A stretch of DNA of 64,000 nucleotides. It comes from Holophagales bacterium. GTDB lineage: Bacteria > Acidobacteriota > Thermoanaerobaculia > Multivoradales > Multivoraceae. Below the pieces are notes generated by a model that was not told where the DNA came from, searched no databases, and was given only the letters and a program-made list of their open reading frames with translations. The stretch is taken from the NCBI GenBank assembly GCA_009837885.1, contig VXSP01000013.1, forward strand, positions 1-64,000, read 5' to 3'. The translations under genes were made by a program, and so were the position numbers. Shown piece after piece: positions 1-64,000 of this stretch (its first letter is position 1; each line of letters opens with the position of its first letter).

Positions 1-704
1 ACGTAGAAGTCCCAGGAACGCCGGGAGACCGTGCCGGAACTCGTGTCCGTGAAGGTGACGTCCTCACCGGCGCGGGCCCGGCACAGTCCGTCAGCGCACG
101 GGACGTCGGCCGTGAACGCCGCCTCTGGCGGGACCGCTGGCGACGGCGGTGCCGGGTCGGGTTCAGGTTCCGGCTCAGGCGCGGGCGAAGGCCCTCCGCC
201 GCCGGCCGCCGGAGGCTCCGGCTCAGGGGCCGGCTCTGGCGGCGCGGACGGATCCCGTTCGTTCCAGGACCTGTCGAAGGCCTCTACCGCGTTGCCCGCG
301 AGACCCTGAAGCGGCTTCTCGGAAGGCGGCGTGTAGACCAGCCTCCAGACCCCCTTTCTCTGCTCCCGCGTCGGGGTCGGACTCACCGTCAGCACCAGCA
401 CGCCGTAGTCCGAGATGGAATCGTTGACATTGCGAAGCGCCACAGCACTCAGGTTCCAGTCGGCGCCGTCCAACTGGAACTGGAAGGCCTCCGTCCCGGG
501 CGTCGAGTTCAGGTCGAACGGCTCGGTGAAGTACACCCGCCACTCTGCTGTCAATGCCCCGTCTTGTCGCAGCTCGTACCAGACGGAGGAACCCGTCAGT
601 TCGGGCGGCGTCGTGTCCGTCTCGTCCGCCATGATCGCCGGCACACTCGCCAGAAGACACCAGACGGCGAGCCACGCCGCGCTCTTCGAAGCCGAGAGCA
701 TCAT
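1..704 (-). CDS. Secreted protein with Pro/Glu-rich linker and start of a PKD-like domain (runs off left edge)
   Basis: Minus-strand frame from ATG at 704 reads MMLSASKSAAWLAVWCLLASVPAIMADETDTTPPELTG (signal peptide), then a PEPAPEPEPP linker and FTADVPCADGLCRARAGEDVTFTDTSSGTVSRRSWDFY (PKD-like), open at the window edge. ATGA overlap with upstream regulator. Confidence 0.75.
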   Translation of the reverse strand, partial: MMLSASKSAAWLAVWCLLASVPAIMADETDTTPPELTGSSVWYELRQDGALTAEWRVYFTEPFDLNSTPGTEAFQFQLDGADWNLSAVALRNVNDSISDYGVLVLTVSPTPTREQRKGVWRLVYTPPSEKPLQGLAGNAVEAFDRSWNERDPSAPPEPAPEPEPPAAGGGGPSPAPEPEPEPDPAPPSPAVPPEAAFTADVPCADGLCRARAGEDVTFTDTSSGTVSRRSWDFY

Positions 705-1855
705 CAGCGCCGCGGGAAGGCATACGCGGTCAGGACCCGCTGCACCAAGGCGATCTGGCCGGATACGCCCTGCTTTCTGTAGACCTGCTTCAGAAGCCAG
801 CGGACGTAGCTTTCCTTGTAGCCCGCGGTCGCGGCGATCTCGCGCACCGGCCGGCCCTCGGCCAGCGACGCCGCCACCCGGCTCTCGGACGGCGACAGGC
901 CGAGCAGAGTTGCCAGCCGAACAGCGTCGATGCGCGGACGGCGCTCCGGGTCGACCACCAGCACCAGCGCCGCCACCCGCCGACCGCCGAAGTCCGGCTC
1001 CGGGGCGCCAACGGGATGTACGTAAAGCTCCAGCCGCGACCGCAGCGAGGCGCGCTGGAGCCTCATCGAGCCGCCAACCGGCGCGGTTTCGCTTCCGAAC
1101 GCCGGCAGCGCACGCTTCAGCAGCCTCTGCAGGCGTCTGTCGTCCGCCGGTAGCGTAGCGTGCAGGGCGCCATTGCCGCGGTCAGACAACCCCTGGCCGC
1201 ACCGCAGGACTTCCCCGGCGGGGTCGTTCGCCGCCAGCACGCGCCCGTCGCGGTCCATGTGCAGAACGCCGATCCTGCTCTTGTCCAGCAGGCCGGCCAG
1301 ACCGGCGCTCAGCGCCTGGGCGCCGGCCAACGCCTGACGCACCTCCACGAACTGGCGGACATGCGGCAGCAGAGACTCGATCAACCGAAGCTGATCGGGC
1401 TGCCAGCCACCGCTGTCGACCGGGTCGTTGAGAGCCCAGACGATGTGCAGGCCGTCCCGCCCCTCGAGGCGCGTGATCAGGCCGTTCTGGTTGTGGGCGA
1501 GGCGCCAGCCCTCGTTGTATGCGACCGATGTCTTCAGTTCCCTTTCCGTGTACAGGTCGGGGGCATGGATCAGTTGGCCGGCGGGTCGCTCAATGACGCG
1601 AGGCGGCGCCTCGTCCCGTAGGAAGTAGCCATCGAGGTACAGGCGCGTCAGGTCCTCTCGAGACTCGCCGCGGTAGTAGTGCTGGTAGAAGTGGATGCGA
1701 AGATCGTCGCTGGAACCTTCACTGACCGCGAACACATTGCCCGAAGTGCCGCAAACCTCTTCGATCAGAGCGGCGGCGGCCAGCCACTGGGTGTCGTCGA
1801 GCGCGGCCTGATGCAGCGCGGCAAGAACACGATCGAAGGCGTCGGGTGCGCTCAC
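704..1855 (-). CDS. LuxR-family helix-turn-helix transcriptional regulator
   Basis: C-terminal LSPSESRVAASLAEGRPVREIAATAGYKESYVRWLLKQVYRKQGV is a LuxR-type HTH; N-terminal PAS/GAF-like sensory region. Confidence 0.85.
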   Translation of the reverse strand: MSAPDAFDRVLAALHQAALDDTQWLAAAALIEEVCGTSGNVFAVSEGSSDDLRIHFYQHYYRGESREDLTRLYLDGYFLRDEAPPRVIERPAGQLIHAPDLYTERELKTSVAYNEGWRLAHNQNGLITRLEGRDGLHIVWALNDPVDSGGWQPDQLRLIESLLPHVRQFVEVRQALAGAQALSAGLAGLLDKSRIGVLHMDRDGRVLAANDPAGEVLRCGQGLSDRGNGALHATLPADDRRLQRLLKRALPAFGSETAPVGGSMRLQRASLRSRLELYVHPVGAPEPDFGGRRVAALVLVVDPERRPRIDAVRLATLLGLSPSESRVAASLAEGRPVREIAATAGYKESYVRWLLKQVYRKQGVSGQIALVQRVLTAYAFPRR

Positions 1856-2077
1856 TGGTCGCTATGGTGACGCTCTCGAGTGATTTTTTAGCGATCAAGG
1901 CGCGAAGGGTGCGCGATAATCAGTGCTCTTCGTCGGTGATTCGCGAAGAGCCCGCCATCTCCCGGCTTGCAGGTACCGGAAGGCGGCGACGGAGACAACG
2001 AAAGCGCCGCGCACGCGGCACGCAGGCCGTCAGCGATAGTCGGCCACGGCGTCCGGCCGCGGGACGGGCTTCTCCTG

Positions 2078-2857
2078 CTAGAAGATCAGCAGCAACACGG
2101 CGCCGAGCGCCAGCCGGTAGCCGACGAAGATCTGCAGGCTGCGCCGCCTGAGCCAGCCGAGCAGGCCGCCGATCACCAGGTAGCCCACGAGTGCCGACAG
2201 CGCGGCGACGAGGAGCAGCGACGGCAGTTGAGAGAGCGGCAGCGTGCCGCTCAGCAGGTCCAGACTGTCCTTGCCGGCCACGAAGACGCCGACCGGCAGC
2301 GCGAGCAGGAAGGCGAAGCGGGCGGAAGACTCGCGGTCGAAGCCGAGCAGGCGGCCGGCGCTGATGACGACTCCCGCCCGGGAGGCGCCGGGAACGAGCG
2401 CGGTCGCCTGCGCGAGCCCGAACACCAGGGCACTCCGCCAGTTCACCTGTTCGAGGCGGCGCTCCTGCGGCCCCCAGCGATCCGCGACTCCGAGCAGCAG
2501 ACCGAAGCCGATCGTGGCCCAGGCGATCACGCCCGGACTGCGGGCGTCGCCGGCGATCCAGTCGCCCGCCGCGATGCCGGCCACGAGAACGGGCACCGAG
2601 GCAAGGCCCAGCAGCGGGATCATCCGCCGCTCCCCGCCGCCGCGGAACAGCGCCCGACCGTAGCCCACGAGGTCCTTTCGGAAGTAGGCGACCACCGCCA
2701 GCAACGTGCCCGTGTTGGCCGCCACGTCGACCGCCAGACCCTGGTCCGGCCAGCCGAACAGCCGCGGCAGCAGGATGAGGTGCGCCGTGGAACTGATCGG
2801 CAGGTACTCGGTCAGCCCCTGCACGAGAGCCACGAGGATCGACTGCAGCGGCCCCAC
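2078..2857 (-). CDS. uppP: Undecaprenyl-diphosphatase UppP (BacA family)
   Basis: MGPLQSILVALVQGLTEYLPISSTAHLIL and PGASRAGVVISAGRLLGFDRESSARFAFLLALP motifs. Confidence 0.95.
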   Translation of the reverse strand: MGPLQSILVALVQGLTEYLPISSTAHLILLPRLFGWPDQGLAVDVAANTGTLLAVVAYFRKDLVGYGRALFRGGGERRMIPLLGLASVPVLVAGIAAGDWIAGDARSPGVIAWATIGFGLLLGVADRWGPQERRLEQVNWRSALVFGLAQATALVPGASRAGVVISAGRLLGFDRESSARFAFLLALPVGVFVAGKDSLDLLSGTLPLSQLPSLLLVAALSALVGYLVIGGLLGWLRRRSLQIFVGYRLALGAVLLLIF

Positions 2858-2914
2858 GTGGCGAGGATAGCGAAGCGGTCACACCGACTCCCGCTTGCGG
2901 ATACGATCCGCGCC

Positions 2915-3643
2915 ATGAACAAGCCATGGACACACCTCGTGTTGACCGCCGCCATCCTCGTACTCCTCGCAGCGGCGCCGGCCTGCGCCCAGGAGGAGTC
3001 CGGCGCCGGCGACGGGGACGCCGCGCCGATCGCCGAGACCTGGGATGAGAAAGCCTCCTACGCCCTCGGCGTGAACATCGGCAGCAATCTGGGGCCTGAG
3101 GATCTGACCCTCGACGCCGGCCTGCTTCTCCGAGGCTTCCGGGACTCGCTTGAAGGGTCGGAGGCGATGGACTCCGATGAGATCGATGCCGTGCTCCGGG
3201 AACTCGGCGCGAAGATGCAGGAGCACGCGGACCGTCAGCGCCAGGCGGCAATGATGGAGAACACCGCCAAGAGCGCCGCGTTCCTCGCCGAGAAGGCCCG
3301 GGAAGAGGGCATCGTCAAGACGGACTCCGGCCTCCTCTACCGGGAAGTGCGCTCCGGAGAAGGGGACAGCCCGACCGCCAACCAGGTAGTGACGGTCCAC
3401 TACCGGGGCACGCTGATCGACGGCACGCGGTTCGACGGCACCTACGAGCGCGACCAGCCCGCCACGTTCCCCATCGGAAGCGTCATCCCGGGCTGGGCCG
3501 AAGCGCTGCAATTGATGAAGCCGGGCGCCAAGTGGGAGGTCTTCATCCCCGCCGAACTCGCCTACGGCGCCCAAGGCTCGGCGCCCGCCATCCCGCCCGC
3601 GGCCGCCCTGGTCTTCGAGATCGAACTGCTCGAAGTCCAGTAA
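2915..3643 (+). CDS. FKBP-type peptidyl-prolyl cis-trans isomerase, exported
   Basis: ATG at 2915, signal peptide MNKPWTHLVLTAAILVLLAAAPACA; C-terminal VTVHYRGTLIDGTRFDGTY...IPAELAYGAQGSAPAIPPAAALVFEIELLEV. Confidence 0.93.
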   Translation: MNKPWTHLVLTAAILVLLAAAPACAQEESGAGDGDAAPIAETWDEKASYALGVNIGSNLGPEDLTLDAGLLLRGFRDSLEGSEAMDSDEIDAVLRELGAKMQEHADRQRQAAMMENTAKSAAFLAEKAREEGIVKTDSGLLYREVRSGEGDSPTANQVVTVHYRGTLIDGTRFDGTYERDQPATFPIGSVIPGWAEALQLMKPGAKWEVFIPAELAYGAQGSAPAIPPAAALVFEIELLEVQ

Positions 3644-3653
3644 CGCCCGCGGC

Positions 3654-4370
3654 TCAGTCGGCGTCGGCGGTGAACCGGTAGCCGACGCCGCGGACGGTGT
3701 GGAAGTGGCGCGGCCGCTCGGGGTCCGGTTCGAAGCGTCTGCGCAGCCGCAGGATGAAGTTGTCGACCGTTCGTGACGACGGAAAGGCCTCGTAACCCCA
3801 GACGCGGTCGAGGATGTCCTCGCGCGAGACGACTTCACCCTCCCGCGCCGCCAGGGTCTTGAGGATCATCGCCTCTTTCTGGGTCAACTGCTGCGCCTGA
3901 CCGTCCCAGGAAGCGCCGGCGAAGGCCGCGAAGTCGAAATGGTTGCCGCCGAAGCGCACCGCGTCCGGCGCGTCACCGGGACGCCACGACCGTCGCCGGA
4001 GGATCGCCTGCACTCGCAGCAGGAGTTCCGTCAGGTGAAACGGCTTGGCCAGGTAGTCGTCGCCTCCGGCCTCGAGCCCGCGAATCCGGTCGGAGACCTC
4101 CGCCTTGGCGGTCAGGAAGAGCACCGGAGTGTCGACGCCGGCTCTGCGCGCCTCCTCGCACAGCGTGAAGCCATCCACAGCCGGCAGCATCACGTCGAGA
4201 ATGACGAGCTGGTAGCGCGGATCCCGAATCCGTTCCAGCGCCTGCCTGCCGTCGCGAACCCAGTCGACATCGAGCCCTTCCGCCTCCAGGTTGAAGCGGA
4301 TGCCGGCGGCGAGGTTCTCCTCGTCCTCGATCAGCAGGACCCGCACCCGGTCTTCGACGACGGGCGTCAC
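3654..4370 (-). CDS. OmpR/PhoB-family DNA-binding response regulator
   Basis: Receiver RVLLIEDEENLAAGIRFNLEAEG...VILDVMLPAVDGF and C-terminal winged helix. GTG start at 4370 overlaps the kinase stop (GTGA). Confidence 0.92.
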   Translation of the reverse strand: MTPVVEDRVRVLLIEDEENLAAGIRFNLEAEGLDVDWVRDGRQALERIRDPRYQLVILDVMLPAVDGFTLCEEARRAGVDTPVLFLTAKAEVSDRIRGLEAGGDDYLAKPFHLTELLLRVQAILRRRSWRPGDAPDAVRFGGNHFDFAAFAGASWDGQAQQLTQKEAMILKTLAAREGEVVSREDILDRVWGYEAFPSSRTVDNFILRLRRRFEPDPERPRHFHTVRGVGYRFTADAD

Positions 4371-5524
4371 GACGCCGATCCCACCGTCTGCCGCCTGATC
4401 GGCCACTTGACGCGGAACACCGCGCCGCGGCCCGGGCCCTCGCTGCTCGCCTCCACTTCCCCTCCCTCGAGCGTCACGAAGCTGCGCACCAGGTAGAGCC
4501 CCAGACCGCTGCCCTTCTTGTCGCGCCGCAACTCGCTGCCGGGGCGGTAGAACTTCTCGAAGAGGCGACGGCCGTCCGCGGGATCGAAACCGACGCCGTC
4601 GTCGAGCACCTCGAGTTCGACGGTCGAGTCGAGTCGCCTGGCGGTGACTTCCACTTTCGTGCCCGCCGCCCGGGCGGACTCGATCGCATTGCCGATCAGG
4701 TTCCGAAGCACCGTACCCAGACCGACGGGATCGGCCTGCAGATCGAGGCCTTCCTCGACGCTGACCTCGATCTCGATGGCCTCGCTGCCGTCGTTCCGGT
4801 GCCCGAGTTCGGCGAAGGCGAGGGACACCGCCTCCGCCAGGTCGACCGGTTCGCGGCGCGGCTCGACTTTCGCCTGCTCCAGCCGGTTCGTCTCCAGGAG
4901 GTTGCCGATCATCCGCTCCAGGCGCCGCAAATCCTCCAGGTTGCGCTCGAGGAGGGAGCGCCGGTCCGCCGCAACCAGGTCGCGGAGCAGCAACGTCTCG
5001 GTCGTCAGTCGCAGGCTCGCCAACGGACTCCGCAACTCGTGCGACACGGCGGCGAGGAAGTTCTGCTGGCGGGACATGAGATCGGCCTCCCGGCGCAGCA
5101 CACCCCACATGAGCAGCACCCCGCCCGCGATCACCGCCAGGAAGAACCCCCCCTCCCAGCGATACTGGTTCAGGTGGCTGCGACGGTTCCGTTCGATCGC
5201 CGCGCGAGCTTCGGCGCGGACCCTCGCCTCCCCGGCGTCGATCTCCAGGTGCGGGTAGAGAGCGCGGAGCTCCCCGGTCGACTGACCGGCACGCAACGAC
5301 GCCTCCGCCGCCTCCCGGTCCAGTTCGACCTCGGCGACGCGGTCCGAGGCGATGCGGTCCGCGAGCCTGGACTGGTCAACCAGCCACCAGACGACCTGCA
5401 CGGCGGTGATCGCGAGCAGCAGCAGGAAGCCGATCTGCAGCCGCCACACCCGGATGCTCTCCGCCGAGCGGCGGCTGCCCCGGTTGAACCGGGCGACGTG
5501 CTTCGGCATCGCTCTATTCTGCAA
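4367..5524 (-). CDS. Sensor histidine kinase
   Basis: Two TM segments, HisKA (FLAAVSHELRSPLASLRL), HATPase (LIGNAIESA, GSGLGLYLVRS). Confidence 0.93.
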   Translation of the reverse strand: MQNRAMPKHVARFNRGSRRSAESIRVWRLQIGFLLLLAITAVQVVWWLVDQSRLADRIASDRVAEVELDREAAEASLRAGQSTGELRALYPHLEIDAGEARVRAEARAAIERNRRSHLNQYRWEGGFFLAVIAGGVLLMWGVLRREADLMSRQQNFLAAVSHELRSPLASLRLTTETLLLRDLVAADRRSLLERNLEDLRRLERMIGNLLETNRLEQAKVEPRREPVDLAEAVSLAFAELGHRNDGSEAIEIEVSVEEGLDLQADPVGLGTVLRNLIGNAIESARAAGTKVEVTARRLDSTVELEVLDDGVGFDPADGRRLFEKFYRPGSELRRDKKGSGLGLYLVRSFVTLEGGEVEASSEGPGRGAVFRVKWPIRRQTVGSAS

Positions 5525-5549
5525 CGAGGGCTGCTAGTTTCCGCGATCC

Positions 5550-6449
5550 ATGTTCGAACCGGTCTCCATCCACCGCGTCCCGTCCACCGACGGCGTGGAA
5601 GTCGCGGTCTACGACTTCGGCGGCGAAGGTCCCGACCTGATCGCCGGCCACGCCACCGGCTTCCACGGGCGGGTCTACGACCCGATGCTCGAGCACCTCG
5701 ACGGCTTTCGCCGGATCAGCGTCGACGTGCGGGGGCACGGTGACGCGACCGCGCCGGACGGCCTCGACTACAGTTGGGAGAGTTGCGCGGAGGATCTGGT
5801 CGCGGCGATCGACGCGCTGGAACTCGGCGCCGAGCGACCGCTGTTCGGTTTCGGCCACTCCATGGGCGCCGCCTCGCTGCTGATGATCGCCCCCGAAAGG
5901 CCAGGCCTCTTCGCCGGCCTGGTCTGCTACGAACCGGTCATCTATCCACCTGGCGTCACGGACGACGACGCCCGCCTCGGGGTCTGGGTCGAACGGACCC
6001 GGCGTCGCCGCAGACGTTTCGCGTCGCACGAAGCCGCCTTCGCCAACTACGCCGAGAAGGTCCCCTACTCCCTGCTCGACCCGGAAGCGCTCGAGGTCTA
6101 CGTCCGGCACGGCTTCGCACCGTCAGCGGACGGCGCGGTCGAGATCAAGTGCCACCCCGACGTCGAGGCGCAGCTCTACCTCATGGGACCCCACCACCGT
6201 GCCTGGGACGGCCTCCGCCGGGTGGAATGTCCCGTGACGCTGATGCGAGGTTCCGTGCTCATACCGGGACCCGCGTACTGGGCAGAGGCCATCGTGAGCG
6301 AACTGCCGAACGTGCTCTTCCTCGAGATCGACGGGCTCGGCCACCTCGGCCCGCTGGAGGATCCGGAGCAGATGGCCGTTCTTGTGGCAGCGGCCCTGGA
6401 GGAAGCGCCTACGTACCGTCCGGTTCCAGGTGACGCAGGATTGTCTTGA
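5550..6449 (+). CDS. Alpha/beta hydrolase
   Basis: FGFGHSMGAASLLMI nucleophile elbow; GHATGFHGRVYDP oxyanion region. Confidence 0.88.
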   Translation: MFEPVSIHRVPSTDGVEVAVYDFGGEGPDLIAGHATGFHGRVYDPMLEHLDGFRRISVDVRGHGDATAPDGLDYSWESCAEDLVAAIDALELGAERPLFGFGHSMGAASLLMIAPERPGLFAGLVCYEPVIYPPGVTDDDARLGVWVERTRRRRRRFASHEAAFANYAEKVPYSLLDPEALEVYVRHGFAPSADGAVEIKCHPDVEAQLYLMGPHHRAWDGLRRVECPVTLMRGSVLIPGPAYWAEAIVSELPNVLFLEIDGLGHLGPLEDPEQMAVLVAAALEEAPTYRPVPGDAGLS

Positions 6450-6588
6450 TGTCTTCGCGTACCTCGGCCATGAACGCCTTGAAGTTCTTCCGGTCCGAGT
6501 TGACGTGGCCGATCCAGACGCCGACCGTGGCGACTGCCCCCACGACGCCGATGGCGACCGTGATCCAAAGTGGGTTGAACTCGTTCAT
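6409..6588 (-). CDS. Small membrane protein (59 aa), hypothetical
   Basis: MNEFNPLWITVAIGVVGAVATVGVWIGHVNSDRKNFKAFMAEVREDIKTILRHLE: single TM then charged helix. Confidence 0.6.
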   Translation of the reverse strand: MNEFNPLWITVAIGVVGAVATVGVWIGHVNSDRKNFKAFMAEVREDIKTILRHLEPDGT

Positions 6589-6763
6589 ACGCCCGAGCTC
6601 CGTGCTGTCTCGTGTTTCTTCTCCAAGGGCGGCGTTCGGTGCATGTCGGCTCTCTCTCCGGCGCTTTGTCGATCCTCGTTCCGCATTGTAGTCAGGGGCG
6701 GCGGCAACCTCTACTGACATAGACGGATTCCGTGTCTACGGGCACGGCTTCTGCCGACTCCCG

Positions 6764-9172
6764 TCAACCGTCGGCCAGCAGCTCCTGGCCGCGAGCCACC
6801 GCCTGTCGCTCTTCGGCGGGCCGGCCAAGCCGGTTGAGGATGTCGGCTAGCACGAAGTACCCGAGTGCGCCGTCCCGTCCCGTCGGCTCGAAATCGAGCC
6901 CCTTGCGGGCGATCGACTCGGCCTCTCCCAGGTCGCCGCCCTGGTCCATCAGTGCCTTTGCCAGGTGGAAGTAGCCGCGGGCGAAGTCTGGCGCCGCCTC
7001 GACCGCGTCCCTGTAAGCCTCGATCTCTTCGCGAGGCTGGTTCAGCCGGCCGTGGAGGCGGCCCAGGTTGAAGCGCGGACGGTGGTCGCGCGGCCGAAGT
7101 TCGGCCGCGCGCTCGTACGTCGCCACGGCTTCGAGCGGTTTGCCCGCCTCGTCGAGGAGGACGGCCAGGTTGTAGTGGGCCTCGCCGAGTTCGGGGTTTG
7201 AGGCGAGAGCCTGGCGAAACTTCGTTTCCGCCTCGCCTCTGCGGCCGAGAAGCGCCATGACTTCGCCCAGCTTGTTCGTGACGACCGGCGGCGGTTCGCG
7301 ACCCTCGGTTGCGGCCGCGAGGACCTCTTCGGCCTGGCTCAGCTCGCCCCGGTCAACGTGGATGCGGGCCAGGGCCATCGTCGCCTTCGAGTCCTGGCCG
7401 GCGACATCGAGCAGGCGCCGGTAGCCGACCATCGCCTCGTCGATCCGGCCCAGCTCGCCGTACGCGTTGGCCAACCCGAGCAGGGACTGCCGGTGCTCGG
7501 GGTCGAGCGCCAGCGCGCTCTGGAAGTGGCCGATCGCCGGTTCCGGGTCGCCGGCAAGGAGCGTGATCGTGCCCAGAAGCTGGTGCGCGTCGAGTAGCCC
7601 TTCGTCCTCGGACAGCGCGGCCCGCAGTTCGGCCGCGGCGGCCTCGTTATCGCCGCTGCCGAAGGCGCTCTGCGCCCGCATGATCGCGCGGTGGAGATGC
7701 GCCTTCGTCTTGGGGTCGGCGCGTGGCCCATCGGTTGAGCTTCGCTCGGCGGCGCCACGGCCGGCCAGGTACCCCAGGGCCCGCAACTGCGACAGCGCCT
7801 CTTCGTCCAGGTCGGGCTCGGGCGCCGCCTCGGGCGCCGCGCTGTCGAGTTCCGCCGCCAGCTCCAGGGCCGCGGCCCTCAGTTCCCGCGAGACGTCGCG
7901 CCGTTCGAGCAGGACGTTCGTCAACTCGTTCGGATCCTCCAGCAGCGCGTAGAGCTCCGGATCAGGCGTGTCGACGTACTTGTAGCCGGCCGTACGGAAT
8001 GAGCGAAGCGGCGCCCAGCCGTAGTGGTCGAGCGCGTAGAAGGACTCGGCGTAGACGCCACGTTCGGCGAGGGGATTCGGCAGTCCCTGCATATCCGGGA
8101 GCAGACTCCGGCCCTGGGCCGCGCCAGCTCCGCCGAGGTCCAGAAGCTCGATCAGGGTCGGCGAGATGTCGACGTGGCTCACGGCGTCATCGACGACCCG
8201 GCCCGCCTCGACGCCGCCGGGTAGCCGGACGATGAGCGGCACGTGGACCGTGGAGTCGTAGACGAAGAAGCCGTGGTAGCTCTCGCCGTGGTCGCCGAGT
8301 CCCTCGCCGTGGTCCGACGTCAGCACGACGACCAACTCGTCGAACAGGCCACGCTCCTCGAGCGCGGCGCGAAACTCGCCGATCAGAGAGTCCGTGTACG
8401 CCACCTCGCCATCGTAGGGTCGCCCCTCGTACTCGGACCGGAAGGGTTCGGGTGGCTCGTACGGATCGTGCGGATCGAACAGGTGCAACCACATGAAGAA
8501 GGGCGGCTGCCCTGTCGCGCCGCCGGCTTCGTCGGCGCGGCCGGCGGAAAGGCCGGCTTCATCGAGCCACTCCAGCGCGTGCCCGATCGTCTCCGGACCG
8601 GCCCGCTGGACCGAGCCCAGGTTGGCGCCTGCCATCGCGTCGAGGTCGAAGTCGTCGACGTAGGTGTCGAAGCCGCGGGCGATCCCCCAGCGCGCGTCGA
8701 GCACGAAGGCGCTGACGAAACCACCGGTTCGATAGCCCGCGTCCCGGAACCGCTCGGCGATGGTCACGAGCTCGGGCGCCAGCACGTAGCCGACGTTCTC
8801 CCGCACCCCATGGGACGGCGGATAGAGCCCGGTCATGATCGAACTGTGGGCCGGCAACGTGAAGGGCACCGTCGACGACGCGTTGGCGAAGCGGACGCCC
8901 TCCGCCGCCAGACGGTCGAGGTGCGGCGTCGCGACGCGGTCCGAGCCGTAGCTCGACAGCCGGTCGGCCCGCAGCGTGTCGATCGTGATCAGGATGACCG
9001 AGGGCTGCTCCGTCGACGCTCTGCCCAGCAGGTGCTCGACGTCCGCCTGGACCGGCGACGGCGCCGCGTCCTCCGGCTCCGGTCCGCAGCCGGCAAGGAC
9101 CAGCGCCAGCGCGCACGCCGGCACGAGGACCCGGAGGGCCGCGCTACAGCCAGCGGCGGACGCGCTTCGCAT
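6764..9172 (-). CDS. Alkaline-phosphatase/sulfatase-superfamily hydrolase with C-terminal TPR repeats (lipoprotein)
   Basis: Lipobox LALVLAGCGPE; VILITIDTLRADRLSSYG; LPAHSSIMTGLYPPSHGV; TSDHGEGLGDHGE; then multiple TPR repeats. Confidence 0.92.
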   Translation of the reverse strand: MRSASAAGCSAALRVLVPACALALVLAGCGPEPEDAAPSPVQADVEHLLGRASTEQPSVILITIDTLRADRLSSYGSDRVATPHLDRLAAEGVRFANASSTVPFTLPAHSSIMTGLYPPSHGVRENVGYVLAPELVTIAERFRDAGYRTGGFVSAFVLDARWGIARGFDTYVDDFDLDAMAGANLGSVQRAGPETIGHALEWLDEAGLSAGRADEAGGATGQPPFFMWLHLFDPHDPYEPPEPFRSEYEGRPYDGEVAYTDSLIGEFRAALEERGLFDELVVVLTSDHGEGLGDHGESYHGFFVYDSTVHVPLIVRLPGGVEAGRVVDDAVSHVDISPTLIELLDLGGAGAAQGRSLLPDMQGLPNPLAERGVYAESFYALDHYGWAPLRSFRTAGYKYVDTPDPELYALLEDPNELTNVLLERRDVSRELRAAALELAAELDSAAPEAAPEPDLDEEALSQLRALGYLAGRGAAERSSTDGPRADPKTKAHLHRAIMRAQSAFGSGDNEAAAAELRAALSEDEGLLDAHQLLGTITLLAGDPEPAIGHFQSALALDPEHRQSLLGLANAYGELGRIDEAMVGYRRLLDVAGQDSKATMALARIHVDRGELSQAEEVLAAATEGREPPPVVTNKLGEVMALLGRRGEAETKFRQALASNPELGEAHYNLAVLLDEAGKPLEAVATYERAAELRPRDHRPRFNLGRLHGRLNQPREEIEAYRDAVEAAPDFARGYFHLAKALMDQGGDLGEAESIARKGLDFEPTGRDGALGYFVLADILNRLGRPAEERQAVARGQELLADG

Positions 9173-9626
9173 AGTCCCGGTACTCGTCGCCGAACTTCCG
9201 CTCCAGGTAGGCCTCCTCCCGCAGGATCACGCCCCAGCGCAGCAGGAGCGCCAACGCCACGGCGAGGGCCACGAACCACCAACTGCCCCGCGCGAGTCCG
9301 AGACCCAGGAACGCCAGCACCATGCAGGTGTAGATCGGGTTGCGTGACCACCGGTAGGGCCCCCTGATGACGAGCTTCGCGGTTGGATGATGCACCGGCA
9401 GAGAGGAACCGCCGCGGACCATCGTCAGGGCCGACCACGTCAACAACGCGAAGCTGGCGACCACGACCGCCACGCCGGCGATCACCAGGGGTTGGTTGGT
9501 CCCGGCCGGCCAGAGCCGGAGCGGCAGCAACCAGGACAGCCCGAAGCCGAGGACAAGGCAGACCAGCACGAGCAACGGCGGCTCGAAGGCCGTCCGGGCC
9601 CGATCCGGTTCGCCACCAACTGCCAC
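9144..9626 (-). CDS. Isoprenylcysteine carboxyl methyltransferase (ICMT/PEMT)-family membrane protein
   Basis: Multiple TMs plus GPYRWSRNPIYTCMVLAFLGLGLARG...EEAYLERKFGDEYRDYAKRVRRWL. Confidence 0.88.
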   Translation of the reverse strand: MAVGGEPDRARTAFEPPLLVLVCLVLGFGLSWLLPLRLWPAGTNQPLVIAGVAVVVASFALLTWSALTMVRGGSSLPVHHPTAKLVIRGPYRWSRNPIYTCMVLAFLGLGLARGSWWFVALAVALALLLRWGVILREEAYLERKFGDEYRDYAKRVRRWL

Positions 9627-9643
9627 GATCGTTCCGTCTCTCC

Positions 9644-10558
9644 TCAGCCGGATCCGCGAAGCGCTCCCAGGGCGCGTATGTGCTCGGGTCCCAGGCCGCA
9701 GCAGCCGCCGACGATCTGGACGCCCGCGGCCACCCAGCCGCGCGCCTCCTCCAGCAGGTCAGCCGGATCGATCACGTCGACGAAGTTCCAGTTCGGCATC
9801 GTGAAGTAGCCCGACTCCGGGTACACGCCGACCGGTCCGTCCCAGCGCTCCTGGACCATCGCCACGGCTTCCGGAACGGCCGCGATCTCGGTGTGCATCA
9901 CGTGCACGATGGACGGTCCGAGCGGAATCAGCGTGTCGAGCAGTTCCTCGAAGGACTCGTCGGGCCAGTTGAACGGAGTGATCGCGCCCGTGTCCGGGTC
10001 CTTGCGGGCGCTGACCCCCAGCCAGACGGGCAACCCGGTCTCCCTGGCCGCCCTGAAGGCGATCAGGGCACGCTCGTGAAACTGCATCATTTCGAGCGCG
10101 ATCACGTCGACGCCGGCCTCGACCAGGAGGCCGCACTGCTCCCGGTAGGCCGCCATCTGCTCGTCGGCCGGCGGGTAGCCGCCCTGGATGTTGTTCGCCG
10201 GCATCGTCGACATCGATCCGGCCACCAGCACGCCGGGGCACCCGGCCCGCTCGCGCGCCTCGAGCGCCGCCTCAACCGCCCGCCGCACGATCAGCCCGAC
10301 CTTGTCGCCCAGGCCCGCGGCCTCGAGCAACGGACGGTGAGTCGCGAACGTGTTCGTGATGATCGCGTCGGCGCCGGCCCTGATGTAGTCCTCGTGAAGG
10401 TCCCGGATCGCGTCCTGGTGCTCCAGCGCCGCCGTGCCGCACCACGCCGCGGAATCCATCGGCACACCACGGCGCTCCAGCTCCGTACCGGTTCCGCCGT
10501 CGAGCAGGAGAATCTCCCCCCGATCCAGGCACCCGTGCCACTCCTCGACGATTCCCAT
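9644..10558 (-). CDS. Homocysteine S-methyltransferase family protein
   Basis: LLLDGGTGTELERRG...GADAIITNTFATHRPLLEAAG...VGGCCGLGPEHIRAL (Zn-binding Cys pair). Start taken at MGIVEEW. Confidence 0.9.
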   Translation of the reverse strand: MGIVEEWHGCLDRGEILLLDGGTGTELERRGVPMDSAAWCGTAALEHQDAIRDLHEDYIRAGADAIITNTFATHRPLLEAAGLGDKVGLIVRRAVEAALEARERAGCPGVLVAGSMSTMPANNIQGGYPPADEQMAAYREQCGLLVEAGVDVIALEMMQFHERALIAFRAARETGLPVWLGVSARKDPDTGAITPFNWPDESFEELLDTLIPLGPSIVHVMHTEIAAVPEAVAMVQERWDGPVGVYPESGYFTMPNWNFVDVIDPADLLEEARGWVAAGVQIVGGCCGLGPEHIRALGALRGSG

Positions 10559-10619
10559 CCAGCCTCCTCGGCACGTCACTCTGCCACATCCGCGACGCCG
10601 CTACAGCTACACTCACGCG

Positions 10620-11942
10620 ATGAGCAGCGACTGGTTCTACAAGTTCGACACCCTGTCCCTTCACGCCGGTCAACGGCCCGACCCGACCACCGGAGCGCGC
10701 GCCGTGCCGGTGTACAACTCGACGTCGTACGTGTTCCGGGACACGGACCACGCCGCCGGGCTGTTCAACCTGGAGGAGGCCGGGCACATCTACTCGCGCA
10801 TCTCCAATCCGACGGTCGCGGTCTTCGAGGAACGGATCGCCGCGCTCGAGGGCGGAGTCGGCGCGGTGGCCACCGCTTCCGGGCAGTCGGCGTTCCACCT
10901 GGCGGCGGCGACGATTCTCTCCGCCGGCGACCACGTCGTCTCCTCGGCGGCCATCTACGGCGGTACGCACAACCTGCTGAACCACACGCTGCGCCGGTTC
11001 GGCATCGAGACGACCTTCGTCGAACCGACCGAGCCCGCGAACTTCCGGCGCGCCGCCCGTCCGAACACCAAGCTGTTCTTCGGCGAGACGATCGGCAACC
11101 CGCGGATCGACGTCCTGGACATCCCCGCTGTCGCCACGATCGCCCACGAGATCGGCGTACCGTTGCTCATCGACAACACGTTCGGAACACCGTTCCTGTC
11201 GAGGCCGATCGATCTCGGCGCGGACCTTGTGATGCACTCGGCGACCAAGTTCATCGGCGGCCACGGCGTCACCCTGGGAGGCGTCCTGGTAGACAGCGGC
11301 AAGTTCGACTGGGCCGCCACCGGGCGCTTCCCGATCATGACCGAGCCCTGTCCGGGCTACCACGGCATCGCCTTCGCCGAGCACTACGGCCCGCCGGCCT
11401 TCATCCTCAAGGCGAGGCTCGAAGGACTGCGCGACTTCGGCGCCTGCCTCAACCCGCAGGCCGCGTTCTACCTGCTCCAGGGGCTGGAGACCCTGCCGCT
11501 CCGGGTCGCCCGCCATGTTGAGAACGCGCGGGCGGTCGCCGAGTTCCTCGAGCAGCACGAGGCGGTCGAGTGGGTGAGCTACCCCGACCTGCCCAGTCAC
11601 CCGCAGCATGACCTCGCCCGGAAGCTGCTGCCAAACGGCAGCGGCGCCCTGCTGACCTTCGGGATTCGGGGCGGACTCGAGGCCGGGATCGCCTTCATCG
11701 AGGGTCTTGAGCTCTGGTCGCACCTCGCCAACGTCGGCGACGCCAAGAGCCTGGTCATTCACCCGGCGAGCACGACGCACCAGCAGATGACTGCCGAAGA
11801 GCTCGCCGAGTCGGGCGTCACCCAGGAGATGGTGCGGCTGTCGGTCGGGCTCGAGGATCCCCAGGACCTCGTGGCCGATCTCGACCGGGCCCTGAAACGC
11901 TCGCAGAGACGGGCGCAGCGACCGCGGGCGGTGGCCTCCTGA
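10620..11942 (+). CDS. metY: O-acetylhomocysteine aminocarboxypropyltransferase / cysteine synthase family
   Basis: ATG at 10620; FDTLSLHAGQRPDPTTGARAVPVYNSTSYVF...SATKFIGGHGVTLGG PLP-lysine motif. Confidence 0.93.
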   Translation: MSSDWFYKFDTLSLHAGQRPDPTTGARAVPVYNSTSYVFRDTDHAAGLFNLEEAGHIYSRISNPTVAVFEERIAALEGGVGAVATASGQSAFHLAAATILSAGDHVVSSAAIYGGTHNLLNHTLRRFGIETTFVEPTEPANFRRAARPNTKLFFGETIGNPRIDVLDIPAVATIAHEIGVPLLIDNTFGTPFLSRPIDLGADLVMHSATKFIGGHGVTLGGVLVDSGKFDWAATGRFPIMTEPCPGYHGIAFAEHYGPPAFILKARLEGLRDFGACLNPQAAFYLLQGLETLPLRVARHVENARAVAEFLEQHEAVEWVSYPDLPSHPQHDLARKLLPNGSGALLTFGIRGGLEAGIAFIEGLELWSHLANVGDAKSLVIHPASTTHQQMTAEELAESGVTQEMVRLSVGLEDPQDLVADLDRALKRSQRRAQRPRAVAS

Positions 11943-12778
11943 CCGAACTCGGGATCCAGGGCCGCAAGGCCTACTGCGGCACCGGCGGCTCCGCCTGGCG
12001 GGAAGGGCTACCCCTGGCGCTGCTGCTCCACGGCGCCGGCAGCGACCACACGGTATGGGCGCTGCAGGCCCGATCGCTGGCTCAACACGGCTGGAACGTC
12101 GCCGCGCCCGACCTGCCCGGCCACGGCGCGTCCGAGGACCTGGACGCCATCACGACGATCGCCGACTACGCCGCCTGGACCGTCGACTTCGCGGCAGCGG
12201 CGGCGGAGCTGGCGGGCAGCCGGGACATCGCGCTCGTCGGCCACTCGATGGGCGCCTGCATCGCGGTCGACGCGGCTTCCCGGCTGAACGGCCGCCTGAG
12301 CCGGCTGGCCCTGCTCGGCGCCGGCGAGACGCTCCGGGTCAATCCCGGCCTGCTGGCGGACACTCTGAAACGGCCGCTCGACGCCCATCGGTTCATCGCC
12401 GCCTTCGGACACGGTACCGGCGCCCACTTCGGCGGCGCCGAATCCCCCGGACTGTGGATGCTCGGGTCGACGATGGCGCTGCTCGACCGCTGCCTGCCGG
12501 AAGTGCTCCACCGCGACTTCGCCGCCTGCAACGAGTGGGAGGGAAGCGAGAGCGCAGCGGGCGTCACCTGCGCCACGCTGGTCGTGGCCGGCGCGAAGGA
12601 CAGGATGACGCCGCCGAGGGCCGGCCGCGCGCTCGCCGACCGCATCCGCGGCCCGCGTTCCGGGGGCGACAGGGGCGGCGCCGGTTTCGTGACCGTGGCG
12701 GACGCCGGCCACATGCTGATGGCCGAAGCGCCCGGCGCCGTCACCCGCTGCCTGCGGGGCTTCCTGGGCGCAAAGTAA
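11939..12778 (+). CDS. Alpha/beta hydrolase (start codon uncertain, possibly CTG at 11939)
   Basis: Open frame upstream of listed 12248 ATG encodes LTELGIQGRKAYCGTGGSAWREGLPLALLLHGAGSDHTVWALQARSLAQHGWNVAAPDLPGHGASE...VGHSMGAC, i.e. the missing N-terminal half of the fold. Confidence 0.75.
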   Translation: MTELGIQGRKAYCGTGGSAWREGLPLALLLHGAGSDHTVWALQARSLAQHGWNVAAPDLPGHGASEDLDAITTIADYAAWTVDFAAAAAELAGSRDIALVGHSMGACIAVDAASRLNGRLSRLALLGAGETLRVNPGLLADTLKRPLDAHRFIAAFGHGTGAHFGGAESPGLWMLGSTMALLDRCLPEVLHRDFAACNEWEGSESAAGVTCATLVVAGAKDRMTPPRAGRALADRIRGPRSGGDRGGAGFVTVADAGHMLMAEAPGAVTRCLRGFLGAK

Positions 12779-12817
12779 CGCGGCGGGAGATTCGGAGGCC
12801 GGCGCCGCGCGCCGGAT

Positions 12818-12844
12818 GCCGGCGGGGACGCCGGCGCACCCAGT
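12818..12844 (+). repeat. REP-like intergenic palindrome
   Basis: GCCGGCGGGGACGCCGGCGCACCCAGT between two convergent genes. Confidence 0.85.
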
Positions 12845-12865
12845 ATCGGCCGCGCCAGGGCCCCG

Positions 12866-14938
12866 TTACTGAGCCAGGCTCTCCGCGAGGCGCATCAGGG
12901 TCACTGCTTCGCGACGGTAGCCGTACCGGTCGTCGCCGGTGTTGGCCACGGCGAGCGCGACCGCGTCGCTCCAGGTCCAGTCGCCGGTGTAGGCGCCATC
13001 CCGCAGGAGCTGGGCGAAACCGGCAACCGCGGCCGCGAAGCGCTGGTCGGTGCCGGCACCGCCCACGTCGGGAGCGATCGGCAGTTCGATGAGTTCGCTC
13101 GACTCCTCTCCCGGCTCCTTGTACCGGAGCCGCAGGAAGGCGAGTTCCCGGGAACCTGCCCGGCTCTCCGCGGCCGCCGGCGGCTCGGCCGCGCGGCCGG
13201 CGTAGCGCAGAGCGTCGTGCAGCACGGCCGGCGACCCCACCGGCGTCACCTCGTAGATCGCGGTGACCGCGTGCCCGGCGCCGATCTCGCCGGCGTCGAC
13301 CCGGTCGTTGTTGAAGTCCTCGCGCCGGAGGCCTCTGGTCTCATAACCGATCAGGCGATACTCGGCGACCGCGGCTGGATTGAACTCGACCTGGATCTTC
13401 ACGTCGTTGGCGATCGGGAACAAGGTGCCGGAAAGCTGGTCGACGAGCACCTTCTGCGCCTCCGCGAGCGTGTCGATGTAGGCCGCCTGACCGTTGCCGT
13501 TCTGGGCCAGCGCCTGCATCGTCGCGTCATCCAGGTTGCCGCGGCCGAAGCCGAGGACGGACAGGTAGATGCCGCTGTCACGTTGACGGGTAATGAAGCC
13601 CTCGAGTTGCTCCGGGTCCGAGATGCCGACGTTGAAGTCGCCATCCGTGGCCAGGATGACCCTCGTGACTTCGCCGTCGGCGGCCATGCCCGCGGCGGTC
13701 TGGTAGGCCAACTGGATGCCCGCCGCCCCGGCCGTCGAACCGCTCGCATGGAGACGGTCGAGCGCCGCCAGGATCGTCCCGCGATCGCTCGACGCCGTGG
13801 CGTCCAGCGTCAGGCCGGCGCTACCCGCGTAGGTGACGATCGCCACCTCGTCCGCCGGGTTCAACTGGCCGAGCATCAGGCGGAAAGACTGCACGAGAAG
13901 CGGCAGCTTGTTCGGCTGATTCATCGAACCCGAAGTGTCGATCAGGAAGACCAGGTTGAGCGGCGGCCGGTCGTCCGTCGCCGGCTGCCGGCCCTGGATC
14001 CCGATCTGCATCAGCAGCGTGTCCGGGTTCCACGGCGTCTCGGACACGGTCACCGTCGGCCGGAACGGCGCGCCGCGTTCCCCCGGCGCCGGATACGCGT
14101 AGGGGAAGTAGTTGACCAGTTCCTCGATCCGCACCGACTCGGGCGCCGGCAGGTAGCCGTTCGTCAGCGACGACCGGACGACGGAGTAGCTGGCGGTGTC
14201 GACGTCGATGGAGAAGGTCGAGACGGGTTCTTCGCTCGCGACCCTCACCGGACTGGCATCTTCGTTGGCGAAGGCTTCTGTGTTGGGCCGCGGGACGAGC
14301 GTGGGGTCGGCGACCCACGCCGCAACGTACGATTCGGCGGCCACCGACTCTCGCTGGATCGACCTCCGGAGTTCCGCCGACCGTGCAGCGGGCGGAGGAG
14401 GCGGTTCGGCTGCCGGGAGCGGCGGCTCGGCGGCCAAGGGCGGCGGCGGCGGCGGCTCCGCCAACTCGAAGAACTCGATGCTCTGGTCCTCGGGCTGGCG
14501 GTCCAATGTGGCCGCCACTGCCTCCGCAGCTTCCTGGTCAGCCGGCAGCGCAGCTTCACGGCGAGACGCGACTGGTGCACTCTGGGGGACCGCCGGAAGC
14601 TCATGCGAGACACCGGTGTCAGCTATGAGGAACTCAGCGGGCGGCGGCGCGTCCCGGTTCACGATCCCCCATAGAGCTGCGAGGGCGACGGCGGCCGCAA
14701 CGCCGGCGGCAGCTAGGACAGGTCGAGAAGTCAGTGCGTTGAGCATGTGTCGTACTCCTTGTTCGATGCCCGCCCAGGTGCTGGCGCGGTCATCTGTACG
14801 ACGCTGCTCGGCGCCCGAGTCTTGGACGCGGTCAAAGAGTTCCTGGGCGCGAGCCAGGTTCGCCTTCCGCCTTTCGGTATCCGGCTCCGGCGTCGAACGC
14901 TCGAATGCGCGTTTCAGATCGTCGAGTGGATCGGTCAT
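12866..14938 (-). CDS. von Willebrand factor A domain protein (YfbK-like, DUF3520-type C-terminus), putative membrane partner of ECF sigma factor
   Basis: MTDPLDDLKRAFERSTPEP N-terminus, one TM, vWA MIDAS LIDTSGSMNQPNKL. ATGA overlap with the sigma factor gene. Confidence 0.88.
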   Translation of the reverse strand: MTDPLDDLKRAFERSTPEPDTERRKANLARAQELFDRVQDSGAEQRRTDDRASTWAGIEQGVRHMLNALTSRPVLAAAGVAAAVALAALWGIVNRDAPPPAEFLIADTGVSHELPAVPQSAPVASRREAALPADQEAAEAVAATLDRQPEDQSIEFFELAEPPPPPPLAAEPPLPAAEPPPPPAARSAELRRSIQRESVAAESYVAAWVADPTLVPRPNTEAFANEDASPVRVASEEPVSTFSIDVDTASYSVVRSSLTNGYLPAPESVRIEELVNYFPYAYPAPGERGAPFRPTVTVSETPWNPDTLLMQIGIQGRQPATDDRPPLNLVFLIDTSGSMNQPNKLPLLVQSFRLMLGQLNPADEVAIVTYAGSAGLTLDATASSDRGTILAALDRLHASGSTAGAAGIQLAYQTAAGMAADGEVTRVILATDGDFNVGISDPEQLEGFITRQRDSGIYLSVLGFGRGNLDDATMQALAQNGNGQAAYIDTLAEAQKVLVDQLSGTLFPIANDVKIQVEFNPAAVAEYRLIGYETRGLRREDFNNDRVDAGEIGAGHAVTAIYEVTPVGSPAVLHDALRYAGRAAEPPAAAESRAGSRELAFLRLRYKEPGEESSELIELPIAPDVGGAGTDQRFAAAVAGFAQLLRDGAYTGDWTWSDAVALAVANTGDDRYGYRREAVTLMRLAESLAQ

Positions 14939-15540
14939 CGTCCTGCTTCCTCTTGCCACATCGCCCGCAGCCGTTTCCGGACCTCCGACAGCCGCCAGCT
15001 CACGGTGCCTTCGGAGACACCGAGCACCTCGGCGGCTTGCGCATGGGTCATCTCGCCGTCGATCGTGAGCGCGACCGTGTCGCGCAGGTCGCCAGGCAAG
15101 GCGCCCATGGCCCACCGCAGCCAAGCGAGATCAGCGGCCGTGTCTCTCGCCGCCGCCCGGCGGTTCACTTCCCAGTCCCCCCAACCTTCCGCCGCCTTCG
15201 TCCGGCTGGAGTCCCGCCGTCGCCGATCATGCGCCGCGTTCACCGCGATCCGGTACAGCCAGGTCGTGAACCGTGCCTTGCCGCGGAAGCTCTTCAACTT
15301 CGCCGGCAGGGCGAAACAGATGTCCTGCGTCAGATCCTCCGCCTCCTCTCGCCGTCCCGTCAGCCGGAAGCAGAGCCGGAAGATTCGGTCGTAGTGAAGG
15401 TCGAGAAGCGCCGCGAAGGCCTCGCGGTCGCCTCCGGCGGCAGCCCGGACCAGATCCCCATCTCTCCTGGGCACGCTCGTCACCCTAGCGCCGGTGGAAG
15501 CCCACCTGGCCTCGAAGACATGCTGGACCGCTTCTGCCAT
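14935..15540 (-). CDS. ECF-type RNA polymerase sigma factor
   Basis: Region 2 RIFRLCFRLTGRREEAEDLTQDICFALPAKLKSFRGKARFTTWLYRIAVNAAHD and region 4 HAQAAEVLGVSEGTVSWRLSEVRKRLR. Confidence 0.93.
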   Translation of the reverse strand: MAEAVQHVFEARWASTGARVTSVPRRDGDLVRAAAGGDREAFAALLDLHYDRIFRLCFRLTGRREEAEDLTQDICFALPAKLKSFRGKARFTTWLYRIAVNAAHDRRRRDSSRTKAAEGWGDWEVNRRAAARDTAADLAWLRWAMGALPGDLRDTVALTIDGEMTHAQAAEVLGVSEGTVSWRLSEVRKRLRAMWQEEAGR

Positions 15541-15602
15541 CCCAACTCACCGGTATGACGCATGAGAACGCCGAATCCTTGGCGAAGCGGGGCGGGACTG
15601 TC

Positions 15603-16112
15603 TCACCGGGGGACTGTTCGTTCCAGTAGCGAGCGCAGCCTCGGCAGGGCGCGCCTGTCCTTCTCGCGGTCGGCAGCGGCCTTCGAGCGGATGATGTCTG
15701 CCAGCGAGGAGACGAGGATCGTGATTCCTCCGGCATCGATGGAGACGGCATCGCGTTTCAGGTCTCGAAAGCCCTGCGTACCTGTGGGCGTGAAGGCGAC
15801 ATCGATGTCCCCCGCCTGCGTCGTCAGGTTCAGCATCGCGTCCTGTCCGAGGTTGCGCAAGAACGTGCCCGAACAGTCGAACGGAAGACCTTCCGGGCTG
15901 CCCTCGGCGCGGATTCGCGCACCCAGAGATCGCAGAGCGGTGGCCAGGCGCTCCAGATTGTCGGGGTCGAACGCGGGAGCAATGTCGAGATCGATCGTCA
16001 CACCCGCGTCACCGTGCAGAATCGCAGCCATGCCGCCGATCAGGATGTAGCGGACTTCGGCATCGGACAGGGCGTGGAGAATCCGGTCCGGGTCGAAATC
16101 TCCTTCAGTCAC
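15603..16112 (-). CDS. Nucleotidyltransferase-like protein (DUF6036/AbiEii-like)
   Basis: GTG at 16112: FDPDRILHALSDAEVRYILIGGMAAILHGDAGVTIDLDIAPAFD; GG and DxD nucleotidyltransferase pattern. Confidence 0.75.
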   Translation of the reverse strand: MTEGDFDPDRILHALSDAEVRYILIGGMAAILHGDAGVTIDLDIAPAFDPDNLERLATALRSLGARIRAEGSPEGLPFDCSGTFLRNLGQDAMLNLTTQAGDIDVAFTPTGTQGFRDLKRDAVSIDAGGITILVSSLADIIRSKAAADREKDRRALPRLRSLLERTVPR

Positions 16113-16431
16113 GAGCGCGCCCCTCCATAGCGCGTCGACCGCGCAGTACGAATCTCGCGGCCCTGGCAGCGTCCGCCAAACGCTCCTCCGGCGAGCGGCG
16201 CAGCGTCCGCTCGAACAACGCGGCGGTCTCGGGATCCGGCTCCCCCAGACCGACCCGAATCTCGTACCCCGCGGCCCGCACAAGCCGCTCGACAAGGTCC
16301 GTTGAAGGCGTCCTGGCGCCCGACTCGACCCGGGCGACCGTGGACTGCGGCACCCCGGCGCGCTTCGCGAGTTCGATCTGCGTGAGTCCCGCGCGCTTTC
16401 GCGCCTCACGCACCAGACTTCGGAGGATCAT
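16105..16431 (-). CDS. XRE-family HTH transcriptional regulator (putative antitoxin)
   Basis: REARKRAGLTQIELAKRAGVPQSTVARVESGARTPS; 8-bp overlap with downstream nucleotidyltransferase gene. Confidence 0.85.
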   Translation of the reverse strand: MILRSLVREARKRAGLTQIELAKRAGVPQSTVARVESGARTPSTDLVERLVRAAGYEIRVGLGEPDPETAALFERTLRRSPEERLADAARAARFVLRGRRAMEGRARD

Positions 16432-16563
16432 TGCATCTTTATAGCCAATCCGGCATAGAGAATCAAGCCGGAGTTGGGCGAACCTCTACTCCCGGCTCGG
16501 GCTCGTGCCGGTAGCCCAGCACGCCAGCACGCTGCTATCTTCCCCGCGGCAACCTGGAGGTCG

Positions 16564-17457
16564 ATGACGATGCACCTGTCGATGCACAACTGGATGCGCG
16601 CCGAGCCGCTGGAGAAGACGCTCGCGAGGCTCAAGGAGTTCGGCTACGAGTCGCTCGAGATCAGTGGCGAGCCCGAGAGCTACGACACGGCCGAAGTGCG
16701 CGAGCTACTCCGGCGCTACGGCATTCGTTGCTGGGGCTCCGTCACCCTGATGATGGACGGCCGCAGCCTGATCGCGAAGGACGAAGCGGAGCGCGCCAGC
16801 TCCGTTCAGTACGTCAAGGACTGCATCACGATGGTCAAGGAGCTCGAGGGTCACGAGATCTCGATCGTGCCGGGCACCGTGGGCAAGGTCGACCCCGATT
16901 CGACGCCCGAGAACGAGTGGAACTGGGCCGTCGAGAGCATGCGGGAGATCTACGATCACGGTCAGGCCGCGGGCGTGCTGCTGGCCATCGAGCCGATCAA
17001 CCGCTTCGAGACCTACTTCATCAACCGCGGCGCCCAGGCCCTGGCCCTGGCCGAAGCGACGGGCCCCGACTGCGGCGTCTGCCTCGACGCCTTCCACATG
17101 AACATGGAAGACCGCGACCTGCTCGGCTCGATCCGCCAGGCCGGCAGCCGCCTCGTCGACTTCCACGTCGCCGACAGCAACCGGATGGCGGCCGGCATGG
17201 GCGCCCTCGACTGGACCGCGATCGTCGAGACGCTACGCGACGTCGGCTACGACGGCGCGCTGACCGTCGAGTTCGTGGCGTCCATTGATCGCACGCCGGC
17301 CAACCGGCACCCGAACGCGGTGGAAACGGAGCCGACCGACATCACGCCGGAACAGAAGAAGTTCATCGAGGACCACGGCAGCAACCTGCTGAGCGACGAG
17401 TTCTACACGATGCTCACGAGGCGGTCGGCGGAGGAGTTGCTGCCGCTCATCCGCTGA
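16564..17457 (+). CDS. Sugar phosphate isomerase/epimerase (xylose isomerase-like TIM barrel)
   Basis: MTMHLSMHNWMRAEPLEKTLARLKEFGYESLEISGE...LLAIEPINRFETYFINRG...CLDAFHMNMED...DFHVADSNR. Confidence 0.88.
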   Translation: MTMHLSMHNWMRAEPLEKTLARLKEFGYESLEISGEPESYDTAEVRELLRRYGIRCWGSVTLMMDGRSLIAKDEAERASSVQYVKDCITMVKELEGHEISIVPGTVGKVDPDSTPENEWNWAVESMREIYDHGQAAGVLLAIEPINRFETYFINRGAQALALAEATGPDCGVCLDAFHMNMEDRDLLGSIRQAGSRLVDFHVADSNRMAAGMGALDWTAIVETLRDVGYDGALTVEFVASIDRTPANRHPNAVETEPTDITPEQKKFIEDHGSNLLSDEFYTMLTRRSAEELLPLIR

Positions 17458-17480
17458 CCCCGGCATCGAGAGAGGACGAC

Positions 17481-17975
17481 ATGGCGAACGTGCTGCAGAT
17501 CCAACACGCGACGGTCGTCGTCGACGACCTGGAGAAGGCCTGCGCCTTCTACGAGAACGAACTCGGGCTGGAACCGCTGCCGACGTTCAACCTCGACTTC
17601 CCCGCCCAGTTCTTCAAGATCAACGAGGAGCAACAGCTTCACGTCACGGAGTGGGAGGACCAGGCCTCGTTCCGCGGCCACCTCTGCCTGCAAGTCGATG
17701 ACTTCGACTCGATCTTCTTCCGCATGCGCGAGCTCGGCGCGATCGACACCTCACCCTGGGGCAAGGTGCGTCGGCTTCCCGACGGCGCGATGCAGATGTT
17801 CATCCGCGACCCGGCGGGCAACCTGATCGAAATCTCTTGCCCAAATGACGTCACCGTCGACGAGGCGATCTTCAGGGACGACCTGGTCGATGCGGAGGGC
17901 CGGCTCTACGAGTCGAAGCGCGACGATCCCAGGGGTCTGCACACCGAAGACGCGACGCTCTACCACGGGCGGTAG
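17481..17975 (+). CDS. VOC-family (glyoxalase-like) protein
   Basis: QIQHATVVVDDLEKACAFYENELGLEPL...FIRDPAGNLIEISCPNDV. Confidence 0.88.
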   Translation: MANVLQIQHATVVVDDLEKACAFYENELGLEPLPTFNLDFPAQFFKINEEQQLHVTEWEDQASFRGHLCLQVDDFDSIFFRMRELGAIDTSPWGKVRRLPDGAMQMFIRDPAGNLIEISCPNDVTVDEAIFRDDLVDAEGRLYESKRDDPRGLHTEDATLYHGR

Positions 17976-18033
17976 CGCTGCCAATCGGTCGCTGGCACGA
18001 ACCAGCGAACTCCTGAGTGCGGGAGTCCGCTAG

Positions 18034-20808
18034 CTAGAACTCGAGCCCGAAGCGTATCATGACCCGCCGCGGGAAGATGTAGCCGCTGGGGACGTACTCC
18101 TCGCCCGGGGCCACCGTCAGTTCCTCCCACCAGTCGTAGTTGTCTTCGTTGAAGACGTTCAGCAACTGGAGGTCCAGCTTCAACTGGGTCTGGCCGATGT
18201 TGAAGCGCCGGCCAAGCGAGAGATCGAAGTTGTTCTGGTTCGGCAGCCGCGTGTCGTCGCTGGCCGGCACCGCGATCACGTCCGGCAACGGACGCTGAGC
18301 GAGGGGAGACGGCGATGTCGATTGCCCCACCGTCAACTGGCGGCTGTAAGGCTTGCCCGTCATGTAGCTGTAGGTCGCGCTGCCCAGGATCTTCCACGGT
18401 AGCTGGAAGCTGCCCTGAAACTGGAAGACGTGCTCGCGGTCGTTCTGCAGGGCCTGGTCGGCGTTGATCCAGTTGTTCGGGTCACGGCCGTCAACGGAAG
18501 TGTAGAAGGGGTTCCCCTGGGATTGGAGCAAGGGCCGCGGAATGAAGCCGGTCGAGTCGGACCACGTGTACGACGATTGAAAGCTCCAGCCATCGCGGTA
18601 GCGCCTGTTGAAAGAGAGGACCACGCCCTCGTACTGCTGGTTGTAGCTCCTTCCCGGCGCCTTGGAGCCAGGGCCCGGCCCGTTGCCCTTGCGGGTCGTA
18701 GGCTGCTCGATGATGCTGAACAACTGCTCCGTCTCGCCCGAAAACGGATTTGTCCACGGCACATTCTCGTAGACGCCATCGTCCAGGATCTCCCAGCCGA
18801 TCAGGTTCTTTGTCTCCTTGTAGACGCCCTGAACTCCGAAGGTGTAGTCGTCACCCAAGCGGCGCTCCCAGCCCAACGTGAACTGGTCGGTTTCGGGTGC
18901 TTTGATATCCGGATGGAACAGGTTCCCGTGGTACTCGAAGCTCCTGGAGTACGTCCAGGGGCCGTCCAGCGAAGGCCCGTACTCGTAGATGTACTCAGGG
19001 GGATTCGGTGGCGGTGCATACCAGTTGCCGGTCACGTCGGCGTCGAAGAACTTGCCGTAGAAAGCGCGGAGGACCTGCCTGTCACCGATCTGGTAGGCCA
19101 TGCCGAGGCGGGGCGAGACCAGTGACCAGTCGATCACGTCCTTGACCCCGGGGATGACCTCTGCGCTGGGGCTCCAGTCCTGGTTCAGGAACGGATAGTC
19201 CGGAATGTCGCTGTTGTGCTGGTCGTAGCGCACACCGACGTTGAGCGTCAGGTTCGAGTTCACCTGCCAGGAGTCGTCGACGAAGGCGGAGGCGACCGCC
19301 GTCTCGGCGCCGTAGTAGAACGGCCGGGCGCTGACCCGGTAGTAGTACGGGTAGCCCGGGTAGTACTCGTAGCGGTAGAAGTAGACGCCGTTCGGCCCGC
19401 CGCCCGTTCGCGTATCGCCATGGCCCGTGCCATACGAGATGCCGAACTTGAAGTCGTGGTCGCCGCCCAGAAGGTCGTCGGCGTGGTGGGACAGCTTGAC
19501 GTCCAACTGGTCGCGGCCGAGCAGCCAGATGTAGGTGTAGCCGGGACTGCCGCTGTACTGGGTGGGGCCGCCGTCGACCGGCGAGTAGTCGGCGTAGGGC
19601 GCCGCAGTGCTGCCCGTGGCCGAGAGCAGGTTGTCGTCGCTGCTGTAGCCGGTGTAGAGGACCTCAAGGTAGTCGTCCGGGGTCAGGACCGACTGGAACT
19701 GGAGGCCCCAGGCCGGGTTGTTGCCGTACTCGGTCGCGATCGCGTCCGGCGTCGTATTGGGCGCCGCGAAGACGAAGTCGTAGTCCTCGAAGTGGTACTT
19801 CGCCTCCATCAGGTTGCTGTCGTTGAACGCCGCGTTGATCTTGATGTCGGAGCGCACCGTCGGATAGGCAGTCGGGAAGGACGGGTCGACGCCCGGATCG
19901 GCGTACGCGTCATCCGTGGTCTGAATGGAGGCGAAGAACCACGCCTTGTCCCGCGCCAGTGGACCGCCGAGCGTGCCCGTCAGGTCGTCGAACTCCTCGC
20001 GATGGAACGGGAGGCCGTCGATCTCGGCGTTCTCTTCCGTCAGGCCATCGTTCATGTGGTACCAGTCGACGGTGCCGGCGAACTCGTTCGTGCCGGACTT
20101 GGTCACGATGTTGATCGCGGCACCCGACATGCTGCCGTACTCCGCGGGCGCGCCGATCCCCAGAACCTGCACCTCCTCGATGATCGCCGGGTTCGTCCAC
20201 CAGAACGCGCGACCGGTATCCGAGGAGGTCGTGTCCAGGCCGTCGATGCGCCAGGAGTTCGAGGCCACGCTCGAACCGAAGGCGCTCAACGAAGTGCTGC
20301 CCTCGGAAGCCTGGCTGATCCCGGGCGACACCGCGACCAGATCCCAGAAGTTCCGGTCCGTCGGCAGATCGTCGATGAAGTCCGCCGTGTAGCTGGTGCC
20401 GACGCTGGAACTCGTCACGTCGAGGATCGGCGACGCGGTCACCGTCACCTCCTCCTCCACGGCCTCCAGTGACAGCACCATTTCCAGGTTGACCGTCGCC
20501 GAGATGCCCACCCGCACGCCCTCGACCCTGTGGTCCCGGAAGCCATCGAGCGCCGCGGTCACGACGTAGTCATCGACCTGAAGCGACGAGATGACGAAGT
20601 TCCCGCCGACGCCGGTGATCGTCGTCCGCGAGACGCCACGATCCTCGATCGTCGCCGTCACCATGACCCCCGGCAGGCCGTCGCCGTTCGCGTCGCGAAC
20701 CTGGCCGCGGATGTCGCCCGTGGTCTGGGCGGTAGCGGAAACCGCGAACGCGAAGAACATGGGACACCACACCACTGCCCGGGTCGTCCATCGTTGCCAT
20801 TCCCGCAT
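18034..20808 (-). CDS. TonB-dependent receptor with carboxypeptidase-regulatory-like N-terminal domain (Oar-like)
   Basis: Signal peptide at M 20808; GDIRGQVRDANGDGLPGVMVTAT; plug GAPAEYGSMSGAAINIVTKSGTNEF; terminal aromatic RVMIRFGLEF. Confidence 0.92.
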   Translation of the reverse strand: MREWQRWTTRAVVWCPMFFAFAVSATAQTTGDIRGQVRDANGDGLPGVMVTATIEDRGVSRTTITGVGGNFVISSLQVDDYVVTAALDGFRDHRVEGVRVGISATVNLEMVLSLEAVEEEVTVTASPILDVTSSSVGTSYTADFIDDLPTDRNFWDLVAVSPGISQASEGSTSLSAFGSSVASNSWRIDGLDTTSSDTGRAFWWTNPAIIEEVQVLGIGAPAEYGSMSGAAINIVTKSGTNEFAGTVDWYHMNDGLTEENAEIDGLPFHREEFDDLTGTLGGPLARDKAWFFASIQTTDDAYADPGVDPSFPTAYPTVRSDIKINAAFNDSNLMEAKYHFEDYDFVFAAPNTTPDAIATEYGNNPAWGLQFQSVLTPDDYLEVLYTGYSSDDNLLSATGSTAAPYADYSPVDGGPTQYSGSPGYTYIWLLGRDQLDVKLSHHADDLLGGDHDFKFGISYGTGHGDTRTGGGPNGVYFYRYEYYPGYPYYYRVSARPFYYGAETAVASAFVDDSWQVNSNLTLNVGVRYDQHNSDIPDYPFLNQDWSPSAEVIPGVKDVIDWSLVSPRLGMAYQIGDRQVLRAFYGKFFDADVTGNWYAPPPNPPEYIYEYGPSLDGPWTYSRSFEYHGNLFHPDIKAPETDQFTLGWERRLGDDYTFGVQGVYKETKNLIGWEILDDGVYENVPWTNPFSGETEQLFSIIEQPTTRKGNGPGPGSKAPGRSYNQQYEGVVLSFNRRYRDGWSFQSSYTWSDSTGFIPRPLLQSQGNPFYTSVDGRDPNNWINADQALQNDREHVFQFQGSFQLPWKILGSATYSYMTGKPYSRQLTVGQSTSPSPLAQRPLPDVIAVPASDDTRLPNQNNFDLSLGRRFNIGQTQLKLDLQLLNVFNEDNYDWWEELTVAPGEEYVPSGYIFPRRVMIRFGLEF

Positions 20809-20967
20809 CGCCAAGCTCCTTTCGGGGTGATTCCGCCGCCCACGGCTCAGGCCAACCCGGATACTAACCGCAGCCTGCCGCCCGGCTGACGCCACGCGCA
20901 ATCTCTTGACCGGACCCAGGCACACCGCTACAGTGTGTCTGCATCAAGATCTTGCGCAGGAGGAAGA

Positions 20968-21240
20968 GTGTCGCGCATCCACTTCATCGTCCCCGAGACA
21001 GACAAGATCCGCTATCTGGGTCAGGCGCGGCGTGAAGGCAGGTCCCTCGGTGCCTGGATGAGGGAGGCAGCCGAGGAGAAGCTGGCGGCGGCGCGGCCGG
21101 CCAGGCGGTTCTCCGCCGCCGATCTCCGAGCCTTCTACCGAAAGTGCGACGCCGCTGAGGCTGGCCGGAAGGAGCCGGACTGGCCGGAACAGAAGCGGCT
21201 GATCGCGGAGTCCAAGGTGCGAGGGTTGGAAATCACGTGA
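20968..21240 (+). CDS. VapB-like antitoxin
   Basis: GTG at 20968 after AGGAAG; small protein directly upstream (GTGA overlap) of a PIN-domain gene. Confidence 0.65.
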   Translation: MSRIHFIVPETDKIRYLGQARREGRSLGAWMREAAEEKLAAARPARRFSAADLRAFYRKCDAAEAGRKEPDWPEQKRLIAESKVRGLEIT

Positions 21241-21623
21241 TCTTCGTCGACACGAACGTCCTCATGTACACCGTCGGCGGCGACCACCCTCTGGGCGCGG
21301 AAGCGCGCCGCTTCATGGACGAGTCGCTGGCCCAGGGCACGCCCCTGGTCACCTCGGCCGAGGTTCTTCAGGAACTGCTGCACGTCTATCTCCGAGCCGA
21401 CCGGCCGACCACGCTCGCTCACGCCTTCGAATTGGTGGGGCACTGCATGGACGACGTGTGGCCGGTGGAAGGGGCAGACGTGGCGCTTGCCCACGATCTG
21501 TCGAGCGTGCATGCCGGCCTCGAGGCCAGGGACCTCGTCCACCTCGCCTGTTGCCGGCGGCGGAAGGCGAGCGGCCTCAAGACCTTCGATCGGGCACTGG
21601 CCGCAGCCTGGCAATCCTCCTGA
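21237..21623 (+). CDS. vapC: PIN-domain ribonuclease, VapC-like toxin
   Basis: MIFVDTNVLMYTVGGDHPL...EVLQELLHVY...RDLVHLACC...LKTFDRAL: PIN acidic residues. Confidence 0.88.
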   Translation: MIFVDTNVLMYTVGGDHPLGAEARRFMDESLAQGTPLVTSAEVLQELLHVYLRADRPTTLAHAFELVGHCMDDVWPVEGADVALAHDLSSVHAGLEARDLVHLACCRRRKASGLKTFDRALAAAWQSS

Positions 21624-21641
21624 CGGAGCCAGCCGCGCAGA

Positions 21642-23987
21642 TCAGAACGGGAAGATCAGCGGCACCATCCACACGATGACGGCCAGAAGCACGATGGTCA
21701 GCGGCGTGCCGGCGCGCAGGTAGTCCATGCTGCGGTAGCCGCCGGCGCCCATGACCAGCAGGTTCGCCTTGTGGCTGAAGGGCGTCATGAACGCCGCCGA
21801 CGCCGCCAGGGCCACGCCCATCATCAGCGGGTAGGGCGATAGCCCCAGACCCGAAGCCGCCTCGAGCACGACCGGCGTCAGCAGCACGACGGCCGGCGCA
21901 CCGTCGAGACACTGGCTGAGCAGACTCGAGAGCAGGACCAGCGCCGCCAGCACCGCGTACGGACCGACCGGGCCTGCCAGGTCCATCACGCTGCTCGCCA
22001 GCAGGGCCGCGGTGCCGCTGCTCTCCATCGCGGACCCGACCGGGAGGATCGCCGCGACCAGGAAGATCGCCCGCCATTCGACCGCGCGGTAGGCCTCCTC
22101 CATGGTCAGCGCCCCGCACAGCACGATCAGACTCGCCGAAGCGAACGCGGCGACCTGGATCGGCGCCAACCCTGTCACCACGAGGACCACCATCAGGGCG
22201 AGGCATCCGACGGCATACGGCGCCTTGTTCAGACGGCGCGGCTGTTCGGCGACGTCCGAGAGAACGACCAGGTCCCGTTCACGGGAAAGCAGACCGAGCC
22301 GGCCCCGGCGCCCCTGGAGCAGCAGCGCGTCGCCGACCCGTAACGCGAGCTGGGCGAGGCCGCTGCGGATCGCCTTGCCTTCGCGCCAGATGGCGAGCAC
22401 CTGCACGCCATAGCGGTCGCGGAACGCGATCTCGGAGAGGCTTCGCCCGGCGAGGCCGGATCGTGGCGCCAGCGTCGCCTCGGCCATCCCGACCTCCTCC
22501 GACTCGAACGCCGGCGCGGCCACTCCCGAAGTCAGCTCGACGCCGCCCATCCTCAACAGGGCTCGCAGTCGCCGCTCCCTGCCCTTGACGAAGAGCCGGT
22601 CCCCGGCCTCGAACAGGATCCGCGGCCCAGGCCCCCAGATGACCTCGCCTTCCCGCTCGACCGCGACGACGGTCAATCCCATCAACCGGCCCATCCACTC
22701 GACGCCGGCGCCGCTGGCGAGAAGCGTCGAGTTCTCCGGCACGCGGATGACCAGCAGCGGCTGATCCTCGAGCCGGTCGAGGGCCGCGGGACCACTTTCG
22801 TCGATCGTGAGCACGTCCGGGGCAATCTCCGGCGCGTCGTCACCGAACAGTCCGTAGAGCACGTCCCCCTGCTCGATCGTCAGACTGCCCAGCCGGTCGA
22901 CGTGCACATCGCCGTCGCGTTCCACCGCGATCACGAACACCCGCCACTCTTCACGGAAGCGGGTCTCCGCCAGGGTGCTTCCCACCAGAGGCGACCCGGC
23001 CGACACACGTGCCCTGAGGGCCGTCACACCCGCCTCCGGCGCGCCGATCTCGCCCGTGGTGGCCGTACCGAGCGTCGTCGCGGTTCCCAGATCGACGCCC
23101 TGGAGGCGCAGCGTCTGTTCCACCTCCTCCGCGTCGCCCTGCACGACGAGTTCGTCTCCGGCCAGCAGCCGGGTGTCGTCACCAGGCGCCAACTGCCACT
23201 CCTCGCCGCGCGCGACCCCGAGGAGTTGCACTCCCAGCGTGGTCCCGAGCCGCGTTTCGCGCAGGCTCGCGCCGTCGAGACCGGAGCCGGAAGGAATGCG
23301 GATCGAGAACAGCCCCTCATGCAGGCCGTAGAGGTCGGCCAGCTCCGACTCGCCACGGCTGGGAGGAGTGGCCCGGCGGCCCGGCAGCAGGTGCCTCCCC
23401 AGGGTGAGCATGAAGATGACGCCGCCCAGGAGCAGCACGAGGCCGAAGGGCGTGAAGTCGAACAGGCCGAACGGCTCGAGTCCGCGGTCCCGCAGCATCG
23501 CCGCCGCCAGGATGTTCGGTGGCGTCCCGACCATCGTCGCTGTACCCCCCAGGATGGCGCCGAACGCGAGCGGCATGAACAGCCGCGAAGGGGCAAGGTG
23601 CGCCCGGCGCGCCAGGCTCGCCACTGCCGGCATCAGCACGGCGGTCGCGGCGATGTTGTTCATGAACATCGAGAGAACGCCCGCCACCAGCATGACCGCG
23701 ACGATCAGCGGCACCTCGCGGTCGCCCACGAAGCGGTGAATCGCGCCACCGACCAGATCCGCCACGCCGGTCTGCATCAACCCGGCGCTGACGATGAAGA
23801 TCGACAGCATCGTGATCACGGCGGACGAGGCGAAACCCGTGAACGCCTGGTCGACCGCGACGTAGCCGGTGAAGACGAGCAGCGTCAGGCCGAGGAACGC
23901 GGTCAGGTCGATCGGCAGCTTCTCGGTCAGAAACAGAACGACCATGGCCGCCAGGACGACCAGCAGGAAGGCGATATCGAGAGTCAT
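21642..23987 (-). CDS. SLC13/DASS-family permease with internal TrkA-C (RCK_C) domains
   Basis: N-terminal permease TMs, GVLSMFMNNIAATAVLMPAV, GTPPNILAAA, repeated RCK_C-like segments, C-terminal TMs with SQCLDGAPAVVLLTPVVLEAA. Confidence 0.92.
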   Translation of the reverse strand: MTLDIAFLLVVLAAMVVLFLTEKLPIDLTAFLGLTLLVFTGYVAVDQAFTGFASSAVITMLSIFIVSAGLMQTGVADLVGGAIHRFVGDREVPLIVAVMLVAGVLSMFMNNIAATAVLMPAVASLARRAHLAPSRLFMPLAFGAILGGTATMVGTPPNILAAAMLRDRGLEPFGLFDFTPFGLVLLLGGVIFMLTLGRHLLPGRRATPPSRGESELADLYGLHEGLFSIRIPSGSGLDGASLRETRLGTTLGVQLLGVARGEEWQLAPGDDTRLLAGDELVVQGDAEEVEQTLRLQGVDLGTATTLGTATTGEIGAPEAGVTALRARVSAGSPLVGSTLAETRFREEWRVFVIAVERDGDVHVDRLGSLTIEQGDVLYGLFGDDAPEIAPDVLTIDESGPAALDRLEDQPLLVIRVPENSTLLASGAGVEWMGRLMGLTVVAVEREGEVIWGPGPRILFEAGDRLFVKGRERRLRALLRMGGVELTSGVAAPAFESEEVGMAEATLAPRSGLAGRSLSEIAFRDRYGVQVLAIWREGKAIRSGLAQLALRVGDALLLQGRRGRLGLLSRERDLVVLSDVAEQPRRLNKAPYAVGCLALMVVLVVTGLAPIQVAAFASASLIVLCGALTMEEAYRAVEWRAIFLVAAILPVGSAMESSGTAALLASSVMDLAGPVGPYAVLAALVLLSSLLSQCLDGAPAVVLLTPVVLEAASGLGLSPYPLMMGVALAASAAFMTPFSHKANLLVMGAGGYRSMDYLRAGTPLTIVLLAVIVWMVPLIFPF

Positions 23988-24014
23988 CGCGGCTTCGACC
24001 GGTTGAACCGCCGG

Positions 24015-24791
24015 CTACACGACGGTCCAGCCGCCGTCGACGAGCAGCGTCTGCCCGGTGACGTAACTCGACGCCTCCGAGGCCAGGAACACGACGGGAC
24101 CGGCCAGTTCCTCGCCGCGGCCGGGCCGGCCCATCGGCGTCTTGCGGCGGATCCAGCGCGACGCCTGGTCCGACGCGAACATCTCCTCGGTCATCTCGGA
24201 CTCGAACCAGGCCGGGCCGATCGCGTTGACCCGCACGCCTCGCCTCGCCCACTGCGCGGCGAGTTCCCGGGTCATGTTGACGACGCCGCCCTTGGAGGCC
24301 GTGTAGGAGGCCTGCGGGATCTGGCCGGCGCCGATGACACCGAGCACCGACGCGATGTTGACGATCGAGCCCGATCCCTGCTCCAGCATCAGAGCGCCGA
24401 AGCGACGGTTGCACAGGAACACGCCGGTCAGGTTCACCGCCAGCACCTTCTGCCACACGTCGAGCGGTTCCTCCTCGGCCGGTCGCGGATCGGACACGCC
24501 GGCGTTCGCCACCAGCACGTCGACACGGCCGAAACGACCGACCGTCTTCGCCGCCAGCGCGTCGACCTCCTCCTCGCTGGCTACGTCGCAGGCGACGGCG
24601 AGAGCCTGCCCGCCGTCCCGCTCGATGTCCGCGGCGAGCTGCTCCAGGCGGTCCAGGCGCCGGGCGGAAACGACCACTGAGGCGCCCGCGGCGGCCAGCG
24701 CCTGCGCGAAGACGATGCCGAGGCCGGAGGACGCCCCGGTGACGACGGCCGTCTTGCCGTCGAGTCGAAACAGGTCGTTGTGCGCGGGCAC
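24015..24791 (-). CDS. SDR-family oxidoreductase
   Basis: FRLDGKTAVVTGASSGLGIVFAQAL; ASVLGVIGAGQIPQASYTASKGG; ends YVTGQTLLVDGGWTVV. Confidence 0.93.
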   Translation of the reverse strand: MPAHNDLFRLDGKTAVVTGASSGLGIVFAQALAAAGASVVVSARRLDRLEQLAADIERDGGQALAVACDVASEEEVDALAAKTVGRFGRVDVLVANAGVSDPRPAEEEPLDVWQKVLAVNLTGVFLCNRRFGALMLEQGSGSIVNIASVLGVIGAGQIPQASYTASKGGVVNMTRELAAQWARRGVRVNAIGPAWFESEMTEEMFASDQASRWIRRKTPMGRPGRGEELAGPVVFLASEASSYVTGQTLLVDGGWTVV

Positions 24792-24830
24792 GGCGTGGCG
24801 GAGTCTACTCACGCCCAGGCCCGGCAGGGA

Positions 24831-24902
24831 GCCGGCCTCGCGGCCGGCGCGTGTTCCCGGCCGCCTTCGGCGGCAGCCGGCGGGGACGCCGGCGCACCCA
24901 GT
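24831..24902 (+). repeat. REP-like intergenic element (three consecutive hairpins)
   Basis: GCCGGCCTCGCGGCCGGC...GCCGCCTTCGGCGGC-A-GCCGGCGGGGACGCCGGCGCACCCAGT. Confidence 0.85.
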
Positions 24903-24917
24903 GGCGGGGACCCAGCT

Positions 24918-25700
24918 TCAGGCGGGGGGATCGAAGCGGCCGTCGATCGCGGTCCAGCCGCCGTCGACGAAGAGGACGGCGCCGGTCATGTAACTCGATG
25001 CATCGGACACCAGAAACGCGGCCGCGTTGCCGATCTCGTCCGGCCTTCCCCACCGGCCTAGCGCGGTCTTGCCGGCGTAGGCCCGGTTCCACTCCTCGTT
25101 CTGCTGAATCGGCTTCGTCAGGGGCGTGTCGACGACTCCCGGCGCCAGCGCGTTGACCCGCACGCCGTCACCGCCGAGCTCGGCCGCGGCCGTGCGGGCA
25201 AGCTGGACGATGCCGGCCTTGGTCGCGGCGTAGACGCCCTGCCCCGGCTCGACAACCTGGGAGCGGATCGAGGAAAGCAGCACGATGCTGCCGCCGCCCC
25301 TCGAGGCCAGGAGCCCTCCCGCGGCCTGCAACACGCACATCGCGCCGCGGAGGTTGAGCGTGACGACGCGATCGAACTCATCCGGCTGGTAGTCGAGCAG
25401 GCGCTTGCGCACATTGACTCCGGGAGTCGCCACGACGCCGCGCAGGTCTTCCAGAGCCCCGAGCGCCGACTTCATCGCCTCCGGATCGAGAATGTCGAGC
25501 TCGGCCGCTTCAGCCTGGCCTCCGGCGGCCACGATCCGGTCGGCGGTCGCTTGGGCGGCGATCAGGTTCACGTCGAAGCAGGCGACCCGAGCTCCCTGGC
25601 GGGCGCAGGCCTCGGCCGCTCCCTCGCCGATGCCGGAGCCGGCGCCGATCACGGCGACCGAGCAGCCGTCGAGACGGAACGGGTTCGGTGACGCCATCAC
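24918..25700 (-). CDS. SDR-family oxidoreductase
   Basis: CSVAVIGAGSGIGEGAAEACA; GQGVYAATKAGIVQLAR; YMTGAVLFVDGGWTAI. Confidence 0.92.
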   Translation of the reverse strand: MMASPNPFRLDGCSVAVIGAGSGIGEGAAEACARQGARVACFDVNLIAAQATADRIVAAGGQAEAAELDILDPEAMKSALGALEDLRGVVATPGVNVRKRLLDYQPDEFDRVVTLNLRGAMCVLQAAGGLLASRGGGSIVLLSSIRSQVVEPGQGVYAATKAGIVQLARTAAAELGGDGVRVNALAPGVVDTPLTKPIQQNEEWNRAYAGKTALGRWGRPDEIGNAAAFLVSDASSYMTGAVLFVDGGWTAIDGRFDPPA

Positions 25701-25707
25701 GCGCAGT

Positions 25708-26793
25708 TCAGGGCAGGTCGCGGACGGCGAGGATGCCGGGGAGCGACTCCGCGTGCCGCACGCTGTTGAGCACCGCGTCGGCGAGCGCTTCGGCGGCGAG
25801 CGCGCCGATGCGGCTGACGTCCGCCGGTCCTTCGAGGACGCCGGTAGCGACCGCGAACACCGTGTCGCCGTCGCCCGGCGTGTGCGAGGGGACGATCGAG
25901 CGGGCGAGTCCGTCGTGGGCCATCTGCGCCACGCGGGTCGCCTCGGCCTGGTTCAGGGTCGCGTTCGTCGCGACGACGGCGATCGTCGTGTTCTCCCGGT
26001 TCTCCGCCTCCCGCCGGCTGGCGCGGCGATCGCGGCCGAGGCCGCTCCGCAGCAGCTTGCGGGCATCCAGCAGTTCGTCGTTCGGGCCACGTACGCCCGC
26101 CACCACCTGGCCGGTGGCCGGATCGATCACGTCGCCCACCGCGTTGACCGCGACCAGCGCCGCGACCACCAGGCCCGCCGAGGGGCCCTGCTCCAGCTTG
26201 ATCGAGGCACTCCCGAGGCCGCCCTTCATCCGCGATCCGCGGCCGCCCATCTTTCCCACCGTGGCCCCGGCGCCGGCGCCCACGTTGCCCTGGGCCACGG
26301 GACCCGTGCCGGCCGCCGCCGCGGCCCGGTAGCCGCAGTCGGCGTCCGGCCGTGGCTTGCTTGCGCCGCCCATGCCCAGGTCCATGAGAGAAGCGGCGAC
26401 GACGATCGGCACTACCCCGGCGCCGACCCGGTAGCCGACGTCCTGCTCCTCGAGGTAACGCATCACGCCCCCCGACGCGTCGAGACCATAGGCGCTGCCA
26501 CCGGTGAGTACCACCGCGTGGATCTCCTGGATCATGTTGTGAGGACTCAGCAGGGCCGTCTCGCGGGTCGCGGGCGCGCCGCCCCGGACGTCGACCGCGC
26601 CGACCGCGCCATCCAACGCGAGCACCACGGTGCAGCCGGTGGGCCGCTCTTCGTAGGTGAACTGGCCGACCCGCAGCCCCTCGACCGCCGTCAGGCCCGG
26701 GTCGCCCGCGGGGTCTTCAGCCAAGCCTGGGCTCCAGGCGCCCAGAGCCAGCACTACGAGAGCCGCGAGCCGCAATCCACATCGCCAGAACAT
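25708..26793 (-). CDS. P1 family peptidase (DmpA/S58-like), exported
   Basis: Signal peptide; GLRVGQFTYEERPTGCTVVL; VLTGGSAYGLDASGGVMRYLEE; KGGLGSASI; VAVVATNATLNQAEATRVAQMAHDGLARSI. Confidence 0.88.
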   Translation of the reverse strand: MFWRCGLRLAALVVLALGAWSPGLAEDPAGDPGLTAVEGLRVGQFTYEERPTGCTVVLALDGAVGAVDVRGGAPATRETALLSPHNMIQEIHAVVLTGGSAYGLDASGGVMRYLEEQDVGYRVGAGVVPIVVAASLMDLGMGGASKPRPDADCGYRAAAAAGTGPVAQGNVGAGAGATVGKMGGRGSRMKGGLGSASIKLEQGPSAGLVVAALVAVNAVGDVIDPATGQVVAGVRGPNDELLDARKLLRSGLGRDRRASRREAENRENTTIAVVATNATLNQAEATRVAQMAHDGLARSIVPSHTPGDGDTVFAVATGVLEGPADVSRIGALAAEALADAVLNSVRHAESLPGILAVRDLP

Positions 26794-26854
26794 AGTAGTG
26801 TGGCCAGAATACTACCGGCCCCAGAACGTAGACACCGGCGACACCCATCGCTCC

Positions 26855-28171
26855 ATGACCTCCTCCGGCAGCGGCCTCGCCAGCCTGCGCGACGACCTCC
26901 TGGACCGCGTCCTCTCCGAGGCCGCGGTGTGCGGCGAAGAGGCCGCAACATTCGCGGCGGAGTTGATTCGCATTCCGACCGTCAACCCTCCCGGCGACGC
27001 CTACCGGGAATGCGCCGAGCTCCTCGGCGTCCGGCTCGAGGCCGACGGCTTCGAGACCGAGTACCTGCAGGGACCAGGCGACGACCCGCAACGTCCGAAG
27101 ATCAACGTCCTGGGCAGGCGACGCGGTCGCGCGGCGAGGCCGGCACTCCACCTGAACGGTCACATCGACGTCGTGCCGCCGGGCGAGGGCTGGACCGTCG
27201 ACCCGTTCGGCGGGGAGATCCGCGACGGCTACCTTTACGGTCGCGGCGCGGCCGACATGAAGGCCGGACTCGCCGCAGCCGTCTTCGCCGCCGAGGCGGT
27301 GCGGCGCACCGGCATCGGACTGCGCGGCACGGTTGAGATCAGCGGCACGGTAGACGAGGAGAGCGGCGGGCTGGCGGGCGTCGCACACCTCGCCGCGACC
27401 GGCCGGGTCACCAGCCGCACAACGGACTACGTGATCATCCCCGAGCCTTTCAGTCCCAACCGGATCTGCATCGGCCATCGGGGCGTGCTCTGGTTTCGCA
27501 TTGTCGCCCGCGGCCGCATCGCCCATGGCTCGATGCCGTTCCTCGGCACCTCCGCGATCGACGCGGCGGCCGACGTAGCCCTGGGCCTCCAGGACGCGAT
27601 CGGCGACCTGGTCACCGAGCTGCCCGTCGTGCCGGAGGGCGCCCGCCGGCCCACCATCAACGTGAACTCGATCGCGGGCGGCCAGGTGATCGAGGGGCTC
27701 GACTCCTCGGCGGCGCTCGACGGTCACGGCCAGGGGCTGCCGTCGCCCTGCGTCGCCGACCAGTGCGAGCTCGTCGTCGACCGGCGCTACCTGCTCGAGG
27801 AGGGGCCGGACGCCGTGCGCGCCGAAGTCCGAGAGGTGCTGGACGCGGTCGAGGCCAGGCGCCCGGGCATTCAGTTCGAGGTCGAGGAGTTGCTGAGCGT
27901 CCTGCCGACCCACACGCCGAGCGACTGCGCCCTGGTCGAATCGCTCGCCCGCGCCATCGAGACGACGACCGGCACGGCCGCCGACCTCGTGGCGAGCCCC
28001 GGCACCTACGATCACAAGCACTTCCAGCGCATCGGCGGCATCGGCCAGTGCGTCGCCTACGGACCGGGCGAACTGGAACAGGCCCACCAGCCCGACGAAC
28101 GCTGCCTGCTCTCCGACATCACCAGGTCGACACAGGTGATGGCGCTCGCAATTGTCGATCTCCTGAGTTGA
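26855..28171 (+). CDS. M20-family ArgE/DapE-type deacylase
   Basis: ELIRIPTVNPPGDAYRECAELL; LHLNGHIDVVPPGEGWTVDPFGGEIRDGYLYGRGAADMKAGLAA; TVDEESGG. Confidence 0.93.
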   Translation: MTSSGSGLASLRDDLLDRVLSEAAVCGEEAATFAAELIRIPTVNPPGDAYRECAELLGVRLEADGFETEYLQGPGDDPQRPKINVLGRRRGRAARPALHLNGHIDVVPPGEGWTVDPFGGEIRDGYLYGRGAADMKAGLAAAVFAAEAVRRTGIGLRGTVEISGTVDEESGGLAGVAHLAATGRVTSRTTDYVIIPEPFSPNRICIGHRGVLWFRIVARGRIAHGSMPFLGTSAIDAAADVALGLQDAIGDLVTELPVVPEGARRPTINVNSIAGGQVIEGLDSSAALDGHGQGLPSPCVADQCELVVDRRYLLEEGPDAVRAEVREVLDAVEARRPGIQFEVEELLSVLPTHTPSDCALVESLARAIETTTGTAADLVASPGTYDHKHFQRIGGIGQCVAYGPGELEQAHQPDERCLLSDITRSTQVMALAIVDLLS

Positions 28172-28173
28172 GC

Positions 28174-28200
28174 ACTGGGTGCGCCGGCGTCCCCGCCGGC
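28174..28200 (-). repeat. REP-like intergenic palindrome
   Basis: ACTGGGTGCGCCGGCGTCCCCGCCGGC, reverse complement of the consensus. Confidence 0.85.
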
Positions 28201-28353
28201 ATTCCGGGCGATGCCGCGTAGCGGCGAGCCCGAGTCTCGCCCGGACGAGTCTCCAGACTGCTAGTGTTCCGTCCCACGCCGCCGCGCCCACGCGCGGCCG
28301 CAACAGCGTAACTACTTGAACGGCCCCGAGGCGGGCCGCGAGGAACTGCAACC

Positions 28354-29736
28354 ATGACCGTGGCACTTGACGTCGCGACCCCTTCCCGATCCCGCTCTCT
28401 GGAGCTGCCGCCGTGCAGCCACCAGCCGGAGCCCTACCTGGGACCAGGCCGCGAGAAGATCCTGGAACTGCGCCGGCAGCACGTGAACCCGGCCCTGTTC
28501 ACCCTTTACAGCGAACCCGTGATGCTGGTCGAGGGCCACCGGCAGTACGTCTGGGACGAGACCGGCCGCCGCTATCTCGATCTGTTCGCGGGAATCTGCA
28601 CCGTCGCCTGCGGCCATTCCCACCCGAAGATCGTCGCCGCCGTCCAGAAGCAGATGGCGTTGCTGGCGCACGGATCGACCGCCTTCCTGCACCCGAACAT
28701 GCCGCGCTTCGCCGAGGCGTTGCTGGCCAAGCTGCCGCCGAGTCTGGACCGGATCTACTTCGTGAACAGCGGCAGCGAGGCGAACGATCTGGCGATCCAG
28801 ATGGCCCGGCTTCACACCGGCCACACCGACGTCATCGGCATCCGCAACGCCTACCACGGCGGCAGCGCGCCGACCGGGGCGCTGACCGGGATCCACACGT
28901 GGAAGTCCGGCGTCCAGCGCGGCGGACCGGTGCACCACGCGCTCAACCCGGACCCCTACCGCAATCCGTTCTCCGGCACGCCCGAGCAGATCGCCAGCCG
29001 TTCCGCGGAGGACGTGGCCGAACTGATCCGCTACTCCACCCCGGGCCAGGTGGCCGCCTTCATCTCGGAGCCGATCCAGGGCGCCGGCGGCGTGACGATG
29101 GGCGCGCCGAACTACCTCCCCGAGGTTTACGAGATCGTGCGCGCGCACGGCGGCGTCTGCATCGCCGACGAAGTACAGACCGGCTTCGGCCGGACCGGCG
29201 ACAACTTCTGGGGCTTCGAGCGCTCCGGCGTCGTCCCCGAGATCGTCACGATGGCGAAGGGCATCGGCAACGGCCTGCCGCTGGCGGCCGTCGCCACCAC
29301 GTCGGAGATCGCCGCCGCCCTGGCGCAGAGACTCCACATCAACACGTTCGGCGGCAATCCGCTGGTGTCCGCGGCCGGCCTGGCTGTGCTGGAGGTCCTC
29401 GAGGAAGAGGGCCTGCAGCAGAACGCCAAGGTGCAGGGCAACCGACTCCTCGAGGGTCTCCGGGCCCTGGCCGAGCGTCACGAAGGAATCGGCAATGTCC
29501 GCGGCCAGGGACTCATGATCGGCGTCGAACTGGTCGCCGACCGGGAAGCCAGGACGCCGGGAACCGCACTGACCGGCCGCGTGCTCGACGAACTCAAGGA
29601 CCTCGGCGCCCTCGTCGGCAAGGGCGGGCTCTACGGCAACGTGCTCCGGATCAAGCCGCCTCTGGTGCTGACCGACGCCGACGTCGAGTTCGCGCTGGCG
29701 GCCATGGATGAGGCGTTGGCGCGGGCGGCACAGTAG
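28354..29736 (+). CDS. Class III aminotransferase (AGXT2-like)
   Basis: YVWDETGRRYLDLFAGICTVACGHSHPKI; YFVNSGSEANDLAIQMARLHTGH; CIADEVQTGFGRTGDNFWGFERSGVVPEIVTMAKGIGNG. Confidence 0.93.
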   Translation: MTVALDVATPSRSRSLELPPCSHQPEPYLGPGREKILELRRQHVNPALFTLYSEPVMLVEGHRQYVWDETGRRYLDLFAGICTVACGHSHPKIVAAVQKQMALLAHGSTAFLHPNMPRFAEALLAKLPPSLDRIYFVNSGSEANDLAIQMARLHTGHTDVIGIRNAYHGGSAPTGALTGIHTWKSGVQRGGPVHHALNPDPYRNPFSGTPEQIASRSAEDVAELIRYSTPGQVAAFISEPIQGAGGVTMGAPNYLPEVYEIVRAHGGVCIADEVQTGFGRTGDNFWGFERSGVVPEIVTMAKGIGNGLPLAAVATTSEIAAALAQRLHINTFGGNPLVSAAGLAVLEVLEEEGLQQNAKVQGNRLLEGLRALAERHEGIGNVRGQGLMIGVELVADREARTPGTALTGRVLDELKDLGALVGKGGLYGNVLRIKPPLVLTDADVEFALAAMDEALARAAQ

Positions 29737-29780
29737 CGTCGCCGCTTCGCGGCGCAGTCCATAGGCCGCCTTCGGCGGCG

Positions 29781-29857
29781 GCCGGCGGGGACGCCGGCGC
29801 ACCCGGTGTGCGGCGTCGGCGGAGTTACAGACTGGGTGCGCCGGCGTCCTCGCCGGC
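29781..29857. repeat. Pair of REP-like palindromes in inverted (BIME-like) arrangement
   Basis: 29781-29807 GCCGGCGGGGACGCCGGCGCACCCGGT and 29831-29857 ACTGGGTGCGCCGGCGTCCTCGCCGGC, 23-nt spacer. Confidence 0.85.
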
Positions 29858-29934
29858 TTTCGGACGGCGCCGCGAAGCGGTGACGGCCGAACTCGACGCG
29901 CGAGGCCGAAGGCCTCACCTTGGTCTCCCGCGGC

Positions 29935-31110
29935 CTACAAACCAACGACCGAGACGAAGCTGACGCAGCGGCCCGGGGCGCCGCCGAGGTTGTGGGTCAG
30001 GCCGACCTTGGGATCGGCGATCTGACGCTCACCGGCCTCGCCGCGGAGCTGGAGCCACATCTCGTACATCATCCGCAGACCGGAGGCGCCGATCGGATGG
30101 CCGAAGCTCTTCAGGCCGCCGTCCGGGTTGACCGGCTGGTCGCCGTCGAGATCGAAACGGCCGTCCATCGTGTCCTTCCAGGCCTGGCCGCGCGGCGAGA
30201 ACCCGAGGTCCTCCATCAGGACCAGCTCGGTCGGCGTGAAGCAGTCGTGGACTTCCGCCATGCTGATCTGCTCGCGCGGATCCTCGATGCCGGCCTGCAC
30301 GTAGGCGTCTCTGGCGCTCTCGACGACCTCGGGGAAGGTCGTGAAGTCGTAGTCCTGGCGCTTGGCGCCCTCGGAGGGACCGGCCACGAACGACAGCGCC
30401 TTGATGAAGATCGGGTTGTCGTTGTACTTGTGGGCGTCCTCGGCGCGGCAGATGACCGCCGCGGCGGAGCCGTCGGAGACGCCCGAGCAGTCCATGATGC
30501 CGAGCATGCCGGCGACCTTGGGAGAGGCGTTGATCTTCTCGACCGGCACCTCGCGCTGGAACTGCGCCTTCTCGTTGCGGGCGCCGTTGTAGTGGTTCTT
30601 GTAGGCGATCTTGGTGAGCACGTCGCGCATCGTCTCGAGATCGACGCCGTACTTCTCGGCGTACGCGGGCGCCAGCAGGGAGAAGTTCGCCGGCGCGGTC
30701 ATGCCGGACTCGGTGCCGTCGCCCGGAGGGGCGCTGCCGGTCAGACCGGAGAACCCGGAGTCCTTCAGCTTCTCGACGCCGACCGCCATGACCAGATCGT
30801 AGGCGCCGGACGCCACCGCATAGGCGGCGTTGCGGATCGCCTCGCTGCCGGTGGCGCACATGTTCTCGAGGCGGGTGACCGGCTTGTACTGGATCTTCAG
30901 GGGCTCGGAGAGCGTGAGACCGGAGATGCCGCTGCCGGTGGTGCCGAGCCAGTAGGCGTCGACGTTGTCCGGCTCGATCCCGGCGGAGCCGTAGGCCTCC
31001 TGCACGGCATCGACCAGCAGATCGCTGGCGCTGCGATTCCAGTGTTCTCCGAACTTGGTGCAGCCCATGCCGACGATGGCTACGCGATCACAGATTCCCT
31101 TGCTGGCCAT
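29935..31110 (-). CDS. Thiolase-family / SCP-X-like acetyl-CoA acetyltransferase
   Basis: DRVAIVGMGCTKFGEHWNRSASDLLVDAVQEAY; ENMCATGSEAIRNAAYAVASGAYDLVMAVGVEKL; GGLKSFGHPIGASGLRMMYEM. Confidence 0.9.
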   Translation of the reverse strand: MASKGICDRVAIVGMGCTKFGEHWNRSASDLLVDAVQEAYGSAGIEPDNVDAYWLGTTGSGISGLTLSEPLKIQYKPVTRLENMCATGSEAIRNAAYAVASGAYDLVMAVGVEKLKDSGFSGLTGSAPPGDGTESGMTAPANFSLLAPAYAEKYGVDLETMRDVLTKIAYKNHYNGARNEKAQFQREVPVEKINASPKVAGMLGIMDCSGVSDGSAAAVICRAEDAHKYNDNPIFIKALSFVAGPSEGAKRQDYDFTTFPEVVESARDAYVQAGIEDPREQISMAEVHDCFTPTELVLMEDLGFSPRGQAWKDTMDGRFDLDGDQPVNPDGGLKSFGHPIGASGLRMMYEMWLQLRGEAGERQIADPKVGLTHNLGGAPGRCVSFVSVVGL

Positions 31111-31119
31111 AGGTTCTCC

Positions 31120-32517
31120 TCAGCGCTTCGGACGCGCCTTCCAGAAGTAGTTGTGGACGCCGCCCGCAGTGTACAGGCGGCGGAACGTCATTTCCAACTC
31201 GTCGCCGATGCCCACGTTGTCCGGATCGACGTCGGTGAGCTGGCAGAGCATCCTGCCGCCCTTGTCGAAATCGACCACCGCGCCGATGACCGGCGGCTGC
31301 AGCGAGTAGGCGAGCCGATCCAGGGTGTACGTGCTGATCCGGCATTCGCCGTCGGCGTAGGGCTCGACCGTCGAATCGTCGACCGCCTGGCAGACAACGC
31401 ACACGCGCTGGGGCGGCAGATTCGTGTTGCCGCAGCGGTTGCAGCGGGAGCCCAGGAAACCGAACTTCCAGCGCTCGGCGCGCTGCATCGGCGGCGCCGC
31501 GGGCCGATCCGGATCCGGGCGGCGCGGCGGCTCGAACGGCAGCACCTCGCGCCACTTGAGGTAGGTCGTGTAGGCCAGGTCGTTGCGCTTGGACTCGACC
31601 CAGGAGGCCACGGAGTGCTTCGGACGGCCGGCGTCGATCGCGTCGGTGACCTCGAACACGGCCACGTCGACGCCGTCGGCGACCACCGCAACCGCGATCC
31701 GGTCGCCCGCCGACGCGCCGTCGAGAGCGCTCGCCAGCACCAGACCGGCGTGAGCGGAGCCGGCTCGGCCAACGGTGCCGGCCAGTCCATCCAGAATCTG
31801 CTCGGGCGCGACGCCCGCGGGCCGGAGGAAGCCGCGGAAGACGCGGGCGTTCGTGCCGTCCAGCACGACCTTCGAAAGATCGGAGGCGGAAACGCCGGCA
31901 TCGGCCAGGGCGCGGCCGAACGTCTCGACCAGGAGCGGCGTGTACACGTCGGCACCGAAACGCTCCTCCCACTGCTTGGCGAAGGGCATTCCCGGGCTCT
32001 TCCAGACGTCGAGCACCTCTTCGGTGCACGAAGCGCGGCCGATCAGCCGCGCGACCGGTTCCGAACCGTTGCCGCTGAGGACGAAGGCCGCCGCCGCATC
32101 GCCGCCGCCGGACTCGCGAGGACCGCTCGGAGCGCCGACGACCACATCGCTGGCCGCCACCAGGACCGTACGGCCCGCCGACGCCATGTCGATGCCGGCC
32201 AGAAGCGCCGAGAGACCGGACCGGGTCGAGCCGCCCAGGTCCAGCGCGGTGACCGACTTGGGCAGGTTCGTCGCCGCCTGCAGGGTCGCGGCGTTCAGCT
32301 TCTCGGAGTAGGGGGCGCTGGTCGACGCGAAGGCCACCGTGTCGACCGCGGCGCCTTCCGGCAGTTCGCGGAGCGCCTCGCGCGACGCCTCGACCGCCAT
32401 CGAGGCGGAGTCTTCGTCATAGCTGGCGGCAGCGCGCTCACCGCGGCCGGCGCCGATGGCGGACCGCTGAATCCGGTTGAAGGGTACGTAGCTGCCGTAG
32501 CGGACGATTCCGGACAT
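31120..32517 (-). CDS. HMG-CoA synthase-like protein fused to C-terminal zinc-ribbon/OB-fold (DUF35-type) domain
   Basis: N-terminal GIVRYGSYVPFNRIQRSAIG; C-terminal RAERWKFGFLGSRCNRCGNTNLPPQRVCVVC (four-Cys ribbon) then OB-like region. Confidence 0.85.
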   Translation of the reverse strand: MSGIVRYGSYVPFNRIQRSAIGAGRGERAAASYDEDSASMAVEASREALRELPEGAAVDTVAFASTSAPYSEKLNAATLQAATNLPKSVTALDLGGSTRSGLSALLAGIDMASAGRTVLVAASDVVVGAPSGPRESGGGDAAAAFVLSGNGSEPVARLIGRASCTEEVLDVWKSPGMPFAKQWEERFGADVYTPLLVETFGRALADAGVSASDLSKVVLDGTNARVFRGFLRPAGVAPEQILDGLAGTVGRAGSAHAGLVLASALDGASAGDRIAVAVVADGVDVAVFEVTDAIDAGRPKHSVASWVESKRNDLAYTTYLKWREVLPFEPPRRPDPDRPAAPPMQRAERWKFGFLGSRCNRCGNTNLPPQRVCVVCQAVDDSTVEPYADGECRISTYTLDRLAYSLQPPVIGAVVDFDKGGRMLCQLTDVDPDNVGIGDELEMTFRRLYTAGGVHNYFWKARPKR

Positions 32518-32613
32518 GGAAACGGGTCTCCTGGTTGGCGGGAAGCTCTTCTGCCGACCGTTCGGTAGGTTCAGTGGATCGAGTATAGCGATCCGTAACC
32601 GCGCGCCGAACCG

Positions 32614-33972
32614 TTACTGGTTCCGGTTCATCCGCTCGATCCGCTCCTGGAGCGCCTGCATCTCCTCCACTCGCTTCCGGGTGTACTCCTCCCAGTACTG
32701 CTCGAAGTCGACCGGCTTGCCGTCAACGACCTGGTAGATGCGGGTGAACTTCTGCACGTCGCCGGTCTCGCGGAACTGGATCGTGCCGGTGACTCCCGGC
32801 AGTTCCCGAATCGCCCGCATTCCCTTCAGAAAGTCGCTCGGGACGTTGATCACCTCGAGCTCGGCCAGGGCCCCGATCAGGACCCCCATCGAGTCGTAGC
32901 CCAGGCCGGCGTAGTAACTCGGCGTGTTCAGCGCGTCCTTCGCCGAGGCAAGAGCCTCCACCGCCGCTTCGGCTTCCGTCCTCGCGGCCGCCAGGCCCGG
33001 ATTGCCGAGGTCCATGCCCTGCAGCGCCGTCCTCGCGCGCTCGTCCTCCGCTACCGCCTCCTGGTAGGCGGTCCAGGCGGCCGGATCCGTGAACTTCTCG
33101 CGGTAGTCGGCAACGAACGACGCCGTCGGCTCGTCCGGGCTGTCGACGTCGAACACCGGCGCCGTCATGTAGACGTCGTTTGCCGCGGGCCCGGCGGCCT
33201 CGAGCACCGCCTCGATCATCAGCGAGGAACTCGTCGCCAGCCGCTTGTCGCCACCCTCGAACCCAGCGAGACGAAGCGCCTGGATCGCCTCGGCGAGGGC
33301 GGCGCCCGAAGCCGCGACGTAGATGCCGTCCGCCTCGTAGCCGAGTGCCTCCTGCACCATCGCGTTCTGGTCGGAGGAGGGAGTGAAGGTCACCCTGCCC
33401 GCCAGCTCCGTTCCCCACACCTGCTCCACCGAGTCCGCCAGGGAGGTGCCGAAAGCCGAGTCCTCGACCACCAGGGCGAGCCGCTCGACGTTCACCCGGT
33501 CGCGGAGGAAGGTCGCCATCGTCGACGCCTCGATCTCGGCGCTCGGGAAGAGGCGGTAGAAGTACTCCGACGCGCCGCTCAGTTCGGGGCTCGACGCCGA
33601 AGGCGAGACGAGAACCCGCCCTGCGTCGTCCGCGACCGGCACCATGGCGAGGGCCTCGGCGCTCGTCGCGCCGCCGATCGCCGCCAGCGATGTCGAGAGA
33701 GCCGAGTCGAGCAGCGACGCGGCCTGCTGGGCGTCGCCCTCGGAGTCGATCACTTCGACGACGACGTTGTAGCCGAGTTCCTCGTCGCCTGACATCAACC
33801 GGTCCTGACGCAACTGGATCCCGTTCGCGATCTCTTCGCCGTAGATCCCGGCAGGGCCGGTCATCGGCAGGATGACCGAGAAGTTGACGGTCGGAACCTC
33901 GGGGCCACAGCCCGCCGTGAGCAGCAGGCAGAGCGCTCCCAACAGCACAAGAGTACGGGTACGGAAGTTCAT
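32614..33972 (-). CDS. ABC transporter substrate-binding lipoprotein (Leu/Ile/Val-binding type)
   Basis: Lipobox LCLLLTAGCGPE; VNFSVILPMTGPAGIYGEEIANGIQL; periplasmic-binding type 1 fold. Confidence 0.88.
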   Translation of the reverse strand: MNFRTRTLVLLGALCLLLTAGCGPEVPTVNFSVILPMTGPAGIYGEEIANGIQLRQDRLMSGDEELGYNVVVEVIDSEGDAQQAASLLDSALSTSLAAIGGATSAEALAMVPVADDAGRVLVSPSASSPELSGASEYFYRLFPSAEIEASTMATFLRDRVNVERLALVVEDSAFGTSLADSVEQVWGTELAGRVTFTPSSDQNAMVQEALGYEADGIYVAASGAALAEAIQALRLAGFEGGDKRLATSSSLMIEAVLEAAGPAANDVYMTAPVFDVDSPDEPTASFVADYREKFTDPAAWTAYQEAVAEDERARTALQGMDLGNPGLAAARTEAEAAVEALASAKDALNTPSYYAGLGYDSMGVLIGALAELEVINVPSDFLKGMRAIRELPGVTGTIQFRETGDVQKFTRIYQVVDGKPVDFEQYWEEYTRKRVEEMQALQERIERMNRNQ

Positions 33973-34130
33973 CACTTCAGATCTCCATCTTCCGGCAACC
34001 TCAGGGCATCGAAGCGGCACGCCCTTCCGGGCGTCTCGTGCGATCCGGCGCCACGCACGCGAAATTGCACGATCGAATTCTTGATTCTAGGAGTGCGCGA
34101 GGCAGTACGCAACCCTGCCGGCCACGTCCC

Positions 34131-34700
34131 TCAGACGTCGAACAGGGGACTCGGGGGCATCCACTCCGAGCCGTTGCGATCCAGCCGGAAGCCGTCCGCG
34201 TTTCGTGTGGGCGTCGGCCGGTTCCGCCAGGTGCCAACGATCCAGGCTCTCAGGGCGGCCATCACACCGCCGTGAGACACGACGATGATCTGCTGCTCCC
34301 GGTGGCGTTCTGCCAGTTCGGCCACCACCGGCGCCGCGCGCGAGGCGACGTCGACGAGCGATTCGCCACCGGGCGCCCGGTGGTGCCAGAACTCCTCGAT
34401 GTCGAGATCGGCGACGACCGTACGGTAGACCTCCCAGGGCTTGCCCCGAAGCTCTCCAAAACACCGTTCCTGGATGCCGTCGATCTCGACCACCGGCAGC
34501 CCGACCTCGGCCGCGATCTCGTCGGCGGTCTGGCGGGCGCGGCGAAAGCGGCTGCAGTACAGGTGGGACGGCTCGTACTGCTCCGCCAGCAACCGGCCGG
34601 CCTCACGAGCCTGCCGGTGCCCGAGCTCGGTCAACGGCTCGTGATCGTGCCAGGTGTACCGGCTCGCCAGGTTCGCGGTGCTCTCCGCGTGGCGAACCAT
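34131..34700 (-). CDS. Histidine phosphatase-family protein
   Basis: MVRHAESTANLASRYTWHDHEPLTELGHRQAREAG; IIVVSHGGVMAAL. Confidence 0.9.
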   Translation of the reverse strand: MVRHAESTANLASRYTWHDHEPLTELGHRQAREAGRLLAEQYEPSHLYCSRFRRARQTADEIAAEVGLPVVEIDGIQERCFGELRGKPWEVYRTVVADLDIEEFWHHRAPGGESLVDVASRAAPVVAELAERHREQQIIVVSHGGVMAALRAWIVGTWRNRPTPTRNADGFRLDRNGSEWMPPSPLFDV

Positions 34701-34720
34701 CAGCAGCGTGGACAGCGGCG

Positions 34721-36178
34721 TCAGTCCCCTACCAGCCGGGTGACCGGCTGGCTGCCGACCGGGCCGCTCACCCAGCCGCCGATCACGGCCGAGAACAGGC
34801 CCGCGTTGCCGCCGGCGTGGACCAGCAGCAGCCCGTCCGGCCGGAACTTCGGCACCTGGGCGTCCGCCATCTTCTCCGGCAAGCCCTCGGCGATGTCGCC
34901 GGCGCCGCGCACGAGATCCGCGCCGGAACGAACGAGCGCGGCGTCGAGCGCACGGCGCAGTCTGGCCTTGTCCCAGCCCGCCCGCCGGAAGACGTTGCCG
35001 TGCTCGAAACCCACGACGAGCATGGCGTCGAAGCCGACGACTAGCTTGTGGTGGGCGACCGCCAGGAGCGCCGAGGCCAGGGAGCGAGCCAGCGATTCCG
35101 GCTCGCGCGAAAGCTGGTCGACGACGCCTCGCGGCCCCTCGCCGGCGAACAGGGTAACGGCGGACTCACCTTCGGGAACGCCGCGTTCCGTGGCCAGCGA
35201 GGTCCACGGCGAGTCGGCCTCGCGCTCGGGGAAGCAGAAGCTGAGCTTGCCGGGGTTGCCGAGCGTCGCCCGATCGACCTCCCCCGGACGGGCGCCGCCG
35301 ACGTTGCGCAGCACGAGCTGCAGCGCGCGGCCGATCGTCGTGTTCGCCCGGTTGCCCTGCCCGAGAACATTCATCTTCGAGTTCATGCCGAGGGCGGCGG
35401 TGACCGGACCGTTGACGACGACGACCGGGCCGGCGAAGTAGGTCGTGGCCGCCAGGCCGTGCCAGTTGAACTCCTCGGTCAGAGCCGCCTCCACGGCGGC
35501 CAGGACGACCGGCAGGTACTCGGGCCGGCAGCCCGCCATCACGGCGTTGACCGCGACCTTCTCGACCGTGCACTCGCCGTAGTCGGGCGCCACCAGGCCG
35601 AGCACTTCCGCGCGGTCGCGGCGCGTGCCCGCGAGCAAGCGTTCGACCCGCTCCGGAGTCGGCGGCACGACCGGAAGACCGTCCGTCCAGCCCCGTGCGA
35701 AGCAGGCCTCGACGTCGTCCTCCTGGTCGCCGAGCTCGACCCGGCGCGCCCCGCCCTGGGCGAACAGCGCGGCGAGCCGCTCGCTATGCGGCGGCTCAAC
35801 GTTCAGGGCGCCGCAACCCGGACGGCTCGGCGGCAGATCGGCTCCCAACTCGCCGATGCCGGCCACGCCCTGCCACTGCTCGCGGTTCCAACCGATGGCG
35901 GTGGCCGACGTGGAACCTCCCTCCCGCGTCAGCAGGGTCGGCACGATCTCGATCCCCAACCGGTGCGACAGCGTCAGATCGGCATCGTGGACGGGACTTC
36001 CCTCGGCGGGAAACGCCGGGTCGTCCTGGGTGACGACCAGAACCGGCCGGTGGCGGCGAACCTCCGCCAGCACCGGTTCGACCATCTGGCACGTCGGGCA
36101 GTCCTTCTTGACCACCGCGACCAGACCCTGGTCGAAGCCCGGCGGCGCCGGGGCGGAGGCTGATGGTGTCGCAGTCAT
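34721..36178 (-). CDS. Thioredoxin-like (CPTC) N-terminal domain fused to a large uncharacterised domain; divergent neighbour of UGSC selenoprotein
   Basis: MTATPSASAPAPPGFDQGLVAVVKKDCPTCQMVEPVLAEVRRHRPVLVVTQDD, then FARGWTDGLPVVPPTPERVERLL...GECTVEKVAVNAVMAGCRPEYLPVVLAAVEAAL. Listed 1019-aa ORF trimmed to M at 36178. Confidence 0.82.
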   Translation of the reverse strand: MTATPSASAPAPPGFDQGLVAVVKKDCPTCQMVEPVLAEVRRHRPVLVVTQDDPAFPAEGSPVHDADLTLSHRLGIEIVPTLLTREGGSTSATAIGWNREQWQGVAGIGELGADLPPSRPGCGALNVEPPHSERLAALFAQGGARRVELGDQEDDVEACFARGWTDGLPVVPPTPERVERLLAGTRRDRAEVLGLVAPDYGECTVEKVAVNAVMAGCRPEYLPVVLAAVEAALTEEFNWHGLAATTYFAGPVVVVNGPVTAALGMNSKMNVLGQGNRANTTIGRALQLVLRNVGGARPGEVDRATLGNPGKLSFCFPEREADSPWTSLATERGVPEGESAVTLFAGEGPRGVVDQLSREPESLARSLASALLAVAHHKLVVGFDAMLVVGFEHGNVFRRAGWDKARLRRALDAALVRSGADLVRGAGDIAEGLPEKMADAQVPKFRPDGLLLVHAGGNAGLFSAVIGGWVSGPVGSQPVTRLVGD

Positions 36179-36262
36179 GGCCGGCGACCCTAGCACCCGG
36201 TTCCGCGGCGCCAGTGCCTGGCCAGCGTCGTGTATCGTTCGGGGCTCACCCAGGAGACTCCC

Positions 36263-36778
36263 ATGGTCCAGACTCTGATCGACCCGACGAACGAGGCCGC
36301 GCCCGCCGCGCGTACGGCTGCGCCGCGCCTCGAGTCCCTCGGCGGCAAGACGATCGCCCTGCTCGACATCTCCAAGGCTCGCGGCGACGTGTTCCTCGAC
36401 CGCGTCGAGGAACGGATCGCCAGCCGGGGCGCCAACGTCCTCCGCTTCACCAAGCCCACCTTCTCCAAGGTGGCGCCGGCCGACCTGCGCGCCGAGATCG
36501 CCCAGCGTTGCGACGCGGTGATCGAAGCGCTGGCCGACTGAGGGTCCTGCACGTCGTGCAGTGTGCACGACACGACCCAGTTGGAAGAGATGGGATTGCC
36601 GTCCGTGTTCGTCGCTTCGTGCGAGTTCCAGGACGCGGCCGAGTCGCAGTCGAAGTCGCTCGGCTCCACGCCCGAGGTCGTCTACGTGCGGCACCCGATT
36701 CAGGACCGCACGGACGACGAGATGGCCGACATCGCCGATCAGGCGGTCGATTCCCTCGTCTCGGCGCTGACCAACTGA
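36263..36778 (+). CDS. UGSC-family selenoprotein; in-frame TGA at 36539-36541 read as selenocysteine (residue 93)
   Basis: ATG 36263 after AGGAG; the frames of the two listed ORFs (36230..36541 and 36563..36778) are the same and joined by one TGA: ...CDAVIEALAD-U-GSCTSCSVHDTTQLEEMGLPSVFVASCEFQDAAESQSKSLGSTPEVVYVRHPIQ. Matches the UGSC signature of that family. Confidence 0.88.
36542..36578 (+). promoter_or_regulatory. SECIS-like hairpin immediately 3' of the UGA codon
   Basis: GGGTC CTGCACG TCGTGC AGTGT GCACGA CAC GACCC: lower stem GGGTC/GACCC, asymmetric internal loop, upper stem TCGTGC/GCACGA, 5-nt apical loop. Confidence 0.7.
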
Positions 36779-36820
36779 CGGCGCGCGAAGCGCCGGCCGG
36801 GTCGAGGGCTCGCTAGGCCC

Positions 36821-37876
36821 ATGCGGGCAGGTACGTCGAGCGCCAAGAAGCAGCTCGAGTCGCCCCGGCGGTTCGCGACCGCCGCAGGGCGGGTCGTCTA
36901 CGCGCTGAACTTCGAGGTGTTCCCGAACTTCTTCGGCAACGTCTACCTGATTGACGACGGCAACCGCCGCATCCTGGTCGACTGCGGCTCGGGAATGGAC
37001 TTCTCGAACGAGAACCTGGTGCGCGGCATGGCCTCGATCGAGGACCGCTTCGGCGCCCGCGTCGGTCTCGCCGACATCGACGTCATCCTGATCACGCACG
37101 GCCACATGGACCACTTCGGCGGCCTCCAGTTCGTGCGCAATCACACCGACGCGCCGGTCGGCATCCACGTCCTCGATCGCCGCGTGCTGACCCACTACGA
37201 GGAACGGGTCGTCGTCGCCTCGCAGCAACTCCGCGTGTTCCTGCACCGCGCCGGTCTCTCGGCCGGCAAGCGCGAACAGTTGATGACGATGTACACCGCT
37301 CCCAAGGCCCGCTACGGCTCGGTGCCGGTCCAGTTCCTGCTCGAGGAGGGGCAGCCCGTGCCCGACGGGAACGGCGCCGACCTCGGCATCGAAGTCATGC
37401 ACGTCCCCGGACACTGCCCAGGCCAGGTCTGCCTGCGGATCGACGACGTCCTGCTGACCGCCGACCACGTGCTGGCGCGGATCACGCCCCACCAGTCGCC
37501 CGAGTCGCTGACCCTGAACATGGGTCTCGGCCACTACCTCGACGCGCTGGGCAAGGTCGAGAAGCTGGACGGCGTGCGTGTCGGCCTGGGCGGCCACGAG
37601 GAGCCGATCGAGGACGTGACCACGCGGGTCGGTGAGATCCGCGAGTCGCACGACAAGCGGCTGGACGTGATCATGGACACCTGCCGGGCGCCGCAGACCA
37701 CCGCGGACATCAGCCGCCGGCTGTTCGGCGCGGTGCGCGGCTACACCGTGCTGCTCGCCCTGGAAGAGGCCGGGGCGCACGTCGAGTACCTCTACCAGCG
37801 AGGCGAGCTCGTGGCTGAGAACGTCGGCGAACTGGAGTCCGAACAGGACCCGGTCGTTCGTTACGTGCGAGCGTAG
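36821..37876 (+). CDS. MBL-fold metallo-hydrolase
   Basis: NVYLIDDGNRRILVDCGSGMDF; VILITHGHMDHFGGLQF; VMHVPGHCPGQVCL; DDVLLTADHVL. Confidence 0.92.
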   Translation: MRAGTSSAKKQLESPRRFATAAGRVVYALNFEVFPNFFGNVYLIDDGNRRILVDCGSGMDFSNENLVRGMASIEDRFGARVGLADIDVILITHGHMDHFGGLQFVRNHTDAPVGIHVLDRRVLTHYEERVVVASQQLRVFLHRAGLSAGKREQLMTMYTAPKARYGSVPVQFLLEEGQPVPDGNGADLGIEVMHVPGHCPGQVCLRIDDVLLTADHVLARITPHQSPESLTLNMGLGHYLDALGKVEKLDGVRVGLGGHEEPIEDVTTRVGEIRESHDKRLDVIMDTCRAPQTTADISRRLFGAVRGYTVLLALEEAGAHVEYLYQRGELVAENVGELESEQDPVVRYVRA

Positions 37877-37987
37877 AAGGGCGCCGGACTCTGTGGTAGA
37901 TCTGCACCCTGCTGCGCCATGTCCGCCACAGCTACTAGTTCACACTGCGGCTCGCCGCCGGGCCCCTAGCGACACCCTCAGCGGAAC

Positions 37988-38620
37988 GTGAAGATCAAGG
38001 GCTCGCACACCCTGGCCGTACCGCGCGGCGTCGTCTGGGAGGCCATCCTCGACCCGGAGGTGCTGTCGCGCACCCTGCCCGGCTGCGAGGACATGGCGCC
38101 GGTCGGCGACAACCGGTTCCGCGGCAAGCTGAAGATGAAGGTGGGGCCCGTGCAGGGCGTGTTCGAAGGCGGCGTCGAACTCCTCGATCTCGATCCGCCG
38201 AACGGCTACAGCCTGAAAATGGACGGCAAGGGCGCCCCCGGCTTCGTCAACGGCAAGGGTTCGCTCCGCCTGGAGGACACCGACGACGGCGGCACCCTGC
38301 TCCACTACGAGATCGACGCCCAGGTCGGCGGCCGCATCGCCGCCGTCGGCCAGCGCCTGCTCGACAGCTCGGCCAAGGTGCTGACCCGCCAGGGTCTGCA
38401 GGGCCTGGAGCAGCAACTCGCCGCCCGCGCGCCGGTGGCAGCCGACGCTCCGGCGCCCGCCCCCGCGGACAGCGCCGATGCCGCAGCCGCGGCTCCGTCC
38501 CAGGCCGCCTTCGCCGGCCGCTTTGCCGCCGGCATGGCCAGAGAGTTCTGGCCCTACCTGGTCGGCGGCGGTCTGGTCGTCCTGGCGGCCATCGCGATCT
38601 CGCTCCGTGCCTGTTCCTGA
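37988..38620 (+). CDS. CoxG-family SRPBCC protein (CO dehydrogenase subunit G-like)
   Basis: MKIKGSHTLAVPRGVVWEAILDPEVLSRTLPGCEDM...GKLKMKVGPVQGVFEG; C-terminal TM; adjacent to molybdenum hydroxylase genes. Confidence 0.9.
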   Translation: MKIKGSHTLAVPRGVVWEAILDPEVLSRTLPGCEDMAPVGDNRFRGKLKMKVGPVQGVFEGGVELLDLDPPNGYSLKMDGKGAPGFVNGKGSLRLEDTDDGGTLLHYEIDAQVGGRIAAVGQRLLDSSAKVLTRQGLQGLEQQLAARAPVAADAPAPAPADSADAAAAAPSQAAFAGRFAAGMAREFWPYLVGGGLVVLAAIAISLRACS

Positions 38621-38746
38621 CTACCGCCGCCAAACCTGTCGCAAGCTCCATGTCTGGCCCCAGCCCCCACCTCACCATGACCTCGTGCCGCGAAACTCGC
38701 TCCGCTGCGTTCCGCAGCACAAGCTCATAGAAGGAGATACCCGAAG

Positions 38747-39214
38747 ATGACCGTGTCCATTCAACTCGAAGTCAACGGAAAGCCGGTTCAGGCAGCGGTC
38801 GAGCCGCGGCGCCTGCTGGTCCACTTCCTGCGTGAGGATCTGGGTCTGACCGGCGCCAACATCGGCTGCGAGACGAGTCTCTGCGGAGCCTGCACCGTGC
38901 TGGTCGACGGCAACGCGGTCAAGTCCTGCACCATGCTCGCGGCACAGGCCGACGGCGCCTCGGTGACGACGATCGAGGGGCTGGCCCAGAACGGCGACTT
39001 GCATCCGCTCCAGGAAGGCTTCTGGGAGAAGCACGGCCTGCAGTGCGGCTACTGCACGCCGGGCATGATCCTCTCCGCGAACTACCTCCTGGCGCAGAAC
39101 CCGAGCCCGAACGACGAGGAGATCCGCGAGGGTCTCAAGGGCAACATCTGCCGTTGCACGGGCTACCACAACATCGTCGAAGCGGTGAAGTACGCCGCGG
39201 AGAGGATGAGCTGA
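38747..39214 (+). CDS. (2Fe-2S)-binding small subunit of xanthine dehydrogenase/CODH-type molybdenum hydroxylase (CoxS-like)
   Basis: [18 protein letters not shown] and [14 protein letters not shown]...[16 protein letters not shown]. Confidence 0.95.
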
Positions 39215-39215
39215 C

Positions 39216-41561
39216 ATGGCACGGGTACTCGGCACATCGATCAAGCGCCGGGAAGACCCGGCGCTCATCACCGGCCGCGGCAAGTACACCGACGACCTCA
39301 AGGCCGAGCGCATGGCTCACGCCGCGATCGTCCGCAGCCCGTACGCGCACGCCCGGATCCGCGACATCGACACCTCCGCCGCGGAGGCGCTTCCCGGCGT
39401 CCTCGCCGTGCTCACGGCGCGCGACGTGGCGGCCGCGGGCATTCCCGGCGTGGTCCCGGTCGGCTGGCTGCTGCCCGACCTGAAAACGCCGGCCCACCCG
39501 ATGATCGCCGCCGACACGGTCCGCCACGTGGGCGACGCGGTGGCCGTCGTCGTCGCCGAAGACCGCTACCTCGCCCGCGACGCCGCCGACCGGGTCGCCG
39601 TCGACTACGAGCCGCTCGACGCGGTGGCCGATGTCGTGGCCGCTCTCGAGGACGGCGCGCCCGCGGTCCACGAAGAGGCGCCCGGCAACGTGGCCTTCGA
39701 CTGGGAGATCGGCGAGCGCGAACCGGTCGACGCCGCCTTCGCCTCCGCCGCGCACACCGTCGAACTCGATCTCCGCAACAACCGCCTGATCCCTCACGCG
39801 ATCGAGCCGCGCGCGGTGCTCGCCTCCTTCGATTCGTCGACCGGCGAGATGACGATCCACATGACGAGTCAGAACCCGCACGTGCACCGGCTGCTGATGA
39901 CGCTCGCGTCGCTCGGCATGCCCGAGCACAAGGTGCGGATCGTCGCTCCCGAGGTCGGCGGCGGCTTCGGCAGCAAGATCCACCACTACGCCGACGAGGC
40001 GATCGTGGGCCTCTGCTCGATGAAGCTCGACCGGCCCGTCAAGTGGACCGCGACGCGCACCGAGACGAATCTCACGGACGCCCACGGCCGCGACCACTCC
40101 ACACACTGCGCCCTGGCGCTCGACGCGGACGGGCGCATTACCGGCCTGCGCGTCGACACCGCGGCCGCGATGGGTGCGTACCTCTCGACCTTCGCGCCGG
40201 CGGTGCCGACCTACCTCTACGGCACCCTCCTGTCCGGCCAGTACGACATCCCGGCGATCCACTGCCACGTCACCGGCGTCTTCACGCACACCGCGCCCGT
40301 CGACGCCTACCGCGGGGCCGGGCGGCCCGAGGCCACCTACGTCGTCGAGCGGCTGTTGCACCTCGCCGGCGAGGCCACGGGTCTGGGTCCGGTGGAAGTG
40401 CGACGCCGGAACTTCGTGTCGCCGGACGCCTTCCCGTACCAGACCCAGGTCGCTCTCGCCTACGACTCCGGCAACTACGGACCGGCGATGGACCGCGCGC
40501 TGGAGATGGTCGGCTACGACGACCTGCGCAGCCAGCAGGCGGCGCGCCGCGACAACGGCGGCAAGCAGATCGGCATCGGCTTCTCGTCCTACATCGAGGC
40601 CTGTGGCCTCGCCCCCTCGGCCGTCGTCGGATCGCTCGGCGCCCAGGCCGGCCAGTGGGAAAGCGCCGACGTCCGCGTCCACCCGACCGCTTCGGTCACC
40701 GTCTACACCGGCTCCTCGTCGCACGGTCAGGGCCACGAAACGACCTTCTCCCAGATCGTCGCCGACCGGCTCGGCATCGATCCCGAGGCGGTCGAGGTGA
40801 TCCATGGCGACACCGACCTCGTCCAGTTCGGCATGGGCACCTACGGCAGCCGCAGCGCCGCCGTCGGCGGCTCGGCCATCGTCAAGAGCGTCGAGAAGAT
40901 CATCGAGAAGGGCAAGAAGATCGCCGCCCACCTGCTTGAAGCCTCGGCCGAGGACCTCGAGTACGAGGACGGCAGCTTCCGCGTGGCCGGCTCGCCCGAC
41001 CGCGCGCTCGCTCTAGGCGACGTGGCGCTCCAGGCCTACCTGGCGCACAACTACCCCGACGACCTGGAGCCGGGCCTCTCCGCCACGAGCTTCTACGACC
41101 CGGCGAACTTCACCTATCCCTTCGGCACCCACGTCTGCGTGGTCGAGGTCGACACGGAAACCGGCTCGATCGACTTGCTGCGCTACGCCGCGGTCGACGA
41201 CGTCGGCAACGTGATCAACCCGATGATCGTCGACGGCCAGCTCCACGGCGGACTGGCCCAGGGCATCGGCCAGGCGCTGTGGGAGAACGCGGTCTACGAC
41301 GACAGCGGCCAGCTCGTGTCCGGCTCGCTCATGGACTACGCGGTGCCCAAGATCCACAACCTGATCCCGTTCGAGCTCGACCGCACGACGACCCCTTGCC
41401 CGCACAACCCGCTGGGCGTCAAGGGCGTCGGCGAAGCGGGCGCGATCGCCTCGCCGGCCGCGGTGGTCAACGCCGTGGTCGACGCGCTCGCGCCGTTCGG
41501 GATCAGCCACATCGACATGCCGCTCACGCCCGAGAAGGTGTGGCGGGCCGTCAACAGCTAA
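39216..41561 (+). CDS. Molybdopterin-binding large subunit, xanthine dehydrogenase family (CoxL-like, form II motif)
   Basis: [76 protein letters not shown]. Confidence 0.95.
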
Positions 41562-41585
41562 CGACTTCGTCCGTCTAGCGCCGCC

Positions 41586-41612
41586 AAATGCCTCGCTGAC
41601 TCGGCATTTTGC
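41586..41612 (+). terminator. Possible intrinsic terminator after coxL-like gene
   Basis: AAATGCC-TCGCTGACTC-GGCATTTT hairpin with T run, just downstream of the stop at 41561. Confidence 0.4.
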
Positions 41613-41628
41613 CCCATCCCCCACCGCC

Positions 41629-41684
41629 CTAGAAGACTGCGCGACCTTCCTCACTTCGTATCGTCAGGACGCGCAGTCTTCTAG
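41629..41684. repeat. Perfect 15-bp inverted repeat between coxL- and coxM-like genes
   Basis: CTAGAAGACTGCGCG (41629-41643) and CGCGCAGTCTTCTAG (41670-41684), 26-nt loop. Confidence 0.8.
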
Positions 41685-41730
41685 AATCCCGCAGCCGAAC
41701 AACCGAAGCTGCCGAATCAGGAGCCCAGAT

Positions 41731-42582
41731 ATGTACCCAGCCCAATTCGATTACCGTCGCGCCGGATCGGTGGACGAGGCCTTGAGCCTGCTCCAGGAGA
41801 ACGAAGACGCGAAGTTGATGGCCGGTGGCCACAGCCTGATCCCGATGATGAAGCTGCGTCTGGCGCAGCCGCCTGTCGTCATCGACATCGGCCGCCTCAA
41901 CGAACTCAAGGGCATCTCCGAAGCGGGCGGTTCGGTTCGCGTCGGCTCCCTGACCACCCACGCCGACATCGCGGCTTCCGATGTCCTCGCGGCCCACTGC
42001 CCGGTGCTCGCCGAGGCGGCCGGCCACATCGGTGACGCCCAGGTCCGCAACCGCGGCACGATCGGCGGCAACATCGCCCACGCCGACCCGGGCTCGGACA
42101 TACCGCCCGTGCTCGTCCTCCTGGGCGCCTCGGTTCACCTGCAGTCCCCCTCCGGCACCCGCTCGGTCGCCGCGGGCGACTTCTTCCAGGACCTGCTGAT
42201 GACCGACGTCGGCGAGGACGAGATCCTCACGCACGTCGAAGCCCCGGCTCTGGGTGCAGGCACCGGCGCCGCCTACCTCAAGTTCGAGCACCCCGCCTCC
42301 GGCTACGCCGTCGTCGGCGCGGCCGCGGCCGTCACCGTCCAGGGCGGCCGCTGCACCGGCGCCGGCCTGGTCGTCGGCGGCGTCTCCGCCACGCCGACCG
42401 CGGTCGACGTCTCGAGCCTCGTCGGCACCGACCTCTCCGACGACGCCATCGCCGCCGCGGCCTCCGGCCTTGACGCGGAAGATCCCATCGGCGACATCTT
42501 CGCCTCCGGCGACTACCGCGTCCACGTCGGCAAGGTCTACGGCAAGCGAGCGCTGGCGGCGGCTCGGGATCGGGCTTCGTAG
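41731..42582 (+). CDS. FAD-binding middle subunit of molybdenum hydroxylase (CoxM-like)
   Basis: PAQFDYRRAGSVDEALSLLQENEDAKLMAGGHSLIPMMKLRLAQP; GTIGGNIAHADPGSDIPPVLVLLGA. Confidence 0.94.
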   Translation: MYPAQFDYRRAGSVDEALSLLQENEDAKLMAGGHSLIPMMKLRLAQPPVVIDIGRLNELKGISEAGGSVRVGSLTTHADIAASDVLAAHCPVLAEAAGHIGDAQVRNRGTIGGNIAHADPGSDIPPVLVLLGASVHLQSPSGTRSVAAGDFFQDLLMTDVGEDEILTHVEAPALGAGTGAAYLKFEHPASGYAVVGAAAAVTVQGGRCTGAGLVVGGVSATPTAVDVSSLVGTDLSDDAIAAAASGLDAEDPIGDIFASGDYRVHVGKVYGKRALAAARDRAS

Positions 42583-42642
42583 GCTCGTCGCTTCGCGACT
42601 CGCGCCTTTGGGGCGCGTTGTGGCGGCCGGGGCGATGACCCG

Positions 42643-42815
42643 CCTGGGGAGAAGCCGGGGGGAGGGTCCCATCGGCCGCTCCCGCTTTCTGGGTGGATGG
42701 GAAGGACGCGCTCGCTTCGGTCGGCTGCGTTTCACGTCGGCGTCGGTGACTGAAGGGGCGTCGGGCGTCACTTGCCTCCAGCCCGCTGGGACCCTCCCCC
42801 CGGCTTCTCCGCAGG
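42643..42815 (+). repeat. MITE-like element copy 1, ~173 bp, with near-perfect terminal inverted repeats
   Basis: Left CCTGGGGAGAAGCCGGGGGGAGGGTCCCA, right TGGGACCCTCCCCCCGGCTTCTCCGCAGG (29 bp, one mismatch). Internal sequence repeated in inverse at 43620-43790. Confidence 0.8.
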
Positions 42816-42886
42816 CTGGACGGCGTCGGTTGCCGGCGTTACGGAGATCCGGCGGACCGGGGATGCCCCGCTAACCTGTCCCGGTA

Positions 42887-43471
42887 ATGGGTGAAACCTC
42901 TCGGCGTTCCCGGCTGAATCGGGCTCGCGAGCTCTCTAACGCGGCCTGGAAGCTGCGTGCGACGGTGACTGCCGATCCCGTCGAGCGTGAGGAGACTGCG
43001 CGGCTCGTTCGAGAGCAGCTCAGCGAAGCGGTGGCGTTGTGCCGTAAGGCTGGTGCCGACCGCGAGTTGGCGACAGCTCTTCGGCGGCTCGGGCATGCGG
43101 AACAGGATGCCGGTCGCAACGACATCGCGGTCGCCAGATACGAGGAAGCGGTCGCCGCCGCGCGCCGGACCGGCGATCCGCTCCTGCTGGCTCATGCGAT
43201 CCGGCACGTTGGCGACGCCCATCGCGCCGCACAGCGGCTGGCCCGGGCCGCGGCCTGCTACGACGAGGCCTTGACCCACTACGCCGAGCACCCTGATCCC
43301 CCAGCGCTCGACTACGCGAATGCCATCCGACCCATGGCGATCCTCAAGGAAGCGCTGGGCGAGACCGACGAAGCCCGGCACCTGTGGCAGCGGGCAAAGA
43401 CGCTCTACGCGACCGTTCCCATCGGCGCCGGCGTAGCGGAGTGCGACGAGAATCTCGCCCGACTCGGCTGA
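42887..43471 (+). CDS. Tetratricopeptide-repeat protein
   Basis: LGHAEQDAGRNDIAVARYEEAVAAARRTGDPLLLAHAIRHVGDAHRAAQRLARAAACYDEAL: TPR pattern. Confidence 0.85.
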   Translation: MGETSRRSRLNRARELSNAAWKLRATVTADPVEREETARLVREQLSEAVALCRKAGADRELATALRRLGHAEQDAGRNDIAVARYEEAVAAARRTGDPLLLAHAIRHVGDAHRAAQRLARAAACYDEALTHYAEHPDPPALDYANAIRPMAILKEALGETDEARHLWQRAKTLYATVPIGAGVAECDENLARLG

Positions 43472-43531
43472 ATCGCGGGTCCGACACAAGGAGCCGGTCT
43501 CCGACCGGCACGCGTCCCGGCCGCGGCGGCA

Positions 43532-43558
43532 GCCGGCGGGGACGCCGGCGCACCCAGT
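43532..43558 (+). repeat. REP-like intergenic palindrome
   Basis: GCCGGCGGGGACGCCGGCGCACCCAGT. Confidence 0.85.
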
Positions 43559-43619
43559 GTGCGGCAGAAAGGTCTCTGGAATCCCTTCGGCCAGGTGGCG
43601 CTACCCGACGACGTCCAGT

Positions 43620-43790
43620 CTGCCGAGGGGCCGGGGGGAGGGTCCCAGCGGGCTGGAGGCAAGTGACGCCCGACGCCCTCCCATGAACCGACGCCGACGT
43701 GAAACGCAGCCGACCGAAGCGAGCGCGTCCGTGCCATTCATCCAGAGAGCGCGAGCGGCCGCTGGGACCCTCCCCCCGGCCCCTCGGCAG
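43620..43790 (-). repeat. MITE-like element copy 2, 171 bp, inverted relative to copy 1, perfect 32-bp TIRs
   Basis: Left CTGCCGAGGGGCCGGGGGGAGGGTCCCAGCGG and right exact reverse complement. Confidence 0.85.
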
Positions 43791-43866
43791 GCGGCACAAT
43801 CCGACGCGGCAGCGCCACGCCGTGCCCGCCGTCCGGGACGCGGCGCAGCCGCGTCCGGCGGCGCCC

Positions 43867-45045
43867 TCAGTAGCTGCGCGGCAGTCCGAGGACGTGCTGT
43901 GCCAAGTAAGTGAGCACGAGGTTCGTCGAGATCGGCGCCGTCTGGAAGAGGCGGCATTCGCGCCACTTGCGTTCGATGTCGTACTCGGTGGCGAAGGCGA
44001 AGCCGCCGAAGGTCTGAAAGCAGGTGTCGCCGGCCTTCCAGGCGGCTTCGGAGGCGAGGAGCTTGGCGCTGTTCGCTTCGGCACCGCATTCGCGGCCGGC
44101 GTCGTAGAGGGCGGCGGCCTTGCGGACGATCATCTCGGCGGCATCGGTCTCGGCGTGGGCGCGGGCGATCGGGAACTGGATACCCTGGTTCTGGCCGATC
44201 GGCCTTCCGAAGACCTCGCGCTCGTTCGCGTACTCGACGGCGCGGCGGATGAAGTAGCGCGCGTCGCCGATCGCCTCGGAGGCGAGCAGGATGCGCTCCG
44301 CGTTCATGCCGCTCAGGATGTACCTGAAGCCGTGGCCTTCCTCGCCGATCCGGCTGCTGGCCGGGATGCGCAGGTTGTCGAAGAAGACCTGCGTCGTGCC
44401 GTGGTTGATCATCGTGTCGATCGGCTGGATCTCCAGGCCGTTGCCGCGGGCCTCCCGGAGGTCGACGAGGAAGACGGACAGGCCGCGTGAGCGCTTCTCC
44501 ACCTGGTCCGCCGGCGTCGTCCGCGCCAGCAGGATCATCAGGTCCGAGTGCAGCGCCCGGCTGGTCCAGATTTTCTGGCCGTTGACGACGTAGGTATCGC
44601 CGTCGCGGACCGCGGTCGTCCTGAGTTGCGTGGTGTCCGAGCCCGTCACCGGCTCGGTGACGCCGAACGCCTGCAGCCGCAGTTCGCCGCTCGCGATCTT
44701 CGGCAGGTACTGCTGCTTCTGCTCGTCGCTGCCGTGGCGCAGCACCGTGCCCATCGTGTACATCTGGGCGTGGCAGGCGGCGGCGTTGCAGCCGCTCGAG
44801 TGAATCGTCTCGAGCACCACGCAGGCGGCGCGCAGGGGCAGGCCGGAGCCGCCGTACTCCTCTGGGATCAGGCAGCCGAGGTACTCGTGCTCGGTCAGCG
44901 CCTGCACGAACTCCGTCGGGTACTCGGCGGCCGCGTCGAGTCGCCGCCAGTACTCGCCCGGGAACTGCTCGCAGATGCGGCGGACCGGGTCGCGGAGGAA
45001 AGCGTAGTCGTTCTCGATCGAGACCTGAAGTTCGCTGTCGGTCAT
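43867..45045 (-). CDS. Acyl-CoA dehydrogenase
   Basis: LIPEEYGGSGLPLRAACVVLETIHSSGCNAA; QAFGVTEPVTGSDTTQLRTTAVRDGDTYVVNGQKIWTSRA; QTFGGFAFATEYDIERKWRECRL. Confidence 0.94.
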   Translation of the reverse strand: MTDSELQVSIENDYAFLRDPVRRICEQFPGEYWRRLDAAAEYPTEFVQALTEHEYLGCLIPEEYGGSGLPLRAACVVLETIHSSGCNAAACHAQMYTMGTVLRHGSDEQKQQYLPKIASGELRLQAFGVTEPVTGSDTTQLRTTAVRDGDTYVVNGQKIWTSRALHSDLMILLARTTPADQVEKRSRGLSVFLVDLREARGNGLEIQPIDTMINHGTTQVFFDNLRIPASSRIGEEGHGFRYILSGMNAERILLASEAIGDARYFIRRAVEYANEREVFGRPIGQNQGIQFPIARAHAETDAAEMIVRKAAALYDAGRECGAEANSAKLLASEAAWKAGDTCFQTFGGFAFATEYDIERKWRECRLFQTAPISTNLVLTYLAQHVLGLPRSY

Positions 45046-45097
45046 GGGACGTGATCGTAGCGCCATGGTCGCCGCTTCGCGGCGCGTCCTCTCAGAA

Positions 45098-45124
45098 GCC
45101 GGCGGGGACGCCGGCGCAACCAGT
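45098..45124 (+). repeat. REP-like intergenic palindrome
   Basis: GCCGGCGGGGACGCCGGCGCAACCAGT (one mismatch to consensus). Confidence 0.8.
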
Positions 45125-45150
45125 GTGCGGCGTCTTCTCCAGCCCGCCAG

Positions 45151-46602
<1,452 letters not shown>

Positions 46603-46627
46603 GATCCAGTCCTCCTGTTCCGCCGCC

Positions 46628-47644
46628 TCAGGACTCGAACTGCGCCAGCCGCTCGATCAGATCCGCGACCCGGTTCGAGTAGCCCCACTCATTGTCATAC
46701 CACGACACGACGCGGGCGTACACGCCGCCGCCTTCGGCCGGACTGACCCGGGTCAGCGGCGCGTCGAAGATCGACGAGTGGGGGTTGCCCAGAATGTCGC
46801 TCGAAACCAGGGGATCTTCCGAGTACTGAAGGATGCCGGCCAGGTTCGACTCCGCGGCAGTCGAGGCCGCCGCGTTGACGTCCCCGGCGCTCGGGGCGTC
46901 GCGCAGCCGGCAGGTGAGGTCGACGATCGAGCCGTCCGCCACCGGCACCCGCATCGCCATGCCGTCGAGCTTGCCGTTCAGGTGCGGCAGCACCTTGCCG
47001 ACGGCGCGCGCGGCGCCGGTCGTCGTCGGGATGATGTTGGCGGTCGCGGAGCGGCTGCGGCGCGGGTCGCTGTGCGGCGAGTCGACGAGACGCTGGCCGT
47101 TGGTGTAGGCGTGAACGGTGGTGATGAACCCCTCCTCGAAGCCGAACGCGTCGTCCAGGGTCTTGGCCAGGGGTGCCAGGCAGTTCGTCGTGCACGAGGC
47201 GTTCGAAACCACGCGGTGTTCCGGACCGAGGTCCCCGTCGTTGACGCCGAGAACGATCATGGCGTCGATTTCGTCCTTGGCGGGAACCGTGAGGACCACG
47301 CGCGGCGCGCCGGCCTCGAGATGCTGCGCCACCTGGGCGCGCATCCGGAACACGCCGGTCGACTCGACCGCGACGTCGACGCCGAGGTCGTTCCAGGGCA
47401 GCCTGGACGGATCCCGCTCCGCCGAGAGCCGGATGTCCCGACCGCCGACTCGAAGGCCGTTGCCGGTCACCTCGACCGGTTGGTCGAAGACGCCCTGCAC
47501 CGTGTCGTAGCGCAGCAGATAGGCGAGGCGGTCCGCGTCGAACAGATCGTTGATGCCGACGACCTCGACATTCGGCCGGCCGGCGAGGATGCGGAACACG
47601 CTGCGACCGATACGCCCGAACCCGTTGATACCGACGCGGATCAT
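46628..47644 (-). CDS. gap: Type I glyceraldehyde-3-phosphate dehydrogenase (intact active site)
   Basis: IRVGINGFGRIGRSVFRIL; SNASCTTNCLAPLAKTL; TTVHAYTNGQRLVD; WYDNEWGYSNRVADL. Confidence 0.96.
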   Translation of the reverse strand: MIRVGINGFGRIGRSVFRILAGRPNVEVVGINDLFDADRLAYLLRYDTVQGVFDQPVEVTGNGLRVGGRDIRLSAERDPSRLPWNDLGVDVAVESTGVFRMRAQVAQHLEAGAPRVVLTVPAKDEIDAMIVLGVNDGDLGPEHRVVSNASCTTNCLAPLAKTLDDAFGFEEGFITTVHAYTNGQRLVDSPHSDPRRSRSATANIIPTTTGAARAVGKVLPHLNGKLDGMAMRVPVADGSIVDLTCRLRDAPSAGDVNAAASTAAESNLAGILQYSEDPLVSSDILGNPHSSIFDAPLTRVSPAEGGGVYARVVSWYDNEWGYSNRVADLIERLAQFES

Positions 47645-48672
47645 GAGGCACCTCCTTCGGCGCCCGCCGCTTCTTCAAGCGCCGCGACAAGCTCAAGGAG
47701 CCGGTGCAGGTAGCCCCAGCCATTGTCGAACCAGGCAATCGTCTTGGACACGCGTTCACCCAGGGTCATCGTCGCCTGCGAGTCGAAGATGCAGGTCGCC
47801 CGGCTGCCCACGGTGTCGGCGGAGACGATCGCCTCCCGCTCGAAGCGCAGCCGGCCCTTCCATTCGCCGCCGGCGGCAGCCGCCACCGCATCGTTGACCG
47901 CGTCGACCGTCACGACGTCCCGGTGCCAACAGACCAGATCGACGACGGAGCCGTTCGACACCGGCACGTCCATGGCCGAGGCCGAGAGCTTGCCGTCCAA
48001 CTCGGGCAGCACGGTCGCGAGTTCCTCGGCCGCTCCCGTCGCGGCGGGAATGATGTTCTCGCCCGCGGCACGGCCCTTCCGCGGCTCCGGCGCGGGCACG
48101 TCGGCCAGCCTCGAACCGGCCCCATACGCGCGGACGGAGCTGATGAACGCTTGCTCGACGCCGAAGGCCCCATCGAGGATACGGAGCAACGGCCCCGCGC
48201 AATGCGCGGTGAACGAGCCGGCGGAGACGATCCGGTCGGACGGTTCGATCCGGTCCTCGTTCAGGCCGACAACCACCGTCCGGTCCAGCTCCCCGCCCGG
48301 CGGGGCGCACAGCACGACCCGCTCGGCGCCGGCCGCGAGATGCCCCTCGAGTTCGCTCCGCGTCGGCTGACTGTCCCGGAAGTCGACGACCGTGGTGACG
48401 CCCAGGTCGGCCCACGGCGCCTCCCCGGCGCCCCCGGCGCGGACCACCGGAGCGCTGAAGCCGTTGACGCTCAGCCTGCCGTCGTCCAGCGCGACGTCGC
48501 CGTCGTAGCGCCACGGCAGGGTCGAGAACTGCAGGAGGTAGCGCAGCATCTCCGGGTCGGCGGTTTCGGCCACGGCCCCGATCTCGATCTCGGGCCGGTC
48601 CAGGGAAAGGCGAAAAAGACTCCGGCCAAGGAGACCGAAGCCCATGATGCCGATGCGGCTACGTGACGTCAT
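47641..48672 (-). CDS. GAPDH paralogue with substituted catalytic residues (predicted pseudoenzyme)
   Basis: Co-linear with gap: IGIMGFGLLGRSLFR; VSAGSFTAHCAGPLL in place of SNASCTTNCLAPL; SVRAYGAGSRL in place of TVHAYTNGQRL; WFDNGWGYLHRLLEL. 4-bp overlap with gap. Confidence 0.9.
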   Translation of the reverse strand: MTSRSRIGIMGFGLLGRSLFRLSLDRPEIEIGAVAETADPEMLRYLLQFSTLPWRYDGDVALDDGRLSVNGFSAPVVRAGGAGEAPWADLGVTTVVDFRDSQPTRSELEGHLAAGAERVVLCAPPGGELDRTVVVGLNEDRIEPSDRIVSAGSFTAHCAGPLLRILDGAFGVEQAFISSVRAYGAGSRLADVPAPEPRKGRAAGENIIPAATGAAEELATVLPELDGKLSASAMDVPVSNGSVVDLVCWHRDVVTVDAVNDAVAAAAGGEWKGRLRFEREAIVSADTVGSRATCIFDSQATMTLGERVSKTIAWFDNGWGYLHRLLELVAALEEAAGAEGGAS

Positions 48673-48804
48673 CTAGTGCGCTCCACCGGAGAGGAGCAAG
48701 CTCGGCCGGCCGAGCAGACCACGAGTTGCCCCAGAGTCTGAATTCCAATGCGAGTCGTTGTCGTCATCCGGGTCTGAAGGTAGTGAGAGGGTAAGAAGAA
48801 GCGG

Positions 48805-50121
48805 TCAACGAGCGGGCGCAGGATAACCCGCACCATGTGCGGAGGCCAGAACCTCCATCGTGTGGCGCACGGGGACCGCGCTGCCCAGGCGCCGGAGGTG
48901 GCTCTCGATCTGAGTGAGACAGCCGATGTTGCCAGTCGCGATCACGTCCGGTTCGGCTTCGAGCAGCGCCTCCGCCTTCTTCTGTCCCAGCCGCGCCGCG
49001 AGTTCCGGCTCTTCCAGGTTGTAGATCCCCGCCGAACCGCAGCAGACCTGCCAGTCGCGCGGCTCAACCAGGGTCACGCCCCGGACCTGGGCCAGCAATC
49101 GGCGGGGCGCCGTCCGCTCCCGCTGAGCGTGAGCCAGGTGGCAGGCGTCGTGGTAGACGATTCGCAACGGTTGCGCCAGCGGCGGCGTCGCCGGCGCATC
49201 GAGCGCGGCGAGAAATGTGGACACGTCCTGTACCTTTCCCGCCAAGTCCCGGGCCGCCTCTTCTTCGGGCAGCCCCGCGAACAGCAGGCCGTACTCCTTG
49301 AGCCCGGAACCGCAGCCGGCGGCGTTGGTGAGCACCGCGTCGACGTCCGGCAGGAGGCCCGCGGCCCCCAGTACGCGGAGAAGTGAGCCGGCCGCCGCCC
49401 GCGCGCGCGATGCGTCGCCGGCGTGAAAGGCCAGCGAACCGCAGCAACTCTCTTCCTCCGGGACGACGACTTCGACTCCACTGCGCGTCAGCACCTCGAT
49501 CGTCGCCCGGTGGATGCGGGGCGCCAGCACCTGCTGCGCGCAACCGGCGAGGAGAGCCACCCGCGCGCGCCGCTCGCCCACCGCCGGGAACGTGCCGAAG
49601 GCGACTTCCGTACGGTCCGCCGAGCGGGGCAACAGGTCCAGCGGCGCCGCGAACCGCGCCGGAAGCAGTCCGCCCAACAACCCGCGAAATGGCGACGCCA
49701 GCCGGCCGAGACGCAGCATCGAGCGAAGCCTGGACGGACTCGCCAGCGTGTCGAGCATCAGTCCACGCCAGAAGCGGTCGAGCCACGAACGGTTGCGGCC
49801 GGCCTCCGCGAGTTCGCGGAAGGGCATCAGGAGCTCCCCGTACTCGACACCCGAAGGACAGGCAGTCACACAGGACATGCACCCCAGGCATGGATCGATG
49901 TGGCCCAGCGCCTCTTCCAGGGCAAGGCCGCCCTCGAGGACCTCCTTCATCAGCACGATGCGCCCGCGCGGCGAGTCCATCTCCTCGCCCAGCTCGATGT
50001 ACGTCGGGCACGCCGGCAGGCAGAAACCGCAGTGGACGCAGGCCGAAACCGCGTTCGCCATCGGCCCTGCCGCGGCGCCAACCTCGCTCCGCAGCGCGTC
50101 AAGCTCGATCGCGTGCTGCAT
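48805..50121 (-). CDS. glcF: Glycolate oxidase iron-sulfur subunit (GlcF-like)
   Basis: CVHCGFCLPACPTYIELGEEMDSPRGRIVLMKEVLEG; PCLGCMSCVTACPSGVEYGELL; two Cys-rich CCG domains (EESCCGSLAFHAGD, WQVCCGSAGIYNL). Confidence 0.93.
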   Translation of the reverse strand: MQHAIELDALRSEVGAAAGPMANAVSACVHCGFCLPACPTYIELGEEMDSPRGRIVLMKEVLEGGLALEEALGHIDPCLGCMSCVTACPSGVEYGELLMPFRELAEAGRNRSWLDRFWRGLMLDTLASPSRLRSMLRLGRLASPFRGLLGGLLPARFAAPLDLLPRSADRTEVAFGTFPAVGERRARVALLAGCAQQVLAPRIHRATIEVLTRSGVEVVVPEEESCCGSLAFHAGDASRARAAAGSLLRVLGAAGLLPDVDAVLTNAAGCGSGLKEYGLLFAGLPEEEAARDLAGKVQDVSTFLAALDAPATPPLAQPLRIVYHDACHLAHAQRERTAPRRLLAQVRGVTLVEPRDWQVCCGSAGIYNLEEPELAARLGQKKAEALLEAEPDVIATGNIGCLTQIESHLRRLGSAVPVRHTMEVLASAHGAGYPAPAR

Positions 50122-50147
50122 TGGCGGGAGCGTAGCGCAGAGGCGGA

Positions 50148-50217
50148 GCCGGCCTGACGGCCGGCGCGCCTTCCTAGCCGCCTTCGGCGGCAGCCGGCGA
50201 GGACGCCGGCGCACCCA
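50148..50217 (+). repeat. REP-like intergenic element (three consecutive hairpins)
   Basis: GCCGGCCTGACGGCCGGC...GCCGCCTTCGGCGGC-A-GCCGGCGAGGACGCCGGCGCACCCAGT; near-identical to 24831-24902. Confidence 0.85.
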
Positions 50218-50226
50218 GTGTGCAGA

Positions 50227-51798
<1,572 letters not shown>

Positions 51799-52015
51799 GC
51801 TGCCGTCTCCCCTGGGGCCGGCCTGTCGCCGGCGTCTCGTTTCCCCTTCTGCTGCAACCTGCCCAACCAGGACGCGTAGACCTGTCTGGCGAAGCGGCGG
51901 CAGCTTAGCGGAAGCGCCGGCGCCTCCCCCGGATGCCGCCCGGTCAACCGGTGAACGTGAGACAATGCCGCGGCGCTGCTCGCCCCGGAGCGACGCGCCC
52001 CGACCGGAGGTTCCC

Positions 52016-55000
52016 ATGACCGTCACCAGACAGTTCCAGCGCGCGGCTCGATGCGGCGTCGCTCTGCTCGCGCTCGCCACCATCCCGACGCCGGGCCTCG
52101 CCCAAACCGGCGAGCCGACCAGGCTCCTGCGATTCCCCGATCTCTCGGGCGATCGGGTCGCGTTCACCTACGCGGGCGACATCTGGCTCGCGCCTGCAGC
52201 CGGCGGCACGGCGACCCGCCTCACCTCGCACCCGGGTCTGGAACTGTTCGCCAAGTTCTCGCCGGACGGCCAGTGGATCGCCTTCACCGGCCAGTACGAC
52301 GGCGACGAACAGGTGTACGTCGTGCCGGCGGCCGGCGGCGCGCCACGACAGCTGACCTTCTACCCCGCCGCCGGGCCGCTGGCGCCGCGCTGGGGCTACG
52401 ACTACCAGGTCTACGGCTGGTCGCCGGACGGCGAGTCCGTGCTGTTCCGGTCGCTTCGCGACGGCTGGGACCTCGGCGACACGAAGCTGTTCCTCGCCTC
52501 TGTCTCCGGCGGCCTGCCGCGGGCGCTGCCAATGCCCGAGTCGGGCGGCGGCGACCTCTCGCCCGACGGCAAGCGCGTCGTCTACTCGCCGGTGACCCGG
52601 GACTTCCGGCACTGGAAGCGCTACGAGGGCGGCTGGGCGCAGGACCTCTGGATCCTCGACATCGACAGCCTGGAGTCCATCCAGGTCACGAACCACAAGC
52701 GCTCCGACCGCGACCCGATGTGGATCGGCGACACGATCTACTTCTCGTCCGACCGCGACGGCACCCTGAACCTCTACGCCTACGACACGGCCTCGGGCGA
52801 CATCGAGCAACTCACCGAAGAGGACCGCTGGGACGTGCGCTGGCCCAGCGCGGACAAGGCGAACCGGCGCATCGTCTACGAGAAGGCCGGCTCGCTGGAG
52901 GTCTTCGACATCGCCTCCGGCAGCGCGAGGGCCGTCCCCGTGCACGTACCGACGGACCAGCTCGCCCGCCGGCCCAGCCGCGTCGCCGCCGCGAACCGGG
53001 TCTCCGGCTACTCGCTCAGCCCGAAGGCGAAGCGCGCGGCTTTCTCCGCCCGCGGCGACATCTTCAGCGTGCCGATCGAACACGGACCGACCCGCAACCT
53101 GACCCACAGCTCCGGCGCCAACGACCGCGAGCCCGCCTGGTCGCCCGACGGGAAGCGGATCGCCTTCACCTCCGATCGCAGCGGAGAAACGGAGATCTGG
53201 GTCGTCGACCAGGACGGCAGCGGCGAACCGGTGCAACTCACCGAGGGCAGCGTCGGGCGCCACTACAACAACCTGCTCTGGTCGCCCGGCAGCGACCGCA
53301 TCGCCTTCATCGACCAGCAGGGACGGCTCGGCATCGTCGACGCCGGTGGCCGGAGCGGCGACGACGCGACCACCGGGCCACGCGAGGTCATCGAGGTCGC
53401 CGACGACTCCCGCCCCTTCGGCACCAGCTACGACTGGTCGCCGAACGGGGACTACCTGGCGGTCGAACTCGGCGACGAGAACACGTTCGGCTCGATCCAC
53501 CTGTTCGAGGTCGAGAGCCGGACGCTCACCCGCGTGACTTCCGAGATGTGGAACGACTTCTTCCCTGTCTTCGACTCGGGCGGCAACTACCTCTACTTCC
53601 TCTCCGACCGGCAGTTCCAGCCCCAGATCGGCAGCTTCGAGTACAACTACGCCGCCGACCGCGAGACGTACATCTACGCGCTCGCGCTGCGCGAGGACAC
53701 GGCGCATCCCTTCCCGCCGCGAAGCGACGAAGTCGAGATCGAGGAAGAAGACGAAGAGGAAGACAGTGACGCGAACGGCGACGACGGCGAGGACCACGAG
53801 ACGGACGACGAGGGCGACAGCGACGACAACGGCGACGACGAGAAGGACCGTGACCGGATCGATCTCGACGGCCTGGCGCAGCGCGTCGCCCGCGTCCCGG
53901 TCGACGCGGACAACTACTTCGGCCTGGGCGCGGCCGAAGGCAAGCTGCTCTACGTCCGCGGTGGCGCCGGCTACCTGGGTCGGTCCTCCGACGTCCAGAC
54001 CGAGGTCTTCTCGTACGACCTGAAGCAGCGCGAGAGCAAGAGCCTGGCCAGGGGCATCGGCGGCCTCGTCCTCTCGGGCGACCGCAAGAAGCTGCTGGTC
54101 AGCGAGCGCGGCAGCTTCCGGCTCCTCGACGTCGGCGGCGGCGAGGCGAAGACCCTGTCCCTCGCCGGCCTGACCGTCGACCGCGTCCCAGCCGACGAAT
54201 GGGCCCAGATCTTCGACGAGGTGTGGCGGCGGTTCCGGGACTTCTTCTACGCCCCGAACATGCACGGCTACGACTGGGAGGCACTGCGCGAGCAGTACCG
54301 ACCGCTGCTCGCTCACGTCGGCCACCGCAGCGACCTGAACTACCTGATGAGCGAGATGGTCGCCGAGCTCAACGTGTCCCACGCCTACGTCAGCGGCGGC
54401 GACTACGAGGCGCCGGACCGGCCGCGCGCCGCCCTGCTCGGCGCCCGCTTCGAACTCGACGAGGACGCCGGCCGGTACCGGATCGCCCGGATCTTCGAGG
54501 GACAGAACGAGGAGCCCCGCTACCGCTCGCCGCTCACCGAGATCGGCGTCGGCGTCGATGCGGGCGACTACGTCTTCGCGATCCAGGGCCGCGAGCTGAC
54601 CCCGGACACGAACCCGTTCCAGCTCCTGCGCGAGGCCGGGCGGGGACCGCTGGAGCTGACCGTCGGCAGCAGCGCCGAGCGCGGCGAGGCGAGGAACGTC
54701 CTCGTCGATCCGATCGCGAGCGAGGACGCGCTGATCTACCTCGCCTGGACCGAACGGAGCCGCAGGATCGTCGAGGAACTGGGAGGCGGCCGGATCGGCT
54801 ACCTTCACATTCCCGACATGTCGGCGAGCGGCATCCGCGAGTGGATCAAGTGGTACTACGGCCAGGTCCGCAAGGACGCCATGGTCGTCGACGTCCGCTC
54901 GAACGGCGGCGGCAACGTGTCGCCGATGATCATCGAACGGTTGCGGCGCGAGACCCTGATGCTCGACTTCGAGCGCAACCGGGACTCCGTCGACACCTCG

Positions 55001-55396
55001 CCCGGCGGCGTCTTCCACGGTCACCTTGTCTGCGTGATCGACGAGGACACCGCCTCGGACGGCGACCAGTTCGCGTACCAGTTCCGCCGGGCCGGCTTGG
55101 GGCCCATCGTCGGCAAGCGGAGCTGGGGCGGGGTGGTCGGCATCTACGGCCGGGCGCCGCTCATCGACGGCGGCTCGGTCAACGTGCCCGAGGCCGGCTC
55201 CGCCGACCCCGAGGGCAACTGGGTGATCGAGGGCTACGGCGTCGACCCGGACATCGAGGTCACGAACCTGCCCCGGGACATCCTCGAGGGGCGCGACCCG
55301 CAACTCGCGAAAGCCGTCGAGCTCCTGCTCGAGAAGCTGGCCGAGGATCCACGGACGCTGCCCGGCCGTCCAGCCGACCCGATCAAGACCCCGTAA
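52016..55396 (+). CDS. Tricorn-like S41-family protease with N-terminal beta-propeller, exported
   Basis: Signal peptide; WD40/TolB-like repeats ([23 protein letters not shown]); C-terminal [15 protein letters not shown] and [34 protein letters not shown]. Confidence 0.93.
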
Positions 55397-55412
55397 CGTT
55401 CAGGAGAATCCC

Positions 55413-56870
55413 GTGTCGAAGAGCCTCCACCTCCTCCTCACCGCAACCTTCGCAGCAGCGCCCGCGATTGCGGCCGAATCGAACGACTGGCCCGGTTTCC
55501 GCGGTACCGACGGCAGCGGCATCGCCCGTTCCGGCCCCGGCCCGGCGGCCGACCTCGACCTGGACCGCCACCTGCTCTGGAAGGCGAAGATCGAGGGCCG
55601 CGGCCACTCGTCGCCCGTGGTCTCGGACGGCAAGGTGTTCCTGACAACGGCGATCGTGGGCGACGTGATTCCCGGCGCCGGTCCGCCCGAGCACAGCTTC
55701 GGCGGTCAGCCATTTCGCCATCCACAGGCCACCGACGGAAACCGCCATCACACGATGAGGGTGATCGCCCTGGACGCCGAACAGGGCGACCTGCTCTGGT
55801 CCCACACGGCCTACGCGGGACGCGTCTACGACGACCGTCACTCCGATTCCTCCTACGCCTCGCCCACCCCGGTCACCGACGGTGAGCGGGTGTACGCCTA
55901 CTTCGGTTCCGAGGGCGTCTACGCATACACGGTCGACGGTGAGCCGGTATGGGAGAACGACATCGGCGACATCAAGACGGTCGGACTCGGCGTCGGTACC
56001 TCGCCGGTGCTGCACGACGGCCTGCTCATCATCCTGGCCGACGAGGACAGCGGCGACGACTCCTTCATCGTCGCGCTCGATGCGGCCACAGGCGAGGAGG
56101 TCTGGAAGCGCGGCCGGGCGGTGCAGGCGAGCTGGGCAACGCCCGTCCTGGTCGAGCACGACGGACAGAAGCAGTTGCTGACGAGCGGCTACGAGTTCGT
56201 CATCGCCTACGACCCGGCGGACGGCAACGAACTGTGGCGAGCCACCGGGCTCCAGAACAACGCGATCCACATCCCGATGACCGTGGACGACCTGGCCGTG
56301 TTCACGTCCGGGTATCCGGGCAAGATCGCGTTCGCGATCCGCCTCGACAGCCGCGGCGATCTGACATCGCACGAAGTCCCTGCGGTAGAGGACCAGCCAG
56401 GCGACGGAGCGCTGCCCGACGGTACGGCCGGTCGAAGCGATCGACCCGACGGTTCCGACGCCCGAGTCTGGACCTACCGCAAGGGCACGGGCTACGTGCC
56501 CTCGAACCTGCTCTACGACGGGCTCCTCTACCTGACGAACGACGGCGGCGTGATCACCTGCCTCGACGCGCGTACCGGCGAAGTCGTCTACGAGGGAGGC
56601 CGGCTGCCGATTCGCGGCCGCTACTCGGCCTCCATGGTCGGCGGCGGCGGCCGCATCCTGATGGTCAACACGGACGGCGACGCGGCGCTCTTCCGGGCCG
56701 GACGGGAGCATGAGGTGCTCGGCAGCTTCTCCGTCGGCGAGTCGGTCTGGGCGACGCCGGCGATCGTCGGCGACCGGCTGTACATCCGTGGCAGCGAGCA
56801 CCTGTTCGCACTCGGATCGGCATCCAAAGAAGGTGCAACGGCAACCGGGAGCCGCAGCGACGCACCCTGA
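55413..56870 (+). CDS. PQQ-binding-like beta-propeller repeat protein, exported
   Basis: GTG start; signal peptide; WPGFRGTDGSGIA; VIALDAEQGDLLWSHTAY; FIVALDAATGEEVWKRGR. Confidence 0.9.
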   Translation: MSKSLHLLLTATFAAAPAIAAESNDWPGFRGTDGSGIARSGPGPAADLDLDRHLLWKAKIEGRGHSSPVVSDGKVFLTTAIVGDVIPGAGPPEHSFGGQPFRHPQATDGNRHHTMRVIALDAEQGDLLWSHTAYAGRVYDDRHSDSSYASPTPVTDGERVYAYFGSEGVYAYTVDGEPVWENDIGDIKTVGLGVGTSPVLHDGLLIILADEDSGDDSFIVALDAATGEEVWKRGRAVQASWATPVLVEHDGQKQLLTSGYEFVIAYDPADGNELWRATGLQNNAIHIPMTVDDLAVFTSGYPGKIAFAIRLDSRGDLTSHEVPAVEDQPGDGALPDGTAGRSDRPDGSDARVWTYRKGTGYVPSNLLYDGLLYLTNDGGVITCLDARTGEVVYEGGRLPIRGRYSASMVGGGGRILMVNTDGDAALFRAGREHEVLGSFSVGESVWATPAIVGDRLYIRGSEHLFALGSASKEGATATGSRSDAP

Positions 56871-56898
56871 TCCCTAGCGCCCCGAGCAACCAGCGTCC

Positions 56899-59088
56899 GT
56901 GAGCCCCGCACGATCCAGCACCGAGCTTCCGGCGACAAGACCCGCCGGACGCGTAGCGGTCCTGCTGCCATGCCTCAACGAGGAAGCGACGATCGGCAGT
57001 GTGGTGGGCCAGTTTCACACCGCCCTGCCCGAGGCGTCCATCTACGTCTGCGACAACGGATCGGAAGATGGCACCGCCGAGGCCGCCCGTAGAGCCGGCG
57101 CCGAGGTCCTCCTCGAGGAGGAACGCGGCAAGGGCCGGGCCGTCCGCCGCCTGTTTCGCGAGGTCGACGCCGACGTCTACCTGATCGCCGACGGCGACGG
57201 CACCTACGACGCCGCCAGCGCCCAACGTCTCGTCTCCACCCTGGCCGGCCGCTACCTGGACATGGTCGTGGCGGTCCGCCGGAGCACGGAGCCCGGCGCC
57301 TACACGCTGGTCCGGCGCTTCGGCAACCGGCTGTTCAGCCTGCTCGCCTGGTGGCGCTGCCACCGGACGGTGCGGGACCTGCTCTCCGGCTACCGGGCCT
57401 TCTCCCGCCGGTACGTCGACGCCTTCCCCGCCCGCTCGGACGGCTTCGAGGTCGAGACCGAGATGACCCTGTTCGCCGCCTCGGCGGGCATGGCCTGGGA
57501 CGAGATCGAGTGCCTCTACTTCGCCCGCCCGCAAGGGTCGCGAAGCAAACTGCACGCCTTCCGGGACGGTTTCCGCATCCTCCGAACGCTGCTCTGGATG
57601 CCTGCCGCGGCCGCCGGTGAGCGTCGCCTCGGCGGGTTGCGGGCCGCCGTCCTGGTGGCCGCGGTGACGATCGTCGCCACTGCGCTCTTCCTGGCCATGA
57701 ACTGGCTCGCGGTTAGCGGCGATCCAGAGCCCGTCGCCGACGCTCTACGGGCCTCGCTCGAGCACCCCGACCGCACGCTCGAGGACTCCGCCGAGCGCTT
57801 CAACGACTGCCTGCTGAGCCTGATGGCGCTCGACCGCGGCGGAACGCTGGTCGAACGCACCGTCTCACCCCGGCGCGTGTACCGCTATACGCGGCCCCAG
57901 CGACCCTGCGACGCCCTCGAGCAGCGCCTGAGCGAGGGCGCGGTGGACGATTCGGACTACCTGACCGTCTTCTACCACCAGTACTGGGCCGGCCAGCGGG
58001 TGATGCTGCAGTGGCTGCTGCCGCCACTCGGCGTCGATGGCCTGAGGCGTATGCTGCGGGTGCTGACGTTCGGCCTGCTCGGGCTCGGGTTCTTCGCCGC
58101 ACTGACGCGCTCGGTCCTGCTCTTCACCGGGCGCGAGCCCGAGGGCGGTTCTCACGAGAGCGACGGCGACTCGAAACGCTGGCGCGAGAACCTCTTCCAG
58201 GCGATAGCCCTCGCCGCGCTCTTCCTCTGCCTGTTCCTGTTCCTCGACCTGGATCGTCGCGCCGGGAGTTTCACCACCGGCGCCTCGAACGTACTGACCC
58301 TCGCCCTGCTCATTGCCGTGCCCGTGCTAGGGATCGCCAACTGGAAACCGGGACGCCAGGTCCTCCTCTTCGCCGGGTTCGGCGCCGCGATCGCCTACCA
58401 CGAGCTTCTCTTCGGCAGCGCCTTGATCGGGCTGGCCTGCGTGCTCCTCGCACTCGCCACGGCGCCGCCCCCCGCCCAGGCCACGGTCGCGGTCGCGCGC
58501 GACTGGTGGCGCGCCCTCTACTTGCGCTGCGGCGGCGCCTACGCCAGTTGCCTGAGCGCCGTCTTCCTGCTCCGCGTCGTGATCGCCGAGTTCGTGTTCC
58601 AGGAGCCGGTGCTGTTCAAGTTCTGGGACCAGCTCACGCACCGGCTCTACGGAGCGTCCCGCAGCTCGATCCACCCGGACATCGACCCCTTCTACGCCTC
58701 CCGGCCCACCGTGGAGAGGTTCCTCGAACGGGTCGGGAACAACCTCGGCACCGTCGGTTTCGGTTCGAGCGCCGTCGCCTTCATCCTGATCGGCGGCGCC
58801 GCGCTGACCCTGGTCGCCGGCACCGTCTTCGTCCTGCAGAAGCGGCGTTCCCTGGAAGAGCCCTGGCGCTGGCTCGGCATCCTCGCCGCCGGATGGTGCG
58901 TCCCCGCGTGGTTCGTCGTCTTCTCCGCCCACACGATGGCGCACGTCCCGGTGATCGTCCGCCTGCTGGCGCTGCCCTACGCGGCGGCGGCGATCCTGAT
59001 CGTGGGCGTGGCGGTGTTCGGCCGGCGGTCTGTGGTCATTGGAAATCTCGGAGTCGAGACAGGGGAAATCTCGGAGTCGGAAAGCTGA
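56899..59088 (+). CDS. Glycosyltransferase family 2 with C-terminal multi-spanning membrane region
   Basis: VAVLLPCLNEEATIGSVVGQF; CDNGSEDGTAEAARRAGAEVLLEEERGKGRAVRRLF; YLIADGDGTYDAASA; many hydrophobic segments. Confidence 0.9.
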   Translation: MSPARSSTELPATRPAGRVAVLLPCLNEEATIGSVVGQFHTALPEASIYVCDNGSEDGTAEAARRAGAEVLLEEERGKGRAVRRLFREVDADVYLIADGDGTYDAASAQRLVSTLAGRYLDMVVAVRRSTEPGAYTLVRRFGNRLFSLLAWWRCHRTVRDLLSGYRAFSRRYVDAFPARSDGFEVETEMTLFAASAGMAWDEIECLYFARPQGSRSKLHAFRDGFRILRTLLWMPAAAAGERRLGGLRAAVLVAAVTIVATALFLAMNWLAVSGDPEPVADALRASLEHPDRTLEDSAERFNDCLLSLMALDRGGTLVERTVSPRRVYRYTRPQRPCDALEQRLSEGAVDDSDYLTVFYHQYWAGQRVMLQWLLPPLGVDGLRRMLRVLTFGLLGLGFFAALTRSVLLFTGREPEGGSHESDGDSKRWRENLFQAIALAALFLCLFLFLDLDRRAGSFTTGASNVLTLALLIAVPVLGIANWKPGRQVLLFAGFGAAIAYHELLFGSALIGLACVLLALATAPPPAQATVAVARDWWRALYLRCGGAYASCLSAVFLLRVVIAEFVFQEPVLFKFWDQLTHRLYGASRSSIHPDIDPFYASRPTVERFLERVGNNLGTVGFGSSAVAFILIGGAALTLVAGTVFVLQKRRSLEEPWRWLGILAAGWCVPAWFVVFSAHTMAHVPVIVRLLALPYAAAAILIVGVAVFGRRSVVIGNLGVETGEISESES

Positions 59089-59126
59089 AATCTCGAAGTC
59101 GAGAGAGAAGGAATCTCGAAGTCGGG
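59042..59126 (+). repeat. Four short direct repeats GAAATCTCGRAGTCG
   Basis: GAAATCTCGGAGTCGA, GGAAATCTCGGAGTCGG, TGAAATCTCGAAGTCGA, GGAATCTCGAAGTCGGG at ~22-24 bp spacing, spanning the GT2 stop codon. Confidence 0.75.
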
Positions 59127-59164
59127 CGACCGGAACATGCGGGATAGGATCGCGCCGATCAACG

Positions 59165-59449
59165 ATGACCCGACCAGTCGAAGTCGAACCGCGCAAGGGA
59201 TTCAGGCTCTGGCTCCGATTCTCGGACGGTGCCGAGGGAGTCGTTGACCTCTCCCGTCTTGCCGGCAGGGGCGTTTTCCGGTGCTGGGACGCCGCGGACA
59301 TCTTCGACGCGGTACGTGTGGCCAAGCATGGCTCCGTCGTGTGGGGCGACGACGTGGAGCTATGCCCCGACGCGCTGTATCTCCAGGTCACCGGAAAGGC
59401 GGTCGACGAACTGATGCCAGGAGCTGCTCATCGCGTGCACGATGCCTGA
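59165..59449 (+). CDS. DUF2442 domain protein
   Basis: VEVEPRKGFRLWLRFSDGAEGVVDLSRLAGRGVFRCWDAADIFDAVRV...SVVWGDDVELCPDALYLQ. Confidence 0.82.
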   Translation: MTRPVEVEPRKGFRLWLRFSDGAEGVVDLSRLAGRGVFRCWDAADIFDAVRVAKHGSVVWGDDVELCPDALYLQVTGKAVDELMPGAAHRVHDA

Positions 59450-59702
59450 GCTTTGCCGCTTCTACGGGATCATCATCCGTCTGTACTTCGACGACCACGC
59501 GCCGCCTCACTTTCACGCCAGCTACGGTGGAGATGAGGCCGTCGTGGAGATCGCTACGCTTGCCGTGATTCACGGATACCTTCCGAATCGCGCACGAGGC
59601 CTCGTTCGCGAATGGGCGCTGTTGCACCAAGAGGAACTCCACGAGGCCTGGACGAAAGCGAAGCAACTCCAGCCGCCGGGGAAGATCGACCCTCTGCCGT
59701 AG
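59442..59702 (+). CDS. DUF4160 domain protein
   Basis: MPELCRFYGIIIRLYFDDHAPPHFHASYGGDEAVVEI; 8-bp overlap with DUF2442 gene. Confidence 0.85.
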   Translation: MPELCRFYGIIIRLYFDDHAPPHFHASYGGDEAVVEIATLAVIHGYLPNRARGLVREWALLHQEELHEAWTKAKQLQPPGKIDPLP

Positions 59703-59723
59703 ACCACTCACGAGAAACACTGC

Positions 59724-62444
59724 ATGCCATCCGAGCTGCCGGACACGATCCGGCCACTGCTTCAGCCAACCGAGCGCTTGACCTCACTCAGGCTCTGGCG
59801 GGCCCTAACGGGGGATGACCGCGCAAGAGCTGCAAGCGTGGCTCTCGCGTCGGACGAGACCGCCCATCGCGCGGCCCTGATCCGAGCCGTTTCCAGCGCA
59901 AAGAACTTCCGGCCCAAGACGGTCGAGAGGTGGCCCGACCAGAAGATCGCCAACGAGGTGCGTGCACCCATGCTCGCCGACGCCGCGCTGGCAAACCGCC
60001 TGCTCGAGGCCTTCGGCGAGGGCGGCTACCCGGAAGTGCATGCCGAGTTCGAGGAGCGAATCGCCCGGAACGAGGACGGTGAGGTTTCCGACGAAGCAGC
60101 GCGAGAAACAGCTACCCACCTGGTCGACCGGTTTGGTGAGAGGGATGCGATCGTCTTTCTCTTGACCACCAGCCTCGCCGACCGTCCGCTGGCACGGGCC
60201 CTGCGCGGCTGGTTCGCCGACTTCGAGGTCGAAGCTGACCAAGAGCCGTCCACGACCGAAGAAGCGCCCGAAAAAGACGACGCCGAAGACGACACGTCTG
60301 AAACTGGCCAGGAGCCCGATCGCCAAGAGGAGTTCACGACCCTCGACCGTCTCCTGATCCTGGCGGCCGTGGATGCAAGGCAGGACGTTCTGGGAGCCGA
60401 GCGTGAAGATGCAATCGACGACGCAGTCGGCGAGTTGCTTCAACTCAGCGGGCGCCGTCATCGGTCCTACTTCCACGTGGGCTTTAGGGATGCCCTGTTC
60501 AACCGTCCCTTGGGTGAGGAGATCCCAGCCGAGAACGAGGCTCGACTTCGCTGGTACTGGAACGGTGCGATTCAGGGGCTCGCTCGAACCAAGTCCTGGG
60601 AGCGAATCGTCAGCGTCTACAACGACAAGGCCCCGGTAAAGGAGCTGGGAAACGGCGAAGACGCGCCCTCCCGTCAGGCCGCACGCCACATAGTGACCGC
60701 CCTAGAGCAGCAGGGACGATGGTTCGAGATCCCCGACTTCTTGCAGCCGCGGGGCGTGACCCCGGATTTGTTCTCTTCAATCCTGAGCACGGCCGCGCAA
60801 CTACTGAGAGACGACGTTCGTGCCTCGCGGGTTCAGCCGTTGCTGGACATCCTCGATCAGGCACGGCCTCGCCTTCAGCGAGCTAGGGGAAGGCCCAGGA
60901 ACTTCCATCTGTTCATCGCGGCTGATCGGTGCGTGGCTCGCTGCCTGCAGCAGCTTGGCGAGTTCGACGCTGCGCGTCGCCGGCTGCGGGATGCTGTTCG
61001 TTCTGCGGACAGTCGTCCCGGCCTCACGGCAGCCCTGGAGACGGATCTCGGCCTAGTAGAGGGTGCGTTTCGCTCCCTAGCAGACGTTCAACTGCCACAC
61101 GATTCAGGCGATCTGGACTCTTTCGCCAGCCGACTGCGAGGCACCAAGCGGCGCTTCGAGCCAGCGCGCGGAAGCGGGGTTCACGGCCCCGCCCGCTACT
61201 GTCTTGGGGTCCTCGAGTTGATTGCCGGCGACTATGAGGCCGCCGACCGTCACTTCGGGAGAGCCAGAGGACTTCTCCAACGGAACCCTGCCCGATTCTC
61301 GCCCGACGCGTATCCTCCCGAGTTCCTCGCCCGCATTGGTCTCTACGAGGGAATCGCCAAGCTTCTGGCGGCGCCAACGGACGACCGGCTGGTGCACGCT
61401 GCGGACCTGCTCACGGACAGCCTGAAGGAAGGCGGTCGAGTTCCGCGGTACTTTGTCGAGAAGGTGTGTGAACACCTCAGTCTCGCGCCTAGCGGGAGCA
61501 GCGAGCCGGTCCTGCTCGCCCTTCTGGAAGAGGCTGACGATCACCTTCTCGACACGTTGGTTGGGGGGACCAGGGAACCTGCACTCCTGAAACCGCTGGC
61601 GAAGAAGTTCTTGGCGCGGGCCAAGAGACCTGCTCGGGGCAGAGAAGAAGAGGCTGCCGATTACCGGGCCGCACTCGAATGCCACCTTGCGGCCGGTCAG
61701 GAAGGAAGTGCCGAAGCCGCGCTCGACCGCCTTGAGGAACTCGCTTTGGAAGGCACTGGCGCAAACGAGTTTCTCGCGCTACTCACGACGGAAGACTGCG
61801 GACGGCTACCTTGGCTACCCGAAGAGGCCGCAGTGGCCGTCGCACACGTCCTGGCGAGCCGGGGGAACTACGAAGAGGCCGCGTCAGGGCTAAGGGATCG
61901 CTTCCATCGTTACGCAACGGGGGCCGAGAGTGGTGACCGTGAAGCCCTCGACTCGGCTGCGGGGATCATTGGGCGGATCCGTGGCTACGGCTTGCCAGAG
62001 AAGTGGTGGGCCGACTTGGAGCGTCGGTACAAAGCCATCCGAGCCGAACAGCAACCGTCGGCACCCGACCGCCCGGCGGGGCCAAGGGCAGGCAGGCCCG
62101 TCACTGTCCTTGTCGTCGGAGGGAACGAGATTCAGTCCCGGGATGCCGAACGAGTAAGGCAGAAGGTGTGGCAAGCCGACCCAGGCATCAACGTGGACTT
62201 CGTCCATTCCGGATGGACATCGAACTGGAGCAAGCACCTGGAGGACGTCAAGCACAAGCTGGACAACGGGTGCCATGCCTTGGTCCTGCTCAGGTTCATG
62301 AGAACCCAACTGGGAAGGAAGGTGCGCGCCGAGTGCGGCCGACGCGATGTTCAGTGGCGTTTCTGCTGGAGTGGCGGCCAAAGCGGCATCATCGAGGCTG
62401 TTCATCGCGCCGCGGACGCCGGCAGGCAGGCAGCCCACAGTTGA
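59724..62444 (+). CDS. 906-aa protein of unknown family; mostly helical/TPR-like body, C-terminal DUF2325-like domain
   Basis: Continuous 906-aa ORF with acidic linker (EPSTTEEAPEKDDAEDDTSETGQEPDRQEE); C-terminus VTVLVVGGNEIQSRDAERVRQKV...VDFVHSGWTSNWSKHLEDVKHKLDNGCHALVLLRFMRTQLGRKVRAECGRRDVQWRFCWSGGQSGIIEAV. Confidence 0.82.
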   Translation: MPSELPDTIRPLLQPTERLTSLRLWRALTGDDRARAASVALASDETAHRAALIRAVSSAKNFRPKTVERWPDQKIANEVRAPMLADAALANRLLEAFGEGGYPEVHAEFEERIARNEDGEVSDEAARETATHLVDRFGERDAIVFLLTTSLADRPLARALRGWFADFEVEADQEPSTTEEAPEKDDAEDDTSETGQEPDRQEEFTTLDRLLILAAVDARQDVLGAEREDAIDDAVGELLQLSGRRHRSYFHVGFRDALFNRPLGEEIPAENEARLRWYWNGAIQGLARTKSWERIVSVYNDKAPVKELGNGEDAPSRQAARHIVTALEQQGRWFEIPDFLQPRGVTPDLFSSILSTAAQLLRDDVRASRVQPLLDILDQARPRLQRARGRPRNFHLFIAADRCVARCLQQLGEFDAARRRLRDAVRSADSRPGLTAALETDLGLVEGAFRSLADVQLPHDSGDLDSFASRLRGTKRRFEPARGSGVHGPARYCLGVLELIAGDYEAADRHFGRARGLLQRNPARFSPDAYPPEFLARIGLYEGIAKLLAAPTDDRLVHAADLLTDSLKEGGRVPRYFVEKVCEHLSLAPSGSSEPVLLALLEEADDHLLDTLVGGTREPALLKPLAKKFLARAKRPARGREEEAADYRAALECHLAAGQEGSAEAALDRLEELALEGTGANEFLALLTTEDCGRLPWLPEEAAVAVAHVLASRGNYEEAASGLRDRFHRYATGAESGDREALDSAAGIIGRIRGYGLPEKWWADLERRYKAIRAEQQPSAPDRPAGPRAGRPVTVLVVGGNEIQSRDAERVRQKVWQADPGINVDFVHSGWTSNWSKHLEDVKHKLDNGCHALVLLRFMRTQLGRKVRAECGRRDVQWRFCWSGGQSGIIEAVHRAADAGRQAAHS

Positions 62445-62648
62445 CCCGCGGCTGCCCGCCTCAGGCCGGTCCCAAGCCATCCCTCTGGACCCGGCAATAA
62501 GTCGTGAGTCACTCCAGCCCAGCCAGTTGCCAGGTCCGCGAGAGCGCGCCTGTGCCGGCCGAAGGCTCGTGCCCGCGGGATTGGGCAGTTAGACCTCGCC
62601 CTCACGCCGATCAGGACTGGCCAAGCCGTCGGAGGAGCCGTGGATCAC

Positions 62649-63329
62649 CTATCTTCTTCTAGCAAAGAAAGCGAGGAACGCCGGGAAACAGAGGGCTCCA
62701 AGGACAACCATCACAAACGTACCGAGGGTCAAGAACTCAAAGCCATCGCGGGCCTTTCTGCCTATCCAACTATCGAACGCATCCACCTTCGGGGAGGAGC
62801 GGTACTGCCTTGAGCGGACATACTCGTTCAGTCGTTCTGTACGCCATGCATACGCCGCAGCGTCATGTGCTTTGAGCGCTTCTTTGGCACTGACAGGTGG
62901 GAAGTACTGAAGCTGGTTGTTTCGGGTCGACCGTAGTCCTCGTTCAGTGGTCTCTTGGGCCGCAAGGCTCAGCCGATAGGCACGGTCGTTCTCGCGAAGC
63001 TCATGCGCAAGTCGTGCCGCCTCAAGTGCTTTCGCCGCAGCTTGACTAGCGCTACGCCATGCGTCCTCACGATCTTTCGTTGTAGTTCCGACATCTAGAC
63101 GCACTGCCTCATATCTCTCAAGAACCAACGACGCCAGTCGATGCTGGTTGGCGGCTCTTGCACAGCTATGTTCGTAGTCGGCACAGGCTGCGGTGAACAA
63201 TAGAGTCGCGAGGATCGCCACACCGACCCTACAGAGATCGGCTCCGGGAACGGAGGTGGGCCCGCCTGCGTCGGAGTTCCCTCCCCGACGACTTGTCTCG
63301 CGAGCGGAGTGCCGCGCGTTCCCCGTCAT
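62649..63329 (-). CDS. Hypothetical membrane protein
   Basis: N-terminal hydrophobic segment VGVAILATLLFTAAC and C-terminal TM FVMVVLGALCFPAFLAFFARRR; helical middle. Confidence 0.65.
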   Translation of the reverse strand: MTGNARHSARETSRRGGNSDAGGPTSVPGADLCRVGVAILATLLFTAACADYEHSCARAANQHRLASLVLERYEAVRLDVGTTTKDREDAWRSASQAAAKALEAARLAHELRENDRAYRLSLAAQETTERGLRSTRNNQLQYFPPVSAKEALKAHDAAAYAWRTERLNEYVRSRQYRSSPKVDAFDSWIGRKARDGFEFLTLGTFVMVVLGALCFPAFLAFFARRR

Positions 63330-63450
63330 GGCCGTTACCCTACTCTCGACCTCGGGCAGCCGGTCGGTCTAGTTGCGCGACCCTCCGCAACTCCGACCAG
63401 CGGGGCGTCGACCTCGGAGTCGCCAACGTCCGTGTCGCGGTCGAGCCTAG

Positions 63451-63669
63451 TCAGTCATCGCCCTTCCCGCGCGCAGCCTGTCGTGCTTCGGGCCGCTCTA
63501 CACTTGAACACCCAGTGACGACCTCCCGCGCTACCTCCTCTAGAGTGTGAACTCGCCCGGCGTCGAGGTCCTCATACCCCTCGCCCAGAAGGCGTTTGCC
63601 TTCCTCGCTGAGGCTCTCATCGTCCTCGGGCGCTTCCATCAGATGTTTGGAGAACGCTCGCGCAGTCAT
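63451..63669 (-). CDS. Small antitoxin-like protein
   Basis: APEDDESLSEEGKRLLGEGYEDLDAGRVHTLEEVAREV resembles C-terminal regions of small antitoxin proteins. Confidence 0.45.
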   Translation of the reverse strand: MTARAFSKHLMEAPEDDESLSEEGKRLLGEGYEDLDAGRVHTLEEVAREVVTGCSSVERPEARQAARGKGDD

Positions 63670-63794
63670 CGCCTCGCCTCCCGAAGTACGCCCGCCTGCA
63701 CCATGGTCAGCAACGCTGAGAGGTGCGTCTTGCCTTCGCCGATCTTCACGTAGCGAGTCAACTTCTCAGTTGGCAGCGACGAACCAGACTCCGC

Positions 63795-63998
63795 CTACGA
63801 AGCTTCGTCGTCTTCGTACAACGCCGGATCCGGGTCGACCTCCACCATCTTGCCGTTCTCCACGACGAGGACGCCCGTGCCGTGCCGATGAGCATCCCGG
63901 TGCGCGCGACGGACGGCCCGCTCCATCGCCGCGGGTACCGCCTGCATGTCGGGATCGTCGAGCTTCAACACGGGAAGCCGTTCTTTCGCCGCGCTCAC
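63795..63998 (-). CDS. Small hypothetical protein (may extend past the right edge)
   Basis: MSAAKERLPVLKLDDPDMQAVPAAMERAVRRAHRDAHRHGTGVLVVENGKMVEVDPDPALYEDDEAS. Confidence 0.45.
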   Translation of the reverse strand: MSAAKERLPVLKLDDPDMQAVPAAMERAVRRAHRDAHRHGTGVLVVENGKMVEVDPDPALYEDDEAS

Positions 63999-64000
63999 TG

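Follow-up and report, generated by a model that had tools for sequence, protein, structure and literature searches.

An undescribed family of TPR-like proteins with a divergent DUF2325-like tail, a candidate for a role in bacterial defence

The stretch of Holophagales bacterium DNA analysed here (hereafter the window; 64,000 nucleotides, contig VXSP01000013.1, positions 1–64,000) carries close to its right end a long reading frame for a 906-residue protein, P0001, and raises the question of what this protein is and what it does there. The frame opens with ATG and contains no internal stops. Searches against Pfam, NCBIfam, PADLOC and PDB sequences returned no match above cut-off, and no curated family covers the protein; the sole PADLOC match was a chance-level one to type IIG (E 0.01 over 30 residues), and the PDB held no significant sequence relative. 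Judged by its relatives, the frame is not due to chance, because proteins of similar length and domain order, 20–37% identical to it, occur in four phyla. Our preferred reading, to which we assign a probability of about 0.5, is that P0001 is a horizontally acquired member of an undescribed and unnamed defence-associated family, with a TPR body and a tail that binds a nucleotide-like ligand. Although the family is undescribed, both its TPR scaffold and its Rossmannoid tail belong to known kinds.

Table 1. Features of the P0001 locus, in window coordinates
Feature	Coordinates	Strand	Basis
Part of ~7.0-kb accessory insert inside the window (insert runs to contig position 66065)	59080..64000	.	comparison with genome G117
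DUF2442 protein, DhiA-antitoxin-like	59165..59449	+	profile search; inside insert
DUF4160 protein, DhiT-toxin-like	59442..59702	+	profile search; ends 21 bp before the 906-aa gene
906-aa family protein (P0001): N-domain, acidic linker, TPR superhelix, DUF2325-like tail	59724..62444	+	ORF, relatives, AlphaFold2 model
N-domain, residues 1–172, all-helical	59724..60239	+	predicted model and phylum search
Acidic disordered linker, residues 173–204, pLDDT below 50	60240..60335	+	sequence and predicted model
TPR-like superhelix, residues 205–776	60336..62051	+	predicted model, Foldseek, alignment
DUF2325-like Rossmannoid domain, residues 792–906	62097..62441	+	predicted model, fold search, alignment

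An AlphaFold2 model built from a 25-sequence alignment of relatives (mean pLDDT 84.3, pTM 0.60) predicts helix throughout residues 1–776, apart from the disordered acidic stretch, where pLDDT falls below 50 at residues 173–201. A second linker of low confidence (779–788) leads into four beta-alpha units at 793–905, and the tail modelled alone reaches pLDDT 92.5 and pTM 0.87. Foldseek matched the whole model to SPINDLY, O-GlcNAc transferase and like TPR superhelices; by this search and a confident predicted model, the body is a TPR superhelix. The sequence-only reading had proposed just such an architecture, a long helical TPR-like body with an acidic linker and a compact Rossmann-like end, and the C-terminal string that it quoted is present in the translation. 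Six body residues form an invariant patch in the 25-row alignment (D208, R245, S248, H251, G253 and G281). Two candidate assignments in this part of the protein were set aside: a HEPN-like RNase motif (R-x4-6-H) is not claimed for the invariant R245-x5-H251, which the spacing of a TPR first helix fits at least equally and for which HEPN gave no matches, and a wHTH-HSP90_Na-assoc hit at residues 684–730 (E 0.0064; 17.2 bits against a cut-off of 23) was discounted.

The tail had been matched to DUF2325 from its motif layout, and that claim survives as remote homology only, since neither P0001 nor its tail alone gave any PF10087 hit, let alone one above Pfam's gathering cut-off. Among 27 aligned family C-termini, DUF2325 is by far the commonest Pfam match, with PF10087 matching eight, all weakly (best E 6.8e-4); the fourth-best match in the tail fold search is a viral DUF2325 protein (E 6.1e-3); and profile–profile comparison pairs the tail at 97.8% with planctomycete proteins bearing like tails, an indirect link, as two of these proteins themselves have no DUF2325 match. 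We treat the tail as a divergent DUF2325 relative at that remote level, one that may share the fold and register of DUF2325-type domains. Its best viral fold matches also include nucleoside deoxyribosyltransferases, YspA-type SLOG proteins and one TIR protein, all with E above 0.001, and the PDB neighbours are unspecific; because no fold match in either structure set passes E 0.001, the tail's ligand is a guess.

Conservation nevertheless picks out particular parts of the tail, in the motifs GG-x-E, GWxSNW, RFMRTxxGRxxR and PWxxCxGxG. In the 25-row alignment G799, W831, W835, V854, R860, T861, G864, R868 and G885 are invariant, and G800, E802, N834, R857, R865, W878 and C881 nearly so. According to the secondary structure of the model, these residues fall at the C-terminal end of one of the four strands or immediately beyond it, save for V854 and W878, which are inside strands. 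Ligands of Rossmann-like folds bind at the C-terminal strand ends, and the conserved residues of the tail would thus be placed where ligands bind in such folds.

About 30 relatives were recovered, from Gemmatimonadota, Planctomycetota, the protein's own phylum and one actinobacterial plasmid. Searching first 297 and then 396 genomes of the own phylum yielded one further full-length relative, in genome G065, and genome contigs, when scanned, added two planctomycete relatives and one from Gemmatimonadota (Longimicrobiales) that is 37% identical. Profile searches matched in 22 of 395 Gemmatimonadota-phylum genomes and in 21 of 392 planctomycete-phylum genomes, whole-profile coverage being reached in only a handful of the latter. 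The plasmid relative, from Euzebya, was the only one found when plasmids were searched with the G065 protein (locus L012); P0001 and the first alignment, used as queries against plasmids, phages and viral contigs, gave none, and no phage or viral contig was found to carry the family. Residues ~13–170 constitute a separate domain, which also occurs as a stand-alone protein of ~160–220 residues in 74 of the 396 phylum genomes; at L013–L018, L020 and L021 this protein (163–220 residues) lies amid housekeeping genes, with a TerC-like gene adjoining in L017. Planctomycetes further encode TPR proteins of ~715 residues that have a like tail and lack the N-domain (L132, L133, L134, L140 and L137), the first four of them in conserved synteny with housekeeping genes.

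The insert that holds the P0001 gene is flanked by a glycosyltransferase gene (Pfam) and a sulfatase-like gene (named by eye), both conserved in the genus. The near relative G117 aligns at 94–95% DNA identity up to 59079 and again from 66066, and carries 541 unrelated bp in between, which bears out the earlier description of the region as accessory-looking. The place of insertion is a variable site, because the spacing of the two flanking genes differs among relatives (0.14–2.2 kb in eleven of them and 9.9 kb in G160) and they are non-adjacent in several others. In a tree of 25 sequences, P0001 and 11 Gemmatimonadota copies form one group (100/100), from which the G065 copy stands apart on a long branch of unsure placement. 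Because the profile search detected no family member in the 13 other genomes searched from the genus, the site is empty in G117 and P0001 nests among Gemmatimonadota copies, the gene was probably acquired by horizontal transfer.

Within the insert we recognised toxin–antitoxin-like genes and no known defence system, BREX genes included (by reading). The toxin–antitoxin-like genes reported directly upstream of P0001 are identifiable by Pfam: each passes its own Pfam cut-off (DUF2442 or DUF4160), and both fall short of the NCBIfam models (86.9 bits against 100 for DhiT with the DUF4160 protein; 28.7 against 200 for DhiA with the DUF2442 protein). No promoter stood out near the 906-residue gene, and neither a tRNA, an integrase-like ORF (by reading) nor clear terminal repeats were seen at the insert. 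At its left edge (window 59035–59125) are four imperfect tandem copies of a ~23-nt unit with AAATCTCGGAGTCGA. Locus L022 contains two 169-nt copies, 82% identical, in antitoxin-like genes (8521–8689 and 10825–10993; contig C17 63521 and 65825), and between them a Zeta-toxin-like gene with a P-loop-like motif, GPNGGGKPT.

Across the family, genes lie beside restriction and other anti-phage genes more often than expected from control proteins. Defence-type genes occur within three genes of the family gene at 11 of 25 loci, a tally made by eye and with Pfam and not blind, on neighbours called with a simple codon-score caller that leaves their coordinates approximate. These neighbours comprise BREX, GmrSD, DUF499, type I and III restriction, AAA and TOPRIM-like pairs, and TIR. 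The family copy at L012 is followed downstream by BrxA, BrxB and a BrxC-like ATPase, the only BREX genes seen beside a relative. L108 has a DUF499 neighbour. Restriction-type neighbours are found at L104 (two DUF262-type genes, GmrSD being confirmed for one, with a DUF4268/HSDR_N protein and PDDEXK_4), L121 (a SNF2-type helicase and type III R-M) and L123 (HsdR). AAA neighbours occur at L109 (AAA_15 and DUF3226), L023 (AAA_21 and a weakly DUF4276-like protein, whose gene overlaps the family gene by 4 bp) and L026 (8534–17079) on the Euzebya plasmid, where the gene for a 1952-residue AAA_22 protein and the family gene share 1 bp. L127 contributes a TIR gene, L119 a NOV_C gene and L025 an SF1 helicase cluster. 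At both L025 and L139 the family gene sits by an SF1 helicase, an 857-residue protein, and genes judged by eye to be ClpB-like AAA, radical-SAM-like and EVE-like; this cluster may be a separate system.

By a less subjective measure, PADLOC models gave 143 matches (E<=1e-15) to 117 family neighbours and 9 to 119 proteins picked arbitrarily from twelve genomes that carry the family, a ratio that overstates the number of proteins, as the models are redundant and one protein may match many. The neighbour set included one protein added by hand (L023:9363–9962) and excluded four, apparent misread frames at L109 and L110 and one each from L024 and L026. Another control, of 115 proteins at other loci, produced 42 matches, and most of those shown were to generic kinase and helicase models. 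The remaining 14 of the 25 loci have no defence-type gene within three genes, and at L105 and L107 the family gene stands solo amid housekeeping genes. The defence-island setting proposed in the sequence-only reading is supported at the level of the family, whereas the window copy keeps toxin–antitoxin-like company only. That reading had also named core chromosomal homologues with a known non-defence function as evidence against itself, and for the wider superfamily the planctomycete cousins without the N-domain are in part of this kind.

A defence role is the best single reading of these data, and its main rival is that of a TPR protein with a general stress or regulatory function in Gemmatimonadota and Planctomycetota, non-immune and merely carried in variable islands. 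The loci without defence neighbours, the housekeeping synteny of the ~715-residue cousins and the frequency of the stand-alone N-domain protein among housekeeping genes all suit such a protein. It accounts poorly for how strongly matches to defence models near the family proper exceed those of random genes, for the AAA and TOPRIM-like genes that overlap or pack tightly with the family gene at L023 and L109, and for a sporadic presence with transfer, and we regard it as possible at clearly less than even odds.

We think it improbable that the tail acts as a TIR-, nucleoside deoxyribosyltransferase- or SLOG-type catalytic effector, which would cleave NAD+ or a nucleotide after the TPR body has sensed infection. 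The tail's fold neighbours point that way, a fold group for which base release from nucleotides has been proposed in conflict systems (PMC7159879), as does E802, the sole strongly conserved acid of the tail, which follows strand 1 directly and is Glu in 22 of 24 aligned rows. However, a few members, L023 and L026 among them, have another residue in place of E802, the invariant tail residues are basic, aromatic, Thr or Gly, and the fold scores are weak. That P0001 is the third partner of the upstream DUF2442/DUF4160 (DhiA/DhiT-like) pair, with which it shares one strand, one insert and a 21-bp gap, we consider very unlikely: none of the other family members inspected was seen to have the pair next to it, and only L123 has a nearby DUF2442-like protein (by eye), on the opposite strand.

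Under the preferred reading of a defence-associated family, the TPR superhelix would bind a protein partner (a phage protein, a partner ATPase or an effector), the tail would bind a phosphorylated, nucleotide-like ligand through RFMRTxxGRxxR, as a sensor or a nucleotide-cleaving enzyme, and the two together might switch on a response to infection or report it. More tentatively, the protein could be a single-gene or modular anti-phage system, its superhelix sensing infection and its DUF2325-like tail binding or cleaving a nucleotide signal, recruited beside BREX, GmrSD, restriction and TIR genes in several phyla. Should the family prove to be immune, the defence islands of phyla with little experimental sampling would gain an undescribed protein, and DUF2325-type domains, which are annotated as uncharacterised and rarely mentioned in the literature searched, would gain a first role and a testable pocket.

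Among known systems, BREX and the DUF499-centred BREX-related systems adjoin family genes at L012 and L108; the DUF499 family is tied to BREX-related systems, and both kinds of system carry varied accessory genes (PMC12839542). P0001 corresponds to no core BREX component, and most family loci are without BREX. With O-GlcNAc transferase and SPINDLY it shares the superhelical TPR body, but it has no glycosyltransferase domain, and its sequence matches to TPR models all fall below cut-off. The TIR, nucleoside deoxyribosyltransferase and YspA-SLOG Rossmannoid group recurs among the best viral fold neighbours of the tail and resembles it in conserved residues at the C-terminal strand ends, whereas the fold scores stay below significance and a catalytic arrangement in the tail is putative at most. 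DUF2325 (PF10087) and the family tail, as modelled, both show GG-x-E following strand 1 and a four-stranded alpha/beta architecture; RTxxGRxxR and GWxSNW, in contrast, are specific to the family, in which the domain forms one protein with an N-domain and a long TPR body.
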